From Sulfurirhabdus autotrophica (GTDB lineage: Bacteria > Pseudomonadota > Gammaproteobacteria > Burkholderiales > SMCO01): a stretch of DNA of 64,000 bases. The position numbers and the translations under genes are program-made. Location: NCBI RefSeq assembly GCF_004346685.1, contig NZ_SMCO01000001.1, forward strand, positions 310,001-374,000, given 5' to 3'. Below the pieces are notes generated by a model. That model saw only the letters and a program-made list of their open reading frames with translations. It made no database searches and was not told where the DNA came from. Below, one piece after another: positions 1 to 64,000 of the stretch (within the stretch, counting starts at the first letter, position 1; each line of letters opens with the position of its first letter).

Positions 1-128
1 TATCCGGATTGCTCGTTCAGGTTAGGCTTCCCAGCCTAACATTCGACAATATTTTCGCTACAATAAAGAAAACAGGACTTTGTTTACGTTGGGCTACACA
101 AACTGGAAACGAGGAAAGGTATCAACCT

Positions 129-743
129 ATGTTCTGCTCAAATTGTGGCGCGAAGATTTCTGGCAAATTCTGTTCGGAATGTGGTGAACCTGTCACCGTT
201 CTTGATACTCCCGAATCGCAGCCCACCGATTGGACTCAGGAATTTAACTATGAAAAGCTGGTTAGCCTACCGAAAGTAAAGGAAATGATAGCTAAACATT
301 CATCTATGTCCAAAAAAACCGTATCTGGAGAGGAGTTTTTAGCCATAGCCGATAAAATCATACCGCTACCGATTTCCCTGGAAAAACTGACCTCCGTTGC
401 TCAACCGATCTCAGCAAGACTTGGCATTAAGACTGGAAAAGAACGTTCTCAAAATCTGACTATTCCCATTGGTACGGCAATTGTTTCGGCCCTCTGCTCT
501 TTGGCTCGCCATGGCCAGGTTTTGCAGCAGGTTCACCAGTTTGAAGATGGATGTCTACTTGAATCAACCTTACCCTCAGACATGTGGTCTTTCGCTGGTA
601 CGCTCTATGTAACATTGCGAAAGACACAATCAGGTACACGCATGGATTGCGCGACTCATATTGAAGGTCAGTTCTTTGACTGGGGAAAAAGCAACCGCTG
701 TATAGATGAACTCTTCGCTGACATCCAATCTACCCCCGCATGA
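129..743 (+). CDS. Zinc-ribbon domain protein of unknown function
   Basis: A 204-residue protein beginning with a short zinc ribbon: two CxxC knuckles at C3/C6 and C15/C18, the usual treble-clef-like metal site at the start of many bacterial zinc-ribbon proteins. The remaining 180 residues show no motif I can name; the last 80 look like a mixed alpha/beta fold, and there is no signal peptide or membrane segment. The frame stays open upstream to a TTG at 9, but ATG 129 has a strong ribosome-binding site (GAGGAAAGG, 111-119) and places the zinc knuckle at the very N-terminus. It runs towards the hydrogenase operon and is probably unrelated to it. The gene call is secure; the function is unknown. 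Confidence 0.75.
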   Translation: MFCSNCGAKISGKFCSECGEPVTVLDTPESQPTDWTQEFNYEKLVSLPKVKEMIAKHSSMSKKTVSGEEFLAIADKIIPLPISLEKLTSVAQPISARLGIKTGKERSQNLTIPIGTAIVSALCSLARHGQVLQQVHQFEDGCLLESTLPSDMWSFAGTLYVTLRKTQSGTRMDCATHIEGQFFDWGKSNRCIDELFADIQSTPA

Positions 744-814
744 AGAAAATACTTTCCCTACAAGTGATACTGAGCGGTCAGTGACATTAGTAACACTTTA
801 GCCCAGAAAAGTAT

Positions 815-835
815 TCACACTATGTGAGTTTTATT
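815..835 (+). terminator. Weak candidate terminator after the zinc-ribbon gene
   Basis: A 5-bp stem (TCACA 815-819 with TGTGA 823-827, 3-nt loop) is followed by a T-rich stretch. It lies between two convergent genes. The stem is short, so this is tentative. Confidence 0.3.
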
Positions 836-850
836 TTGCAATATTGATCT

Positions 851-1330
851 TCAATTTTCATTTCTTTCAAGTATAACTGTCACTTCATCCTCTATTGCAT
901 TAACCAGCGCCGGAATTGCCTCACGTACTGTGTCACTCATACCCATTGCTGGATCAGCCGATACTATTTCCATTCCCCATAACACAACATTCGCAGGTGC
1001 CTCCCCCAACGCTTGAGCTAATTTTAAAGCCTCTGCCAAGCCGAATCCATGGGTTGAAGTTTGATTTTGAAACGCCTGGTGAATTGCATTACCTTCCAAG
1101 CGATACAAGGTTCCGGGAGTTGCCTCCGTTATAATGGCATCTATCAATATAACTATTTCTGCCCCATGCATTAACCTGATCAGGTTTGCGCCTGGTCGAT
1201 CATGCATTGAAACGGATAAGTTATTCAGGTCTAAATTTTGCTGTAATACCTTAGCGACTAACCACCCTACTTCATCATCGCCTAACGGTGACCCAATACC
1301 CAAAATTCGGATAGGTGCAGCGACTTTCAT
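851..1330 (-). CDS. [NiFe] hydrogenase maturation endopeptidase
   Basis: A 159-residue protein of the HycI/HybD/HoxW family, which trims the C-terminus of the hydrogenase large subunit once nickel is inserted. The N-terminal GIGSPLGDDEVG segment is the family signature. D18 (or D19), D64 and H94 match the three metal-contacting positions of HycI/HybD in spacing. It is the last gene of the hydrogenase operon and its ATG overlaps the hydA stop (ATGA), so the two are translationally coupled. Its likely substrate is HydA just upstream, whose C-terminus has only nine residues after the last nickel-motif histidine. No hyp genes for metal-centre assembly lie in this window, so those must be elsewhere. 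Confidence 0.9.
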   Translation of the reverse strand: MKVAAPIRILGIGSPLGDDEVGWLVAKVLQQNLDLNNLSVSMHDRPGANLIRLMHGAEIVILIDAIITEATPGTLYRLEGNAIHQAFQNQTSTHGFGLAEALKLAQALGEAPANVVLWGMEIVSADPAMGMSDTVREAIPALVNAIEDEVTVILERNEN

Positions 1331-2628
1331 TCCCGCTCAACGCGCAAATCAAGAAAATGCGTGGCACAAGAAATGCAGGGATCATAGTTACGAATGACAG
1401 TTTCTGCACGGTGGCGAATGATGTCGTCCGGCTGATCAAAACCAAGCTGTTCTATACTGAGCTTCAAATCTTCTTCTATGCGCGCCTGATTTTGACTGGT
1501 GGGAGGGACTATCCGAGCATTTACTACTTGTCCGCGACCATCCATTTCATATTTATGCCACAAAATGCCTCTGGGTGCCTCGGTGCACCCGTAACCTGTC
1601 CCTGCTTTTGGCTGCGATTCACTATATGAACTGTTTGGTAATTCATAGGCTTCCAGTAACCGAATGGCTTCAACAAACGCATAATGAATTTCAATCGCTC
1701 GCGCCACCAAACTGTGATACACATTTTGAGATGGCCAGGTAATACCCGTGGATTCAGCATTTTTGCGAACACTGGCTGGTAACTTGTCCCAATTCAGATT
1801 TAGCCTCGCCAGTGGGCCAACCAGATAAGGTTTTCCGTTGTGTAAGCAATGCAATGCGGTTGAATAAGGTACTTGATGTTCGATAAATTCATTTTCAAAA
1901 TCAGAAATAGCGATATCCATACCACGGCTGGAAACCAGTCGGCCTTCGTTCATGGGATATTCGTCTGGATGGCTAAGGCTAACGCACTCAAAATCCTGCT
2001 GAATAGCAGGGAAATTCAGCCCACCGGTCCATCTGACCAGTGCTTCAGCTTCGGGTAAAAGGGTTTTTAATTGTTGAAGCAACGATTGAGCAGCGGCAAT
2101 GGCAGGTGCATGGTAAAAACCTCCAACCCGTGCACCAACAGGATTAACTGATCTCCCACCCAAAAAAGAAATAATATCATTGCCCAGACCTTGTAGTCTG
2201 AGACCACGACGCACCTCGTCTGGATAGTCCTTCGCCATTTCTGGCGCGCTGTTAAACCCTAGATAATCCGGTGCGGCAAGCAAATGAATGTGCAGGCTGT
2301 GAGATTCGATCCATTCCCCACAATAAAACAGGCGGCGCATAGCCCTCACCCACGGGCTGGTGGTCGTACCAAAAATACTTTCGATTGCATGGGAAGCACT
2401 CATTTGGTATGCCACAGGACAAATTCCACAGATTCTGGCTACCATGTCTGGCACTTCTTCGTATCTTCTGCCTTCCAGTAACTTTTCAAATAGCCTTGGC
2501 GGCTCAAAGATGCGCAGATTCAATTCGCTGATACGCCCGTCTTTCACCTTGAGTGACAACGCACCTTCACCTTCTACTCTGGCGAGTATGGGGACTGTTA
2601 TTGAAATATCCCGGCGCTGATCATTCAT
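1327..2628 (-). CDS. hydA: [NiFe] hydrogenase group 3b-type, large (alpha) subunit
   Basis: The 433-residue catalytic subunit carrying the NiFe(CN)2CO centre. The four nickel ligands are visible: the N-terminal CxxC at C67/C70 in RICGICPVAY and the C-terminal pair C418/C421 in DPCISCATH. H424 ends the second motif and is followed by only nine residues, the presumed peptide removed by the neighbouring protease; short tails are typical of group 3b enzymes. Size, motifs and partners match the soluble sulfhydrogenase family (HydA with HydB, HydG, HydD), which couples H2 to NADP(H). No signal or membrane segment is present, so it should be cytoplasmic. It starts 15 bp after hydD and overlaps the protease gene. 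Confidence 0.93.
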   Translation of the reverse strand: MNDQRRDISITVPILARVEGEGALSLKVKDGRISELNLRIFEPPRLFEKLLEGRRYEEVPDMVARICGICPVAYQMSASHAIESIFGTTTSPWVRAMRRLFYCGEWIESHSLHIHLLAAPDYLGFNSAPEMAKDYPDEVRRGLRLQGLGNDIISFLGGRSVNPVGARVGGFYHAPAIAAAQSLLQQLKTLLPEAEALVRWTGGLNFPAIQQDFECVSLSHPDEYPMNEGRLVSSRGMDIAISDFENEFIEHQVPYSTALHCLHNGKPYLVGPLARLNLNWDKLPASVRKNAESTGITWPSQNVYHSLVARAIEIHYAFVEAIRLLEAYELPNSSYSESQPKAGTGYGCTEAPRGILWHKYEMDGRGQVVNARIVPPTSQNQARIEEDLKLSIEQLGFDQPDDIIRHRAETVIRNYDPCISCATHFLDLRVERE

Positions 2629-2643
2629 ATGTGCTGCCTGCCC

Positions 2644-3417
2644 TCACTTCTTTTCTGTTAGCTTAAATGCATCAGCCGCACTATGGATAAACTGAAAACG
2701 GTGTGCAACCTGGTCAGGCAATAGACCTAATCCTTCAAAGCGGCGAGAAAGCGATGCTGCGTTAACTTGTTCTGAAGGGCCATAACATGCATAGCAATCT
2801 CGTCCGAAGCTTGGGCAAAGCGCACCGCATCCGGTGCGCGTAACCGGCCCCATACAGGGCTTGCCCTGTGACACCAGAACGCACACATTGCCTTTGCGTT
2901 TGCATTCCATGCAAACACTGTCAGCATTAACCGCAGGCCGCACACCAGACAACTTATCCCGAATTGCCTGAATGATCTGGCGCGAGCTAACAGGGCAACC
3001 CCATAACTCCAGATCCACTTTCACATGTTTTGCTATTGCGTCAGAAGCCGCCAGACTTTGGATGTGCTCAGGTGAGGCGTAAATAGCGGCGACCCAGTCA
3101 GCGCTATTTTCAGCCCCATTTCGCAGCGCCTGAATGCCGCCTGAGGTTGCGCAGGCACCCATCGTAATCACATATTCGCTGTTCTTTCGAATTTTCTGAA
3201 TGCGTTCAATTTCAGAGGGTGTAGATACGCTACCTTCAACAAAAGCAATATCAACTTTTGCATATGTATCCACTTTTCCTGTCTCGGCAAAATGTAGAAT
3301 ATTCACTTGTTCAGCCAATTGCAGGAATGCTTCACCCATGTTTAAAAACGCAAGCTGACAGCCATCACAGGAGGTGAATTTATGGACAGCAATGCTTGGT
3401 TTCGGCAAATTAATCAA
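2644..3417 (-). CDS. hydD: [NiFe] hydrogenase small (delta) subunit, FeS electron-transfer
   Basis: A 257-residue small subunit. The proximal [4Fe-4S] ligands are C17 and C20 (SCDGC), C89 (MGACATSGG) and C141 (LWGCPVSS). The C-terminal third is cysteine-rich (CMECK, GKPCMGP, GCGALCPSFGRDCYACYG), consistent with the medial and distal clusters. There is no Tat signal (RRxFxK) and no membrane anchor, unlike respiratory uptake hydrogenases, which supports a cytoplasmic group 3 enzyme. Its ATG overlaps the hydG stop (3414-3417). It passes electrons from HydA towards HydG and HydB. Confidence 0.93.
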   Translation of the reverse strand: MINLPKPSIAVHKFTSCDGCQLAFLNMGEAFLQLAEQVNILHFAETGKVDTYAKVDIAFVEGSVSTPSEIERIQKIRKNSEYVITMGACATSGGIQALRNGAENSADWVAAIYASPEHIQSLAASDAIAKHVKVDLELWGCPVSSRQIIQAIRDKLSGVRPAVNADSVCMECKRKGNVCVLVSQGKPCMGPVTRTGCGALCPSFGRDCYACYGPSEQVNAASLSRRFEGLGLLPDQVAHRFQFIHSAADAFKLTEKK

Positions 3418-4244
3418 AATCCCTTTATTCCCAGCAGTTCCTTCACATCAGGATATGCAAACACAGGACCGTTTTTGCAGATAAATTTCCCACCATACTG
3501 ACAGTGGCCACAATGTCCTATGGCGCATTGCATATTGCGTTCCATACTCATGTAAATTGAGTGTTCCGGCATTCCTCGTTCAAGCAACAAACGAATAGCG
3601 GCAATCATCATACCTTCTGGTCCGCACATCATGGACACCGAAACAGCAGAGTCAAACTTTACTTCGGAAAATAAATCAATGACAGAACCTACGTGCCAAG
3701 GCCATAGCGCCTCACCTGAACTGGCCGACAAAAAAACCCGTGTATCGGGAATTTTAGCCCAGGCATCGTATTGCTCACGATAAATCATGTCTCGCGGATG
3801 TTTCACACCCTGAATAATGGTCAGTTTACCGTACCTGTCCCGCCTCTTCATGATGTAGTTAATCACAGAAACCACAGGGGCACAGCCTAAGCCTCCTGTG
3901 ACAATAATCACATCCTTGCCCTCTGCCGCTTTAAGCGGCCAACCCCGTCCATAAGGGCCACGAATACCAATACGGTCTCCCACTGCCAATTTTGCCATTC
4001 CTTCCGTAACTCGCCCAACTGACCTGATTGTATGACCAAGCAGGTGAGGCTCTTGCGGATCGGAAGAAATGGAAATCGGTACTTCTCCAACACCAAACAG
4101 ATACAACATATTGAATTGGCCAGGCTGAAATTGATAGGACCTGCCCATCTCAGGGTCCGTCAAACGCAAGTGCAAAGTAAAAACAGTATCAGTTTCCTGA
4201 TGGCGCTCCATTATTTCCGCTTCATAGGGCAAATAGGGATTCAT
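3414..4244 (-). CDS. hydG: Hydrogenase gamma subunit, FAD/NAD(P)-binding diaphorase with 2Fe-2S site
   Basis: A 276-residue flavoprotein of the ferredoxin-NADP reductase superfamily. An N-terminal FAD barrel (PGQFNML about 41-47, then a glycine-rich stretch) precedes the pyridine-nucleotide domain with TGGLGCAPV near residue 117. The C-terminus has four cysteines (C240, C245, C248, C256; CX4C-X2-C-X7-C) for the [2Fe-2S] cluster typical of HydG and PyrK-like proteins. In group 3b hydrogenases this subunit exchanges electrons with NADP(H). It overlaps hydB upstream and hydD downstream, both with ATGA junctions, indicating coupled, stoichiometric translation. Confidence 0.92.
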   Translation of the reverse strand: MNPYLPYEAEIMERHQETDTVFTLHLRLTDPEMGRSYQFQPGQFNMLYLFGVGEVPISISSDPQEPHLLGHTIRSVGRVTEGMAKLAVGDRIGIRGPYGRGWPLKAAEGKDVIIVTGGLGCAPVVSVINYIMKRRDRYGKLTIIQGVKHPRDMIYREQYDAWAKIPDTRVFLSASSGEALWPWHVGSVIDLFSEVKFDSAVSVSMMCGPEGMMIAAIRLLLERGMPEHSIYMSMERNMQCAIGHCGHCQYGGKFICKNGPVFAYPDVKELLGIKGF

Positions 4245-5371
4245 AACGCCCCTTCACCGGATTGCCAGAAACGGTCTCCACCGCAAATGATGTTGACCTC
4301 TTCCACCATATCAATCGCTGCAGGGCACCATGTCATGCAACGACCACACCCCACACATCCACTGGTACCAAATTGGTCATGCCAGCTACCTAGCTTATGC
4401 GTCAGCCATTGACGGTAACGATGTGTAATCTCCGGGCGTGTCTGCATACCATGGATATACCCATGCCCTTCACTAAAACAGGAGGCCCACTGCCGCATAT
4501 GTACGCTCGAATTGCCATCCAGAGCAGGCACTTCAGCTTCAGTATGGCAAAAACAAGTGGGGCAAACCTGAGTGCAATTACCACAAGACAAGCAACGTTC
4601 TGCTACATTTTCCCATCGTTCGTGGTGTAAATTGGCAAATAGGGTTTTACGCAAATCCTCTTCTGGCAAGGAGCGTGTCTGAGTTGTAGCCGCGTATTCA
4701 GTGGCACTGTTAGATAGTAAAATCTGTTCTTCTATAGCAGTACCCAAATTCAGCTCTGATAAAATAATTCCACCCATTTCACTACCAGCCTGAACAACGA
4801 ATCCGTCATCCAGTTCTGTCAGCACAATGTCAAAACCAGAATCGCACCTTGGACCATTTCCTGCAGAAACACAAAAGCAGGTAGATGCACTATGAGTGCA
4901 ATTTACTCCCACCAAAAACACTGATTCACGACGCCTGGCGTAGTAAGGATCGATATAATCCCCTTGCAAGAATACCTTGTCCTGAATTTTAAGCGCCGCC
5001 AGATCACAAGCACGTGCACCTATAACCGCAATAGACTTAGTTTCTGGTAGCAGCCCATCTACTACAAAACCTTCATCGTTCTTATGCGCACGCCACATCG
5101 GTTCTTCCGGCGCAAAGAAAAGCGGTTTTAATGCTTGCGGACCGTTTGCCCAGGCAAAAAAACGCTGATCTCCATTTTGCTTAACTCGATATTCACCAGG
5201 TTTTTGCGAGTCTCTATACCCTTTTGGCAATGCTTCTACACTGGTAAATGCTTCATATAGAATTGCGCCATCCCTGAGCTGAGGGCCAATACATTGGTAA
5301 CAATGATTGGAAATGCAAGTCAGAAAAAACTGAAAACGTTCACGAGGGAGATAGAAAAGCTTATCCGTCAT
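4241..5371 (-). CDS. hydB: Hydrogenase beta subunit, 4Fe-4S ferredoxin-type
   Basis: A 376-residue iron-sulphur subunit, first gene of the operon. Two ferredoxin-like [4Fe-4S] motifs lie in the C-terminal half: CLSCGNCTQVCP near 260 and GCVGCGRCMTWCP near 340. Earlier cysteines (CISNHCYQC near the start, CDLAAL, CTHSASTCFC near 165) occupy positions conserved in HydB-type proteins, related to anaerobic sulphite reductase subunit A. In sulfhydrogenases HydB and HydG form the module linking the hydrogenase core to NADP(H) and, in some archaea, to polysulphide reduction. The start at 5371 lies only about 20 nt after a terminator-like hairpin (5390-5428), which may control the operon. Confidence 0.9.
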   Translation of the reverse strand: MTDKLFYLPRERFQFFLTCISNHCYQCIGPQLRDGAILYEAFTSVEALPKGYRDSQKPGEYRVKQNGDQRFFAWANGPQALKPLFFAPEEPMWRAHKNDEGFVVDGLLPETKSIAVIGARACDLAALKIQDKVFLQGDYIDPYYARRRESVFLVGVNCTHSASTCFCVSAGNGPRCDSGFDIVLTELDDGFVVQAGSEMGGIILSELNLGTAIEEQILLSNSATEYAATTQTRSLPEEDLRKTLFANLHHERWENVAERCLSCGNCTQVCPTCFCHTEAEVPALDGNSSVHMRQWASCFSEGHGYIHGMQTRPEITHRYRQWLTHKLGSWHDQFGTSGCVGCGRCMTWCPAAIDMVEEVNIICGGDRFWQSGEGAL

Positions 5372-5389
5372 AGGGAATAGCCAAACTAT

Positions 5390-5428
5390 AAAAGAAAAAT
5401 CCTAAACCTGCTTTAAACAAGTTTAGGA
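5390..5428 (-). terminator. Terminator-like hairpin just before hydB
   Basis: A perfect 8-bp stem (5400-5407 with 5421-5428) is followed on the minus strand by a U-rich tract (5391-5399 read in reverse). It sits about 20 nt before the hydB ATG and downstream of another hairpin that already serves the chemoreceptor gene. It may be a second terminator for that gene or an attenuator in the hydrogenase leader. Confidence 0.55.
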
Positions 5429-5466
5429 TAAATACTACTGGAGAGAGCTTTAAATAATGAAACTTC

Positions 5467-5492
5467 ATAATGAACTCCTATGAGTTCATTAT
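5467..5492. repeat. Perfect 11-bp inverted repeat upstream of hydB
   Basis: The arms ATAATGAACTC (5467-5477) and its exact complement (5482-5492) flank a 4-nt spacer. No U-run follows on either strand, so it is more like an operator or RNA hairpin than a terminator. Its place between the chemoreceptor gene and the hydrogenase operon suggests a regulatory site, but I do not recognise the binding protein. Confidence 0.5.
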
Positions 5493-5500
5493 AGTCAGTA

Positions 5501-5534
5501 CAGAAACATATTCCAGCTGAAAATCAGCTGGAAT
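5501..5534 (-). terminator. Terminator of the chemoreceptor gene
   Basis: A perfect 11-bp stem (5510-5520 with 5524-5534, loop AAA) lies 5 bp beyond the stop of the minus-strand chemoreceptor gene. A short U-containing stretch follows. Position and strength fit an intrinsic terminator. Confidence 0.65.
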
Positions 5535-5538
5535 TGAA

Positions 5539-6720
5539 TTAACTCAGTTTGAATGCCTTGACTGTTGCATCCAGATTTTCTGCCAGTTCTACCAGTGCCT
5601 CTGCTTTGGAAGAACCTTCACGTGTATTCTGAATAGTTCCGTCAATTAAACTACCAATCTCCACGATGTTTTCACGGATACTGCTTACGTCTTCATTCTG
5701 GAGATCTGTTGCCTGAGCAATATCCTGAACCATGCGAGTAACCAGTTCTACGCCAGCCACAATTTTCTTCAAGGCACTTCCTGCTTCACGGGCCATTTCT
5801 ACCCCGCTACGCACTTCAGTCGTACCCGTTTCCATTGTTTTGACTGCTTGACCTGTTTCTTGCTGGATAGACTGAATCATCTGGCTGATTTCCTGAGTAG
5901 CATGCGTCGTTTTCTCCGCAAGCTTTCTCACCTCATCAGCTACCACCGCAAAACCACGTCCCTGTTCACCGGCACGTGCAGCTTCAATGGCAGCGTTCAA
6001 AGCCAGCAAGTTGGTTTGTTCTGCAATTTCTTTAATCACCGCTACGATAGCGCCAATTTTATCCGAACTTTCACCCAGATTTTCTACAGCTTGAGCGGCC
6101 TCATTCACAGCCTGGCTGATTTTATCCATGCCACTGATTGTTTGCTGTACAACCACACCACCCTGGCTAGCCACACCCGCAGCCTCACGTGCCTGGCTTG
6201 CAGCTTCATTTGAATTCTGATTAATTTCAGAAACGGTATGGGCAAGATGATCAATCGCTTTATTGATCTGGCCAGCACGATCAGCTTGCTGATCCACATT
6301 CTTGTTGATTTGCCCCATCAGGGAACGAATACCACTACTATCTGCACGGACAGTACCACTTAAACCAGAGGTCTGACCGATCAATTGGCGCAGATTTTCA
6401 GTCATACCATTAAAACTGTCGATAATTTCACCAATAGTATCTGCGCTAGACATAGAGCAAGCAAAGCTTAAATCTTTATTTGAGATGGAAGTGGCAACTT
6501 CAGAAATCCTTCTCAGTTTTTGCAGCAGGATAACGTTCAGTAACCAGTAGTTGACGAAACCAATAATGATACCTGCTACCAAACACCCGACTACGAACCA
6601 GACCAGCATGCCTGGCTTCCATTCCACAAAGAAATCGGCATAAAAAGGAAAAACTGCCGCAACAGCAACACCAAAACCCAAAAACGAAAACAACAAGTTA
6701 CGTAGTATGCTTGGTCTCAT
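5539..6720 (-). CDS. Methyl-accepting chemotaxis protein without a large sensor domain
   Basis: A 393-residue chemoreceptor. Two membrane helices (about 8-30 and 38-62) are separated by only a few residues, so there is essentially no periplasmic ligand domain. A HAMP-like segment follows, then a long coiled-coil signalling domain with the highly conserved hairpin tip (EIAEQTNLLALNAAIEAARA and GRGFAVVADEVRKLAEKT), which contacts CheA and CheW. Glutamine/glutamate-rich helices on either side carry probable methylation sites. With no ectodomain it may sense membrane or cytoplasmic signals, such as redox or energy state, or act through a partner. No che genes are nearby. Confidence 0.93.
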   Translation of the reverse strand: MRPSILRNLLFSFLGFGVAVAAVFPFYADFFVEWKPGMLVWFVVGCLVAGIIIGFVNYWLLNVILLQKLRRISEVATSISNKDLSFACSMSSADTIGEIIDSFNGMTENLRQLIGQTSGLSGTVRADSSGIRSLMGQINKNVDQQADRAGQINKAIDHLAHTVSEINQNSNEAASQAREAAGVASQGGVVVQQTISGMDKISQAVNEAAQAVENLGESSDKIGAIVAVIKEIAEQTNLLALNAAIEAARAGEQGRGFAVVADEVRKLAEKTTHATQEISQMIQSIQQETGQAVKTMETGTTEVRSGVEMAREAGSALKKIVAGVELVTRMVQDIAQATDLQNEDVSSIRENIVEIGSLIDGTIQNTREGSSKAEALVELAENLDATVKAFKLS

Positions 6721-6835
6721 AAAATTTATTCCACTCCGCTTTATTTTTTTACCTACCGAACTTATCGGTCGAAACGTAATAAAACTTTAGATATAAATGT
6801 CAGTTATTACAATAATTGTTTTTTGTGACACCCAT

Positions 6836-8515
6836 TCACTCTTTGCCAGAACGCCAGATAGAAAAAATAATCCAGATGCTGTTTAAAAATGCCACAAAAA
6901 ATCCAAGCAATCCAAACAGCGGCAAGCCAAATACGGTTGGCCCACCTTTTACTGTCATCACGATGGATGAGCCTATCACCAGTGAAGCAGTCAAAATACC
7001 TAAAGTCAAACGATTCGTACTGCGATCAAGTTGCGAACCAAAATGGTCAAGCCGTTTCAGATCTAGATCAATTTTTAGTTTGCCACGTCGCGCTTCACGT
7101 AAAAGCTTGGCTAGATCCCTTGGAAGTGCTGTTGCAATTTCCATCAGGTCTTTTAAACCATGTTGCCCTCGTTTTAATAAGGCAGCAGGTTTATAGCGTT
7201 CTGTAATCACGCTGCGGACAAATGGCGTCAGATGCTCAAGCATATGAAACTCAGGGTCCAGTTGCTGCCCTAAACCTTCCAGCGTAATAAGCGCTTTGAA
7301 CAAAAGCGTTAAATCCGATGGCAAAACCAGTCCGTTTTCACGCATGATCACCGTTATTTCACTTAATAGCGGGCCAAGCCTGAGATCTTTTAACTGCACA
7401 TTATCAAAATTAAAAACAAACTCACTGACATCTGTCGCCAATTTCGTTTCATTAACTGCGCCATCACCTGTCCAATCCATCAGTACATCGAGCATGCCCT
7501 CTTCATCTTTTTTGGCCAAGGCATATAACAAATTAACAATCTGATTGCGTCTATAATCAGTGATTCTGCCAACCATGCCAAAATCAATAATACCAATACG
7601 ATTTTCAGGCAGATAAAATACATTACCCGGGTGCGGATCAGCATGAAAATAGCCATGAATCATGATCATTTTCAGCACAGCATCTGCTCCCCGTGCAGCT
7701 AATAGCTTACGATCTAAACCTGATTCATCCACTTTTTTAAGGTTAGTGCCCGGTATGCCCTGAATGGCCTCCTGTACATTCATGATTTCACTGGTGTACT
7801 CCCAATATACCTGTGGCACGACTACAGTGGGATCATCCTGAAAATTGTTTCTGAAACGATCAATATTACGCGCCTCCATCGCAAAATCCAGTTCGCGACG
7901 CAAAGACCGTTTAAATTGTGAAACAACCTGGCTGGGCTGATACCGGCGCGACTCCGGTATTTCCGATTCAATCAGTCGTGCGAGATGCGCCAGAATACGT
8001 AAATCAGCTTCAATGACAGATTCAATACCTGGGCGCCGGATTTTCAACACAACGGGAGTGCCATCCTGCAACTTGGCCAGGTGAACCTGCGCAATAGAAG
8101 CCGCTGCAAATGGAATAGCGTTTAAATCACGAAAAATCTCATCAGGCGCTTTTCCCAGTATCTTTTGAAGGTCCGGTAGCAGATCTTCAAAAGGTACAGG
8201 AGGAACTTCACTTTGCAGCTTCTCGAATTCTGCAATCCAGTTAGGCGGAAAAATATCGACTCTGGTAGCCAACACCTGACCCAATTTGACAAAAGCGGGC
8301 CCAAGTTCTTCTAGCGCACGCCTTACCCTTACTGCAGGCTCAAGCTGGCTGATTTCACTTGCTTCTTTCCAATGAAGGATTCTTCCCGCGCGTTCAAGAA
8401 TATTTCCGATTCCTATGAGGCGAACAAAATCCCCGCCACCATATCGAATCATGACTGAAGTGATGTCATGCAGACGTGAAATATCCCGCATGACATTGAT
8501 TGTTTCCCAAAGCAT
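6836..8515 (-). CDS. ubiB: ABC1/UbiB-family atypical kinase-like protein
   Basis: A 559-residue protein of the UbiB/Coq8 family, a protein-kinase-like fold with ATPase activity needed for ubiquinone biosynthesis in many bacteria. Visible marks are the KxGQ motif (FVKLGQVLATR, near 75), an alanine-rich nucleotide loop (AAASIAQVHLA near 133), HADPHPGNV (catalytic loop, near 292) and IIDFGMVGRI (metal-binding DFG, near 310). Two C-terminal hydrophobic helices (about 505-525 and 530-552) anchor it to the inner membrane. It is close to the usual 540-560 residues. The neighbouring gene is a small helical protein rather than ubiE or ubiJ, so this may be a UbiB paralogue rather than the ubiquinone enzyme itself. 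Confidence 0.85.
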   Translation of the reverse strand: MLWETINVMRDISRLHDITSVMIRYGGGDFVRLIGIGNILERAGRILHWKEASEISQLEPAVRVRRALEELGPAFVKLGQVLATRVDIFPPNWIAEFEKLQSEVPPVPFEDLLPDLQKILGKAPDEIFRDLNAIPFAAASIAQVHLAKLQDGTPVVLKIRRPGIESVIEADLRILAHLARLIESEIPESRRYQPSQVVSQFKRSLRRELDFAMEARNIDRFRNNFQDDPTVVVPQVYWEYTSEIMNVQEAIQGIPGTNLKKVDESGLDRKLLAARGADAVLKMIMIHGYFHADPHPGNVFYLPENRIGIIDFGMVGRITDYRRNQIVNLLYALAKKDEEGMLDVLMDWTGDGAVNETKLATDVSEFVFNFDNVQLKDLRLGPLLSEITVIMRENGLVLPSDLTLLFKALITLEGLGQQLDPEFHMLEHLTPFVRSVITERYKPAALLKRGQHGLKDLMEIATALPRDLAKLLREARRGKLKIDLDLKRLDHFGSQLDRSTNRLTLGILTASLVIGSSIVMTVKGGPTVFGLPLFGLLGFFVAFLNSIWIIFSIWRSGKE

Positions 8516-8545
8516 CTGACAACCTTAATTTAAACAGGAATCTTA

Positions 8546-9202
8546 TTATTTTTTAGATTTTTCATGTAGCGCATCTGCCAACCCGGAAAAAATCCCACTG
8601 GCAATCGTGGCCAAACGTTTGCTCACTTCTCGTGCTGCCTCTTTTCCGGTAGTTGCACTCCCGTCCAAAGTAGATTTCAACCGGCTTCCAAATTCGTTAA
8701 CTGCCTCAGCAACCTTTGCACCCGTATCTGTCCCGGCTCGTCTTGCATGGGTTATCAGATCAGTCATTTCTTGCTTGACCTTGCTACTGGCACCCTCTGC
8801 TACATGACTAACAGTTGAGAGAAAATCTTCTTCCAGTAATTTCAAATTATCCAGCGCATCCTTCAGCTCATGATCTGTAAAGTCTTTACTTTGAGAAGTT
8901 AGCTGCCGCAGCGCCAAATGCGTTGCCTGTGCAGACTTCATTAAAGCCTCATCAAGACCAGCTATTGCTTCGGAAAGTGCAGATTTAATTTCACCAGACC
9001 GTTTATCCAGACCAAGGTTAATACCCTCTGTGACAGACTTGATGACACTTTTTATTTCCTTAGTATCCAGACTTTTTGAGTTCAGTGCCTGTATCGTTGT
9101 ATCTCGCACTCTTGTACGAATATCTTTATCCTGCTGAACACTTTCACTTATAGCCCCCTTCAGGCTCTCGTCTGATACAGTGTTTTGTCCAATTTCACTC
9201 AT
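8546..9202 (-). CDS. Helical protein, DUF6781-like, partner of the UbiB-type gene
   Basis: A 218-residue, alanine-, serine- and lysine-rich protein with no cysteine motif, signal peptide or membrane helix. It looks almost wholly alpha-helical and amphipathic, with a repeated pattern resembling apolipoprotein- or phasin-like proteins. It resembles DUF6781-type proteins, a recollection I could not verify. The frame opens at GTG 9214, but ATG 9202 has GGAG six bases before it and is preferred. The UbiB-like gene starts 30 bp after its stop, so the pair is probably co-transcribed. A membrane- or lipid-associated role is possible but unproven. Confidence 0.7.
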   Translation of the reverse strand: MSEIGQNTVSDESLKGAISESVQQDKDIRTRVRDTTIQALNSKSLDTKEIKSVIKSVTEGINLGLDKRSGEIKSALSEAIAGLDEALMKSAQATHLALRQLTSQSKDFTDHELKDALDNLKLLEEDFLSTVSHVAEGASSKVKQEMTDLITHARRAGTDTGAKVAEAVNEFGSRLKSTLDGSATTGKEAAREVSKRLATIASGIFSGLADALHEKSKK

Positions 9203-9323
9203 AACATTCTCCACTTAAAGATTGACTATTATCGGAATACTATATGAATATTAACGCTATTTAATATGAAACGTACATAAATTTGCTTTACAAAAACACC
9301 AACCATCAGTTACATTTGTGCCC

Positions 9324-9866
9324 ATGAATTATCGCGTAGCACTATTATCTGTCAGTATCATCCTCAGTTCAGCCACTTCAAACGCGGCAGAACCGACTGA
9401 TTTAAATAACAAAGCCGACAGTCAACCAATCACAGCTTCACAAGAAAAATCGCCTGGCCACGTTTCCGAATTGCTGATGAATGCCCTAAGCCTTGTAGGT
9501 GTGAAATATAAATACGGTGGAAGCTCCCCTGAAACAGGTCTGGATTGTAGCGGTTTTGTGGGACACGTATTTGAAAGCGCGGCTGGCTTGGTGTTGCCTC
9601 GTTCTGCTTCTGAAATCAGTACGGTAGGGAGTAAAGTTACAAAGAGTGAGCTTCGCCCTGGTGATCTGGTGTTTTTTAAAACCATGCGCAAAGCCATTTC
9701 ACATGTTGGCATTTATCTGGGAAATAACCGCTTTATTCACGCAAGCAGCAGCTCAACTGGCAGCGTCTTGATTTCCAACATGAAAGAATCTTACTGGGCA
9801 AAGCGCTTCATGACTGCTAATCGGGTAGACCTTTCCAACCCTTCTTCTGTAAAACCTGTCGAATAA
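9324..9866 (+). CDS. Secreted NlpC/P60 (C40) peptidoglycan endopeptidase
   Basis: About 180 residues with an N-terminal signal peptide ending near the AxA site in SNAAEP. The C-terminal NlpC/P60 domain carries the catalytic Cys (GLDCSGFV), the catalytic His (ISHVGIYLGNNRFIHA) and the conserved PRSASEI and RPGDLVFF blocks. Such enzymes cut the D-Glu to meso-DAP bond of the peptidoglycan stem peptide. It is short, with no SH3 or LysM targeting domain. ATG 9324 is chosen over GTG 9318; neither has a clear ribosome-binding site. Its last 50 bp overlap the 3' end of the convergent patatin gene. Confidence 0.9.
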   Translation: MNYRVALLSVSIILSSATSNAAEPTDLNNKADSQPITASQEKSPGHVSELLMNALSLVGVKYKYGGSSPETGLDCSGFVGHVFESAAGLVLPRSASEISTVGSKVTKSELRPGDLVFFKTMRKAISHVGIYLGNNRFIHASSSSTGSVLISNMKESYWAKRFMTANRVDLSNPSSVKPVE

Positions 9867-10719
9867 GAGGCAATGCAGCTTGCGTTGCTTTCTCACCTTC
9901 CAGGATAGCAAGATGTCTTTGCTCAAAATCTGCAGCACCAATAACCCCCGTTTCAGGTCGAATAACGACATCTGCATCTGCTAGTTCATAACGACTGATA
10001 GTCTGTCCCATGATACTGAAAGTTTGCAATAACAGATCGATACTATCTTTAATTTTCGCCAATTTTGGTTTGGCTGAGATATCAACCGCAATAATAATGT
10101 CTGCCCCCATATCCCCTGCCGCTTTCACGGGTACCGGACTGGTTAACCCCCCGTCTACATATTCACGGCCGTTTATGCTGGCAGGTTGAAATAAACCAGG
10201 CACACTGCTGGAAGCCCGAACAGCCATTCCCGTGTTGCCACGACGAAATACAGCCTGCTCTCCCGACTGCAAATCCGTTGCCACTGCTGCAAATGTTTTG
10301 CTTAATTTTTCTATTGATTTGTTTTGCAAAGCGGTATTAATAAAATTTTGAAGACTGTCACCTTTGATAAATCCGCGATTGGGTAAAGTCCAGTCCCCAA
10401 CATTGGATTCAGCCATTTTGAAAGCTATTTTTTGCAGCTCAAAACCAGTATAACCGCCTGAATACAACGCACCTACCACACTGCCAGCGCTCGTACCCAC
10501 CACAATATCCGGTACAATACCCTGGGCTTCAAGTGCTTTAATTACGCCGATATGAGCAAATCCGCGTGCCGCACCACCTCCCAGAACCAATGCGATTTTC
10601 GGTTGGGGTTGCTTGGTCACAACGACGGGTTTGGGTGACTCTTTCGGCGCAGGTAAAATTGAGCAGGCACCAATAAAAGCCAATGAAAACAGGATTAAGA
10701 CATTTTGTTTTAAAAACAT
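9817..10719 (-). CDS. Patatin-like phospholipase, lipoprotein
   Basis: A 300-residue serine hydrolase of the patatin/RssA family. The oxyanion loop GGGAARGFAHIG, nucleophile motif GTSAG (Ser of the Ser-Asp dyad) and DGG motif (EYVDGGLTSPVPV) are all present. The start is set at ATG 10719 because it gives a classic lipoprotein signal: MFLKQ, a hydrophobic stretch, then the lipobox FIGAC. The frame extends further upstream to 10782 but that would bury the signal peptide. It is probably anchored to an envelope membrane by the lipidated cysteine and hydrolyses acyl esters or phospholipids. Its 3' end overlaps the convergent NlpC/P60 gene. Confidence 0.88.
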   Translation of the reverse strand: MFLKQNVLILFSLAFIGACSILPAPKESPKPVVVTKQPQPKIALVLGGGAARGFAHIGVIKALEAQGIVPDIVVGTSAGSVVGALYSGGYTGFELQKIAFKMAESNVGDWTLPNRGFIKGDSLQNFINTALQNKSIEKLSKTFAAVATDLQSGEQAVFRRGNTGMAVRASSSVPGLFQPASINGREYVDGGLTSPVPVKAAGDMGADIIIAVDISAKPKLAKIKDSIDLLLQTFSIMGQTISRYELADADVVIRPETGVIGAADFEQRHLAILEGEKATQAALPLIRQVLQKKGWKGLPD

Positions 10720-10865
10720 TTTTGTTGTATGTATGCTGCGCACGTTAATAATCATGAAAAAGTTAAAGCATGCGTCAGACACCTAACAGCATTTTTCGTT
10801 CAATCGGTCTGATAGTCATTTAGAAAGTCGCTCGAAAATAACTGTGAATGTAAATGCTTCGCGGA

Positions 10866-11621
10866 TTAATGTGATTTGTTCTGCATTCTACCTTGTTTTA
10901 CAGATCGCCAATAAATCCAGACACCACTCATGCCTAACGTAAGCAAAGCAAACGCAACAAAGTCCATCACCCAAGGACCATAATGACCAAATAACCTGCC
11001 ACTATGTAAATCCAGTAAGATGCGCTGGGCTGGCAGGCCCGGTGCCAATAATTCTGATTGCTGTTGCAGTGTTTTATCGGGTAAAGAAGCAAGGCTTACC
11101 CAGACAGTATGATTAACCGATGCATTATCCCAGTTTAACCCATCACCACTGGTAAAAATGCCATCCGCAGTTTTCAGCACGATGCTTTCCCCGGTTTTTC
11201 CCACAGCAATGATCGGATAACCTGGCAGAGATAGTTTCTCTACTTTATCCAACAACTGTCCATCTTGCTGAAACATATAAAGCTGAGAAGCGGTTGCAAT
11301 ATAGGCTATACCCGAAATTTCAATAGCGCCTACCGGCTGACCGCTTCCGTGCAGCACCCTGGTTCCCCATGCCCATTTTTCGCCATACCATGATAAAAAT
11401 TCATGGCCAAGTAAATATCCCTGTGTGGGAAAATTGGCGTGAATGCCATACCAACGCATAAGCCACGGCGTTGAAACTTCCATTTTATCCAGCTTAAGCG
11501 CTTCCTCATGATTCAGTGCCAGCCCTGTGAATACAAGCAATACCAGAAACAAAGCAGCAAATACACCTACCCTGGCATGCCAGCGTCTGATTAGTCGAAT
11601 ATAATGAATTCTCAAACTCAT
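10866..11621 (-). CDS. PepSY-associated membrane protein
   Basis: A 251-residue protein with an N-terminal membrane helix (RRWHARVGVFAALFLVLLVF, about 12-32), a roughly 175-residue periplasmic part and a C-terminal helix (near 215-235) ending in WRSVKQG. The RxWHxxxG entry to the first helix is the hallmark of PepSY_TM proteins, often linked to flavin- or haem-dependent reduction of metals at the inner membrane. It overlaps the FMN-binding gene by four bases (ATGA). The operon starts with a porin and sits behind Fur-box-like sequences. I infer a role in electron delivery to periplasmic FMN or iron; no catalytic residues can be assigned. Confidence 0.75.
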   Translation of the reverse strand: MSLRIHYIRLIRRWHARVGVFAALFLVLLVFTGLALNHEEALKLDKMEVSTPWLMRWYGIHANFPTQGYLLGHEFLSWYGEKWAWGTRVLHGSGQPVGAIEISGIAYIATASQLYMFQQDGQLLDKVEKLSLPGYPIIAVGKTGESIVLKTADGIFTSGDGLNWDNASVNHTVWVSLASLPDKTLQQQSELLAPGLPAQRILLDLHSGRLFGHYGPWVMDFVAFALLTLGMSGVWIYWRSVKQGRMQNKSH

Positions 11622-12151
11622 TTTGCTTTACTCAACTGATCATAGTACAAAGCAAGGCGAGCCATACGCTCCATAGCATGAACAGAAAGCGTAGCACCTG
11701 AAATTCCATCAACAGAATGTTCAAGTCGATTATCGGAAGTATTAGATAGTCCTTTGAATTGGTTTAAGAATGCAGGGTATTTTATTTCCATGCCACGACT
11801 TTCTCGATACACCAGTACCTTGGCTTGATCAATCTTGCCATCCATTACTATAAAGCCAGCGGTGATTAAATCTTCTTTCCCAATTTCTTCCAAAATCCAT
11901 AACGTTTTAACACCGTCGCTCCAATAACGTTGCCGTAATTGAGTTGGCGCGTGTCCAAGTATAGTCATTACTTGAGATTCAACATTTTTTGTTAGCCAAA
12001 TGGTCTTGACTAGCGGTTTATTACTAAACGCATTGGCTACAAAAACTTCCGGCTCCATAATGACGCGATCCAAGGCACTAACTGGCAATGAAAAAAACAA
12101 AACACAAATTGTAACAATCATTGTTAAAGCTGAACGAGCTGGTTTTCGCAT
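11618..12151 (-). CDS. Periplasmic FMN-binding domain protein
   Basis: A 177-residue protein with a signal peptide (about 1-26, ending near SALDR) and an FMN_bind domain. The C-terminal SGATLS motif is where such proteins (NqrC, RnfG, FmnA-type) bind FMN covalently on threonine through the flavin transferase ApbE. It is therefore a likely one- or two-electron carrier in the periplasm. No apbE gene is in view. It is translationally coupled to the PepSY gene, and a strong hairpin separates it from the porin gene upstream, which would favour porin expression over the two redox genes. Confidence 0.8.
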   Translation of the reverse strand: MRKPARSALTMIVTICVLFFSLPVSALDRVIMEPEVFVANAFSNKPLVKTIWLTKNVESQVMTILGHAPTQLRQRYWSDGVKTLWILEEIGKEDLITAGFIVMDGKIDQAKVLVYRESRGMEIKYPAFLNQFKGLSNTSDNRLEHSVDGISGATLSVHAMERMARLALYYDQLSKAK

Positions 12152-12184
12152 AATCTTCTTTTAAAACCGTATTTTTTTCCAGTA

Positions 12185-12217
12185 TAAAACAAACGGCCAG
12201 GAATAATATTCCTGGCC
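12185..12217 (-). terminator. Hairpin between porin and FMN-binding genes, probable partial terminator
   Basis: A perfect 10-bp stem (12195-12204 with 12208-12217, 3-nt loop) follows the porin stop. The minus-strand sequence after it is U-rich (GTTTGTTTTAT). It fits an intrinsic terminator, probably leaky because the next genes look like part of the same operon. Confidence 0.65.
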
Positions 12218-12244
12218 AAATCATCCTTCCAACCGATTAACTGG

Positions 12245-13513
12245 TTAGAACATATAACCTATACCTAAATTATACCGATCCTTCTTATTGTCAGTCTTAA
12301 AATTTTGAATGTCTGCCTTTAGCACTACCTGAGGATGCAATTTAAAATTAACACCCATGGTCGTCACTGTTTCATTGTTAAGCGGGTCGGATGCATAACC
12401 ATCTGCAACAGAAGCTTGCGTGTTATATCGTTCGTACCTAATAAAAGGCGCCACATCAAAATCACCCTTTTTCCATACGTGATAGGCAGCCTGTGTGTAC
12501 CAACCATATAAGGACTTAGGTGCCACAACACCTGTCGCAGCGCTAACTTTATCTGCATCGTTCATAGTGCCGCGTGCATATAACGCTTGCAAATCAAGCC
12601 CACCTACTGTGTAATTTGCATGCAGATCCCACAACGTAACTCTTGCTGCCACTCCCTTAAGCGCCGCATTACTCGCTCCATCCTGACCTGTATTGCCAGA
12701 AAATACGCTACCGCCAACCAGTAACCCTGGCACACCACGATAATTTAATGCACCAAAAAACCCCAAATCATTGGCTGCGGCTTCTCCACCTGCAGTCCGG
12801 CTTTCACGCAGTCCATTTTCTGGCTTTTTGAATTTCCCTGCATTAAGACTTGTTGAAATACCAACATTGTATTCCAGCCCTGGCAGTGCTTCGCCTTGTG
12901 CCGAAAGGCCTAATTCACGCCATGTTGATGGAATGATCAATGATTCAACCTGATTGCGTTCTACGCCATAGAAGGTAGGCGGTTCGTGTGTCTCGTTGGT
13001 GATACCTATCGGCATCAACATTAAACCTGCTCTCGTGTTGATTTTGTCTGATATAGCATATTCGAGGTAAGCTTGCTCCATAGCCACCTCACCACCTTCC
13101 CCGCCCTCAATCCAGGAATGCTCAATTTCCAGCTCAGAATTAAAGCGCAATCTGTCATTAAACTTATGACCAAAGAACAACACAAAACGTCTTAAATCTG
13201 CTTGATCCTTAACACTGCTATCACGGTAATTGTTATAAATAGCTTCGCCATACCCCCCAATCACAGTAGGTGATTGGCCATAATCAAAACGTTTACCGCC
13301 AGTAGCAGATGCGTCATAACCAGGCATGTCACTAGCCAGACTGATTGTTGAAGATTTGCTTTGCGCTACCTGATTATTATTCATCTGTACTTTCAACGCT
13401 TCAATTTCTTGCTGAAGAATTTCCAGCTTTTCTTCAAGTGTTGGTTGTGCAGCAACCGCTTGTTCCATAAAGAACGCACTCGTTAACGCCAACGCTATCA
13501 TTTTCTTACGCAT
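12245..13513 (-). CDS. Outer-membrane porin with N-terminal coiled coil
   Basis: A 422-residue beta-barrel protein. A signal peptide (MRKKMIALAL to AVAAQ) is followed by a short coiled coil (LEEKLEILQQEIEALKVQM), then a long series of alternating polar and aromatic strands ending in the typical C-terminal phenylalanine (GIGYMF). This is the architecture of phosphate-selective or OprO/OprP-like porins. ATG 13513 is chosen because an AAAAAGG ribosome-binding site lies six bases upstream; the frame opens at 13534. The upstream region holds three Fur-box-like sequences. I infer that it admits an iron- or metal-related substrate, but barrel specificity cannot be read from sequence. Confidence 0.82.
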   Translation of the reverse strand: MRKKMIALALTSAFFMEQAVAAQPTLEEKLEILQQEIEALKVQMNNNQVAQSKSSTISLASDMPGYDASATGGKRFDYGQSPTVIGGYGEAIYNNYRDSSVKDQADLRRFVLFFGHKFNDRLRFNSELEIEHSWIEGGEGGEVAMEQAYLEYAISDKINTRAGLMLMPIGITNETHEPPTFYGVERNQVESLIIPSTWRELGLSAQGEALPGLEYNVGISTSLNAGKFKKPENGLRESRTAGGEAAANDLGFFGALNYRGVPGLLVGGSVFSGNTGQDGASNAALKGVAARVTLWDLHANYTVGGLDLQALYARGTMNDADKVSAATGVVAPKSLYGWYTQAAYHVWKKGDFDVAPFIRYERYNTQASVADGYASDPLNNETVTTMGVNFKLHPQVVLKADIQNFKTDNKKDRYNLGIGYMF

Positions 13514-13536
13514 ATTCATCCTTTTTCCGTACATTC

Positions 13537-13555
13537 AATATTGAGAATCATTATT
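13537..13555. promoter_or_regulatory. Fur-box-like site 1
   Basis: By hand count it matches 15 of 19 positions of the classical E. coli Fur box. It is centred about 33 bp before the porin start, where repression would block initiation. Confidence 0.6.
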
Positions 13556-13572
13556 AACAACAATCAATACAT

Positions 13573-13591
13573 GATAACAATTCTCATTACT
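13573..13591. promoter_or_regulatory. Fur-box-like site 2
   Basis: Matches 13 of 19 positions of the Fur consensus by hand count, 36 bp upstream of site 1. Confidence 0.45.
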
Positions 13592-13605
13592 ATGTCAATA
13601 TAAAT

Positions 13606-13624
13606 AGCAATGATTCTCATTAAT
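13606..13624. promoter_or_regulatory. Fur-box-like site 3
   Basis: Matches 12 of 19 positions, containing AATGATTCTCATTA. With sites 1 and 2 it forms an evenly spaced array in the divergent region shared with the hybrid kinase gene. Confidence 0.4.
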
Positions 13625-13766
13625 AATTATACAAACAACTTGAAATTAATTCATAACACTTTCACAACATATTGTAATTATTACTAATATGGTATCTAAT
13701 CTAGTTAGAAATAAGACTGATCTGCTATACAGCTATCTGCCTACCGGCATGCAAAGGAATCTATAA

Positions 13767-16700
13767 ATGTTTGCAAAAAACATGAAATTTAGTGTTGGCA
13801 CCGGTTTTGCCGTTGTCCTGGCACTCATGATTTCGCTCACATTAATTGGTTTAAGCCAAATGTCTTCGATTAATGACCGCCTTGAACGTATTGTTGACGA
13901 GAACAATGTCAAAACAGAATTGGCAACCGTCATGCGCGATTCTATTCGTGACCGGGCTATCAGTATGCACACCATTGTGGTTCTGGATGACCCGTTCAAG
14001 ATGGATGAAGAACTCCAGAATTTCTATCAATACGGTATCAACTTTACGTATGCACGCCAGAAGTTCGACAAAATGCCCCTCACCAAGGCTGAACAAGCCG
14101 TTTTGGAAAGACTGAGGAACGTCACCACGGCTACGCAACCTGTCGTAGTGAAAACAATTGAACTGGGGCTGGAAAACAACAAGGACGCCGCTTTCAAAAT
14201 TCTGCAAACCGAAACTATTCCCATGCTGAGAGACCTTGTCAAAGAGCTCGATGAGCTCATGATGCTCCAGCGCGACTCAAGCAGAGTTGCAGCATCAGAA
14301 GCATCACAGGCTTATGAAAACACTCAGCTAATGATGATTACGTTAGGTATTATGGCAGTCATTTTAGGCATTTTGATTGCGATTTTTGTGATTCGCCGCG
14401 CAGCCGGACAAACAATTGAGATTGAGAAAGAACAACTTAAATATATGACGCTATTTGAATCTAATTCTGACGGTATCGTTATTTTTGATGAATCAGGATT
14501 TCTTAATTGCAACCAGGCCGCTCTCAATATGTTTTTAATTGGCTCTGTTGATGAGTTCATCCGTAAAAATCCTTCAGATCTTGGTCCTATCGAGCAAAGC
14601 AAGGGGATTGCTTCCGATAAATACGCAGCAGAAAATATGCATAAGGCTATGACTACGGGTCATGCATTTTTTGAATGGCTAGGCAAACGCTCAGACGGTA
14701 CTTTATTCCCATCCGAAATTGCCTTGCATTCAGTAAAACTGGACGGAAAAATTGTAACGCAAGCTATTATCAGGGACATTACTGAGCGAAAGCTTGCTGA
14801 CAAACAAATGAAATCGGCTTATGAAGCGGCACTTGAGGCAACACGGGTAAAATCAGAGTTTGTTGCCAATGTAAGTCATGAAATCCGTACACCTATGAAC
14901 GGTATTATCGGAATGATCAGCCTACTAATGGATACCCGCCTCACCCACGAGCAAAAAGACTATGCAGAAACGGTTCGCGGTTCTGCAGAGTCACTTCTGA
15001 CTATTATTAATGACATTCTGGATTTTTCAAAAATTGAAGCGGGTAAGCTTTCTCTTGAATCAATAGATTTTAATCTACATGAAACCATTGAAGATGTCTT
15101 TGAGTTGCTTGCAGAGCGTGCTCAAAGTAAAGGCCTCGATCTGTTATGCCATATACCGGCAGACCTAAGTAATTATTTTGTTGGTGATCCTGGACGTTTA
15201 CGCCAAATTTTGATTAACCTGACTGATAACGCCATTAAGTTTACGGACTCTGGTGAGGTCATTTTGAAAGTCATCGCCAATAATGAAGATAACAACCATA
15301 TAGAATTACTTTTTGAGGTTTCCGATACTGGCACTGGCATTACACCCGAAGAGCGAAACCGGCTATTCCAATCTTTTTCTCAAGCAGATGGCTCAACCAC
15401 ACGCAAACATGGGGGCACAGGTTTGGGCTTGGCCATATCCAAGCAACTGGTGGAAATGATGAATGGTTCCATCGGCGTGAATAGCACGCCAGGTAAAGGC
15501 AGCACTTTTTGGTTTAGAATTTCCCTTCAAAAGCAATGTATTGCAGATGATAAACCTTCCATCTCCGCCAACCTGCTAAGTGGCTTGCGTGCGCTCATCC
15601 TCAATAGCAATTCAAATGCCATACATATTTTGAATGAGCAGCTTTATTTTTGGGGCATGGATTGCATTGGCACCACACAACCTGATCAAGTCATAGAACT
15701 ATTGCTGGAGGCGCAATCAGCAAATGCCGCGTTTGACATGATTATTATCGACATTCCGTTTACAAAACGCGATGGTTTGTCACTCTTCTCGGCAATAAAG
15801 ACCGATAAAAGATTGCGCTCAATTAAAATACTCGCCCTGATCCCGCTATCACAGCGCCACCATGAAAAGGAATGGCGAATATCTGGTGCTAATCAATGCT
15901 TAGTGAAACCCGTGCGTCAGGCTAAACTACTACAGGCTTTAAGCAGCTTATCAGGACGTGCATCAAAAAATACGCCAAAGAACTCGGTGATGCCACGTCA
16001 GCCTGTAAAAAGTAAATCTTCATGCAATGTGCTTATTGCTGAAGATAATGTCGTAAACCAGAAAGTCATTTTGTATATATTACATAAACTAGGTATAAAA
16101 GCGGATCTGGCAACCACGGGAAGTGAAGCAGTATCTGCCATGTCCGAAAAATTATATGATTTAATTCTCATGGACTGCCAAATGCCTGAGATGGATGGAT
16201 TTGAGGCAACAAAAGAAATCCGTCGATTTGAGAAGCTTCAAGCAGCTTCAAAAAAAGTGCCCATTATTGCCATGACTGCAAATGCTATGCCTGGTGATCG
16301 TGAAAAATGTCTTATATCCGGCATGGATGATTATCTGAAGAAACCACTACATCTTGCTGATATAGAAGGAATAATTAGCCAACACATCCCATCGTTCCAA
16401 AGCAATTCAGAATCAACAGCCACACCCGAAGCTAGCAGTTCAGATGAGGCACTTGCCCCGCCAATCGATTTAGAGCGCGTTAAACGTGTATTTGGGAAAG
16501 ACCATGAGATCGTACAAGAATTGCTCCAACTTTACCTAACGAGCACACAGTCATCATTTGAAAGGCTACAAACAGCAATTAAAAATGAAGATAATCTATC
16601 TGTGGCTCGTGTTGCTCACGAAATTAAAGGCGCTTCTGCCTACATTGCGGCAAATGAAATTAAGGAACTGTCTACGCTACTGGAACAAGCCGCAAAATCG

Positions 16701-16811
16701 CAAAATTGGATTAAGGTGAAAGAACACTTTGATGATTTAGAGTCAGCTTACATACGCGCATGGGGCTTTGTAAATGATCTGGATATTGAAGAAAGTGCAT
16801 TTCCAGCTTAA
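13767..16811 (+). CDS. Hybrid sensor histidine kinase, BarA-like layout (4HB-PAS-HK-REC-REC-HPt)
   Basis: A 1014-residue multi-domain phosphorelay kinase. Membrane helices (about 12-32 and 187-210) bracket a helical periplasmic domain of the 4HB_MCP type. A PAS domain (about 225-345) follows, then the dimerisation domain with H371 ([10 protein letters not shown]) and an ATPase domain with N ([10 protein letters not shown]), G1 (DTGTG) and G2 (GGTGLGLAI) boxes. Receiver 1 is divergent but keeps D662; receiver 2 has D803 ([11 protein letters not shown]). The C-terminal HPt domain carries H951 ([10 protein letters not shown]). A full His-Asp-His relay is thus possible in one chain, but no output regulator is adjacent. 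It is divergent from the Fur-box porin operon. The start has AAAGGAA upstream. Confidence 0.95.
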
Positions 16812-16863
16812 GCTGGACACTCTATTTTGTTCATTTCCCGTTCAATAGGTATTGGGAAAAGAA

Positions 16864-16910
16864 ATACACAGCATCGGTGAGAAATAATCGCCGATGCTGT
16901 GTATGTTTTA
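16864..16910 (+). terminator. Strong terminator after the hybrid kinase gene
   Basis: A perfect 14-bp stem (16864-16877 with 16891-16904) is followed by TTTTA on the plus strand. The opposite strand is also T-rich beyond the stem, so it may also stop transcription from the convergent DsrE gene. Confidence 0.8.
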
Positions 16911-16968
16911 AAGACTGAAGCAGGAAAAACAGCAAACACCTGTAAATCAGGTGCCAATTAACTGAAAA

Positions 16969-17346
16969 TCAATAAGAAATTGATTTCCACTCATCATCCA
17001 GAACCCGACACATATAAGATGCCCCACCTGCAACGCCTGTGCATTCAGGGATTAAAATATCCTTGGTTATGGAATAGGCATCCAAAGCGCCACCACATGC
17101 AAAAAACTTTGCGCCCAGTTCAGCAGCGTCCTGCATAAACCCATATACAGATTTAACTTTGTTATCAGAAGGGAATATCTTGTCAGCGACGCCATTTACT
17201 AGCAAGCGAGTTGCACGACTGGCAAAATAAATTTCAACTTCTACATCCATAGCCGCAGCTGACGCTGCCTGAAAAAAAGGCGTACCACAAAGATGGGGGT
17301 TTTCAGGATCAATCGTAAGTAGCATCATGACTAGCTTTTCAGCCAT
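16969..17346 (-). CDS. DsrE/DsrF-family sulphur-relay-like protein
   Basis: A 125-residue soluble protein with the compact Rossmann-like DsrE fold: an initial beta strand (KLVMMLLTI), a helix that pairs with partners, then strand VEVEIYFASRA. Cysteines at about C20, C84, C100 and C113 are present; one in the FFACGGAL segment lies near where TusD/DsrE proteins carry their sulphur-binding cysteine. Such proteins accept or pass sulfane sulphur or modulate redox partners. No dsr or tus genes are adjacent, so a stand-alone peroxiredoxin-like or sulphur-carrier role is only suggested. Confidence 0.75.
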   Translation of the reverse strand: MAEKLVMMLLTIDPENPHLCGTPFFQAASAAAMDVEVEIYFASRATRLLVNGVADKIFPSDNKVKSVYGFMQDAAELGAKFFACGGALDAYSITKDILIPECTGVAGGASYMCRVLDDEWKSISY

Positions 17347-17421
17347 TTCGTCACTCCAGGTAAACAGTTATAAGCTAAAGTACACGAGCAACGACAAATC
17401 TGTCAACAGAATGACTCAATT

Positions 17422-17658
17422 TCACGCCATGGTTTTACTAACGTGCCATGCTGTGTTGTGACTGGCTTGCAATTTGTGACGGACTTCCGCTTTATGCACT
17501 GCCTGAATTAATTCGGTAGCTAACACTCGTGCCTGCGCAGGGGTCATAAAACACCCTTGAGACTGTTGATCCGAAAGAGCAACCCGTACTAAATTTTGCC
17601 CTTTATCGTCATTTTCCAGAGAAACTTCTACTTTCAAATTGTTAATGGACGTATTCAT
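17422..17658 (-). CDS. Small protein of unknown function (78 aa)
   Basis: A 78-residue protein I do not recognise. It is polar, with an N-terminal beta-like stretch (LKVEVSLEN) and a helical second half (QARVLATELIQAVHKAEV), no signal peptide and a single cysteine. A GAAGGGG ribosome-binding site ten bases before ATG 17658 supports translation. It is followed 75 bp downstream by the DsrE-family gene and may share its transcript. The 230 bp upstream contain no other recognisable feature except the ClpB terminator. Confidence 0.6.
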   Translation of the reverse strand: MNTSINNLKVEVSLENDDKGQNLVRVALSDQQSQGCFMTPAQARVLATELIQAVHKAEVRHKLQASHNTAWHVSKTMA

Positions 17659-17889
17659 TTATGGCAGACCCCTTCAAGTTTATTTCTGACTAGTCAGCAT
17701 TATAATTGTTCTACATTACAACTATATGCAACATCCATGCCAGATTAATCTTTGTTTCAAAAACCAATTAAAATATTATTAATCATTATGTTATACCATT
17801 TAATGAGTTCATAAGCAATAAGACATTGTCGTATCATCAACAACACTGCTGATATTTCAACATTTACCTGCATCCATTTTCAGCATAGC

Positions 17890-17926
17890 AAAAAAAACGG
17901 GGCTTGTGAGTGCCCCGTTTTTTTTC
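17890..17926. terminator. Bidirectional intrinsic terminator after clpB
   Basis: The stem ACGGGGC (17897-17903) with GCCCCGT (17912-17918) is flanked by seven A residues on one side and eight T residues on the other. It lies 16 bp beyond the clpB stop and works in either direction. Confidence 0.9.
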
Positions 17927-17941
17927 TGATGAAAAATTCAA

Positions 17942-20518
17942 TTATTTCTTATCAAATACCATCACCCCATTTTTGCAGTCAACCATAATCGTATCCTTAG
18001 CTGCAAAATGTCCCGAGAGAATTTCTTTGGCTAGCGGATTTTCCAACTGCGACTGAATCGCACGCTTCAATGGACGAGCCCCAAATACGGGGTCAAATCC
18101 TGCAGAAGCCAACTCTGACAATGCAGCATCCGTTACTTCAAGCCCCATCTCCATAGCCGCCAAACGCTTGGATAAATATTGCAACTGTATACTTGCAATG
18201 GATTTGATTTGATCTTCTCCCAAACTGTGGAACACGACCACTTCATCTATCCGGTTAATAAATTCCGGACGGAAATAGTTTTTAACCTCTCCCATCACTG
18301 CCAGCTTAACCACTTGATAATCATCACCCTCCATTTGCTGGATCATTTGTGAACCCAGATTTGAAGTCATCACAATCACCGAATTTTTAAAATCTACTGT
18401 ACGTCCTTGGCCATCAGTCATCCGGCCATCATCTAACACTTGCAAAAGCACATTAAAAACATCCGGATGCGCTTTCTCCACTTCATCCAGCAAAATCACT
18501 GAGTAAGGCTTTCGACGAACAGCTTCAGTTAAATACCCGCCCTCTTCATATCCCACATAGCCGGGAGGTGCACCAATCAATCGTGCTACAGAATGTTTTT
18601 CCATGAATTCAGACATATCTATTCGGATCAAATGATCTTCCGAATCAAACAGAAAACCAGCCAGCGCTTTGCATAATTCGGTTTTACCGACACCAGTCGG
18701 CCCAAGAAACAGGAAGGAACCATAGGGACGATTTGGATCAGATAAACCTGAACGTGAGCGACGGATGGCATCTGAAACGAGTCTAGTCGCTTCATCTTGC
18801 CCTACTACTCTTTCATGCAATTTATCTTCCATATGTAACAGTTTGTCACGCTCACCCTGCATCATTTTGGAAACCGGAATCCCGGTGGCGCGTGACACCA
18901 CTTCTGCTATTTCTTCTGCGCCAACCTGGGTGCGAAGCAACTTGTGCGTTTTTTCCACTTCTTCTACTGGCACTTGTTTCAGTTGCTCTTCTAACTGAGG
19001 AATACGGCCATACTGCAACTCTGATACTTTCTGGAAGTCACCCTTGCGATAAGCATCATCTTTTTCAACGCGAAGTTTTTCCAACTCTTCCTTGATATGC
19101 GAACTGCCCTGTACCTGAGCTTTTTCAGCTTTCCAGATATCTTCGAGATCGGCATACTCACGTTCCAGCTTGTTAATTTCCTCTTCCAACAAGCCAAGTC
19201 GTTTTTTGGAAGCTTCATCTTTCTCTCTTTTAACCGCTTCACGTTCAATCTTGAGCTGAATGGTTCGACGTTCCAGCTTATCCATCACTTCCGGTTTGGA
19301 ATCAATTTCCATCCGAACGCGAGCAGCTGCCTCATCGATCAGATCAATTGCCTTGTCAGGCAAGAAACGGTCTGTAATGTATCGGTTTGACAATTCCGCC
19401 GCTGCAACAATGGCTGGGTCGGTAATATTGACGCCATGGTGCACTTCATACTTTTCCTGCAAACCACGGAGGATAGCTATGGTGTCTTCTACCGTTGGTT
19501 CTCCCACAAGTACTTTCTGGAAGCGCCGCTCCAGGGCGGCATCCTTCTCAACGTACTTACGGTACTCATCCAGCGTTGTCGCACCCACGCAATGCAATTC
19601 ACCCCGTGCCAACGCAGGCTTTAGCATGTTGCCCGCGTCCATGGCACCTTCTGCCTTGCCAGCCCCAACCATCGTGTGCAATTCATCAATAAATACGATG
19701 GTTTGGCCTTCATCCTGTGCTAATTCCTTTAAAACGGATTTAAGACGCTCTTCAAATTCCCCTCTATATTTTGCGCCAGCAATCAGCGCGGCCATATCGA
19801 GTGACAGAACGCGTTTATTTTTCAAAGTTTCTGGTACTTCACCATTCACAATACGCTGAGCCAAACCTTCTACTATGGCGGTTTTACCTACACCGGGTTC
19901 GCCAATTAGAACTGGATTGTTTTTGGTGCGGCGCTGCAAAACCTGAATGGTCCGGCGAATTTCGTCATCTCTGCCAATCACCGGATCGAGCTTGCCCTGC
20001 TTGGCACGCTCAGTCAGATCAATCGTATATTTATTCAGCGCTTCTCTTTGCCCTTCAGCTTCCTGATCTTTGACAGATTCACCACCGCGCATTGCCTGAA
20101 CAGCTTTTTCAAGATAGTCACGGGTGACACCTTGCTCTTTCAACAGGCGTCCGGTCTCACCTTTGTCATTTGCCAGCGCGAGCAAAAACAACTCTGAGGC
20201 AATAAATTGATCCCCTCTCTTTTGCGCTTCCTTATCAGTCACATTTAATAAATTATTTAAATCTCGAGAAAGGGAAACTTCCCCTTCATGCCCTTCTACC
20301 TTGGGCAAGCGTGAAATAGCAGCTTGAACCGCGGTGCGCAATGGCTGAACATTAGCCCCAGCCCTCCCTAGCAAAGACGAAGTGCCACCATCTTGCTGAT
20401 CAAGCAATGCCAAAAGCAAATGCTGAGGTTCAATAAACTGATTGTCGTTGCCAACAGCGATACTTTGTGCATCAGAAAGGGCTTGCTGAAATTTTGTTGT
20501 TAACTTGTCAAAACGCAT
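17942..20518 (-). CDS. clpB: ClpB disaggregase
   Basis: The 858-residue Hsp100 chaperone, which with DnaK/DnaJ threads proteins out of aggregates. Order: ClpN repeats (1-145), first AAA+ module with Walker A GEPGVGKT at 206-213 and Walker B VFIDELH, the M-domain coiled coil (about 405-525, rich in E, K and L) that DnaK engages, and a second AAA+ module with GPTGVGKT near 600 and [11 protein letters not shown]. Length matches E. coli ClpB (857). The M-domain separates it from ClpA and ClpC. A methionine at 143 might give the shorter isoform known in E. coli. It is monocistronic, closed by a strong terminator; no heat-shock promoter was resolved by eye. Confidence 0.98.
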
Positions 20519-20606
20519 GGCATTTCCTTTTAAAAAATCATCGTTACAGCATAACTTGGGGGCAAAACGATAATTTCAACTGCTACCAGCACGTTAGCGT
20601 CATTAT

Positions 20607-22082
20607 TTATGAACTGACTTTGAGTTCTGGATAGGGATAAAGCATGTTCATAGCTATGCTTTGACCGGCAGTTTGAACAATCCGTACATGTTCCCGGCGA
20701 AACTCTCTTGCGTGATGCAGACCGCAAGAATGCGCGATCATTTCAATTTCATTATTCATATTCTGAGCATAGTTGGCCACTCGCAGATATTTTTCCTGCA
20801 CCACAAGCCCTCTCTGCAATCGCTTGTTATGTGTTGTTATTCCAGTAGGGCACATATTAGTATGGCAGCGCATTGCCTGAATACAACCCAATGAAAACAT
20901 AAAACCGCGTGCGGTATTCACAAAATCCGCACCAATGCACAACGCCCAGGCCGCTTTAGCCGGCGTCACCATTTTTCCGGCTGCAACTACTTTTATGCGC
21001 TCTTTAAGACCCGACTCAATTAAAGCGTCTACTGCCCTGGGCAATGCCTCTGCTATCGGTAAACTCATGTGATCAGCCAGGACCTGTGGCGCGGCACCGC
21101 TCCCACCTTCCCCCCCATCAACAGAGATATAATCCGGTGCAAACTCCAGTCCACGACGTAATATTGCATCACAAACATCGTTTATAAACTGCCAGCCTCC
21201 TATCGCTGTCTTAATACCGACCGGACGACCAGACAATTCGCGAATCAAAGCAACCTGATCCAGCAACTCATCCACATTAGCTATATCACGATGACGATTG
21301 GGGCTTAAAGAATCTACAAATGCATCAATGCCGCGAATTTTAGCTATTTCAGTTGTGACTTTTATACCGGGTAATACGCCGCCCTTTCCTGGTTTGGCAC
21401 CTTGCGACAACTTGATTTCAAAAGCGTTGACTATTTCACCCAATTCACGCGCTTTTTCCCTGGAAAATTTACCATCGCGATCACGGATACCATATTTTGC
21501 AGTCCCTATTTGCATGATGAGATCACAGTTTCCTGCTTGATGATAGGGAGAAAGTCCCCCTTCTCCCGTATTCAACCAACAACCAGCTTCCGCTGCGCCT
21601 TTAGATAGCGCTTGCACAGCAGGTCCTGAGATTGCGCCAAAACTCATCCCGCTAATATTAACAATAGAGCGCGCCACAAATGGTTTATTGCAATACCCTT
21701 CACCAATTACCAAAGGTGGAATGGTTAAACTATCTTCTGCCAAAACGGGGAACGCAGCGTTTACAAAGATAATCGAGCCCGGTTCTCGAAGATCATTGGT
21801 GGAACCAAAACCAATATTGCCGCCTAATCCTTTTGCAGTTCTGTATACCCAATTTCGAGTAGCCCGGTTAAAGGGCATCTCATCTCTGTCTCCTGAGAAA
21901 AAATATTGCCGGAAAAACTCGCCTTGCCTCTCAAAGAAATAACGCAACCTTCCAATAACAGGGTAGTTTCGTAAAACAGCATGTTTCTTCTGGGTTATAT
22001 CCTGAATGATCCAGAATACTAAAAGCGCAATCAGCAGAAAACCAATGATTGTGCCAACACCATATGAAATAATGCTCAACAT
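20607..22082 (-). CDS. FMN-binding glutamate-synthase-family membrane protein
   Basis: A 491-residue protein. A single N-terminal membrane helix (about 8-28) precedes a long domain matching the FMN-binding barrel of glutamate synthase large subunit: SGMSFGAIS, GTAKYGIRDRDG, KLSQGAKPGKGG, ISVDGGEGGSGAAP and a cysteine-containing segment LGCIQAMRCHTNMCPTGI, which corresponds to the iron-sulphur region. The amidotransferase and central domains of true GltB are absent, so it is not a complete glutamate synthase; stand-alone members are oxidoreductases of uncertain substrate. ATG 22082 is chosen for its GGGAG site; the frame opens at 22097. It diverges from nadC. Confidence 0.85.
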   Translation of the reverse strand: MLSIISYGVGTIIGFLLIALLVFWIIQDITQKKHAVLRNYPVIGRLRYFFERQGEFFRQYFFSGDRDEMPFNRATRNWVYRTAKGLGGNIGFGSTNDLREPGSIIFVNAAFPVLAEDSLTIPPLVIGEGYCNKPFVARSIVNISGMSFGAISGPAVQALSKGAAEAGCWLNTGEGGLSPYHQAGNCDLIMQIGTAKYGIRDRDGKFSREKARELGEIVNAFEIKLSQGAKPGKGGVLPGIKVTTEIAKIRGIDAFVDSLSPNRHRDIANVDELLDQVALIRELSGRPVGIKTAIGGWQFINDVCDAILRRGLEFAPDYISVDGGEGGSGAAPQVLADHMSLPIAEALPRAVDALIESGLKERIKVVAAGKMVTPAKAAWALCIGADFVNTARGFMFSLGCIQAMRCHTNMCPTGITTHNKRLQRGLVVQEKYLRVANYAQNMNNEIEMIAHSCGLHHAREFRREHVRIVQTAGQSIAMNMLYPYPELKVSS

Positions 22083-22156
22083 TCTTCTCTCCCGCAAACA
22101 GCAAACTACGATAAAATTTACACCTTTCTATGCCCTGACCATAATAGGCTAAAAAC

Positions 22157-22987
22157 ATGGACATCACATCTGCCATTGAGTTAAACGTTACTACTGCACT
22201 AGCTGAAGACATTGGAAATGGTGACATTACAGCCCAGCTCATCCCCGCATCACTAACTGCTATAGCCACAGTTATTTCCAGGGATCATGCCACCTTATGT
22301 GGAAAAGCCTGGTTTGAAAGCTGTTTCAAACGACTTGACTCGAACATTCACATTCAATGGTTCGTACAGGATGGAGATCGCATCACACCCTCACAAAAAA
22401 TATGTGAAATCAGCGGCAATGCTCGCGCTATGTTAACCGCTGAACGTCCGGCACTCAATTTGCTCCAAACATTATCCGGAACGGCTACATTAACTCGCAG
22501 CTATGTAGATAAAATTGCAGGTACTTCTGCGTCTATTTTAGATACACGCAAAACATTACCAGGGCTTAGGATTGCCCAAAAATATGCCGTTCTTGCAGGT
22601 GGTGGTCTTAACCAGCGGATAGGTTTGTATGATGGCATCCTGATCAAGGAAAATCATATTGCGGCGGCTGGCGGTATTTTTACAGTGTTAGTAGAAGCGC
22701 GAAAACTGGCAAAACCAGGTGTCTCCATACAAATTGAAGTCGAAAACATGTCTCAGTTAGATGAAGCACTCCAAGCAGGTGCCAAGCTGATTCTGCTGGA
22801 CAATTTTTCCTTCTCAAAACTGAGAGAAGCCGTTATTTTTACCGCAAAGCGTGCAGTATTGGAGGCTTCTGGAGGAATCACATTAGAATCAGTTCGTTTG
22901 GTAGCAGAAACTGGTGTAGACCGCATTTCTGTCGGCAATCTGACAAAAGACGTAAAAGCAGTGGATTTTTCAATGAGATTTGCTTGA
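22157..22987 (+). CDS. nadC: Nicotinate-nucleotide pyrophosphorylase (quinolinate phosphoribosyltransferase)
   Basis: A 276-residue enzyme that converts quinolinate and PRPP to nicotinate mononucleotide, CO2 and PPi in de novo NAD synthesis. The N-terminal open sandwich contains EDIGNGDIT, and the barrel contains LDTRKTLPGLR, GGLNQRIGLYDGILIKENH and EVENMSQLDEAL. The C-terminal phosphate-binding portion has LLDNF and EASGGI. Length is typical. nadA and nadB are not adjacent. It is divergent from the FMN-binding gene and convergent with thrC. Confidence 0.96.
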   Translation: MDITSAIELNVTTALAEDIGNGDITAQLIPASLTAIATVISRDHATLCGKAWFESCFKRLDSNIHIQWFVQDGDRITPSQKICEISGNARAMLTAERPALNLLQTLSGTATLTRSYVDKIAGTSASILDTRKTLPGLRIAQKYAVLAGGGLNQRIGLYDGILIKENHIAAAGGIFTVLVEARKLAKPGVSIQIEVENMSQLDEALQAGAKLILLDNFSFSKLREAVIFTAKRAVLEASGGITLESVRLVAETGVDRISVGNLTKDVKAVDFSMRFA

Positions 22988-23040
22988 TTGACAACGTGGT
23001 TCTGCAAGCGACCACTGAATTGAACTTAAAAGGCTTTACA

Positions 23041-23089
23041 GGTTTTTGTGTTCACATAAGAATACATACTCTCAACCAATACAAAAACC
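23041..23089. terminator. Inverted repeat between convergent nadC and thrC
   Basis: Perfect 9-bp arms GGTTTTTGT (23041-23049) and ACAAAAACC (23081-23089) are separated by 31 nt. It sits midway between two convergent stops. The long loop makes a standard terminator less certain. Confidence 0.35.
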
Positions 23090-23094
23090 AGACA

Positions 23095-24222
23095 CTAAAA
23101 TTTAGCGATATTCGCTAAAATAATTTTTTCAATGGCGCCATGCGTTGCCTCTACAGATACAGGCAGAGTACTCTGTGAAATAGCCATTTCAGGGTCTTTA
23201 AGACCATGGCCTGTAAGAGTACAAACAATCGTGCTGCCTTCGCCAATCAGTCCTAATTCCAGATCTTTCAGCACACCAGCCAATGAAGCTGCAGAAGCTG
23301 GCTCGCAAAATATCCCTTCAGTTTGTGCCAGCAACTTTTGCACTTTTAAAATCTCTGTATCAGTGCATTCACCAAACCAACCACCTGACTCTTCCTTCAC
23401 TTTCCATGCACGGTCCCAGGATTGAGGATGGCCGATACGAATAGCGGTTGCAATTGTTTCAGGTTGATCTACAAATTCACCACGCAAAAATGGCGCGGAA
23501 CCGGCAGCTTGATATCCAAGCATGATTGGCCGACGCTCCGCCAGGGTTCCATTCTTGAACTGGCAATTACCAGCGCAGAAAGCACATGATGCCGTGTCTA
23601 TACATGCAGCTTCAGAGTAACCTATCCAATGGGCTGTAATATTGCCCGCATTACCTACTGGCAGGGCATGGTAATCTGGCGCTTCACCCAACTCTTCTAT
23701 GATCTCGAATGCAGCCGTTTTCTGGCCTTGAAGGCGAAATGGATTGATTGAATTGACTATGGTTACAGACAGATTATCTGAAATTTCCTTGACCAGTCGC
23801 ATCCCGTCATCAAAATTGCCTTTAATCTGAATAGTTACTGCACCATGCATCATGGCTTGAGACAACTTACCTAATGCAATTTTACCCTCAGGGATCAACA
23901 CGAATGCAGCTATTCCAGCCCGAGCTGCGTAGGCTGCAGCAGCAGCTGAAGTATTTCCGGTAGACGCGCAAATGACTGCTTTTGAACCTGCTTCCACAGC
24001 TTTTGTTACAGCCATGGTCATACCGCGATCCTTAAACGAGCCGGTTGGGTTCAAACCTTCAAATTTAACCAGGATTCGCACATCTTTTTTAACAAGCTTG
24101 GGAAGATGTTTAAGCTCGATTAACGGGGTATTGCCTTCACCCAATGAAATAATTGGTGTGTTTGTCGTGACTGGCAAACGATCACGGTAACGTTCAATCA
24201 ATCCCGTATAGTGTTTGGCCAT
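23095..24222 (-). CDS. thrC: Threonine synthase with a cysteine-rich insert
   Basis: A 375-residue PLP enzyme that converts O-phosphohomoserine to threonine. PLP-lysine K64 is in NPTGSFKDRG; CASTGNTSAAAAA binds the cofactor ring and PVGNAGNITAHW its phosphate. It belongs to the shorter class, about 350-380 residues. Unusually, right after GNAGNITAHWIGYSEA lies a short stretch with four cysteines (C207, C213, C216, C220), where I would expect a plain loop; it looks like a metal or redox site. ATG 24222 has AGGGAAGGG close upstream; a TTG frame extends to 24240. It follows hom by 73 bp and ends the alaC-hom-thrC series. Confidence 0.94.
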   Translation of the reverse strand: MAKHYTGLIERYRDRLPVTTNTPIISLGEGNTPLIELKHLPKLVKKDVRILVKFEGLNPTGSFKDRGMTMAVTKAVEAGSKAVICASTGNTSAAAAAYAARAGIAAFVLIPEGKIALGKLSQAMMHGAVTIQIKGNFDDGMRLVKEISDNLSVTIVNSINPFRLQGQKTAAFEIIEELGEAPDYHALPVGNAGNITAHWIGYSEAACIDTASCAFCAGNCQFKNGTLAERRPIMLGYQAAGSAPFLRGEFVDQPETIATAIRIGHPQSWDRAWKVKEESGGWFGECTDTEILKVQKLLAQTEGIFCEPASAASLAGVLKDLELGLIGEGSTIVCTLTGHGLKDPEMAISQSTLPVSVEATHGAIEKIILANIAKF

Positions 24223-24295
24223 ACCCTTCCCTAAAATCAACTCATGAAACCGAGAGGTTTATATAACAACCCCTTCATCTCATTCAGTTAAAAAA

Positions 24296-25612
24296 TCAGT
24301 TTTTATTAAGCTCTTCCAACCTGATACGCGTCACTTTCCCTGAGACCGAAGATAGCCCTTCAATCTTGGCAATAGCTTCATTCACATTTTTTTCTACTGT
24401 GATATGGGTCAGTATAATAATGTTAACCAAGGTTTCACCTTCACGTGGTTCTTTCTGAACCATAGCATCAATTGAAATACCCAACTTCGCGAGGATGCCT
24501 GTTATTTCAGCCAGCACACCTGTTTTATCCAGCACGCAGAGACGCAAATAGTAAGCTGTGCGCACTTCTGACATCGGAAGAATTGGGTCATCTGATAGAG
24601 CATCGGGCTGAAAAGCGAGATGCGGCACACGATTGCCAGGATCAGCAGTGTGCATACGTGTCACATCTACCAAATCGGCAACAACTGAAGAGGCTGTAGG
24701 TTCTGCACCAGCACCTGCACCGTAATACATGGTTGCACCCACCGCATCACCTTTTACCAAAATTGCATTCATCACACCTTCCACATTCGCTATCAAACGC
24801 TTGGCAGGAATCAGCGTAGGATGAACGCGCAATTCAATTCCTTCTGGCGTCCAGCGTGTAATGCCCAGCAATTTAATGCGATAGCCTAATTCTTCAGCAT
24901 ATTGAATATCTTCACGAGTCAGTTTGGAAATCCCTTCGGTATAGGCCTTGTCAAATTGCATAGGAACGCCAAAACCAATAGCCGACATAATCGTCAATTT
25001 ATGCGCTGCATCAATTCCTTCAATGTCAAAAGTGGGATCGGCTTCTGCATATCCCAAGCGTTGAGCTTCTTTCAGCACCTCTTCAAAACTTGAACCTTTT
25101 TCGCGCATTTCGGAAAGAATAAAATTACTCGTTCCGTTAATAATGCCTGCTATCCATTCAATTCGATTAGCCGTCAGTCCTTCACGCAGCGCTTTGATAA
25201 TAGGAATACCACCCGCAACAGCTGCTTCAAAAGAGACCATAACCCCCTTGGCTTGCGCAGCAGCAAAAATCTCATTGCCATGTTTCGCAATCAATGCCTT
25301 ATTGGCAGTCACAACATGTTTGCCATTTTCAATCGCCATCATGACCATATCCTTTGCAGGCTCTATGCCACCAATAAGTTCAACAACGATATCAATATCC
25401 GGGTTATCCACCACATCAAACGGATTGGTTGTAATCTTAAAACCGTCCCCTGCGTATTTTTTTGCTTTCTCAATATCGCGTACCGCTGCCATCGTAACGC
25501 GAATTTCCCGGCCAGCACGACGCGTGATTTCAACCTGATTGCGGCGCAATACTGTTAGCGTTCCTCCACCAACAGTACCTAAACCTAATAAGCCGACATT
25601 AATTGGTTTCAT
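24296..25612 (-). CDS. hom: Homoserine dehydrogenase
   Basis: A 438-residue NAD(P)-dependent enzyme reducing aspartate semialdehyde to homoserine. The N-terminal Rossmann motif is GLLGLGTVGGGT; the central part has ANKALIAKHG, GGIPIIKALREGL, GIINGTSNFILSEM and EGIDAAHKLTIMSAIGF, all family hallmarks. A C-terminal ACT domain (about 355-435, starting near RTAYYLRLCVLDKTGV) is the usual site of threonine inhibition. It is a monofunctional enzyme without aspartokinase. It follows alaC by 65 bp and precedes thrC, the common betaproteobacterial order. Confidence 0.97.
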   Translation of the reverse strand: MKPINVGLLGLGTVGGGTLTVLRRNQVEITRRAGREIRVTMAAVRDIEKAKKYAGDGFKITTNPFDVVDNPDIDIVVELIGGIEPAKDMVMMAIENGKHVVTANKALIAKHGNEIFAAAQAKGVMVSFEAAVAGGIPIIKALREGLTANRIEWIAGIINGTSNFILSEMREKGSSFEEVLKEAQRLGYAEADPTFDIEGIDAAHKLTIMSAIGFGVPMQFDKAYTEGISKLTREDIQYAEELGYRIKLLGITRWTPEGIELRVHPTLIPAKRLIANVEGVMNAILVKGDAVGATMYYGAGAGAEPTASSVVADLVDVTRMHTADPGNRVPHLAFQPDALSDDPILPMSEVRTAYYLRLCVLDKTGVLAEITGILAKLGISIDAMVQKEPREGETLVNIIILTHITVEKNVNEAIAKIEGLSSVSGKVTRIRLEELNKN

Positions 25613-25677
25613 TCAAATACCTTTATTCATTTTATAGACCACAAAGATGTAATAAGTTGCGCATACAAACGCTAGCG

Positions 25678-26865
25678 CTATTTCAGTAAGCCATCTTTGC
25701 GAAACATTTCTTTTAAACCACGAATAGCCTGCTTTGTCCTGGATTCATTTTCAATCAGTGAAAAACGAACATGATCATCACCATATTCTCCAAACCCAAT
25801 ACCTGGAGAAATCGCGACTTTTGCATCGGCTAATACTTTTTTGGAAAATTCCAGCGATCCCATTGCACGATATGCATCAGGAATCTGCGCCCAGACAAAC
25901 ATCGTAGCCTTGGGTATATCAACCATCCAGCCTATGCTATGCAAACCTTTACATAAAACATCGCGCCGCTTCTGATACATTAAACGAATGTCTTCTACGC
26001 AATCTTGAGGTCCTTCCAAAGCAAGAATCGAAGCAACCTGAATAGGCGTAAACGTGCCGTAATCATGATAACTTTTCATACGCGCAAGAGCAGACACCAA
26101 CCGCTGATTCCCAACCATAAAACCAACACGCCAACCAGGCATATTATAACTTTTTGATAGAGTGAAGAATTCAACAGCCACATCTTTGGCACCAGGAACC
26201 TGCATAATTGAAGGCGCTACATAACCATCGAACACAATATCGGCATAGGCGAGATCATGCACTACAAAAATGCCATGCTCTTTTGCCAGTGCAATGACTT
26301 TTTCAAAAAAAGGCAGTTCAACGCATTGCGTGGTCGGGTTGCCCGGGAAGTTCAGAATCAACATTTTCGGTTTAGGATAGGAATCCTTGATTGCTTTTTC
26401 AAGCTCCTCGAAAAAATCTACCCCGGGTGCCATAGGCACGTGCCGGATATCTGCTCCAGCAATAACAGGTCCATAAATATGAATTGGATAGCTGGGATTA
26501 GGGACCAATACAATATCCCCCTGATCCATAGTAGCTAAAGCCAAATGCGCAATACCTTCCTTGGAACCGATAGTAACGATTGCTTCCTTATCGGGGTCAA
26601 TATCCACATCAAATCGTTTCTTGTACCAAGTGCAAATCGCCTTCCGTAAGCGCGGTATGCCTTTAGATACAGAATAGCGATGTGTATCGCCACGACGTGC
26701 AGTTTCAATCATTTTATCGACGATATGTTTTGGTGTTGGCTGATCGGGATTGCCCATGCCAAAATCAATAATATCTTCCCCACGCTTACGCGCGGCTGCC
26801 TTCAATTCACCCGTAATGTTGAATACATACGGTGGAAGGCGCTTGATTCTTGGGAATTCTTCCAT
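25678..26865 (-). CDS. alaC: Alanine-type aminotransferase (AlaC-like), class I PLP enzyme
   Basis: A 395-residue fold-type I aminotransferase. Landmarks are [12 protein letters not shown] near the N-terminus, [23 protein letters not shown] and the PLP-lysine in [13 protein letters not shown], followed by the substrate arginine in [11 protein letters not shown]. The sequence pattern fits the AlaC (glutamate-pyruvate aminotransferase) group; a related annotation is LL-diaminopimelate or aspartate aminotransferase, which cannot be excluded. It heads the alaC-hom-thrC series, and the link to the aspartate pathway is positional. It is divergent from the Mth938-like gene. Confidence 0.88.
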
Positions 26866-26946
26866 ATACTTGGATCTGGCTATAATAAACTTAAAAATCG
26901 TACAATATTACATGAGCCCAATCTGCACCGCAAATGGAGAACACGC

Positions 26947-27318
26947 ATGAAACTTCACCTAGCCAAAGCCGCCGGCCAAAACCTGTTCACAGGATACGGG
27001 GAAGACTATGTAGTCATTAATCAAATTCAATATGATAAAAGTCTGATAGCCTTACCAGATAAGCTGGTTGAGGATTGGAATGTCCCTTCATTTGAAGCAT
27101 TAACCAGTGATCATTTTGAATTCATACTCAGCCTGGATCCAGAAATTGTCCTGTTAGGCACGGGTAAAAACTTACGATTTCCCCACCCGAGCCTGACGCA
27201 AACTTTAACACGCAACCAAATAGGTATCGAAATCATGGATATTTATGCCACTTGCAGAACGTACAACATACTCATGGCTGAAGGACGAAAAGTTGCTGCT
27301 GCCCTCATACTCAATTAA
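26947..27318 (+). CDS. Mth938-like (DUF498/NDUFAF3-type) protein
   Basis: A 123-residue soluble protein of the Mth938/AAMDC/NDUFAF3 family, a small alpha/beta fold; the mitochondrial relative is a complex I assembly factor. Seen here are the motif RNQIGIEIMDIYATCRTYNIL and a central strand PEIVLLGTGKNLRFP. The start is ATG 26947, with GGAG seven bases upstream; the open frame continues upstream to 26680 but runs antisense into alaC and is not coding. Bacterial function is not established. It converges with the HAD-family nucleotidase gene. Confidence 0.88.
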   Translation: MKLHLAKAAGQNLFTGYGEDYVVINQIQYDKSLIALPDKLVEDWNVPSFEALTSDHFEFILSLDPEIVLLGTGKNLRFPHPSLTQTLTRNQIGIEIMDIYATCRTYNILMAEGRKVAAALILN

Positions 27319-27348
27319 ACACCCATATTTACAAAATACATTATTACA

Positions 27349-28002
27349 TCAGATAGATATAATATCGTTGAAACGTTCAACAGCCATAAATTCTTCCACT
27401 TTTTTGGCTGGTTGTTTGGAATCAGGTTGATGTATTGCTAATAGATGCGCAATACCATACTCTCTAGCCGAACGTAATACCGGAAGGCTGTCATCTACTA
27501 ATAGCGTCAACGCCGGATCAAATCGCTCTATTGTCTGCAACTTACCCCAAAACCCAGATTGTTCTTTTGGCATCCCTAAATCATGCGCGCAGATAATCGC
27601 ATCAAAATAGCCACCCAGTTCTGTGCGTTTCATTTTAAGAGATAAGCTTTTTGAATGCGCATTTGTAACAAGGGTCAAACGTTTGCCAGATGAGCGTAGA
27701 AAGGATAAAAATGCCAATACATCAGGTCGCACAGCAATTAAATGCGCAACTTCTTCTTTGAGCTTCTCAATATCAAGGGATAATTCACGGGTCCAGTAAT
27801 CAACGCAGTACCACTGCATCGTACCTGTAACCCGCTGATAGCGAATTGCAAGATCTGCATGTGCATCTTCATAATTCACACCATGCCGTTCTGCATATCT
27901 TTGAGGAACATGCGATAACCAGAAATGATTGTCAAAATGAAGGTCCAGCAGGGTACCATCCATATCCAGAAAAACCGTTTCTATTTTATTCCAGTCAATC
28001 AT
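27349..28002 (-). CDS. yrfG: GMP/IMP nucleotidase-like HAD hydrolase
   Basis: A 217-residue HAD-superfamily phosphatase. Motif I is FLDMDGTLLDL (nucleophile Asp about 14), motif II LVTNAHSKSL, motif III lysine in the MPKEQSGFWGKL segment, and motif IV LLVDDSLPVL. The N-terminal wording FDNHFWLSHVPQRYAERHG is typical of YrfG, a purine-nucleotide 5'-phosphatase. ATG 28002 is chosen because the upstream TTG extension (28014) is not family-like. It follows rpoS on the same strand by 120 bp. Confidence 0.85.
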   Translation of the reverse strand: MIDWNKIETVFLDMDGTLLDLHFDNHFWLSHVPQRYAERHGVNYEDAHADLAIRYQRVTGTMQWYCVDYWTRELSLDIEKLKEEVAHLIAVRPDVLAFLSFLRSSGKRLTLVTNAHSKSLSLKMKRTELGGYFDAIICAHDLGMPKEQSGFWGKLQTIERFDPALTLLVDDSLPVLRSAREYGIAHLLAIHQPDSKQPAKKVEEFMAVERFNDIISI

Positions 28003-28122
28003 TTCAATTGCCAATTCTCGAACACAACTAATAACACCGTAGATACTGACGAAAAGTCGATAAGATATAAACTACACAGATCAAGCTAATACGACTAATT
28101 ACTGAAAATGAGGAAATGCAAT

Positions 28123-29040
28123 TCAGAGTAAAACGTCTTTGGATATACCCGCAAGCCGTAGGATTCGACGCAAGCTTTGCAGCGCCTCCATCTGAATCTG
28201 GCGCACTCTTTCGCGTGTCAGATCCAGACTTTCAGCCAGATCTTCAAGCGTGTGAACTTCCTGCTCGCCAAAACCATAACGCCGCTCAATTACCCATCTT
28301 TGCTTTTCGCTCAACTGATCCATCCAGCTTTGAACAAATTGTTCTACTTCAGCCAGTTGAAACAAATCTTCAGGCCTCAGACACTGCTCATCAGGCACAG
28401 CCTCACCAATAGAAAGCATCGGGTCAATATCCAGGGGCGCATCCAAAGATGCCATACGTTCATTTAACCTGAGAATTTTTCTGACTTCTTCAACCGGCTT
28501 TTCAACAAGATGCGCCACATCTTCAATCTTGGGTTCCTTATCACTATGCGCTTCCAGGTGACGATAGGCTCTGAGACAGACGTTCAACTCTTTAATGATA
28601 TGGACTGGTAATCTAATAGTGCGAGACTGATTCATGATAGAACGTTCGATATTCTGACGAATCCACCACGTTGCATAGGTAGAAAAACGAAAACCGCGCT
28701 CATAATCGAATTTATCCAGAGCATGGATGAGCCCCAGATTGCCCTCTTCAATTAAATCCATCAAAGGCATGCCACGATTAATATAACGCTTAGCAATATT
28801 CACCACGAGGCGCAAATTTCGCTCAATCATCTTCTGTCTGGCCTGAAAATCGCCATCCCTGACCAGACGCGCAAGTTCATACTCCTCACTCGCGCTGAGC
28901 AAAGCATTCTGGCCGATTTCATTAAGATAAATCTGTGTAACATCTCCATGGCAATCACCAAAAAGAGATTCTGTTACCGGCAATGTTTCGCTGGTCTCAG
29001 AGGAGAAACTTGGTTCGAGCTGCTCTTCTTCGTCCTGCAT
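28123..29040 (-). CDS. rpoS: Stationary-phase sigma factor RpoS
   Basis: A 305-residue sigma-70 family factor for the general stress and stationary-phase response. A variable acidic N-terminus precedes region 1.2 (YLNEIGQNALLSASEEYELARLV), region 2 (RNLRLVVNIAKRYINRGMPLMDLIEEGNLGLIHALDKFDYERG split as 2.1-2.4, with TWWIRQNIERSI), region 3 and region 4.2 (TLEDLAESLDLTRERVRQIQ), which reads the -35 element. ATG 29040 has AAGGGGAA upstream and is used in place of GTG 29046. nlpD lies 20 bp upstream, and in E. coli nlpD contains a major rpoS promoter. No degradation adaptor (rssB) is in the window. Confidence 0.97.
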   Translation of the reverse strand: MQDEEEQLEPSFSSETSETLPVTESLFGDCHGDVTQIYLNEIGQNALLSASEEYELARLVRDGDFQARQKMIERNLRLVVNIAKRYINRGMPLMDLIEEGNLGLIHALDKFDYERGFRFSTYATWWIRQNIERSIMNQSRTIRLPVHIIKELNVCLRAYRHLEAHSDKEPKIEDVAHLVEKPVEEVRKILRLNERMASLDAPLDIDPMLSIGEAVPDEQCLRPEDLFQLAEVEQFVQSWMDQLSEKQRWVIERRYGFGEQEVHTLEDLAESLDLTRERVRQIQMEALQSLRRILRLAGISKDVLL

Positions 29041-29060
29041 AAACACTTCCCCTTAAGATT

Positions 29061-30047
29061 TTATGAGGTTTTGTCCCCAGGCAGATATTTCATAGGATCT
29101 ACAGGCTTGCCAAGGCGCCGTATTTCAAAATGCAATTTAATCTGATCAGAATCCGTATCACCCATTTCGCCGATTTTCTGGCCCTTGGTAACACTTTGAC
29201 CCTCTTTTACAAGGATCCGACTATTGTGCGCATACGCGCTGAGAAACGTTTTATTATGCTTTATGATTATTAGTTTACCATAACCACGCAAACCACTACC
29301 ACTATATACAACTTTACCGGGCGCAGATGCGAAGACGGATTGACCACTTTTTCCAGAGATATCCAGCCCCTTGGCTCCACCTGCATCATTAAACCCGGCA
29401 ATCAATTTACCTTGTGCTGGCCAAATCCAGTCAACCTGATCATCACCGGCTGCCTGACCAGACTGATCCGGCTTTTCCTCAATAACCTTTACTGCTGGCT
29501 TTTCTGCTTCAGCCGTGGGCGCAACAACAGGCAATGTTTTAGCTTGTGTGGCTACTGCAACCTTTTTGGTTGAAGCCTGTGCAAAGGCCTGATCAGAATA
29601 AGGAACTTTTTCAGCAATAGGCTGGGATTTTACCACCCCTCCTCCAGCTAAAGCTTTTGTTTCACCCGGAGATTTAAGTGCAGTAATGACCGGACCGTTC
29701 TCTGCTTGCTTAAACTTTAATCGCTGCCCTACTCTGATCACATTGAAATTTTCAATGTGATTCCATGCAGCAATTTCTTTATAATCTAGCCCATGTTCCA
29801 AAGCAATACTAAATAATGTATCGCCTTTTTTAACAATATAAGTATCTGGCCGCCAATCTACGTCTGCATCCCTTGCATTGGTTTTTGTTTTAACAGCAGA
29901 TTTATCTGCTCGGTCTATCACAGGTGCTGATTGATTCGATGCACATCCACTAATAGTCAATAGCAAAGCCAATGAAAAAAAAATGCCGTACTGACGGCAA
30001 TATCCCTTAAATAGATGGAAATCACATTTTGCAAAAAACGAATTCAA
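29061..30047 (-). CDS. nlpD: NlpD-like lipoprotein, LysM plus M23 LytM domain
   Basis: A 328-residue outer-membrane lipoprotein that activates cell-separation amidases. It has a lipobox LTISGCAS (lipidated Cys about 35), a LysM peptidoglycan-binding domain (about 67-113, [18 protein letters not shown]), a low-complexity linker and a C-terminal LytM domain (about 210-325). The LytM domain lacks a full set of M23 zinc ligands, as in NlpD, so it is probably regulatory. The start appears to be TTG 30047: no ATG precedes the signal peptide, the TTG overlaps the pcm stop (TTGA), and a GGGGG run lies four bases before it. It sits between pcm and rpoS. Confidence 0.92.
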
Positions 30048-30700
30048 GAAACCCCCTGCATCAGAGGCACAAACTTCACTGGCTCTAAATCAGTTTCGAC
30101 CAATCCATCAGCAGTTCGTTCAATCAAACGCAAACGCTGCTCTGCACTGCCAATCGGCAATATCATTCGACCTCCCTCAGCAAGTTGCTGCAACAACTCA
30201 GGAGGAACATGCGTTGCTGCTGCTGCCATAATTATACCGTCAAACGGACCGGCTTCAGGCAACCCCATACAGCCATCAGCATGCTTTAGACGCACGTTTG
30301 GCAAACGTAATTCACGTAGACTTACCCGGGCTTTTGCCAAAAGCGGTGCAATACGCTCAACAGAATAAACCTCTTTTGCTATGCGAGACAACACTGCAGC
30401 CTGATAGCCACACCCTGTCCCAATCTCAAGCACTTTATGCAACTCGCCCCCGGCACGTAATAATTCAGACATGCGCGCGACAATATAAGGATTAGATATT
30501 GTCTGACCGAATCCAATAGGTAATGAAATCTCTTCATAGGCACGACTGGATAGTGCCTCTTCAATAAATATGTGGCGAGGTATCGCATTTAACGCAGCCA
30601 ACACCACCTCATCCTTGATACCTAATTGACGTAAACGCTCAACCATGCGTGCTCGGGTACGTTGTGATGTCATTCCAATGCCGGTGTGTCGAGTACTCAT
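30044..30700 (-). CDS. pcm: Protein-L-isoaspartate O-methyltransferase
   Basis: A 218-residue repair enzyme that methylates isoaspartyl residues in aged proteins using S-adenosylmethionine. The PCMT signature [30 protein letters not shown] is present, as are motif I ([16 protein letters not shown]) and the post-I acidic residue in VYSVERI. Its ATG overlaps the surE stop and its TGA overlaps the nlpD TTG start, so surE-pcm-nlpD is tightly coupled. The role matches the stress theme of rpoS downstream. Confidence 0.97.
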
Positions 30701-31440
30701 GCTTCCAACCAGTGTTTCGTGGCGCTTAGTTGCGCAAATTGTGTCAAATCCATTTGTAACGGTGTCAAAGAAACCCTGTCATGGTTAATGGCGTTAAAAT
30801 CTGTTCCTTCACCAGCATCTTGCGCTGCACCCGCAGCACCTATCCAGTAAACTGTCTGGCCGCGAGGATTTTCAGACTTTACCACAGCTTCTGCTCTATG
30901 ACGCTTACCCAATCGCGTTGTTTCAATCCCCTTAATTGATTCATAAGGAATATCAGGTACATTCACATTCATCAAAATTGGAGCAGGAAACGCAGACTTT
31001 TGATACCGTTTAACCAAATCAGCAACCACTTTGGCTGCAGTCAGATAGTTACCTTTAGAAGCACTGACCAGTGAAACCGCGATTGAAGGAATACCCAATA
31101 AAAATCCTTCAGTTGCAGCAGCCACCGTGCCGGAATAAATAGTATCGTCACCCATATTTGCGCCGTGATTAATTCCTGAAATCACCATATCTGGCAATTC
31201 ATCCAGCATTCCGGTAACCGCCAAATGTACACAATCAGTAGGCGTGCCATTCACGTAATAAAAACCTTTATGGGATTGACGTAATATCAACGGACGATCC
31301 AGGGTAAGAGAATTACTCGCCCCACTACGATCCCTTTCAGGTGCAACCACTGTAATATTTGCGAATGTTGAAAGCGTTTCGGCCAGAACGGCCAATCCGG
31401 GAGCGAAATATCCATCATCATTACTCAGCAGGATACGCAT
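30697..31440 (-). CDS. surE: 5'/3'-nucleotidase SurE
   Basis: A 247-residue metal-dependent nucleotidase/exopolyphosphatase. The N-terminal metal motif is [12 protein letters not shown]; family blocks [53 protein letters not shown] follow. Length fits the family. It heads surE-pcm-nlpD-rpoS, the classic gammaproteobacterial and betaproteobacterial survival block. tRNA-Pro lies on the same strand, upstream at 31558. Confidence 0.97.
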
Positions 31441-31555
31441 AGTTATTTCCCGGTTACATCAATTATATTGAAGCAAAAGACTATAGACAAAATTGAATAG
31501 AAACAAATATTCTGCTTTTTCACTTTTATTTATGACGAGCCTTTTGTTGCAGAAA

Positions 31556-31634
<79 letters not shown>

Positions 31635-31668
31635 AAGCGTGCGATTATACCAGAATTGAGAGAAGAGG

Positions 31669-32076
31669 CTAGGCTTGAAGCAACTCTAAAACGCTTTTTA
31701 TTTCTTTACGTAAAAGCGCATAGCCAATTTTATCTTCTTCATCCATTTCAGTTGTAACCGAGTGACTTTCATCACCATTGGTTGAAACAGCAGAAAAAAC
31801 AGAAGCATCGCCTTCACTTAACTGATTTCGCGCTCCGTTGATTGTGAAGCCTTGCTCATACAGCAAATCACGTATACGACGTATCAGCAACACTTCATGA
31901 TGTTGATAATAACGACGATTACCCCGACGTTTAACCGGTTTAAGCTGAGTAAATTCCTGTTCCCAATAACGTAGAACATGCGGCTTTACGCCGCATAATT
32001 CACTTACTTCACCAATGGTAAAGTAACGTTTTGCAGGAATAGGAGGCAACTCCTCCTTATGCAGCGTTTCCGCCAT
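31669..32076 (-). CDS. MerR-family regulator of the ihfA operon
   Basis: A 135-residue DNA-binding protein. The N-terminal winged helix has [25 protein letters not shown] and [23 protein letters not shown], the MerR core. The C-terminal 50 residues have no cysteine metal site, only a short helix ([10 protein letters not shown]). This is the protein regularly found after ihfA in betaproteobacteria; its target is not established. It overlaps ihfA by 20 bp and is the last protein gene before tRNA-Pro. Confidence 0.92.
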
Positions 32077-32359
32077 AGTTCTTTTCCACTAAAGCTTTTA
32101 ACTTCTGACTGGCATGAAATGTAACCACACGACGGGCTGTAATAGGAATTTCCTCACCGGTCTTGGGATTGCGGCCAGGACGCTGAGGTTTGTCCCTTAA
32201 TTGGAAATTTCCAAATCCAGACAATTTAACACTGTCCCCACTCTCAAGCGCAATACGGATTTCCTCAAAAAAAGATTCCACCATATCTTTGGCTTCGCGC
32301 TTATTCAAACCTACTTTTTCAAACAATAAATCTGCCAACTCGGCCTTCGTCAATGTCAT
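32057..32359 (-). CDS. ihfA: Integration host factor alpha subunit
   Basis: A 100-residue DNA-bending protein that pairs with IHF-beta. The sequence has [25 protein letters not shown] and the beta-arm signature [20 protein letters not shown], with the intercalating proline at the arm tip. It starts 10 bp after pheT, the conserved pheST-ihfA order. The adjacent merR start lies inside its 3' end. Confidence 0.97.
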
Positions 32360-32369
32360 GAATGCTCCC

Positions 32370-34733
32370 TCATGTTCGTAATTTTGCGTTAAATCGGTTA
32401 TTTAATATTTGTGTCAGATGAGTAATTGCTTCATCCGTTTCTTTATCTGTAAGCGTCTTTTGAGTATCTTGCATCAGCACGCGGAATGCAAGACTTTTTT
32501 TATCTGAATCAATGCCTTTGCCTCGATAAACATCAAATAATTCCAATGCTGTGACGATAGCAGGCTTATTTTCATGCAACGCATCCAGTATTATCTGCAC
32601 ACTCAAACTTTCATCAACAACAACTGCAATGTCACGGCGTACCTGCTGAAGTTTAGAATATTCACTAAAGACAGGTATCACTCTCTTTTGCAATGAAGCA
32701 AGATCAAGTTCAAACAAGGTGGCAGACTGAGGCAAATCATATTTTTGTTGCCATTGTGGATGTAATACGCCAATCCAACCAATACACTTATTGGCAATCC
32801 AGACAGTTGCAGACTGGCCAGGATGCAATGCCGGATGCTGAGCAGCGGTAAACCTGGGGATTTCAGGCCAGCACAAAGCTTCTACATCTGCTTTCATATC
32901 ATAATAGTCAACGCTTCTCGCTGGCTCGCCCCATTGCTCAGACCTGACCGGCCCATAACATAATCCTGCGATGCGCAAAGGCTGTTGTTCACTACTCGGC
33001 TGATCACCCACAAAGCAACGACCCAATTCAAATAATCTTACTCGCTCCTGTTTACGGTTAAGATTAAACCGTAATCCATCAATCAAACCACCAAGCAATG
33101 TTGAGCGCATTGTGCTCATATGGCTTGCAATCGGATTTTGCAATTTTATAGGCTTGGTATTACCAGCAAAATCCTTCTCCCAAACCTCATCAACAAAACT
33201 ATAGTTGATAACTTCCTGAAAATCTCGATTTACTAAAACCTGCCGTAATTCAGAATCCTGACGAAAAGATTCGGGTTTCGGCAACATCCCCAAATTAGCA
33301 CGTGGCGAAACTGCCTTAACGTTGTCGTAACCATACAATCGAACTAACTCTTCAATCAAATCAGCTTCAATGTTCAAGTCAAAACGATAGCTGGGTGGCG
33401 TTACAAAATAAACACCTTTATCAGACACAAAGGTCAGTTGCTGAAGCCTTAGTAAGGCTTCCACTTGATCCTCTTGCATGTCGATTCCCAATACGCGCCG
33501 TGCTCTGGCAACACGCAATTGAATAGGGTCGCGTTTTGGTAATTCGCTGATAACTTCTGTAATTTCCCCTGCCGCACCGCCACATATTTCCTGTATCAAA
33601 CAGGTAGCACGTTCCAGCCCAATGCGAGTGGAAGCAAAATCCACGCCGCGTTCAAACCGGAATGAGGAATCAGATGAAATTGCAAAGCTTCGTGACTTAC
33701 CTGCAATAACTGCCGGGTTAAAAAATGCACTTTCCAAAAATATGTCTGTCGTAGTGTCACTGACGGCGCTATCTAGCCCACCCATTATGCCAGCCAACGC
33801 AAGAACCGTGGCATCATCTGCAATTACCAGCATATTCTCAGCCAGCTTGACAGCCTGTTCATTCAAAAGCGTCAGTTGCTCATCCTGCGTCGCAAAACGT
33901 ACAGTGATGCCACCGTTTAGTTTATTGAGATCAAACGCATGAAGTGGCTGACCTAGTTCCAGTAACACATAATTTGTTACATTGACTATAGCGTTGATGC
34001 TACGCAATCCGCTACGCTCTAGCCGACGAATCATCCATTCAGGTGTAGGGGCAGCCAAATTAACGCCCCGTACAATTCTGCCGCAATAACGAGGGCAAGC
34101 CTCAGGCTCAAGCACCTTCACGTCAAGCACGCCAGCTGATTTATCTATTACAGCCGGTGTCACTTCAGGCAAAATCAGGCTGGAAGCGGTAATAGCAGAC
34201 ACTTCACGTGCAACACCGGTTACGCTTAAACAATCACCACGGTTTGGTGTTAATTTTAATGTGAACAGCTTATCGTTAAGGTCGAGGTATTCTCGAATAT
34301 TTTGACCAACAGGTGCATCAGAAGGCAACAGCAACAGTCCATCACTTTCTTCAGCCAATCCAATTTCTTTCTCTGAACAAAGCATGCCACTTGACTCAAC
34401 ACCACGAACTTTTGCCTGTTTAATGACTATTCCGGGCAAAGCCGCGCCAACCTGAGCACAAGGAACACGAGCTCCAACATGGACATTTTTTGCACCACAT
34501 ACAATTTGTAATGGTGCATCAGCACCCACATTGACTTTACATACTTGCAGGCGATCTGCATCCGGATGCTTTTCCAGAGACAGTACCTCGCCAATCACCA
34601 CATCATTAAAATCCGGTACCAACGATTCAAGCGCTTCTACTTCCAGACCTGACATTGTTAAGGCATGGGCAAGCTGCTCACTGGTAACCTCAGGATTAAC
34701 TAATGTGCGCAACCAGTTTTCAGAAAATTTCAT
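32370..34733 (-). CDS. pheT: Phenylalanyl-tRNA synthetase beta subunit
   Basis: A 787-residue subunit of the (alpha-beta)2 PheRS that edits mischarged Tyr-tRNA-Phe and binds the tRNA. Order: B1, tRNA-binding OB fold (about 40-150, [21 protein letters not shown]), B3/B4 editing domain, B5 DNA-binding-like domain (about 400-475), catalytic-like domain and a C-terminal anticodon-binding RNP domain. Length matches the family (about 795). pheS lies 79 bp upstream; ihfA follows 10 bp downstream. Confidence 0.98.
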
Positions 34734-34812
34734 ATTTTAGTGTTCACAGCAAAGTCACAACGTTATCAGCAAAAGTGCGATTCATTCAATTCATCCAGCA
34801 TCAAGAAAACTG

Positions 34813-35874
<1,062 letters not shown>

Positions 35875-35983
35875 TTAATCCACATTAACTTCAAACCATA
35901 ATACATTGTTATCAATGAAAATTAAACAAATATATTATAACAATTCAGGTGGAGTAAAATTCAGTTTACTCATATCTTAAAAC

Positions 35984-36013
35984 AAAAAAAGGAGGCCTAA
36001 AGCCTCCTTTTTT
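35984..36013. terminator. Bidirectional terminator between rplT and pheS
   Basis: The stem GGAGGC (35991-35996) with GCCTCC (36002-36007) and a 5-nt loop is bracketed by A7 on one side and T6 on the other. It lies 11 bp beyond the rplT stop. It separates the infC-rpmI-rplT unit from pheST. Confidence 0.92.
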
Positions 36014-36024
36014 CAAGTTACTTC

Positions 36025-36384
36025 TTAGGCGCTAAGGCTAGCTTTGGCCTGTTCTACAATGCGAGCAAAAGCTGCTTTGTCGAAAACTGCGATATCAGCC
36101 AACACCTTACGGTCAATATCAATAGCCGCTTTTTTAAGGCCATTCATAAACACGCTGTAGGTTAAACCCAACTCGCGAGATGCTGCATTGATACGAGTAA
36201 TCCACAATGAGCGGAACTGACGCTTACGCTGACGGCGATCGCGATAGGCATATTGCCCTGCTTTCATTACCGCTTGCTTGGCAATACGGTAAACATTACC
36301 ACGACGACCGCGGAAACCTTTAGCTTGTGCTATAACTTTTTTGTGACGGGCACGTGCCGTGACTCCACGTTTTACTCTAGGCAT
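36025..36384 (-). CDS. rplT: 50S ribosomal protein L20
   Basis: A 119-residue, strongly basic protein needed early in 50S assembly. N-terminal extension [18 protein letters not shown] is the rRNA-threading arm; the C-terminal half is globular. In E. coli the free protein represses rpmI and rplT translation by binding a structured mRNA site. It follows rpmI by 12 bp and is the last gene before the terminator. Confidence 0.98.
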
Positions 36385-36396
36385 TCTGACTCTCCT

Positions 36397-36594
36397 TTAT
36401 GCGTACGGCATCATAGCTCGAATCGAGCGTGTGTTGCTGGCATCAACCATCGTAGTACCGCGCAACTGACGCTTGGACTTTGTGGTTTTCTTGGTCAGAA
36501 TGTGGCGCATGTAAGCGTGAGCACGCTTCACTCCACCGCCACCCAGAACTTTGAAGCGCTTTTTAGCGCTACTTTTCGTTTTCATCTTAGGCAT
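36397..36594 (-). CDS. rpmI: 50S ribosomal protein L35
   Basis: A 65-residue basic protein ([16 protein letters not shown]). ATG 36594 is set by the family N-terminus and by GGAG six bases before it; a TTG frame opens at 36606. A structured region lies just upstream (36620-36657) and is a plausible autoregulatory site. Confidence 0.97.
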
Positions 36595-36619
36595 TGATAA
36601 CTCCAATTTTAGCTTAACG

Positions 36620-36657
36620 CCGGGCGCTTTCAGCCAAGAAAGCTTTAAATAGCCCGG
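36620..36657 (-). promoter_or_regulatory. Structured rpmI leader, candidate L20-binding operator
   Basis: Two nested stems lie in the 89 bp between infC and rpmI: outer CCGGGC (36620-36625) with GCCCGG (36652-36657), inner GCTTTC (36626-36631) with GAAAGC (36638-36643). An 8-nt bulge separates them. There is no U-run, so it is not a terminator. In E. coli L20 represses from a folded site at this very place. That parallel is inference. Confidence 0.5.
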
Positions 36658-36683
36658 ACATTACTTATTTTAAAAAGCTACGC

Positions 36684-37202
36684 TTACTTCTTTTTAGGAG
36701 AAAGCACCATTACCATTTGCCTGCCTTCCATTTTCGGAAACTGCTCAACCGTGCCAAATTCAGACAAGTCTGCTTCTACACGTTTCAACAGATTGTATCC
36801 AATCTCCTGATGAGCCATTTCACGACCACGAAAACGCAAAGTAATTTTGGTTTTGTCGCCCTCTTCCAGGAAACGTATCAAATTGCGCAACTTAATTTGA
36901 TAGTCACCTTCATCCGTTCCCGGACGAAACTTTATTTCCTTGACTTGAATCTGTTTCTGTTTAAGTTTGGCTTCATGCTGTTTCTTGCTTTCCTGATATT
37001 TGAATTTACCAAAATCCATCAAGCGACAAACAGGTGGCTCAGCCTGTGGTGCGATCTCAACCAGATCAACGTCCACTTCTTCAGACAACCTTAATGCCTC
37101 AGCCAAACTGACGATACCAAGCGGCTCGCCTTCTAAACCAACCAAGCGGACTTCCGGTGCAGTAATTTCGCCGTTTAGCCGCTGCTCTTTACCCTGAGCG
37201 AT
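36684..37202 (-). CDS. infC: Translation initiation factor IF-3, non-standard AUC start
   Basis: A 172-residue factor that keeps subunits apart and proofreads the start codon. N- and C-domains are joined by a lysine-rich linker ([19 protein letters not shown]). The family N-terminus [22 protein letters not shown] places the start at ATC (37202-37200), with GGAGG eight bases before it; the TTG at 37217 is the only ordinary alternative in frame and it overlaps the ribosome-binding site. E. coli infC starts with the related rare codon AUU, which IF-3 itself discriminates against for autoregulation. A long hairpin (37229-37288) separates it from thrS. Confidence 0.95.
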
Positions 37203-37228
37203 AGTGAAAACCTCCAAATCAAGTTAAC

Positions 37229-37288
37229 GCGAGGGGTGAAGTATACAGCAATGGAAATCAATTCCAAATACCGAACTTCACCCCTCGC
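37229..37288 (-). promoter_or_regulatory. Long perfect hairpin between thrS and infC
   Basis: Fourteen-base arms (37229-37242 and 37275-37288) are perfectly complementary; the 32-nt interior holds a further 5-bp stem (TGGAA/TTCCA). It lies just after the thrS stop and ends about 14 bases before the infC ribosome-binding site. No U-run follows, so it is probably an RNA processing or control element, not a terminator. Confidence 0.6.
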
Positions 37289-37293
37289 TCAAT

Positions 37294-39210
37294 TCAAGCC
37301 ACAACACCTCGTTGTGACACTTCCTGTTTTAAACGCTCTACAAGTGTTTCCAGTGACATTTGCCCCAGGTCTTCTCCTGAACGTGCACGCACGGCAACCA
37401 GGTTTGCTTCCATTTCCTTATCACCAACGATGATCTGATACGGAAGCTTCTGTAAACTATGTTCGCGGATTTTATAGGTTATTTTCTCATTTCTCAAGTC
37501 TGTTTGCACGCGAAAGCCATATTTTTTCAATTCTTCTGCAACAGAAGTCACGTAAACAGCCTGTTTATCAGTGATATTCATAATTACCAATTGAACTGGT
37601 GCCAGCCACAACGGCATGGCTCCAGCGTGGTTTTCTATCAGAATACCAATAAAACGCTCCATGGAACCCAGAATGGCGCGATGCAACATCACCGGAACCT
37701 GGCGCGAATTATCTTCTGCTATGTAGGAAGCTTCCAGTCGCTCTGGCAATGCAAAATCCAGTTGAATAGTACCGCATTGCCAAACGCGACCAATAGAGTC
37801 TTTCAGAGAGAACTCGATTTTTGGACCATAAAAAGCGCCTTCACCTGGCTGCAACTCCCATGCCAAGCCTTTATGATTCAGTGCTGCTTCCAAGCCAGCT
37901 TCTGCTTTATCCCACAATTCATCTGCTCCAACCCTTTTTACAGGGCGAGTAGATAATTTAACCAGCACTTCATTGAAACCAAAATCCTTATAGACTTCCT
38001 GCAGCATATCTATAAATGCGCCGACTTCTTCCTGAATTTGCGCTTCAGTACAGAAAATATGGGCATCATCTTGTGTAAAACCACGTACACGCATAATGCC
38101 GTGTAGTGAACCTGATGGCTCATTGCGATGACACGATCCAAACTCAGCCAGACGCAATGGCAATTCGCGATAGCTCTTCAAGCCCTGATTGAAAATTTGA
38201 ATGTGGCCAGGACAATTCATTGGTTTTACTGCGTAATCGCGGGATTCGGAATGCGTCGTGAACATGTTTTCACGGTAATTTTCCCAGTGTCCTGATTTTT
38301 CCCACAATGCGCGATCCATTACTTGTGGAGTGCGAACTTCCTGATATCCGTGGTCCACTAACTTGCGGCGCATGTATTGTTCAATTTGTTGCCAGATCTC
38401 CCATCCATTGGGATGCCAGAAAACCATACCAGGCGCTTCCTCCTGGATATGGAAAAAATCCAGCACCTTGCCCAGCTTGCGGTGATCGCGCTTTTCTGCC
38501 TCTTCCAGACGGTGCAGATAGGCTTCCTGGTCTTCTTTTTTGGTCCATGCTGTGCCATATACGCGCTGCAGCATTTCATTTTTTGAATCGCCGCGCCAAT
38601 AAGCACCTGCCAACTTCATCAACTTGAATACTTTCAGTTTTCCAGTAGATGGCACATGGGGGCCACGACACAAATCGGTAAAATCGCCCTGGCTATACAG
38701 CGATACGTCTTCATCACCCGGTATAGACTCAATGATCTGCGCTTTGTAATGCTCTCCCAGATCCATGAAATACCGAATCGCATCCGTTCTTTCAAGCACT
38801 TTGCGCTCTACTTTTAAATCGCGCTTGGCAATCTCGCTCATTTTCTTTTCGATCGCAGCCAGATCTTCAGGTGTAAACGGGCGCTTATAGGAAAAATCAT
38901 AATAGAAACCATCTTCGATTACAGGGCCAATCGTCACCTGCGCATCCGGGAACAGTTCTTTGACGGCTTGAGCTAGCAGATGGGCTGTGGAGTGACGTAT
39001 TACATCCAATCCATCGGCGTCTTTATCAGTAACTATTGCAAGATCAGCGTTTTTTTCAATCAGATACGATGTATCAACTAACTTTCCATCCACTTTACCG
39101 GCTAGCGCAGCACGCGCCAATCCAGTACCAATGCTGGCGGCCACATCGGCGACCGTTACTGGACTGTCGAAATTGCGTTCAGAGCCATCAGGCAAACGGA
39201 CAACAAGCAT
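37294..39210 (-). CDS. thrS: Threonyl-tRNA synthetase
   Basis: A 638-residue class II synthetase. Order: TGS domain (1-60), editing domain with [25 protein letters not shown], catalytic core (about 240-530; MNCPGHI zinc Cys, [15 protein letters not shown] motif 2, [15 protein letters not shown] motif 3) and the anticodon-binding domain. ATG 39210 matches the family start ([11 protein letters not shown]); the longer frame from 39252 would run through a terminator-like hairpin. It is followed by the infC operon. The leader upstream is highly structured. Confidence 0.98.
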
Positions 39211-39221
39211 AGATACACGTT

Positions 39222-39253
39222 CCAGAAAAAACAAAAGTGCGGATAACCGCACT
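39222..39253 (-). terminator. Terminator-like hairpin just upstream of thrS
   Basis: A perfect 7-bp stem AGTGCGG/CCGCACT (39236-39242 with 39247-39253, 4-nt loop) is followed on the minus strand by TTTTGTTTTTT. It ends about 15 bases before the thrS ATG. It is either an attenuator in the thrS leader or the end of a separate small transcript from the 300-bp gap. Confidence 0.7.
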
Positions 39254-39562
39254 CTGTATTGTTGTAGGCGCGATCGGGATTATTCCCTCGCTTTCTAACC
39301 TATCAAAGGAAACGAATTTTCGTCCCCTTGTTAATTATTCAATTTAGCTAGAAGCACGGCGCCTGCTAAATCCGGAACCAGTAAATAGTACAAGACTCAC
39401 TTCAAAAGTGCACTATCACTTTAGTTTCTCGGTAAAGGCGCATTTTCGCACAACCACTGTGATACTGCAATAAGCCCTCCCCTCTAGGAGAAAACTGCAG
39501 ATATTCAACATTATTCAACTATGTTTTCCTTGGTTCTGTTTCTGAATATTGAAAAATTTGCC
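39254..39562 (-). other. 309-bp thrS leader region with two more hairpins
   Basis: No protein gene is convincing here. On the minus strand two stems precede the terminator: a 10-bp stem with two G-U pairs (39306-39315 with 39320-39329) and a small GGGA/TCCC stem (39276-39287). Short open frames exist, but none is threonine-rich. It probably holds the thrS promoter and an untranslated leader or a small RNA. Confidence 0.4.
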
Positions 39563-40027
39563 TCAAAAATGAACATGTGTTGAGCGGGTTTGACTTTCGT
39601 GTTTTATCTCATTTGAAACAGTTTTGCATAGCTCATTCATCTCTTCTGCCAGCAGTTCAAGTAAATCGTCCAGAGTCACAATGCCAACCAATGCCCCTTT
39701 AACATCTACCACCGGCAGTCGACGTACCCCTTTTGTTCGCATGTAACGCATAGTTTCAAAAACACCTTCACTTTCATTCACCACGGCAAGTTCGCTCCCC
39801 ATAATGTCACCAATCGTAATTACAGATGAATCCAGTGCCATAGCGACAACTTCAATGACAAGATCACGGTCTGTCACAATCCCTATCGGACCTCGCAAGC
39901 CATTCATTTCTTCCACGATCACCAGGTCACCCGTATGATACTGGCGCATGAGCCGAGACGCTTCCAGAACGGTCGTATCTTTTGATGCTATCACCACTTC
40001 CCGGTTACAAATTTCATCTATAGCCAT
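39563..40027 (-). CDS. CBS-domain pair protein
   Basis: A 154-residue protein that is little more than two tandem CBS domains (about 5-60 and 70-130; GIVTDRDLVIEVVA and GIVTLDDLLELLAEEM). Such Bateman modules bind adenine nucleotides and act as energy or redox sensors; stand-alone proteins usually regulate a partner. GGGG lies seven bases before ATG 40027. It is on the same strand as thrS, 352 bp upstream of it; no enzyme partner is adjacent. Confidence 0.88.
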   Translation of the reverse strand: MAIDEICNREVVIASKDTTVLEASRLMRQYHTGDLVIVEEMNGLRGPIGIVTDRDLVIEVVAMALDSSVITIGDIMGSELAVVNESEGVFETMRYMRTKGVRRLPVVDVKGALVGIVTLDDLLELLAEEMNELCKTVSNEIKHESQTRSTHVHF

Positions 40028-40252
40028 AATTTCACCCCTTGCACATTAACTCATACTGATCTGCTCTATTCCTTAATTTAAGATGTGCCATCACAAAAAA
40101 TCAATACGCATTTATCAACAATTCAAGCAGTTAATTTCGCGTGTTGAACAAATTAAATTTCTCCAAAAATATTCATAGAGAAACTTCTATACTGAAATAG
40201 ATGTGTGCATCGATTCATTATTTTCAGAGAACCTTATCAAGGAGAAGTCATA

Positions 40253-40525
40253 ATGGCAGTCGTCAATATTGGCAACTACTACGCAGAATGGATGCCTTCC
40301 GGAAGCCCAGATAAACCAGGTTGTGGTCGGATCATTTTACGAAGTGCAACCCGTCTGACAGAGTTGTTTCGGCTAACCAACCTGAATTCGGATGACTTCC
40401 GCAATTTGCTCCACCTGTTGCAAACTGAAAAACCTCTTTTCTGGGATAGTGAGGCGGGATGGCTGCGAACTGCGCATCCACAGACACATGATGCTGAACC
40501 CGTAGGGGAGCAGGAAGGAAAATAA
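40253..40525 (+). CDS. Small protein of unknown function (90 aa)
   Basis: A 90-residue protein I do not recognise. It begins MAVVNIGNYYAEWMPSGSP, has one cysteine, a helix-rich middle (LTELFRLTNLNSDDFRNLLHLL) and a charged tail, no signal peptide or membrane segment. ATG 40253 has AGGAG eight bases upstream; the frame extends to GTG 40205 without support. It precedes the nitroreductase gene by about 140 bp on the same strand and may share a transcript. Confidence 0.65.
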   Translation: MAVVNIGNYYAEWMPSGSPDKPGCGRIILRSATRLTELFRLTNLNSDDFRNLLHLLQTEKPLFWDSEAGWLRTAHPQTHDAEPVGEQEGK

Positions 40526-40662
40526 GCAACAGCACGAACTGTTACTTTTAAGACACTCGTTACCTCGATTGCCCCATAAATTTGGAGAATAAATACGCAC
40601 TTTCTATCCGTTTTCGGGATTTATCCATTTGTGAATTGGGTAGATTTCATCAAGGAAAAGCC

Positions 40663-41280
40663 ATGATAATGAAAAACGCCTTATTGGATGCATTCTATTT
40701 TCGCCATGCCTGCAAGTTGTTTGATGATTCAAGAAAAATACCGCAATCTGATCTGGATTTTATTTTGGAAGCCGGACGTCTCTCACCATCGTCAATGGGA
40801 TTGGAGCACTGGAAATTTATTGTGGTTCAATCTCCGCAATTAAAAGTAAAGCTTCGGCACGCTTGCTCAGACCAACCACAGATCAGTTCCAGCAGCGATG
40901 TCATTGTTATCCTTGCCAAGATATCTGATTTGCAACCTGATAGTGCATACGTTATAGCGCAATTCAGCCGCCTTAATTTGCCTCCTGATAAAACTGAAGA
41001 ATTTCATCAATTTTATCGTGAGTTTGTGCAAAACAGGGATCTCACGGATTGGAGCGTTGCTCAATGCCATATTGCCGCTGCCAACATGATGACTGCAGCG
41101 GCAGCAATCGGTATAGATTCATGCCCAATTGGTGCTTTTGGAACGGATCAGGTGAGGCACATCCTGCAAATTGATCACAACCAGTATGAGGTAGCTCTGG
41201 TTCTACCTATAGGCTATCGCAAGCACCCCCAACCTGCTAAGCACAGGCTGGCATTTTCGGATTTGATTGAGTTTCGCTAA
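40663..41280 (+). CDS. NAD(P)H-dependent nitroreductase-family oxidoreductase
   Basis: A 205-residue flavoprotein of the NfsB/nitroreductase family that binds FMN as a dimer. Visible are FYFRHACKLFDDSRKIP, the FMN-contacting RLSPSSMGLEHWKF and the C-terminal AAAAIGIDSCPIGAF and LPIGYRKHP segments. ATG 40663 follows AAGGAA by five bases; the frame is open from 40582 but lacks support. Likely reactions are reduction of quinones or nitro compounds; the natural substrate is unknown. It converges with cfa. Confidence 0.88.
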   Translation: MIMKNALLDAFYFRHACKLFDDSRKIPQSDLDFILEAGRLSPSSMGLEHWKFIVVQSPQLKVKLRHACSDQPQISSSSDVIVILAKISDLQPDSAYVIAQFSRLNLPPDKTEEFHQFYREFVQNRDLTDWSVAQCHIAAANMMTAAAAIGIDSCPIGAFGTDQVRHILQIDHNQYEVALVLPIGYRKHPQPAKHRLAFSDLIEFR

Positions 41281-41343
41281 ATTTTGGAAAATCAGATCTC
41301 ATTTTGTAATAGCTAATAACCAATTTGGTTGCTTGCATAGGGT

Positions 41344-42549
41344 TTATACATATACATGGTCGCGAGTATAGGGGTAAGGCAACGTTCCATCAGAAAGGGG
41401 TTTACCTGCAACGATCTGAAACAAGGACATCCATCCCCTTTCGAAAGCATGGGCTGAACCTCCCATATAGATGTGCCAAATTCGAAATTTTTTCTCACCT
41501 ATCAATTCCTTTGCTTCCTGCTGACCGGCTTCCAGATTTTCTACCCAATTCCAAAGGGTTTTAGCATAGTGTGGACGTAAATTTTCTACATCCACACACT
41601 CAAGACATTGCTGAGACATGATTTCAATTGCATCTGACACATGAACCAGCTCTCCACCTGGAAAAACATATTGTTCGATGAATTCGCTGATTCCGCTGCC
41701 TAATCCATCTGTTCCAAGATTTGCTGCTGTGATCCCGTGGTTTAGCATCAAGCCTCCAGGTTGCAGTAACTGATATATTTTGCCAAAGTATTGGTGAAGA
41801 TTTTTCATTCCCACATGTTCAAACATGCCAACTGATGAAATTTTCTCGTATTTTTCAGTTACCGGCACATCACGGTAATCCATTAACCTGACTTTGCATC
41901 TATCCTGCAAACCACGTTTAACAATCTGCTCTTGAACATATTCATATTGATTTAGACTCAGGGTGACTCCTGTTGCGTTGACACCATAATTCTCTGCTGC
42001 CCAAAATATTAATCCGCCCCAACCACAGCCAATATCGAGAAACTGCTCGCCAGTCTTTAAATCCAGCTTGCGGCAAATATGCTCAAGTTTTTGCTCCTGC
42101 GCCAAATCCAGACTGTCATCAGGGTGTTTAAAGTACGCACAGGAATAGACCATGCGTCTATCCAGCCACAGTTTGTAGAAATCATTAGATACATCATAGT
42201 GATAGCTTATTTCTTTGCTGGCATCTACCCTTGACTGCCTTAACCAGCTCAATCCTGTCCTGCTTGGTTGAGCAATGCAGGAAGCCGCATCACAAAACAT
42301 TTCGCCTACATGAATGATGTCATGCATGCTTCCTTCCAAATCAATTTGTTGCTCAACGTAATTTTTTGCCAGCTTCCCCATGCTAGGGTTAGCCAATGAA
42401 GTTAGTGCATGGGGTGATCGCACAGACAATTTAACTTTAGAGTGTTTGCCAAGATTCATCTCTCGCTCATCCCAAAAATTAATGCTCATGGGCAAAACTA
42501 ATTTTCGAATTCTCTGCTCTATCTGGTTAAACATTTGATCACGCAGCAT
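41344..42549 (-). CDS. cfa: Cyclopropane-fatty-acyl-phospholipid synthase
   Basis: A 401-residue S-adenosylmethionine-dependent methyltransferase that cyclopropanates membrane phospholipids, often in stationary phase. The C-terminal Rossmann domain has FLDIGCGWGGLIFWAAENYGV and MYHDVSNDFYKLWLDRRM-type YSCAYF substrate blocks (YHYDVSNDFY, YSCAYFK), followed by GMFEHVG and the catalytic bicarbonate-site residues of the family. Length fits E. coli Cfa (382) with a slightly longer N-terminus. RpoS control is typical in relatives but not shown here. Confidence 0.95.
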   Translation of the reverse strand: MLRDQMFNQIEQRIRKLVLPMSINFWDEREMNLGKHSKVKLSVRSPHALTSLANPSMGKLAKNYVEQQIDLEGSMHDIIHVGEMFCDAASCIAQPSRTGLSWLRQSRVDASKEISYHYDVSNDFYKLWLDRRMVYSCAYFKHPDDSLDLAQEQKLEHICRKLDLKTGEQFLDIGCGWGGLIFWAAENYGVNATGVTLSLNQYEYVQEQIVKRGLQDRCKVRLMDYRDVPVTEKYEKISSVGMFEHVGMKNLHQYFGKIYQLLQPGGLMLNHGITAANLGTDGLGSGISEFIEQYVFPGGELVHVSDAIEIMSQQCLECVDVENLRPHYAKTLWNWVENLEAGQQEAKELIGEKKFRIWHIYMGGSAHAFERGWMSLFQIVAGKPLSDGTLPYPYTRDHVYV

Positions 42550-42677
42550 AATGAGCTCTCCTCAAGCAGTTCTCATTTTTTTATAGCCTATATAAATCAG
42601 ATATCTACCTGACTTGACATACATACTGTTGTAACATGTCAACCAGTCATTACTCAACGCCTGATGTCATGAAGCTT

Positions 42678-45332
42678 CTAGTGACGATTTCGTACGAAGT
42701 GCTTTCTTATCTCCTCCAGAAGCCCCATCCCCAAGGCCATAAGAATCATCAACAGCCAAATTTCTGCTGATAGTGGTTGAGTGCCGAACAGCATATTTCC
42801 AAGTGGTGTGTAAACAATTGCAAATATGATAGTAAGTTCGACAATCAAGCCAAGTATTAATAAAGGGTTTCGTTTCAGTGTAAAACGAAGTGAAGATTCT
42901 CTGGGATGACGGCAAAGAAATAAATTAATTACTTGCGTCATAACGATAGCAGCCAGGCAAGCCGTTGTGGCCTGTATGTAAAGTGATGAAGTTTTATTGA
43001 GCATCTCGCCATAGTGCCAACCAGCCTGGTATAACATAAAGAAAAAAATGGTCATTGCCACAGTCGCTTCCATCATTCCCAACCAGAGATAGGCCCTTGT
43101 AATGAGGGGCCAAGACAACAGTCGCTCATTTGATGGTCGCGGTGGCTGTTGCATCAGCCCACGATCTGGTCGCTCGGCCCCTAACGCAAGGGCAGGCAAC
43201 ATATCCGTACCTAAATCCACGGCCAGAATCTGGATGATGGTGAGCGGAAGCGGAATTTTGAACAGCACAAAAGCAAGGTACGGCACTATTTCCGGTATAT
43301 TCGAGCTAAGAATATAAGTCAGAAATTTGCGAATATTCTCAAAAACCGCTCTCCCCTCTTCGATCGCATTGACTATGCTGGCAAAGTTATCATCCAGTAA
43401 AATCATGTCGGCCGCTTCTTTGGCAACATCAGTACCGGCTATCCCCATTGCAATGCCAATATGCGCAGATTTTAATGCTGGTGCATCGTTCACGCCGTCT
43501 CCAGTGACCGCAACAATTTCACCCTTTCTTTTTAATGCCTGAACAACCAGCATCTTCTGCTCAGCCGTCACACGAGTAAATAATATTTCCGGGCTATCCA
43601 GTGCGATCTGTAGTTGTGCCGGGGTTAATTTGCGTAGTGCTTCACCATGCATTACGAGAGGATTTTCGGTTTTCACCATGCCGATTTCACGTGCAATTGC
43701 AACTGCTGTATGAGGGTGATCACCAGTCACCATGATGACCTTGATACCTGCCGTGCGGCATCGTTCCATAGCTTCCGGCACTTCCGGCCTGGGCGGGTCC
43801 TGCAGCCCGATCAAACCTGAGAACACCATTTCTTTTTCAGCGGGAATCTCATTGATCAACAGCTTACGATAGGCAAAAGCCAATACCCGCAATCCTCTTC
43901 CAGCCATTTCCTCCTGCGCATCGCTTACACGACGTCGGGCTGTATCATCAAGTCGCGTCTGCACCCCACTTAAATCCACGTGTTCACACAAACTCATAAT
44001 TGTTTCAGGAGCTCCCTTGCAATAAAGCCACAATTCACCACTATGTTCGATGACAACTGACATTCTGCGACGCTCGCTGTCTAAAGGAATCTCGCTAATG
44101 AGCGGTGCTTCGCCAAAATCATTCATATTTTTTGCAAACTCGGCAAGGGCCAACTCCATGGGGTCGCCAAGCCAGGTAACTTGGCTGTTATGAATACTGC
44201 GCTTAAGGCTATGGCAATACTGTGCATTACGCAGCAGTTGCACATTAATTGCGCAAGCATCAACAACATCTGGTGGGTAAAGTACGCCATCGGAAAAAAT
44301 ACGTTTCACTGTCATTTTATTTTGTGTCAGCGTGCCAGTTTTGTCGCTACAAATGACAGTAGTTGAACCCAAGGTTTCGACTGCAGGCAAGTGGCGTATC
44401 AAAGCATTCCGTTTTGCCATCCGTTGAGTAGCCATGGCTAATGACAATGTGACCGTAGGCAACAAACCCTCAGGTACGTTGGCAACTATAATTCCAATAG
44501 CAAACATGAAGTTATCCCAGAAAGGCAAACCGATAACAAAACCAATTCCGAAAAAGATCAATCCTAATATTGAAGAAAACATTGCTACCAGTTTTGACAA
44601 ACGTACAATCTCTCGCTGCAATGGAGATCCTGCCTCGCCCTCGGTTTGCGTCAGATGCGCAATCTTGCCGAATTCTGTATGCATGCCTGTCGCAAAAATA
44701 ACAGCCTTTCCTTCCCCAGATACCAGTGAAGTTCCTGCTAACAGCAGATTGTTTGCTTCAAGCGCCGAACCTATATCAGTGCCGGCTGCGGTTCTTGCCT
44801 TAGGCAAGGATTCACCGGTAATAGTCGAAGTATTTACCCTGACACCAGAAGCCTGAATCAGTCGGCAGTCAGCCGGCACATTATCGCCTTCAGAAAACAG
44901 GACAACATCACCTGGTACAAGCAAGTTGGCAGAAATTGTCTGGAGTTGTCCATCACGCATGACTTTCACATTCTGAGGCAACAAATTTCTGAGGGCTGAA
45001 ATGGCTCGCTCGGCACGATATTCCTGCCAGAACGAGAAAAAACCGTTGATCAATATAACACCAACAATTGCAGTGACGAGCTGCCACATGCCTTCATCTG
45101 GGTTTCTGAGTTCAGCAAACATCGCAAGTCCTGCAGCAACCCATAGAATCAGCGCGAAAAAATGCGTGAATTCCTTTAAAAATCTAATCCAGAGAGGTTT
45201 ACCTTTAATCTCTTCTATAAGATTGTAGCCAAATTCTCTCAGCCGCCTTTCAGCATCCGCAGAATTCAGCCCTTGTTCTGATGCCTTAAGGCTGGTCAGG
45301 ACTTCAGCAATTGGCAGGTTTGCAATATTCAT
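42678..45332 (-). CDS. P2-type cation-transporting ATPase (VPEGLL class)
   Basis: An 884-residue P-type ATPase with ten predicted membrane helices. The cytoplasmic A domain has TGES; the phosphorylated aspartate is D330 (SDKTGT), with KGAPE in the nucleotide domain and [12 protein letters not shown] in the P domain. The fourth helix motif VPEGLLPTV resembles eukaryotic Na,K-ATPase (VPEGLL) more than the VAAIPEGL of Ca2+ pumps, so sodium, potassium or calcium transport are all possible. It stands alone, divergent from the peptide-ligase operon. A second, different P-type ATPase is at 56771. Confidence 0.93.
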
Positions 45333-45564
45333 CGGCGATTAATGCATTTAGCTGTGGAAATACCATTTTTGAATTAACTATCATCAAATATAGCAGACAG
45401 CTCGCATAAAGCCGGTATTAGGGAATTTCACACCTCCCGATCTTTCCGATTACCCCAGTTCATCAATTATTTATTTTCATAATGGTAAATAAATTTGCCT
45501 TATCAACTATATTTAAATTGCGTACAAAAAAACCATTAAAAAATACATAGAAGGCTTTACCAAT

Positions 45565-46287
45565 ATGCTGCCAACTACGCTGAAACTGCCTGTCAAAATG
45601 CAGCCTCAGCCAAATGAAACCACTTGCGGGCCTACCTGCCTTAATGCGATATATCGTTATTGGGGAGAAAATGGATCACTTGACAGTGTTATTGAACGAA
45701 CACAAAAATTCGAACATGGGGGAACATTTGCAGTCTTTCTTGCTTGTGATGCATTGCGCAAAGGTTTTAAGGCTACCATTTACACTTACAACCTGATGGT
45801 ATTTGACCCCACCTGGTTTGCCAAGCCGGCAGTGGATATCGCCGAACGCCTTCAGCGCCAGAGTGAAGTTAAGAATGACTCCAGACTATTGCTTGCCACT
45901 GCAGGTTACCTGGATTTTCTGAATCTGGGGGGCCGACTTCGATTCCAGGACCTGACACGCCCGCTTATCAGGGGATTATTACGTCGCAATACGCCGATAC
46001 TGACTGGACTAAGTTCAACTTATCTTTATCGTTGCGCACGAGAATACGGACCTGAAGACACCCCGGACGACGTTCGTGGTACACCAAGCGGGCATTTTGT
46101 CGTCATAGCGGGATACAACAGGATAAACCGCACAGTCTTGGTAGCGGACCCCTATGGGCCTCACCCATTCGGCCCCACTCATGAATATTGGATAAATATC
46201 GATCGCGTATTGGGTGCTGTATTACTCGGTATCGTCACTCATGACGCCAATCTGCTAGTCATTCAACCCCAGCGCGGCAAAAAATAA
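45565..46287 (+). CDS. C39-like cysteine peptidase, first gene of peptide-ligase operon
   Basis: A 240-residue papain-like protein. The Cys motif ETTCGPTCLNAIYRYWG (C21), H177 (GHFVVIAGYN) and D195 (VADPYG) form the expected Cys-His-Asp triad of C39 peptidases, which cut double-glycine leaders of peptides. It lacks the ABC transporter usually fused to C39 domains, has no signal peptide and should be cytoplasmic. The ATP-grasp gene follows after four bases. Its job may be to cleave or transfer a peptide handled by the ligases downstream; the substrate is unknown. It is divergent from a P-type ATPase gene. Confidence 0.85.
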   Translation: MLPTTLKLPVKMQPQPNETTCGPTCLNAIYRYWGENGSLDSVIERTQKFEHGGTFAVFLACDALRKGFKATIYTYNLMVFDPTWFAKPAVDIAERLQRQSEVKNDSRLLLATAGYLDFLNLGGRLRFQDLTRPLIRGLLRRNTPILTGLSSTYLYRCAREYGPEDTPDDVRGTPSGHFVVIAGYNRINRTVLVADPYGPHPFGPTHEYWINIDRVLGAVLLGIVTHDANLLVIQPQRGKK

Positions 46288-46291
46288 TCCA

Positions 46292-47761
46292 ATGCGTAAC
46301 TTGTTCGTCGTGAATAACCCTCGGGACTGGCCACTTGAAGTACCGGGTGTGGAGGTAGTACCTGCGCGCACCTATCTCACCGATCCAGCCTATGGTAATG
46401 ATCGCTCTATCAAGGTATTTAACCTTTGCAAATCCTACCATTACCAAAGTATCGGCTATTACGTTTCGTTGCTTGCGGAAGCGCGTGGCCAGAAACCGCT
46501 TCCAAAAGTTGGCACAATGGAAGACTTGCAATCACAAAATCTGGTTCGCCTTCTTACTGAAAGTCTGGATGAATTGATAGAAAAATCATTATCAACCATT
46601 AAATCGGATGAATTTGAGCTCAGTATCTATTTTGGACAAAATTTAGCCAATCGATACGCTACGCTGAGTCATCAACTTTTTAACCTGTTGCAGTCGCCCC
46701 TGTTGCGCGCTTATTTCGTGCGCAAGCGCAATCAGTGGCGCATCCGTACTGTACGGGCTATTGCTGCCAGTGACATTCCGCCCCATCATCAGGAATTTGT
46801 GGTGAAAGCTGCGACTGACTATTTCATGGGGCGCAGACAGCACATGCGTAAACGGCCAGCACCGCGTTACGACCTGGCCATCCTGCATGCACCTGACAAT
46901 ACAGAGCCGCCATCCAATTCAAAGGCCATGAAAAAATTCGAGAAGGCAGCTGAAAGCCTGGGCTTGCAAGTGGAGTTTATCACCCGTACAGATATTGGCA
47001 GACTGCCAGAATTTGACGCCTTATTCATTCGCGACACCACTTACGCTAATCATTACACTTTTCGTTTCTCCCGGCGTGCTGTTGCAGAAGGCCTGGTGGT
47101 AATTGATGATCCCGATTCCATCCTAAAATGCAATAACAAGGTCTACCTGGCAGAATTGCTTACTCGAAACAATATTCCAACGCCCAAAACGTTGATCGTT
47201 CACCGTGACAATATTGAACAAATTGTGCCTCTCCTTGCCCTGCCCTGTGTGCTTAAGCAACCTGACAGTTCATTTTCGCGTGGAGTAGTAAAAGTTACAA
47301 CAGAAGCGGAATTGCGCACTAAAACAAGCGAACTCATGGAAAAATCGGAACTCATTATTGCTCAGGAATGGCTGCCAACGGAATTTGACTGGCGTGTTGG
47401 TATTCTGGACCGTCGTGTGCTTTTCGTGGCCAAATATATGTTCCCTCGCGGACATTGGCAAATAGTCAAACGTGATGAACAGCGGCAAATCTTAAGTGAG
47501 GGGCCTACGGTGGCTGTGTCAGTGAGTGAAGCGCCTGAGGTAGTTGTGATGACCGCACTCAAGGCAGCTAATCTCATAGGGGATGGGCTATATGGCGTCG
47601 ACCTCAAACAACAGGAAAACCGTTGCTATGTTATCGAAATTAACGATAACCCAAATGTCGATGCCGGAAATGAAGATGATGTGCTGAAAGATGCAATCTA
47701 CCGGGAAATCATGGGATCATTTTTGAGGCGCATCGAAGAACGTAAACGGGGTTCGCGATGA
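46292..47761 (+). CDS. RimK-like ATP-grasp ligase with RLAN-type N-domain
   Basis: A 489-residue protein. The first 190 or so residues match the RimK-like ATP-grasp N-terminal (RLAN) type, with the conserved LCKSYHYQSIGYYVSLLAEARG. The C-terminal ATP-grasp domain has the lysine LCVLKQPDSSFSRGVVKV, the adenine-loop EWLPTEFDWRVGIL and the metal site EINDNPNVDAGNEDD. ATP-grasp enzymes join a carboxylate to an amine via an acyl phosphate; RimK adds glutamate to ribosomal protein S6. The next gene overlaps its stop (ATGA). A role in peptide or amide bond formation is well supported; the substrate is not. Confidence 0.9.
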   Translation: MRNLFVVNNPRDWPLEVPGVEVVPARTYLTDPAYGNDRSIKVFNLCKSYHYQSIGYYVSLLAEARGQKPLPKVGTMEDLQSQNLVRLLTESLDELIEKSLSTIKSDEFELSIYFGQNLANRYATLSHQLFNLLQSPLLRAYFVRKRNQWRIRTVRAIAASDIPPHHQEFVVKAATDYFMGRRQHMRKRPAPRYDLAILHAPDNTEPPSNSKAMKKFEKAAESLGLQVEFITRTDIGRLPEFDALFIRDTTYANHYTFRFSRRAVAEGLVVIDDPDSILKCNNKVYLAELLTRNNIPTPKTLIVHRDNIEQIVPLLALPCVLKQPDSSFSRGVVKVTTEAELRTKTSELMEKSELIIAQEWLPTEFDWRVGILDRRVLFVAKYMFPRGHWQIVKRDEQRQILSEGPTVAVSVSEAPEVVVMTALKAANLIGDGLYGVDLKQQENRCYVIEINDNPNVDAGNEDDVLKDAIYREIMGSFLRRIEERKRGSR

Positions 47762-49011
47762 GTGGTAATTTGGCACTCCATGCGTTCACGGGGTATGGAA
47801 TAGAGCTGGAGTACATGATTGTTGATCAACATACCCTTGCTGTCATACCCATGGCTGACGAGCTGCTACGTATGGAAGCCGGAAGCTATGTTTCAGACGT
47901 TGCAAGAGGGAAAGTCGGTTGGTCCAATGAACTGGTCAAACATCTCATAGAAATTAAAAACCCCTCCCCTGTTCCAGCCATCGCGCCCCTTGTTGCTACC
48001 TTCCAGGCAGAAATTCAATACATCAACCGATTGTTAGCACCTCACAATGCAATGCTCATGCCTTCAGCCATGCATCCATGGATGAACCCAAGTAACGAAA
48101 CAAGGCTATGGGACCACGATCATGCAGATATTTACCAAGCTTTTGACCACATTTTCAATTGCAAACAACATGGCTGGGCAAACCTGCAAAGCATGCATTT
48201 GAATTTGCCATTTTTCAATGACGAGGAATTCTCCCGACTCCATGCTGCAATCCGGCTTGTACTTCCCATCATTCCGGCTATCGCCGCAAGCTCACCCATT
48301 ATAGAAGGCAATCTCACGCATTTTCAGGATTGTCGTATGGAAGTGTATCGCTCCCACCCTATCAAAATCCCTTCCATTATCGGCCAAGTCATTCCTGAAA
48401 CTGCGATGACAAAATTCCAATACGCTGAGCAGATACTCTCCCCCATGTATCGCGACATAGCGATATTTGATCCCGATGGGGTGCTTCAACATGAATGGCT
48501 CAACGCCCGGGGCGCCATTCCGCGCTTCGATAGGAATGCGATAGAAATCAGGGTAATTGATCTGCAAGAATGTCCACAGGCAGATCTTGCTATTGCTAGT
48601 GCTGTCATTGCTGTTGTCAGAGCCTTTTATGATAACCATTGGGCGACACTGGAAAAGCAACAACAGTTCAGCACGGAGCGCCTGGTACAGATCATGCACC
48701 ACTGCATACGCGATGCTGAAAAGGCAATGATAGAAGATGCAGACTTTCTTACTCTTATGGGTTTCCCCGTGGCAAGGTGTGAAGCACGGGAACTGTGGCG
48801 ACACTTTATCGAAGTGTTGATGTGGCATAAACCTGCCCACGATGAAACCGAGCATGCAATCTTGAATATCATTCTGGAACAAGGGCCACTTGCTCGCCGC
48901 ATTCTTCAAGCCGTTAGCGGAGATTTCAGTCATCAAAACCTGAAAGCAGTTTACCTGTCGCTTTGCAATTGCCTCGAAAATGGGCAAGTGTTTCAACCGC
49001 AACATGCCTAA
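47758..49011 (+). CDS. GCS2/YbdK-family carboxylate-amine ligase
   Basis: A 417-residue protein of the glutamate-cysteine ligase 2 fold. The start region GYGIELEYMIVDQ holds the metal-binding ExE pair; VKHLIEIKNPSP, MHPWMNP and the EIRVIDLQECP strand are family blocks. Members make gamma-glutamyl bonds, but most, including E. coli YbdK, are not the main glutathione enzyme. It is translationally coupled to the ATP-grasp gene and its stop overlaps the next start, so it is part of one operon with two ligases of unrelated fold. Confidence 0.88.
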   Translation: MSGNLALHAFTGYGIELEYMIVDQHTLAVIPMADELLRMEAGSYVSDVARGKVGWSNELVKHLIEIKNPSPVPAIAPLVATFQAEIQYINRLLAPHNAMLMPSAMHPWMNPSNETRLWDHDHADIYQAFDHIFNCKQHGWANLQSMHLNLPFFNDEEFSRLHAAIRLVLPIIPAIAASSPIIEGNLTHFQDCRMEVYRSHPIKIPSIIGQVIPETAMTKFQYAEQILSPMYRDIAIFDPDGVLQHEWLNARGAIPRFDRNAIEIRVIDLQECPQADLAIASAVIAVVRAFYDNHWATLEKQQQFSTERLVQIMHHCIRDAEKAMIEDADFLTLMGFPVARCEARELWRHFIEVLMWHKPAHDETEHAILNIILEQGPLARRILQAVSGDFSHQNLKAVYLSLCNCLENGQVFQPQHA

Positions 49012-49720
49012 GACCATTCAATTTCTGATTACTTGCGAGCACGGCGGCAATCGGATTCCCCCTCAATTTCGTCATCTGTTCACAGGCCATGAGCTACTGC
49101 TTGAATCTCATCGTGGCTACGATGCGGGCGCGCTTGCCATGGCAAAATTACTGGCCAAAACACTCTCCGCACCCTTGTTCATATCTACTACCAGTCGCCT
49201 GCTCATCGATCTCAACCGGTCTATCGGGCATCCGAAACTTCACTTTGAAACCGTGTCTCAAGCGCCATCAGCCATTCGCGATGACATATTTAAACACTAT
49301 TACCTGCCGTACCGAAACAAAGCTGAGTCGGTTATTGCCAATGCCATTAAACAAGACAAAATGGTTATTCACATTTCATCTCATAGCTTCACACCCGAGC
49401 TTAACGGAGAAATACGCAATGCTGATATTGGTCTGCTTTATGATCCAACGCGACAAGCCGAAGCTGAACTATGCTCTCGCTGGCAAACCGCATTTAAATC
49501 ACAGCTACCCAAACTGAAAGTGCGCAGAAACTACCCCTATACAGGTAAGTCTGATGGTTTCACAGCCTATTTAAGACGCCAGTTTAAGCCTGAAAATTAT
49601 GTGGGAATAGAATTGGAAATCAACCAAAAACACGTTTTCAATGGAACGCGGCAATGGCAATCTTTAAGAGAAACCGTCATCCGTAGTCTGCTGGAAGCAT
49701 TGCAAACTGACACGCGATGA
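49004..49720 (+). CDS. N-formylglutamate amidohydrolase-like protein
   Basis: A 238-residue zinc-dependent amidohydrolase of the HutG/FGase family, related to zinc carboxypeptidase folds. Seen are the ITCEHGGNRIPPQF metal motif, STTSRLLIDLNRSIGHP, VIHISSHSFTPEL and the C-terminal VGIELEINQKHV. ATG 49004 overlaps the previous stop by eight bases; ATG 48980 lies further inside the ligase gene. No histidine-degradation genes are nearby, so it probably removes an acyl or glutamyl group from a product of the two ligases. It ends the operon. Confidence 0.86.
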   Translation: MPKTIQFLITCEHGGNRIPPQFRHLFTGHELLLESHRGYDAGALAMAKLLAKTLSAPLFISTTSRLLIDLNRSIGHPKLHFETVSQAPSAIRDDIFKHYYLPYRNKAESVIANAIKQDKMVIHISSHSFTPELNGEIRNADIGLLYDPTRQAEAELCSRWQTAFKSQLPKLKVRRNYPYTGKSDGFTAYLRRQFKPENYVGIELEINQKHVFNGTRQWQSLRETVIRSLLEALQTDTR

Positions 49721-49804
49721 TCACCAAGGGGTTGCTGAAAACAATTGATAGTTTTCATCAATCCTCCGCCAAGAGATTGAATAACACTTCAAATCAACCA
49801 GCTA

Positions 49805-50080
49805 TCAGGAAGTGCCATCCTTCGCCTCGCCAGTAGCCGTTTGCGCTGTTCTCCGGAGTTCCGTCATTTTGGTGTTCATTTCATCCAGTTCTGTCAGAAT
49901 TTATCTGACAAACTCATTGCGACCTTGATTCAATTTGCCTGCCTTCGCCACGTTGCCCTCAGTGGTTGACTTCTGAACCTCTTCAGAACTTGTTTTAAGT
50001 GGCGAAGGTTCTTCCTTTTTTTGGCACCCAGTCACAGTTACGACTAAACTCAATATCATGAACTTCAATAGTCGATTCAT
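49805..50080 (-). pseudogene. Small lipoprotein gene interrupted by an in-frame stop
   Basis: GGAG six bases before ATG 50080 starts a peptide with a lipoprotein signal (MNRLLKFMILSLVVTVTGC, lipobox VTGC). After 59 residues a TAA (49903-49901) interrupts it; the same frame continues without a break for 31 further residues with coding-like, helical sequence (ILTELDEMNTKMTELRR) to TGA 49807-49805. This looks like a single nonsense mutation (for example CAA to TAA) in a roughly 91-residue lipoprotein. Alternatively the truncated form is functional. Its 5' neighbour DUF2934 and Hsp20 genes lie on the same strand. Confidence 0.6.
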
Positions 50081-50131
50081 TGCACGCTCCGATCACTTGG
50101 AAACCAACTATTCAAACTCACCCCGGACAAC

Positions 50132-50689
50132 TCATTTAAAACGAGATGCAATTTGATTGAGCGCTTTTCGCATTTCGTCCCAAGCCTTTTCAGTGCCACC
50201 TTTCAAATCCTCCCAGGCATCTTCAGTTCGCTGGCTCAATTCCTGCATTTTTGCATGAGCGACAGCCCTTTTACCCGAAAGAATTTGCAACTGTTTTTCA
50301 TAATCCTCGCGAATCTCTGCTGTAGTTTCCAATGCCTTTTCTTTTAATTCAGCAAGCTTCGCGTCCCACTCTTTGAGCTGCGCTTCAAGCTTACTTTGAA
50401 AAGCTTGTTTATTCCCCCCATTCGATTCGCTATTTTGGTGTTGAAGAATACGCTCGATTTCTGCTTCAGCCTCAAACCAGTCGTGTGAAGGATCTCCCGA
50501 TACGAAACCGCGACTTTCGGCACGAAAATAGGCTGCCTCTGCAATCATGTGATAGCGTTCTTCCGGAGTAACAGAATTTGTAATCTGAGCAGCAGAACTT
50601 GCCTGTTTTGACTTACTAGATATATTCGTTTTAGAGGTAGGGGATGAATTATTACTCTTGCTTCGGGATTTAGATTTAACTTCTGACAT
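50132..50689 (-). CDS. DUF2934-containing protein
   Basis: A 185-residue, charged protein. A serine/lysine-rich, disordered N-terminus precedes a DUF2934 motif (about 43-83; IAEAAYFRAESRGFVSGDPSHDWFEAEAEI), then a long coiled coil (about 100-180) rich in E, K and Q. ATG 50689 has AGGAG eight bases upstream. No enzyme function is known for DUF2934; it is often found near stress genes, and here it is followed by the broken lipoprotein gene and preceded by hsp20. Confidence 0.8.
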   Translation of the reverse strand: MSEVKSKSRSKSNNSSPTSKTNISSKSKQASSAAQITNSVTPEERYHMIAEAAYFRAESRGFVSGDPSHDWFEAEAEIERILQHQNSESNGGNKQAFQSKLEAQLKEWDAKLAELKEKALETTAEIREDYEKQLQILSGKRAVAHAKMQELSQRTEDAWEDLKGGTEKAWDEMRKALNQIASRFK

Positions 50690-50890
50690 AACAAACACTC
50701 CTGAATGAAATGGCTTAATAAAACCAACTCGCTCCAAGTAATAGCTGAAACATTAATAATAAAATAATAACAATATGTTATTGCGATTTATTAATGTTAA
50801 CTATAACAATTTTTCGAGCGCAAATCCATTTACAGCTGATTTACACTCGAAGTCTTACTGAACGGTCACATCAAAAAAGTTGTTTGATAT

Positions 50891-51406
50891 TTAATCGATA
50901 TTGACACTATGGCGCTTGGATTTCTTCAGTTTGGGAATAGTCATTTCCAACAATCCATCCTTAAAACTCGCTTTCGCATTGTCCGGATCAACATCGTGGG
51001 GCAGAGATACGGTTCGAGCAAATGCACCTCGTGATATCTCACACCGGTAATAATCACCCTTCTCTTCTTTTTCTTCGTGACTGGATTTACCTTTGATGGT
51101 AACCGTGTTTTCTGTCACAGAAATATCCAGATCTTTTTTATCAACACCTGGAACTTCTGCCCTTACCAAAATATCCCCATCATGTTCAATAATATCCACA
51201 CTTGGCACTTTGCCTTCAAATGCCCTGTCAAAAGAACGCAACATTGGGCGATTCATTTGAAAAGGACTCATCCATCCACGCTGTAAAAAATTATCGAACA
51301 TCTCATCCATTTCTTCAAACGGATTCATCACACGCATAGGCGCTGATTTTTGTATCTCTTTACCCTTATTTGATGTTGCCACTCCGGTTTTTGTAGTATC
51401 GTCCAT
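50891..51406 (-). CDS. Small heat-shock protein (Hsp20/alpha-crystallin)
   Basis: A 171-residue holdase. The alpha-crystallin domain (about 68-160) has SVDIIEHDGDILVRAEVPGV, FARTVSLP and the C-terminal IPK (TIPKLKK), which acts like the IxI oligomerisation tail. An N-terminal flexible segment ends in a MNPFEEMDEMFDNFLQRG motif. It binds unfolding proteins for refolding by ClpB and DnaK. The start ATG 51406 is preceded by GGAG. It is upstream of the DUF2934 gene on the same strand. Confidence 0.95.
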   Translation of the reverse strand: MDDTTKTGVATSNKGKEIQKSAPMRVMNPFEEMDEMFDNFLQRGWMSPFQMNRPMLRSFDRAFEGKVPSVDIIEHDGDILVRAEVPGVDKKDLDISVTENTVTIKGKSSHEEKEEKGDYYRCEISRGAFARTVSLPHDVDPDNAKASFKDGLLEMTIPKLKKSKRHSVNID

Positions 51407-51766
51407 GATGTATCTCCTGAATTATATTTTTGCGTTCAAATAAGGCAGTTAAAATCCACCTGCGTTTACTATAGGAAACGTAAATAATATTTCAAGACGA
51501 TTGATATATTCAACTATATAAATAACAATGTAACCAATTGAGTAACAAGTAATTTTTTAAACAAGGTTTTTTGCAATAATCAATCACAAAAATTTGAAGC
51601 GTTATCAGAAGTGATCAATTGAGAAAATCTGATACGCAAACATATGACATTTTAGAGATTACTATCAGATTTTGTAACAGATAATTAGGATTATAAAGAA
51701 GGGGAGAAAAAATCCAAAAACATGGATTTTTAACATATAGCTACAAAATTATAACTAAAATAAATG
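51407..51766 (-). other. 360-bp AT-rich gap upstream of hsp20
   Basis: No protein gene is visible. It should hold the hsp20 promoter; no heat-shock consensus could be resolved by eye. A terminator for tRNA-Val lies at 51707-51731. Confidence 0.5.
51698..51731 (-). terminator. Probable terminator of tRNA-Val
   Basis: The stem AAAAATCC (51708-51715) with GGATTTTT (51724-51731) encloses an 8-nt loop; the minus strand continues with a T-run (TTTTTTCTCC). It lies 36 bp beyond the tRNA 3' end. Confidence 0.5.
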
Positions 51767-51843
51767 TGGTAGGCGGTAGAGGACTCGAACCTCCGACCTT
51801 CTGGATGTCGACCAGACGCTCTAACCAGCTGAGCTAACCGCCT
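51767..51843 (-). tRNA. tRNA-Val(GAC), C33 in the anticodon loop
   Basis: A complete 77-nt cloverleaf with an encoded CCA. Acceptor AGGCGGT/ACCGCCT, A73, D stem GCTC/GAGC, anticodon stem TCTGG/CCAGA and T stem GGAGG/CCTCT. The 7-nt anticodon loop is TCGACAT, giving anticodon GAC (valine). Position 33 is therefore C rather than the almost universal U. A73, A35 and C36 agree with valine identity. It lies alone between hsp20 and relA. Confidence 0.93.
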
Positions 51844-51880
51844 AAAAAAGCCTGCGTATTGTAACCGAGAATTCCATTGG

Positions 51881-51917
51881 GTTCAATTAGCGAATCGTAG
51901 ATTAACCAATTGAACTA
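51881..51917 (-). other. D-arm-like sequence / hairpin upstream of tRNA-Val
   Basis: On the minus strand 51917-51902 reads TAGTTCAATTGGTTAA, matching 14 of 16 bases of a typical tRNA D-arm such as that of tRNA-Asp. The rest of a tRNA is not recognisable. The same stretch forms an 8-bp stem (51881-51888 with 51908-51915). It may be a decayed tRNA or chance. Confidence 0.25.
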
Positions 51918-52054
51918 CCTGAAAGCGATATTTTTCAAATGAATTGAAGATAAACAACAAATAGCATTTAAAACAAATCCATCGTATTTTCAATTCATTA
52001 CCATTAAAGAAACACATGAATCACAGGTGTATACAACTTATTACACAAACAAGA

Positions 52055-54283
52055 TTAATTTTGACGTCTGGCTGTCATTACATTGGGAACATGGTGAATC
52101 AACGCTATCAATCGACTTAATTGCTCAAGATCAGCTATTTCAATCGTGAATTGCATCTTGGCCCGATTATTTTTGCTTAACGTATTAACCTTGGTCACAT
52201 TAACCTTTTCTCTGACAAAAACATCCGTGATATCACGCAGCAAGCTCTGTCTGTCATAGGCATCCACTTCAACATCTACCGCAAATGCAGAGGCTTTTTT
52301 TCCACCCCACTGTGCATTAACTAGCCGACTCCGCCTTTCATCCGTCAGGCGCAACATAGCCTTGCAGTCGCTACGATGAATAGTCACTCCCCTGCCACGC
52401 GTCACATAACCTACTATGGGATCTGGCGGTGCCGGTTTGCAGCACTTTGCCATGTTGGTGAGCAAATTGCCCACTCCTTCAATCAAAATACCTGCAGGGG
52501 ATTCGGTTGCTACCGATGGCCTTGGTGTGAAAGGCTTGCTCACTTCTTCGGTTTTAGGAGCGACTTCATCCTGGATAGCAAGTATGATCTGGCGGTGCGT
52601 CACATCGCTACGTCCAATAGCAGCCAGTAAGTCTTCCAGCTTATTGAAGTGCAGTTTTTGGGCGAGCTTTTCTTGATTAAGCGATGTCACACCTAGCCGA
52701 TGCAATTCGCGATCCAGTTGCGCTCTGCCTTGCGAGACATTTTCTTCAAAATTCTGATACTTGAACCAGTGTCGCACTTTGGCTCGGGCACGGGGGCTTT
52801 GAAGATAGCCTAGACTGGGATTTAACCAATCCCTGCTTGGTGCGCCCTGTTTTGTAGATAGAATCTCAACACGCTGGCCATTCTGCAACTTGTAGTTGAG
52901 CGGCACCATGTTGCCATCCACCTTGGCGCCCCTAGTGCGGTGCCCCAGATCGGTGTGCAGGAGGTATGCAAAATCTATGGGAGTTGAGCCCTTTGGTAAA
53001 TCAATGACTTTACCCTGAGGTGTCAATACGTAGACCTGGTCCTGGAACAATTCATTTTTGAACTGCTCCATCATGTCACCGCTATCGGTTACCTCTTCTT
53101 TCCATTCCAGAATTTTGCGCAGCCAGGCAATCTTTTCATCAAACCGGGCATCTGACTTGCCACCCTCCTTATAGCGCCAATGGGCTGCCACACCCAGTTC
53201 AGCATGTTGATGCATCTCATATGTACGTATTTGCACTTCCAGCGCAAGCCCTTTAGGACCAATGACTGCGGTATGCAAAGAACGGTAATCATTGCTTTTG
53301 GGGTGTGAAATGTAGTCATCGAACTCGCTGGGTATTGGCTGCCATAAATTGTGGATTAACCCGAGCGTGGAATAACAATCTTTGACATCATCAACCAATA
53401 TTCTGACGGCCCGCACATCATACAATTCACTGAATTCAACCTGCTTGCGTTTCATCTTGTTAATGATGCTGTAGATGTGTTTTGGTCTGCCTGTGACCTC
53501 AGCCTTGACGCCTGCCGAAGCAAGCTCCTGCTTTAATTGCTGCAGGACATCTGTAATATATTTTTCACGGTCAACTCGACGTTCATCAAGCAATTTGGCT
53601 ACTTTTTTATAAAGTACCGGTTCCAGATAACGCAGGGAAAGATCTTCCAATTCCCATTTAATTTGCCAAACGCCAAGCCGATTAGCCAATGGGGAAAACA
53701 GTCCCTGGGTTTCCCGTGCAATGAATTTCTGCAAATCTTCCGGCGCATTCGCCAGACAACGCATGGTTTGAGCACGTTCAGCCAGTTTGATCAATACAAC
53801 GCGAATATCTTCCACCATCGCCAGCAACATTTTGCGAAGACCTTCTACTTGCTGGGTGTTATCGCCTTTTTTCTTGTCCTGTTCCTGGCTTTGCTGAGCA
53901 TGCATTTCACTGAATTCCTGAATTTGCTCCATACGTGAAATGCCTTCCACCAGTTTGGCAACATTCAGACCAAAACGCGTTGTCAGCGTTTCCATCCAAT
54001 CATCCATGGACTCAGGTACTGCGTGCAAAATGGCAGCTGAAATAGTTTCAAAATCCATATTCATGCTGATCAAAATCGAAGCTGCGCCCAACGCATGCTG
54101 TATCAAAGGCGCGCCTGTGATCTCTGCTTTACCGACATAGAGGGGCGTTACAAATTCACAGGCCTGTCGAAGCGTTTCAATCTCAGCAGGTGTAAAACGT
54201 TGAGAAAGAGAATCAAGCCAGGTCTGAACATCCCCGCCTTCTTTGCAGGGGGAAGAATTTAAGGTGTGGTGAACTGAAATCAT
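52055..54283 (-). CDS. relA: (p)ppGpp synthetase RelA, monofunctional
   Basis: A 742-residue RelA/SpoT-family protein that makes (p)ppGpp on stalled ribosomes. The N-terminal HD hydrolase is degenerate: where SpoT has HDxxED this has LHAVPES (86-92). The synthetase carries EFDD (320-323; the ExDD form of monofunctional RelA) and DYRSLHTAVIG. A TGS domain (about 415-475, VYVLTPQGKVIDLPKG) and a C-terminal ACT domain follow, with cysteines in CCKPAPPDPI between. It is downstream of comEC by 67 bp on the same strand. The separate SpoT expected in betaproteobacteria is not in the window. Confidence 0.97.
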   Translation of the reverse strand: MISVHHTLNSSPCKEGGDVQTWLDSLSQRFTPAEIETLRQACEFVTPLYVGKAEITGAPLIQHALGAASILISMNMDFETISAAILHAVPESMDDWMETLTTRFGLNVAKLVEGISRMEQIQEFSEMHAQQSQEQDKKKGDNTQQVEGLRKMLLAMVEDIRVVLIKLAERAQTMRCLANAPEDLQKFIARETQGLFSPLANRLGVWQIKWELEDLSLRYLEPVLYKKVAKLLDERRVDREKYITDVLQQLKQELASAGVKAEVTGRPKHIYSIINKMKRKQVEFSELYDVRAVRILVDDVKDCYSTLGLIHNLWQPIPSEFDDYISHPKSNDYRSLHTAVIGPKGLALEVQIRTYEMHQHAELGVAAHWRYKEGGKSDARFDEKIAWLRKILEWKEEVTDSGDMMEQFKNELFQDQVYVLTPQGKVIDLPKGSTPIDFAYLLHTDLGHRTRGAKVDGNMVPLNYKLQNGQRVEILSTKQGAPSRDWLNPSLGYLQSPRARAKVRHWFKYQNFEENVSQGRAQLDRELHRLGVTSLNQEKLAQKLHFNKLEDLLAAIGRSDVTHRQIILAIQDEVAPKTEEVSKPFTPRPSVATESPAGILIEGVGNLLTNMAKCCKPAPPDPIVGYVTRGRGVTIHRSDCKAMLRLTDERRSRLVNAQWGGKKASAFAVDVEVDAYDRQSLLRDITDVFVREKVNVTKVNTLSKNNRAKMQFTIEIADLEQLSRLIALIHHVPNVMTARRQN

Positions 54284-54350
54284 GAAATATTATGGCATAA
54301 ATGCAATGTAATTTCGTTTTTTCCGCTAGTACTGCCAAGTATTAAAATCG

Positions 54351-56723
54351 TCAATCCCACCAATAACGGTGGTGCTCTTGCCGATATTCACTGGATATCA
54401 AATTCAAATTTTTCTCGAATTTATATTCAATTGCACCACCCAGATCAGAACGAATCAACTTGCTTCCCAGCAAATTATATCGCTCAATGATTTGTTGCTT
54501 TGGGTGGCCGTAACGATTGCGATACCCAACTGTAAAAACCACATCATCCGGCGCAACTTTCGCTATAAATTCTTCTGTCGATGACGTTTTGCTGCCATGA
54601 TGGGGGGCCAATAAAATTGTCGATTTTAGGGATTGCGGTGCTCTATCCAGCAATTCCTGTTCCGCACCACGCTCAATATCCCCAGTCAGCAAAACACTGC
54701 CATAGGGCGTTACAATTTTTAATACACAACTTCTGTCGTTATCTTTTAAGGTATCGTTTAAATAGCTTTCAGAAGTGGGATACAGCATTTCAAAAAAAAT
54801 GCCATCCCATTGCCACGATTGTCCTGCGTAACACCGTTTTGATTGTGATGCATGCTTTAGTATCGGACTATCAAGCGGCAAGGATGATGCCATCCATTCA
54901 ACCGGTATGCCATCCAATACTGAAATAGCGCCTCCGCTATGGTCAAGATCATTATGCGTCACGATCAGGCCATCCAGATTCCGTATGCCTGCTCCTCGCA
55001 GGTAAGGCAAAATAACGCGATTCCCGCTATCTGACTCTTCTGTAAAACCCGGGCCGGTATCATAAAGCAAGGCATGATGTTCGGTTTTGGCAACCACTGA
55101 CAAACCCTGCCCGACATCCAGTATGGTCAACCACAACGCATCGCCTTTTGGCGCGGGTGCCAGTATCAAGAAAACGGGTAATAGACTTATCGCACCCAGC
55201 CAGCGCCCGGGAAACCCCCTCGGCAATAAAAGCCATAAAATACCAAACATTGCGACAGGTGCTGTCCATGCCACCGGAGCGTGCTGCTGCCATACTGCGT
55301 CGGGTAGCGCGCTTAAATACATCAGCCCTTGCATGCACCAATCCATAACGGTGTGCGCAAGGATTAACAGAAAACCGAATCCGGGAATAATACCTGCCAA
55401 CGTTAACGGTACAACTATTAAACTGACAACCGGAATAGCAAATGCATTAGCAATGGGCGATATGATGGAGACTTGCTGAAATAACACCAATAACGCTGGA
55501 ACAAGTCCCAAAGTAACGGCCCATTGTGTAGTGATAGCCTCACGAAACCAGTGTGGCTTACCTATACGGCCTACGCTCACATATAGGATGACGGCAACCG
55601 CACCGAATGATAACCAGAAACCTGGTGACAATACGGCCCATGGGTCAAGCAAAGAAACCACCAGTAGCGCTAGGGAAAGAACGACCGAAACCGAAGTAAT
55701 TCGGCCTGCCCACAATGCTGCAGCAACGATAGCCAGCATATAAAATGTGCGCTGCGCAGGGACAGCAAAGCCAGCTATGAGCGCATAGCTGAGTGCAGCC
55801 ACAACACCAACCAACAAAGCGGCTTTACGCGCAGGCAGCCATAAAACCAGCCGATGGTTGCGACGCCATAACCAGTAGGTTAATGACAGAAACAGTCCTG
55901 AGATCATGGTGACGTGTAATCCGGAAATCGACATCAGATGATTGACGCCGGTGCGCAAAAATACCAGCCACTGAGATTGCGGCACTGCACTCTGCTCGCC
56001 TATTGCAAGGGCTTCCAGTACACCTGCGTATGGCCTGTCGCCCAGACCTTGCTGCAGCCGCTGGGCAATATATTCGCGAAGGGATTCGACCAGATAAGAT
56101 GGTCTGGGAATAAATGCCTGTAACCGTTGGTTTTCTGCATTATTTCGGATGCTCCCTGTTGCACGTATATTGCGTTCCAGCAACCATGCTTCATAGTCGA
56201 ATCCATAAGGATTAACATTACCGTGGGGGCGCTTCAATCTCACAGTCAACACCCAACGTTCTCCCGCATGCACTTTTGTAACAGGATTTTCGACCGGTTT
56301 GTGAAAATCTCCGCTGTACCAACTAAGCTGAATATGGCTTGGCACCATTGCGCCAGGAGTAATTACCTGCTCAACGTCAAACTCGAAACGGGTACCACTT
56401 TGGCTCAGTTGGGGTAATGCTGCTACCACACCTACTATCTGAATATCTTTTCCTTCCCATGCCTGAGGTAGCGTTTCAGCAAGCCGGTGATGTGCCATTT
56501 CAGCAGCAAATAAATAACCCAGCCCAAGAAAAAATGTGTTGATTAATAGAAGTCGAATTACGAGGGTGTATTTAGTGGATGCAGGAATAATGGCCCATAC
56601 CACCAAAGGGATGGCCAAAAATAACCAGTTCCAGCTAAATGCTGGCAGGAACGGTTGTTGCTGAAGTAGCCATACACCTGAAACAAAAGAAAAAATATTG
56701 ATGCGCACGCAGAAACAAACCAA
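54351..56723 (-). CDS. comEC: ComEC/Rec2 DNA-uptake channel protein
   Basis: About 790 residues forming the inner-membrane channel for single-stranded DNA in natural transformation. Order: N-terminal hydrophobic helices and DUF4131-type OB region (to about 200), multi-helix competence domain with MSISGLHVTMISGL, then a C-terminal metallo-beta-lactamase domain with THNDLDHSGG and APHHGSKTSS (residues about 535-770). The start is uncertain: TTG 56723 and GTG 56708 are the main options and neither has a clear ribosome-binding site. It precedes relA. No type IV pilus genes are nearby. Confidence 0.93.
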   Translation of the reverse strand: MVCFCVRINIFSFVSGVWLLQQQPFLPAFSWNWLFLAIPLVVWAIIPASTKYTLVIRLLLINTFFLGLGYLFAAEMAHHRLAETLPQAWEGKDIQIVGVVAALPQLSQSGTRFEFDVEQVITPGAMVPSHIQLSWYSGDFHKPVENPVTKVHAGERWVLTVRLKRPHGNVNPYGFDYEAWLLERNIRATGSIRNNAENQRLQAFIPRPSYLVESLREYIAQRLQQGLGDRPYAGVLEALAIGEQSAVPQSQWLVFLRTGVNHLMSISGLHVTMISGLFLSLTYWLWRRNHRLVLWLPARKAALLVGVVAALSYALIAGFAVPAQRTFYMLAIVAAALWAGRITSVSVVLSLALLVVSLLDPWAVLSPGFWLSFGAVAVILYVSVGRIGKPHWFREAITTQWAVTLGLVPALLVLFQQVSIISPIANAFAIPVVSLIVVPLTLAGIIPGFGFLLILAHTVMDWCMQGLMYLSALPDAVWQQHAPVAWTAPVAMFGILWLLLPRGFPGRWLGAISLLPVFLILAPAPKGDALWLTILDVGQGLSVVAKTEHHALLYDTGPGFTEESDSGNRVILPYLRGAGIRNLDGLIVTHNDLDHSGGAISVLDGIPVEWMASSLPLDSPILKHASQSKRCYAGQSWQWDGIFFEMLYPTSESYLNDTLKDNDRSCVLKIVTPYGSVLLTGDIERGAEQELLDRAPQSLKSTILLAPHHGSKTSSTEEFIAKVAPDDVVFTVGYRNRYGHPKQQIIERYNLLGSKLIRSDLGGAIEYKFEKNLNLISSEYRQEHHRYWWD

Positions 56724-56770
56724 AGCCCAATGAGAATGACGCTAGCATACACGAAATATCTGCTTTTGTT

Positions 56771-59332
56771 TCAGAATTGCTGTTTTCTGCCATTCCACAA
56801 TTTCATGGCTTCAAACCACAAAACACTGGCGAACCCTGCACTGGTACAAAGCAACATATCATCCGCATGCAAGGTAGCAAAGTGGAAAATATCCATTAGC
56901 GCCGGAACGTACAAAATCAGCCCAAGAAAAACAATAGTCCCGGCCAACACCCACCACAAGGCACTATTGGGTTGGGAAAACATGCTCAATATACTGCGTG
57001 ACCGGGAACGATTGGTCAAAATCAAGTTCAAATTAGCAATCACCAAAGTTGCAAATGCCAACGTGCGTGCTTCTGCTTCACCCTGACCACGATGTAAAGC
57101 GATGCCATAGACAGCCAGCACTATCATCAACACACTCACCCCTTGCATAATGCTCAACGCTAAGGTCCAGCCACCAAACAAAGGCTGATCTGGATGGCGC
57201 GGCGGACGACTCATGACGTTATTTTCTTCGGATTCCGCTTCCAACACAATGGAACAGGCTGGGTTAATCACCATTTCCAGAAAGACAATATGCATGGGCG
57301 ATAAAATCAAAGGCCATCCCAGCATTAAAGGAACAAGTGTGAGGCCGGCTATAGGCAAGTGCGCTGCCAGTATGTAAGACATCGCCTTTTCCAGGTTATC
57401 GAAAATGCGTCTGCCCAAACGGATAGCATGCACGATAGAACTGAAATCATCATCCAGCAAAACCAAAGAGGCGGCCTCGCGCGCTACGTCCGTCCCCCGG
57501 CCACCCATGGCAATACCAATATGGGCCGCCTTGAGGGCAGGGGCATCATTGACGCCATCTCCCGTCATGGCCACCACTTCACCATTGGCCTTAAAAGCAT
57601 TGACTAGCCGCAATTTCTGCTCCGGAACAATACGGGCAAAAATACTGGCGGATCGAATTCTCTTCTGCAGTGCGGTGTCATCGAGATTATCCAGCTCTTC
57701 GCCAGTCATAATTTCACAATTTGCACATAATCGCGCCTGCTGCGCAATAGCGCTTGCAGTGCCTGCAAAATCGCCGGTAATCATGACCACACGTATGCCC
57801 GCACTTTGACACTCTTTGATTGCTTCCGGTACATTGGGGCGTATCGGGTCTGCTAGGCCGATCAACCCTAAAAACACAAAATCAAAATCATGTTGAATTT
57901 GTGGCCAGGGCTCGCCCTGGCATGTTGCTTTTGCCATCGCCAGTACGCGCAAACCTTCACTGGCCATTGCATTGGCTTGTGCTGAGATTATCTTTAGCTG
58001 AGACTCGTTCATGTGACACAAGTCAGCTATGGATTCTGGGGCTCCTTTTGCAGCTACAACAAATTCATCACGATCTGTTGCAACCCACACATGGGACATG
58101 GCCAGTAAATCGGGTGCAAGAGAATATTCGTGGACAATAGACCATGATTGGTGAAGATGTTCCGTATTAGCCAAATAATGGGTACCGAGCCGATGAAACG
58201 CCTTTTCCATGGGATCGAAAGGCTCTACTTCACTGGCCAATATGCTGAATTCAACCAGTTCATGAAAGGATTCAGGCAATTCCTGATTCTTATCTTCGTA
58301 ATCAATAGCATAGCTATCTTGTCCGGCGTAAAGCTTGCTTACCGCCATCTGGTTTTGCGTTAACGTCCCGGTTTTATCCACGCACAGCACCGTTGCAGAA
58401 CCAAGTGTTTCCACAGCTGGAACACGGCGTGGCAGCACATTCTGACGGGAAATTCGCCATGCGCCCAAAGCCAGGAATACGGTAATAACAACCGTAAACT
58501 CTTCAGGCAGAATCGACATGGCAAGGGTAATACCGGCGAGCAACCCATTCAGCCATTCACCACGGTTGATGACATACAACGCTACCACCAACAGGCTTAA
58601 GGCCGTGCCAATCAATGCCAAATTACGAACCAGGCGCCCGGCCTGATGCTGTAATGGCGTCTTTTCCGGTTCATGGGATTGCAATGCTTTGCCGATTTTG
58701 CCTATCTCGCTATGCACCCCTGTTGCAAGTACCTTTGCTATCCCCTGCCCTTGTACCAACATCGTACCGGAATACACAAACGGCAAGTCATCGCCACCAG
58801 GACGCACCAATTTCAAGACACCATCCCATTTTGCTTTTCGCACAGTCACGGATTCACCCGTTAGCAAAGATTCATCCGCTTGCAGATCGTTACACGAAAA
58901 CAATACGGCATCTGCTGGCACCCGATCACCTTCAGCCAGCAGCAAAATATCGTCTTGCACCACTTCCCGTCCAGGAATGCGTTTTTTTTCGCCATCACGA
59001 ATGACTAATGCGCGCGGACTGGTAAGATCGCGCAGTGCTTCAAGTACTCTTTCGGTTTTTCGCTCCTGGTAAATCGTAATACCCATTACGATAAAGACAA
59101 ACATTAACAACATCAGTGCCTCACGCAAATCTCCCAACACCAGATAGATCAGCCCGGCCGCTACCAGAAGCAAAAACATGGGCTCCCGCACAACATCAAA
59201 AGCAATACTCAAAACGCTACGCACTTTGGTGGATGGCAACTCGTTAAATCCATCTGCTTTTAAACGAACACTCACCTCCACTTGGGTAAGGCCAAGCAGT
59301 TGTTTAGTTTCATTTAAAGGTACTGTTTTCAC
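56771..59332 (-). CDS. P-type cation ATPase with an LPEEF fourth helix
   Basis: An 853-residue P-type ATPase: TGES in the A domain, phosphorylated D319 (VDKTGT), [17 protein letters not shown] and about ten helices. The helix-4 motif is LPEEFTVV rather than the PEGL of Ca2+, Na,K or proton pumps, so the transported ion cannot be assigned by simple homology. It differs clearly from the ATPase at 42678 and the two are not a recent duplication. It precedes comEC by 47 bp on the same strand and is divergent from the DUF2062 gene. Confidence 0.92.
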   Translation of the reverse strand: MKTVPLNETKQLLGLTQVEVSVRLKADGFNELPSTKVRSVLSIAFDVVREPMFLLLVAAGLIYLVLGDLREALMLLMFVFIVMGITIYQERKTERVLEALRDLTSPRALVIRDGEKKRIPGREVVQDDILLLAEGDRVPADAVLFSCNDLQADESLLTGESVTVRKAKWDGVLKLVRPGGDDLPFVYSGTMLVQGQGIAKVLATGVHSEIGKIGKALQSHEPEKTPLQHQAGRLVRNLALIGTALSLLVVALYVINRGEWLNGLLAGITLAMSILPEEFTVVITVFLALGAWRISRQNVLPRRVPAVETLGSATVLCVDKTGTLTQNQMAVSKLYAGQDSYAIDYEDKNQELPESFHELVEFSILASEVEPFDPMEKAFHRLGTHYLANTEHLHQSWSIVHEYSLAPDLLAMSHVWVATDRDEFVVAAKGAPESIADLCHMNESQLKIISAQANAMASEGLRVLAMAKATCQGEPWPQIQHDFDFVFLGLIGLADPIRPNVPEAIKECQSAGIRVVMITGDFAGTASAIAQQARLCANCEIMTGEELDNLDDTALQKRIRSASIFARIVPEQKLRLVNAFKANGEVVAMTGDGVNDAPALKAAHIGIAMGGRGTDVAREAASLVLLDDDFSSIVHAIRLGRRIFDNLEKAMSYILAAHLPIAGLTLVPLMLGWPLILSPMHIVFLEMVINPACSIVLEAESEENNVMSRPPRHPDQPLFGGWTLALSIMQGVSVLMIVLAVYGIALHRGQGEAEARTLAFATLVIANLNLILTNRSRSRSILSMFSQPNSALWWVLAGTIVFLGLILYVPALMDIFHFATLHADDMLLCTSAGFASVLWFEAMKLWNGRKQQF

Positions 59333-59500
59333 TATCGGTCAATTCATTCGATTTAAGATTCATTTGGTTGCGTATTGAACCTGTTAGTAACCACAGGAGT
59401 CTACTTACTTTAATATAAACCATACCCACACAGCAGTCTTTATATAAAATAGACAGAAAGAGTTATCTTATTTCGAATTACAAAGGTTAAGAACAGTTCA

Positions 59501-60064
59501 GTGCCACGCAAATATTTCAGAAAATACTTACCTACCCACGCCGAAATCCTGCAGAACAAACTCATGAAAGTTTTCGGGTCTGTGTTGCATCACCACAATT
59601 TATGGCATCTCAACCGTCAGTCTGTTGCCGGAGGCGTTGCGGTTGGCATGTTTACAGGGATGATTCCCGGCCCGGTACAAATGATATTTGCAGCTTTATT
59701 TGCAATTATATTCAGGGTTAATTTACCCGTAGCAGTTGCTGCAACCTGGTTTACCAATCCGGTCACCTCTGTACCAATTTTTTATTCAGCATATAAAATT
59801 GGCAGTTTCATTACAGGGAAGAATGCAGGGAACATCCCGCCGCTGACATTTAACTGGCAGGAAGATAACTGGCTGGAATTTCCGGTTCTATTCATCCAAT
59901 GGCTCAGTTCGCTGGGTGAAACGTTTTTAATTGGCACAGCAGTGCTGGCCAGTTTACTCTCATTGATCAGTTATTTTCTGGTACGGCTATTGTGGCGACT
60001 ATACATTGTTGCTTACTGGCATCGACGCAGAAAGCGCATCAAGCCAGCTGATAAAATACAATAG
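59501..60064 (+). CDS. DUF2062 membrane protein
   Basis: A 187-residue protein of the DUF2062 family. Motifs HLNRQSVAGGVAVGMFTGMIPGPVQM and TWFTNPVTSVPIFYSAYKIG are the family core, with about three membrane helices (near 45-80, 85-105 and 145-175). The start is GTG 59501, because the family begins with the sequence PRKYFRKYLP and no earlier ATG exists. Its function is unknown; homologues cluster with envelope genes. Its stop is five bases from the convergent lolD stop. Confidence 0.88.
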   Translation: MPRKYFRKYLPTHAEILQNKLMKVFGSVLHHHNLWHLNRQSVAGGVAVGMFTGMIPGPVQMIFAALFAIIFRVNLPVAVAATWFTNPVTSVPIFYSAYKIGSFITGKNAGNIPPLTFNWQEDNWLEFPVLFIQWLSSLGETFLIGTAVLASLLSLISYFLVRLLWRLYIVAYWHRRRKRIKPADKIQ

Positions 60065-60069
60065 CGTGC

Positions 60070-60759
60070 TCAGGCGTTTGTTAAAACGCCATCATCCAGC
60101 TTCATAATGCGTTGCATGCGCGATGCCAGATTCATGTCGTGTGTCACCACCAAAAAGCTGGTTTTGTAGGACGCATTCAAGTTCATCATCAAATCCTGAA
60201 TACCTTCAGCAGTATGCCGGTCCAGATTGCCGGTAGGTTCATCGGCCAGGACGCAAGCAGGCCGGGTGACCAAGGCTCTGGCAATGGCCGCACGCTGACG
60301 CTCACCACCTGAAAGCTCGCCGGGATTATGCGACAACCTGTGCCCCAACCCCACATCATTTAATACCGCTTCTGCAGTCTGATAAGCTTCACTCTTGGCC
60401 ATGCGCCTGATCAACAGCGGCATGGCAACATTTTCCAGCGCACTGAATTCCGGTAACAAGTGGTGGAACTGATAGACAAAACCCAGTGACTGATTACGCA
60501 GATATCCGCGATCAGCTTCACTCATATGCTGAATATCCCGCCCCATGATTTCTACTGAACCGCTGGAAGCACTATCCAATCCGCCCAGAAGATGCAGCAG
60601 TGTACTTTTACCGGAGCCGGAAGCCCCAACAATTGCAACGGTTTCTCCCTTTGCAACCGACATATTGATGCCGAACAATACAGGCACTTCAAACCTGCCC
60701 TGCTTGTATACCTTGTGCAAATCCTGACATGCAAGAACCATATCCTGAGCCTTATTCAT
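60070..60759 (-). CDS. lolD: Lipoprotein-releasing ABC ATPase LolD
   Basis: A 229-residue ATPase of the LolCDE system, which extracts lipoproteins from the inner membrane for delivery to LolA. Walker A GASGSGKS (45-52), signature [15 protein letters not shown] (about 148) and Walker [12 protein letters not shown] are intact. ATG 60759 overlaps the lolC stop by eight bases. The two form an operon in the usual order. Confidence 0.97.
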
Positions 60760-61996
60760 ATCTTAATGCCTCTGCCGGATTGGTTTTGGATGCGCGCCAA
60801 CTGGGGTATAACGTAGCCAGCAAACTCAAAACAAGTGATACTGCGCCAATCACCATTACATCGTTTATTTCCAGTTTTGAAGGCAGCTCGCTGATGTAAT
60901 AAATATCCTTTGCCAGAAAATGGATACCGAAAAGCCTTTCAATGGCTGGCACTACCACATCAATATTCATAGCCAGGGTCACGCCACCGAGCAATCCCAT
61001 CATGGTGCCAATCACACCGATCAACGCACCCTGCACTATAAAGATCTTCATGATGCTGCCCGGAGAAGCCCCCAATGTCCGCAATATCGCGATATCGGCC
61101 TGTTTGTCAGTTACCACCATTACCAGCGTTGAGACAATATTGAAGGCAGCAACTGCGACAATCAACAATAAAATAATAAACATCACATTCTTTTCAATCT
61201 GGATCGCCCGGAAAAAGTTGGCGTGTTGACGAGTCCAGTCGCTGATGTACAAATCACTTGAAAGCATCGCACTCAATTCCTGTGCCACCTGAGGCGCCTT
61301 GTACAAGTCTTTCAGCTTGAGGCGAATACCGGAAACCTTGTCTTCCATGCGATACAATTTCTGCGCATCCGCCATATCAATCAACGCAAGACCGTTATCG
61401 TACTCATACATCCCAACTTCAAAAATACCGACCACTCTGAACTGTTTCAGTCGCGGCAAAATACCGGCAGGGGTGACTTGCCCCTGCGGCGCAATCAATA
61501 CCAGTTTTTCACCAATCCCGACACCTAAAGCGCGCGCCAGTTCAGACCCAAGCACAATCCCGAATTCACCAGCACGCAAATTGGTCAGTTTGCCTGCTTT
61601 CATATGCTGACCAATATCTGCCACCTTATCTTCATACTCCGGCAGAATCCCGCGGATAATCACGCCCTGAACATTCTGATCGAACGACAACATACCCTGC
61701 GCCATGATATAAGGCGCAGCAGCAACGACTTCCGGATGCTTGATGGCCTGCGATTCGACACTTTGCCAATTTGAAAGCGTATTATCGAGGCCGCTTATTT
61801 GCGCATGTGCTGCTACTCCCAGAATTCGTGCCCGCAGCTCTTCCTGAAACCCATTCATCACTGAAAGGACAACAATCAGGGCTGCCACTCCCAACGCAAT
61901 ACCCAGCATGGAAATCAGAGAAATGAAAGAAATGAAATGATTGCGGCGTTTGGCGCGTGTATAGCGCAGGCCGATAAAGAGTTCGAATGGTTGCAC
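60752..61996 (-). CDS. lolC: Lipoprotein-releasing permease LolC/LolE
   Basis: A 414-residue inner-membrane permease with four helices: one at the N-terminus (about 22-50), then a large periplasmic domain, then three (about 270-400) in the typical MacB/FtsX arrangement. Family start [28 protein letters not shown] is seen. Only one permease gene is present, so it may form a homodimer like LolF. lolD follows. Confidence 0.95.
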
Positions 61997-62057
61997 GTGT
62001 CAGTTCAAAATATTAGCAAACGGCAAGTCTGCCACAAGCGGGCCCGCTTCGCCATTG

Positions 62058-62477
62058 TTATTCCCCAATTAGATGCAATAACACATGCCGTCGCTGTGAT
62101 TCGGTTCGATGTTCATACAGGTAAACCCCCTGCCAGGTACCTAATGCAGGTTTTCCCGCAACGACCGGAATCGACAAATGGGTTTGGGTCAAAGCAGCCC
62201 TCACATGGGCAGGCATATCGTCCGGCCCTTCCAGAACGTGACTGTAGATGGGATCGCCTTCCGGTACCAAACGAGAAAAAAACCGTTCCAGATCGGTCTG
62301 CACATCAGGATCATAATTTTCCTGTATCAGCAGGCTGGCAGAAGTGTGTTTCACAAAAATCGTCAGCAGACCCATTTGCAGGCCGGATAACTTCACCCAA
62401 TGATTTATCTGATCGGTAAAGCTGTAAAGACCTTTCCCTTGTGTATTCATTTCTATCTGATAGGTTGTTTGCCTCAT
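62058..62477 (-). CDS. yjbQ: YjbQ/UPF0047 family protein
   Basis: A 139-residue soluble protein of the YjbQ family; E. coli YjbQ (138 aa) has weak thiamine-phosphate synthase activity. Seen are FVKHTSASLLIQENYDPDV, GPDDMPAHVRA and GTWQGVYLYEHR, with a conserved histidine set. The start is ATG 62477, giving the family length; the frame continues upstream to 62636 without homology. It lies between the amylosucrase and lol genes on the same strand; a promoter may be within 62478-62639. Confidence 0.92.
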   Translation of the reverse strand: MRQTTYQIEMNTQGKGLYSFTDQINHWVKLSGLQMGLLTIFVKHTSASLLIQENYDPDVQTDLERFFSRLVPEGDPIYSHVLEGPDDMPAHVRAALTQTHLSIPVVAGKPALGTWQGVYLYEHRTESQRRHVLLHLIGE

Positions 62478-62639
62478 GAAGATAAATCTGAAATTTGAAT
62501 AAACACTTTGTATTTTCCTCTGAAATATTCGCAAGTTGCAACTTATCTTCAAATCAGAAAGATATTTTCGATTAGCAGCTTGGAAATTTGATAATGCTTG
62601 AAGGAGGTTTGAAGAACTCGTCGCCAAACATCCCAAATT

Positions 62640-64000
62640 TTACTCGGTGAGCCAATAACAAGACAATGGCAGTAGAACAATTTCATCATTTTCAACTGCA
62701 ATATGCTCTCCTGTGCAGAGGTCGTTCATGCCATCGAGTTGAAAGAAACCATAGGCTCTTAAAGCCCCGACAGGGAGCGTTTGCGCTTCAGCATTAAAGT
62801 TCGCAGCAACTAACACTCTATTGCGATTGTTTTGCGGTTCAGTCCGGGAAAAAACCAGTAAATTCGGATTGTCGACTTTCAACAATTGGCGATTGTCAAA
62901 ATCCGCAAACGCTATGGTTTCTTTACGTAATGCGATCAATTTTTTAATTGCACTGAATATCCGATTCTCCACCGTGCCAGCCTGGTGGCGTTTTTCTGAT
63001 TTGTTCCAGTCAAAATGTGAGCGATGCACCCACCGATTGTCTTCTCGCTTAGAGGGTTCTGCGAGATATTCCAGACTATTGAGCATGCCAATTGCGTCTC
63101 CATAATAGAGTAAGGGTATACCGCCAAATGAGAGAATCATGCTATGCAACAACACGATAGTCTTGATTGCTGCATCGATGGCTTCTGGATCTTGCGCTTC
63201 CAGTGCAGACTCTAACCCTACCAATGAAGCGAGAGAACCGGAAATACGTGCATCGCCGGTCTTGGGATTTTCGCCAAACGGCAGGCCTTTGGCAGATGAA
63301 CCTGTGAATCGCCCCGTAAAATAATCAATCAGAAAACGCCGGTGCTGAGCCGGGTCATATCCAGCCAGGCTGACATCGTGATCGTCAAAGCCCAAACCGA
63401 TGTCGTCGTGACAGCGCACGTAATTAAGCCATGTTGCTCGTTCCAATTTGTTTGGCAGGTTTTTGATTCCCTGATTGAGCAAAGCTGCATTCTTTGTCGC
63501 AACGGCATCCCAGAGCAACGCCATAAATGTGGCGTTGTAAGCTATTTCGCACTCTTTAGCATTGATTGCATCCTCGCCGAAATATTTGGATATTTCGCTT
63601 GGCGAAACAATCGCCTCCGCTATGAATAACACGCCCGGCGCTGTCACCTGACAGCAATCCTTCATTAATTGCAAGATAAGATGAGCTTCACGTTCATTCT
63701 GGCAGGCGCTGCCCATTTTTTTCCATAAAAATGCTACAGCATCCAGACGAAGTATATCTACACCCTTGTTTGCCCAAAACAGGATGATATCGATCATTTC
63801 TATCAGCACTGCCGGATTGCGATAGTTCAAATCCCACTGATAGCTATGAAACACTGTCATCACCCATTTACCTAATTCTTCATCCCAAGTGAAGTTACCA
63901 GGTGAAGTGGCCGGAAATATTTCAGGCATGGCTTCTTCATAAATGTCCGGAATTTCCCGATCATCGAATACGTAGTAATAGTCCTGATATTTTTTGTCGC
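62640..64000 (-). CDS. Amylosucrase (GH13), 5' end outside window
   Basis: The C-terminal 450 or so residues of a GH13 enzyme; the frame runs in without a break from beyond 64000, including DKKYQDYYYVFDDRE, so the gene is partial at its 5' end. Catalytic marks are the nucleophile in GVDILRLDAVAF, acid in FIAEAIVSP and the HDD of RCHDDIGLGFDDHD. These and the DLNYRNPAV block match amylosucrase, which makes alpha-1,4-glucan from sucrose, releasing fructose; alternative hydrolase or trehalose synthase roles are less likely. The C-terminal beta-domain ends normally. It suggests sucrose or glycogen-like storage. Confidence 0.9.
   Translation of the reverse strand, partial: DKKYQDYYYVFDDREIPDIYEEAMPEIFPATSPGNFTWDEELGKWVMTVFHSYQWDLNYRNPAVLIEMIDIILFWANKGVDILRLDAVAFLWKKMGSACQNEREAHLILQLMKDCCQVTAPGVLFIAEAIVSPSEISKYFGEDAINAKECEIAYNATFMALLWDAVATKNAALLNQGIKNLPNKLERATWLNYVRCHDDIGLGFDDHDVSLAGYDPAQHRRFLIDYFTGRFTGSSAKGLPFGENPKTGDARISGSLASLVGLESALEAQDPEAIDAAIKTIVLLHSMILSFGGIPLLYYGDAIGMLNSLEYLAEPSKREDNRWVHRSHFDWNKSEKRHQAGTVENRIFSAIKKLIALRKETIAFADFDNRQLLKVDNPNLLVFSRTEPQNNRNRVLVAANFNAEAQTLPVGALRAYGFFQLDGMNDLCTGEHIAVENDEIVLLPLSCYWLTE

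Follow-up and report, generated by a model that had tools for sequence, protein, structure and literature searches.

A conserved C39 peptidase, RLAN-RimK ligase, GCS2 ligase and FGase-family hydrolase gene set that may build and hydrolyse a glutamyl amide

The question raised by four tandem genes of Sulfurirhabdus autotrophica is what two unrelated amide ligases do when encoded together with a peptidase and an amidohydrolase. The genes occupy 45565-49720 (+ strand) of the window, the whole 64,000-nucleotide stretch of DNA that was analysed, and encode: (i) a C39 peptidase of 240 aa (45565..46287, +), (ii) an RLAN-RimK ligase (46292..47761, +) with an RLAN domain at residues 25-172 and a RimK/LysX-type ATP-grasp domain at about 193-485, (iii) a GCS2-family carboxylate-amine ligase of 417 aa with a glutamine-synthetase-like fold (47758..49011, +), and (iv) an N-formylglutamate-amidohydrolase-like (NFG) hydrolase of the FGase family (49004..49720, +; listed open reading frame 48980-49720). 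As listed, the reading frames are spaced by a 4-bp gap (C39/RLAN), a 4-bp overlap (RLAN/GCS2) and a 32-bp overlap (GCS2/NFG). The ATG at 49004, which leaves an 8-bp overlap with GCS2, is more likely to be the true NFG start than 48980, because the first possible start falls within 4 columns of that Met in 12 of 15 aligned homologues. A sequence-only reading of this DNA had described four overlapping or 4-bp-spaced genes of these families, and its description is borne out: all four frames are present as listed on the + strand, and each protein scores above its Pfam cut-off. Its statement that no glutathione or histidine genes surround the operon likewise agrees with the open reading frames of 42000-53500 as read by eye, two neighbours of which were scanned and identified as DUF2934 and HSP20.

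The C39 protein matches PF13529 (49.3 bits) and PF03412 (27 bits), both over the Pfam cut-off. It stands alone, with no ABC-transporter domain on its 240 aa and only C39-type Pfam matches above cut-off. The residues C21, H177 and D195, singled out from the sequence at the start, are indeed invariant in 15/15 aligned homologues, as is Q15 upstream; all four are taken to be catalytic from family knowledge. The RLAN-RimK ligase scores 172 bits against PF14401 (RLAN; cut-off 25) and 43.5 bits against PF08443 (RimK; cut-off 21), and its ATP-grasp residues K322, R368, D437, E449 and N451, presumably those of the ATP/metal site, are invariant in 20/20 aligned homologues. The ligase falls under the NCBIfam cut-offs for LysX and for the RimK family alpha-L-glutamate ligase TIGR00768 (67.4 bits vs 143.4). 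In its structure model (pLDDT 82), all listed fold matches lie in residues 191-489 and none covers the RLAN domain (residues 1-190); over residues about 191-489 the matches are LysX/ArgX (Z 26.9), RimK (Z 24.3-25.2) and D-Ala-D-Ala ligases (Z about 22-23). Since the D-Ala-D-Ala ligases, at Z 23, score little below the best ATP-grasp folds, glutamate is by fold no more than a candidate substrate. No substrate of RLAN ligases is described in the open-access literature searched; ATP-grasp/GCS2/peptidase neighbourhoods of this kind are said to have been reported by Iyer et al. in 2009.

The GCS2 protein (PF04107, 86 bits; gathering cut-off 21) retains E16, E18, H147, N149, E263, R265 and D268 in 17/17 aligned homologues, and E16, E18, H147, E263 and R265 are assumed to be catalytic from what is known of the family. 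The solved fold nearest to its structure model (pLDDT 84) is YbdK (1r8g; E 3.1e-10, TM 0.65/0.75), followed by plant GCL, with PafA at E 6e-4. Searched against the PDB, the GCS2-family profile finds nothing at E <= 0.001; at 0.0036-0.011 plant GCL alone turns up amid chance matches. With the best NCBIfam equivalog, whose cut-off is 371, the protein scores 48.9 bits, and it does not reach the cut-offs of the glutamate-cysteine ligase equivalogs. The NFG protein (PF05013, FGase, 89.1 bits; gathering cut-off 28.9) has E20-H21-G-G, N79-R80, H131, H135, E211 and E213 invariant in 16/16 aligned homologues, of which H21, N79, R80, H131, H135, E211 and E213 are presumed catalytic on family grounds.

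The family names GCS2 and FGase would suit a glutathione or histidine-utilisation pathway, the known functions against which the sequence-only reading had weighed its proposal, and the gene content of the genome makes such a pathway hardly credible. A gshA gene (PF08886) and a gshB gene (PF02955) stand side by side elsewhere in the genome of the window operon, which rules out the operon as the cell's glutathione route; among the RLAN genomes of the order, gshB (PF02955) is present in 13/13 and gshA (PF08886) in 12/13. HutG (N-formylglutamate deformylase, TIGR02017, cut-off 278.75) does not match the window NFG at E <= 0.1, and the identification of this protein as HutG is rejected accordingly. 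On another contig of the same genome (L207:6180-8623) lies a further ligase-hydrolase pair, a distant second GCS2 whose gene overlaps that of an AstE/AspA-like hydrolase.

The gene set is real and is kept across many related soil and water bacteria. Relatives of the RLAN ligase were drawn from public genomes, the best 80 of 141 being retained, and C39-RLAN-GCS2 stands on one strand in 48 of these best 80, with NFG within 2.5 kb in 38 of the 48; a C39 gene is present in 50 of the best 80. When the window and three later-fetched loci are included, the order C39-RLAN-GCS2(-NFG) on one strand is found in 52 loci, among which L204 and L205 appear to repeat contigs already counted. At least two of the 10/48 operons that have no NFG within 2.5 kb stop at a contig end; contig ends truncate L054, L070 and L101, L058 has NFG about 5 kb downstream, and L107 has C39 and RLAN with no GCS2. 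Among 349 sampled genomes of the order, RLAN (single-copy in the genome of the window operon) occurs in 13, the GCS2 family in 11 of these 13 and the C39 family in exactly those 11 (hypergeometric value 4e-19, which ignores relatedness). Co-conservation in 48 of the best 80 relatives and in the same 11 of 349 genomes is more than chance.

No constant carrier, tag or substrate gene is found in or beside the operon; the neighbours are lineage-limited only. In 14 loci, or 12 once two repeated contigs are discounted, a gene for an NMD3-like zinc-ribbon protein (PF04981) stands 10-250 bp upstream of C39 and on its strand. These operons (L033, L034-L036, L038, L040-L045, L048 and others) are all Thiobacillus-like as far as they are named, and the zinc-ribbon protein is a possible partner or substrate of the operon. 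A DksA/TraR zinc-finger gene is located 3' of the operon on the same strand in L033, L034-L036, L038-L041 and L083, usually within 260 bp and at ~3.9 kb in L039 and L040.

The operon is composed of two modules, the RLAN-ATP-grasp ligase and the C39-GCS2-NFG trio. RLAN occurs with no C39, GCS2, NFG or GNAT (of the family described below) in reach in 30 of the best 80 loci (of 141) and in 32 of all 160, four of these solo loci (L053, L057, L060 and L105) being short or cut upstream. A search for GCS2 in 26 of the 32 solo-RLAN genomes, which recovered 4/4 operon controls, found the gene intact elsewhere in 6, as a fragment in 1 (G731) and not at all in 19; thus, the other three genes are dispensable for the basic job of RLAN. 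Five of the six places with intact GCS2 were fetched, and in all five, from Nitrosospira/Nitrosovibrio, the trio is intact, together and separate from RLAN. A decaying module is seen in Nitrosospira sp. Nsp2 (L215:5873-7013), where C39 remains intact next to a 65-aa remnant of GCS2 and NFG is not seen. On the RLAN tree, a quick search with long-branch warnings, the solo label and the operon label need 6 changes each, of which well-supported branches alone require at least 5 and at least 4, respectively; partner genes have thus been acquired, lost or relocated on several occasions. The four-gene operon of the sequence-only reading survives in part: the order, and the co-conservation of two unrelated amide-ligase folds with a C39 peptidase and an FGase-family hydrolase, hold in the operons counted above, but the four are not one indivisible unit, as solo RLAN and the separate trio demonstrate. 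The trio may act on or with the product of RLAN, with RLAN keeping a job of its own. Solo RLAN (32/160 loci) and a trio at its own locus (5/5) would also be expected if the two modules did unrelated jobs and shared an operon by regulation only; this is very unlikely, however, as genomes in which the modules lie apart retain both, and all 336 sampled genomes of the order that are without RLAN also lack the C39 and GCS2 families.

Elsewhere in the phylum, RLAN has another companion. RLAN is present in 72/398 sampled Pseudomonadota genomes, and a GNAT or GNAT-C39 gene is close to it in 73 of 74 phylum loci (window left out; at about 1.4 kb in L160), the exception being L117, with no GNAT near RLAN. 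The GCS2 and NFG families are found in none of these 74 loci (6-10 kb each). Conversely, no GNAT of that family is found at the window or any operon-type locus, and this GNAT and GCS2 share a locus in 0/160. From this mutual exclusion it follows that GCS2 and NFG occupy the place that GNAT has at other loci, and the two sets may do equivalent chemistry. In one representative the GNAT comes closest to RimI, which acetylates protein N termini, at 78.6 bits (under the cut-off of 86.4). The C39 part of GNAT-C39 corresponds to Pfam DUF3335, to which the operon C39 is related by a profile match (probability 96.6, E 5.9e-10); DUF3335 is often fused to GNAT domains, according to the relevant part of PMC10318531. 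In L131, L174 and L181, GNAT and RLAN-RimK matches fall in one open reading frame, beside a separate GNAT-C39 gene. A DUF2817 gene, with invariant HxxE, NR, H and E positions that look M14-like, is located near GNAT-type RLAN in 14/74 phylum loci (L123, L145-L150, L152, L154-L156, L159, L166 and L169) and in L203. NFG as a parallel of these DUF2817 hydrolases was rejected for lack of profile similarity (match probability 0.4 in the profile comparison); thus, a strict parallel of hydrolases between the two locus types fails to show.

NFG also leads to a different system. The Anbu system, as outlined in parts of PMC6376114 and PMC5666114, combines genes for ATP-grasp, alpha-E, transglutaminase and Anbu in one operon, for which a role in tagging is proposed. 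NFG is found in 26/349 genomes of the order, 10 with RLAN and 16 without, and in 11 of the 16 (G591 locus left out) an Anbu-like gene lies no more than 3 kb from NFG. In two more (G457 and G484), alpha-E is on the same contig within 1 kb of NFG; G527, a weak NFG match, has a neighbour that by eye resembles scanned transglutaminases, and at the G587 NFG locus no Anbu-system neighbour is seen. At one locus (L188), the genes for a circularly permuted (CP) ATP-grasp, alpha-E, transglutaminase and NFG are consecutive in this order, and Anbu is close by. Such neighbourhoods would be accounted for if the window operon were a second peptide-tagging cycle of the Anbu kind, sharing its deconjugating NFG with the CP-ATP-grasp/alpha-E/transglutaminase/Anbu system and handling the same kind of conjugate. 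This is quite unlikely: the window operon includes no CP-ATP-grasp, alpha-E, transglutaminase or Anbu gene, neither alpha-E nor Anbu is found in 10/13 RLAN genomes of the order, which argues that the operon is independent of that system, and the NFG tree separates operon and Anbu settings only roughly (15/58 inner branches starred, weak support). The genome of the window operon has, on another contig (L208:5601-18323), alpha-E genes, a CP-ATP-grasp gene, an Anbu-like gene and open reading frames resembling transglutaminases, with no NFG match.

The four enzymes most likely share one pathway, and the genes look like those of a route by which a glutamate-containing peptide or tag is made and undone, a route of which we infer the substrate and the direction. 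The reading preferred here, held tentatively at a probability of about 0.4, is that the operon is a GNAT-less variant of an RLAN amidoligase system, which puts a glutamyl amide on a peptide-like acceptor, edits it and splits it again by hydrolysis. The RLAN-RimK ligase would convert a carboxylate of a peptide or protein acceptor to an acyl phosphate and then couple an amino acid, probably glutamate. GCS2 may carry out a YbdK/GCS-type gamma-glutamyl-phosphate step, by which a glutamyl amide would be added at the site of GNAT acylation in other lineages. Cytosolic cleavage of the acceptor or of the product is the role predicted for the C39 peptidase. The FGase-family hydrolase would take off an N-acyl-glutamate-type amide and thereby render the modification reversible. 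The glutamyl amide reading draws on the conserved order, the GCS2 and C39 families in the same 11/349 genomes (all with RLAN), a trio that is kept together when split, the GNAT or GNAT-C39 beside RLAN elsewhere with its related C39 and RimI-like GNAT, the LysX/ArgX/RimK and YbdK folds, and the separate gshA-gshB pair. It is weakened by the want of a constant carrier or tag gene, by RLAN without GCS2 in 19/26 solo genomes and in L107, by the 10/48 operons without NFG, and by NFG without RLAN in 16/26 NFG genomes.

Almost as likely is a small-molecule pathway, in which what the four enzymes form and turn over is a small soluble metabolite, such as a glutamyl dipeptide, capped amine or osmolyte-like compound, with no tagging of any protein. 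In that case RLAN-RimK and GCS2 would be consecutive small-molecule ligases, C39 a cyclotransferase- or transpeptidase-like hydrolase, and NFG the enzyme that salvages the product. The YbdK/GCS2 and FGase families typically use amino-acid-sized substrates, the operon has no carrier protein, and the second GCS2 of the genome overlaps a gene of the small-molecule (AstE/AspA-like) hydrolase type, all of which suits a metabolite. Less easily explained are a peptidase kept in 50 of the best 80 loci (of 141), a GNAT counterpart that is RimI-like, and a ligase fold nearest LysX/ArgX and RimK, enzymes that act on protein carriers or ribosomal protein S6. A further, rather unlikely reading is that the operon forms a second bacterial conjugation cycle parallel to Anbu, with which it shares an FGase-type deconjugating hydrolase, and that on the RLAN product a glutamyl cap set by GCS2 has taken the place of a RimI-like acetyl cap. 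If so, a terminal block could be added and later removed. The exchange of GNAT for GCS2-NFG around one and the same ligase, the split in Nitrosospira and the hydrolase common to the Anbu system offer three independent handles on the chemistry, which make what RLAN ligases modify testable by simple deletions.

The window operon shares parts with several known systems. The C39 leader peptidases of double-glycine exporters are fused to an ABC exporter, whereas the window C39 is not fused. YbdK-type carboxylate-amine ligases have PF04107 and the 1r8g fold in common with the window GCS2, at about 14% identity in the fold alignment. The LysX/ArgX and RimK ligases share the ATP-grasp part with the window ligase (Z 24-27), which differs by its extra RLAN domain and by an operon in which no LysW-like carrier is seen. 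The Anbu operon differs from that of the window in its ligase folds and in its genes, none of CP-ATP-grasp, alpha-E, transglutaminase or Anbu being among the four here, and its descriptions, in the parts of PMC6376114 and PMC5666114 that bear on them, name no N-formylglutamate amidohydrolase; it nonetheless combines an amide ligase with a papain-fold enzyme and, in some genomes, with the same NFG subfamily as the window operon. By comparison with the GNAT/GNAT-C39 (DUF3335) RLAN neighbourhoods of Pseudomonadota, the window type has no GNAT, has a stand-alone C39 of another subfamily and has GCS2 and NFG in addition, while the RLAN-ATP-grasp family is the same and the C39 domain is related.
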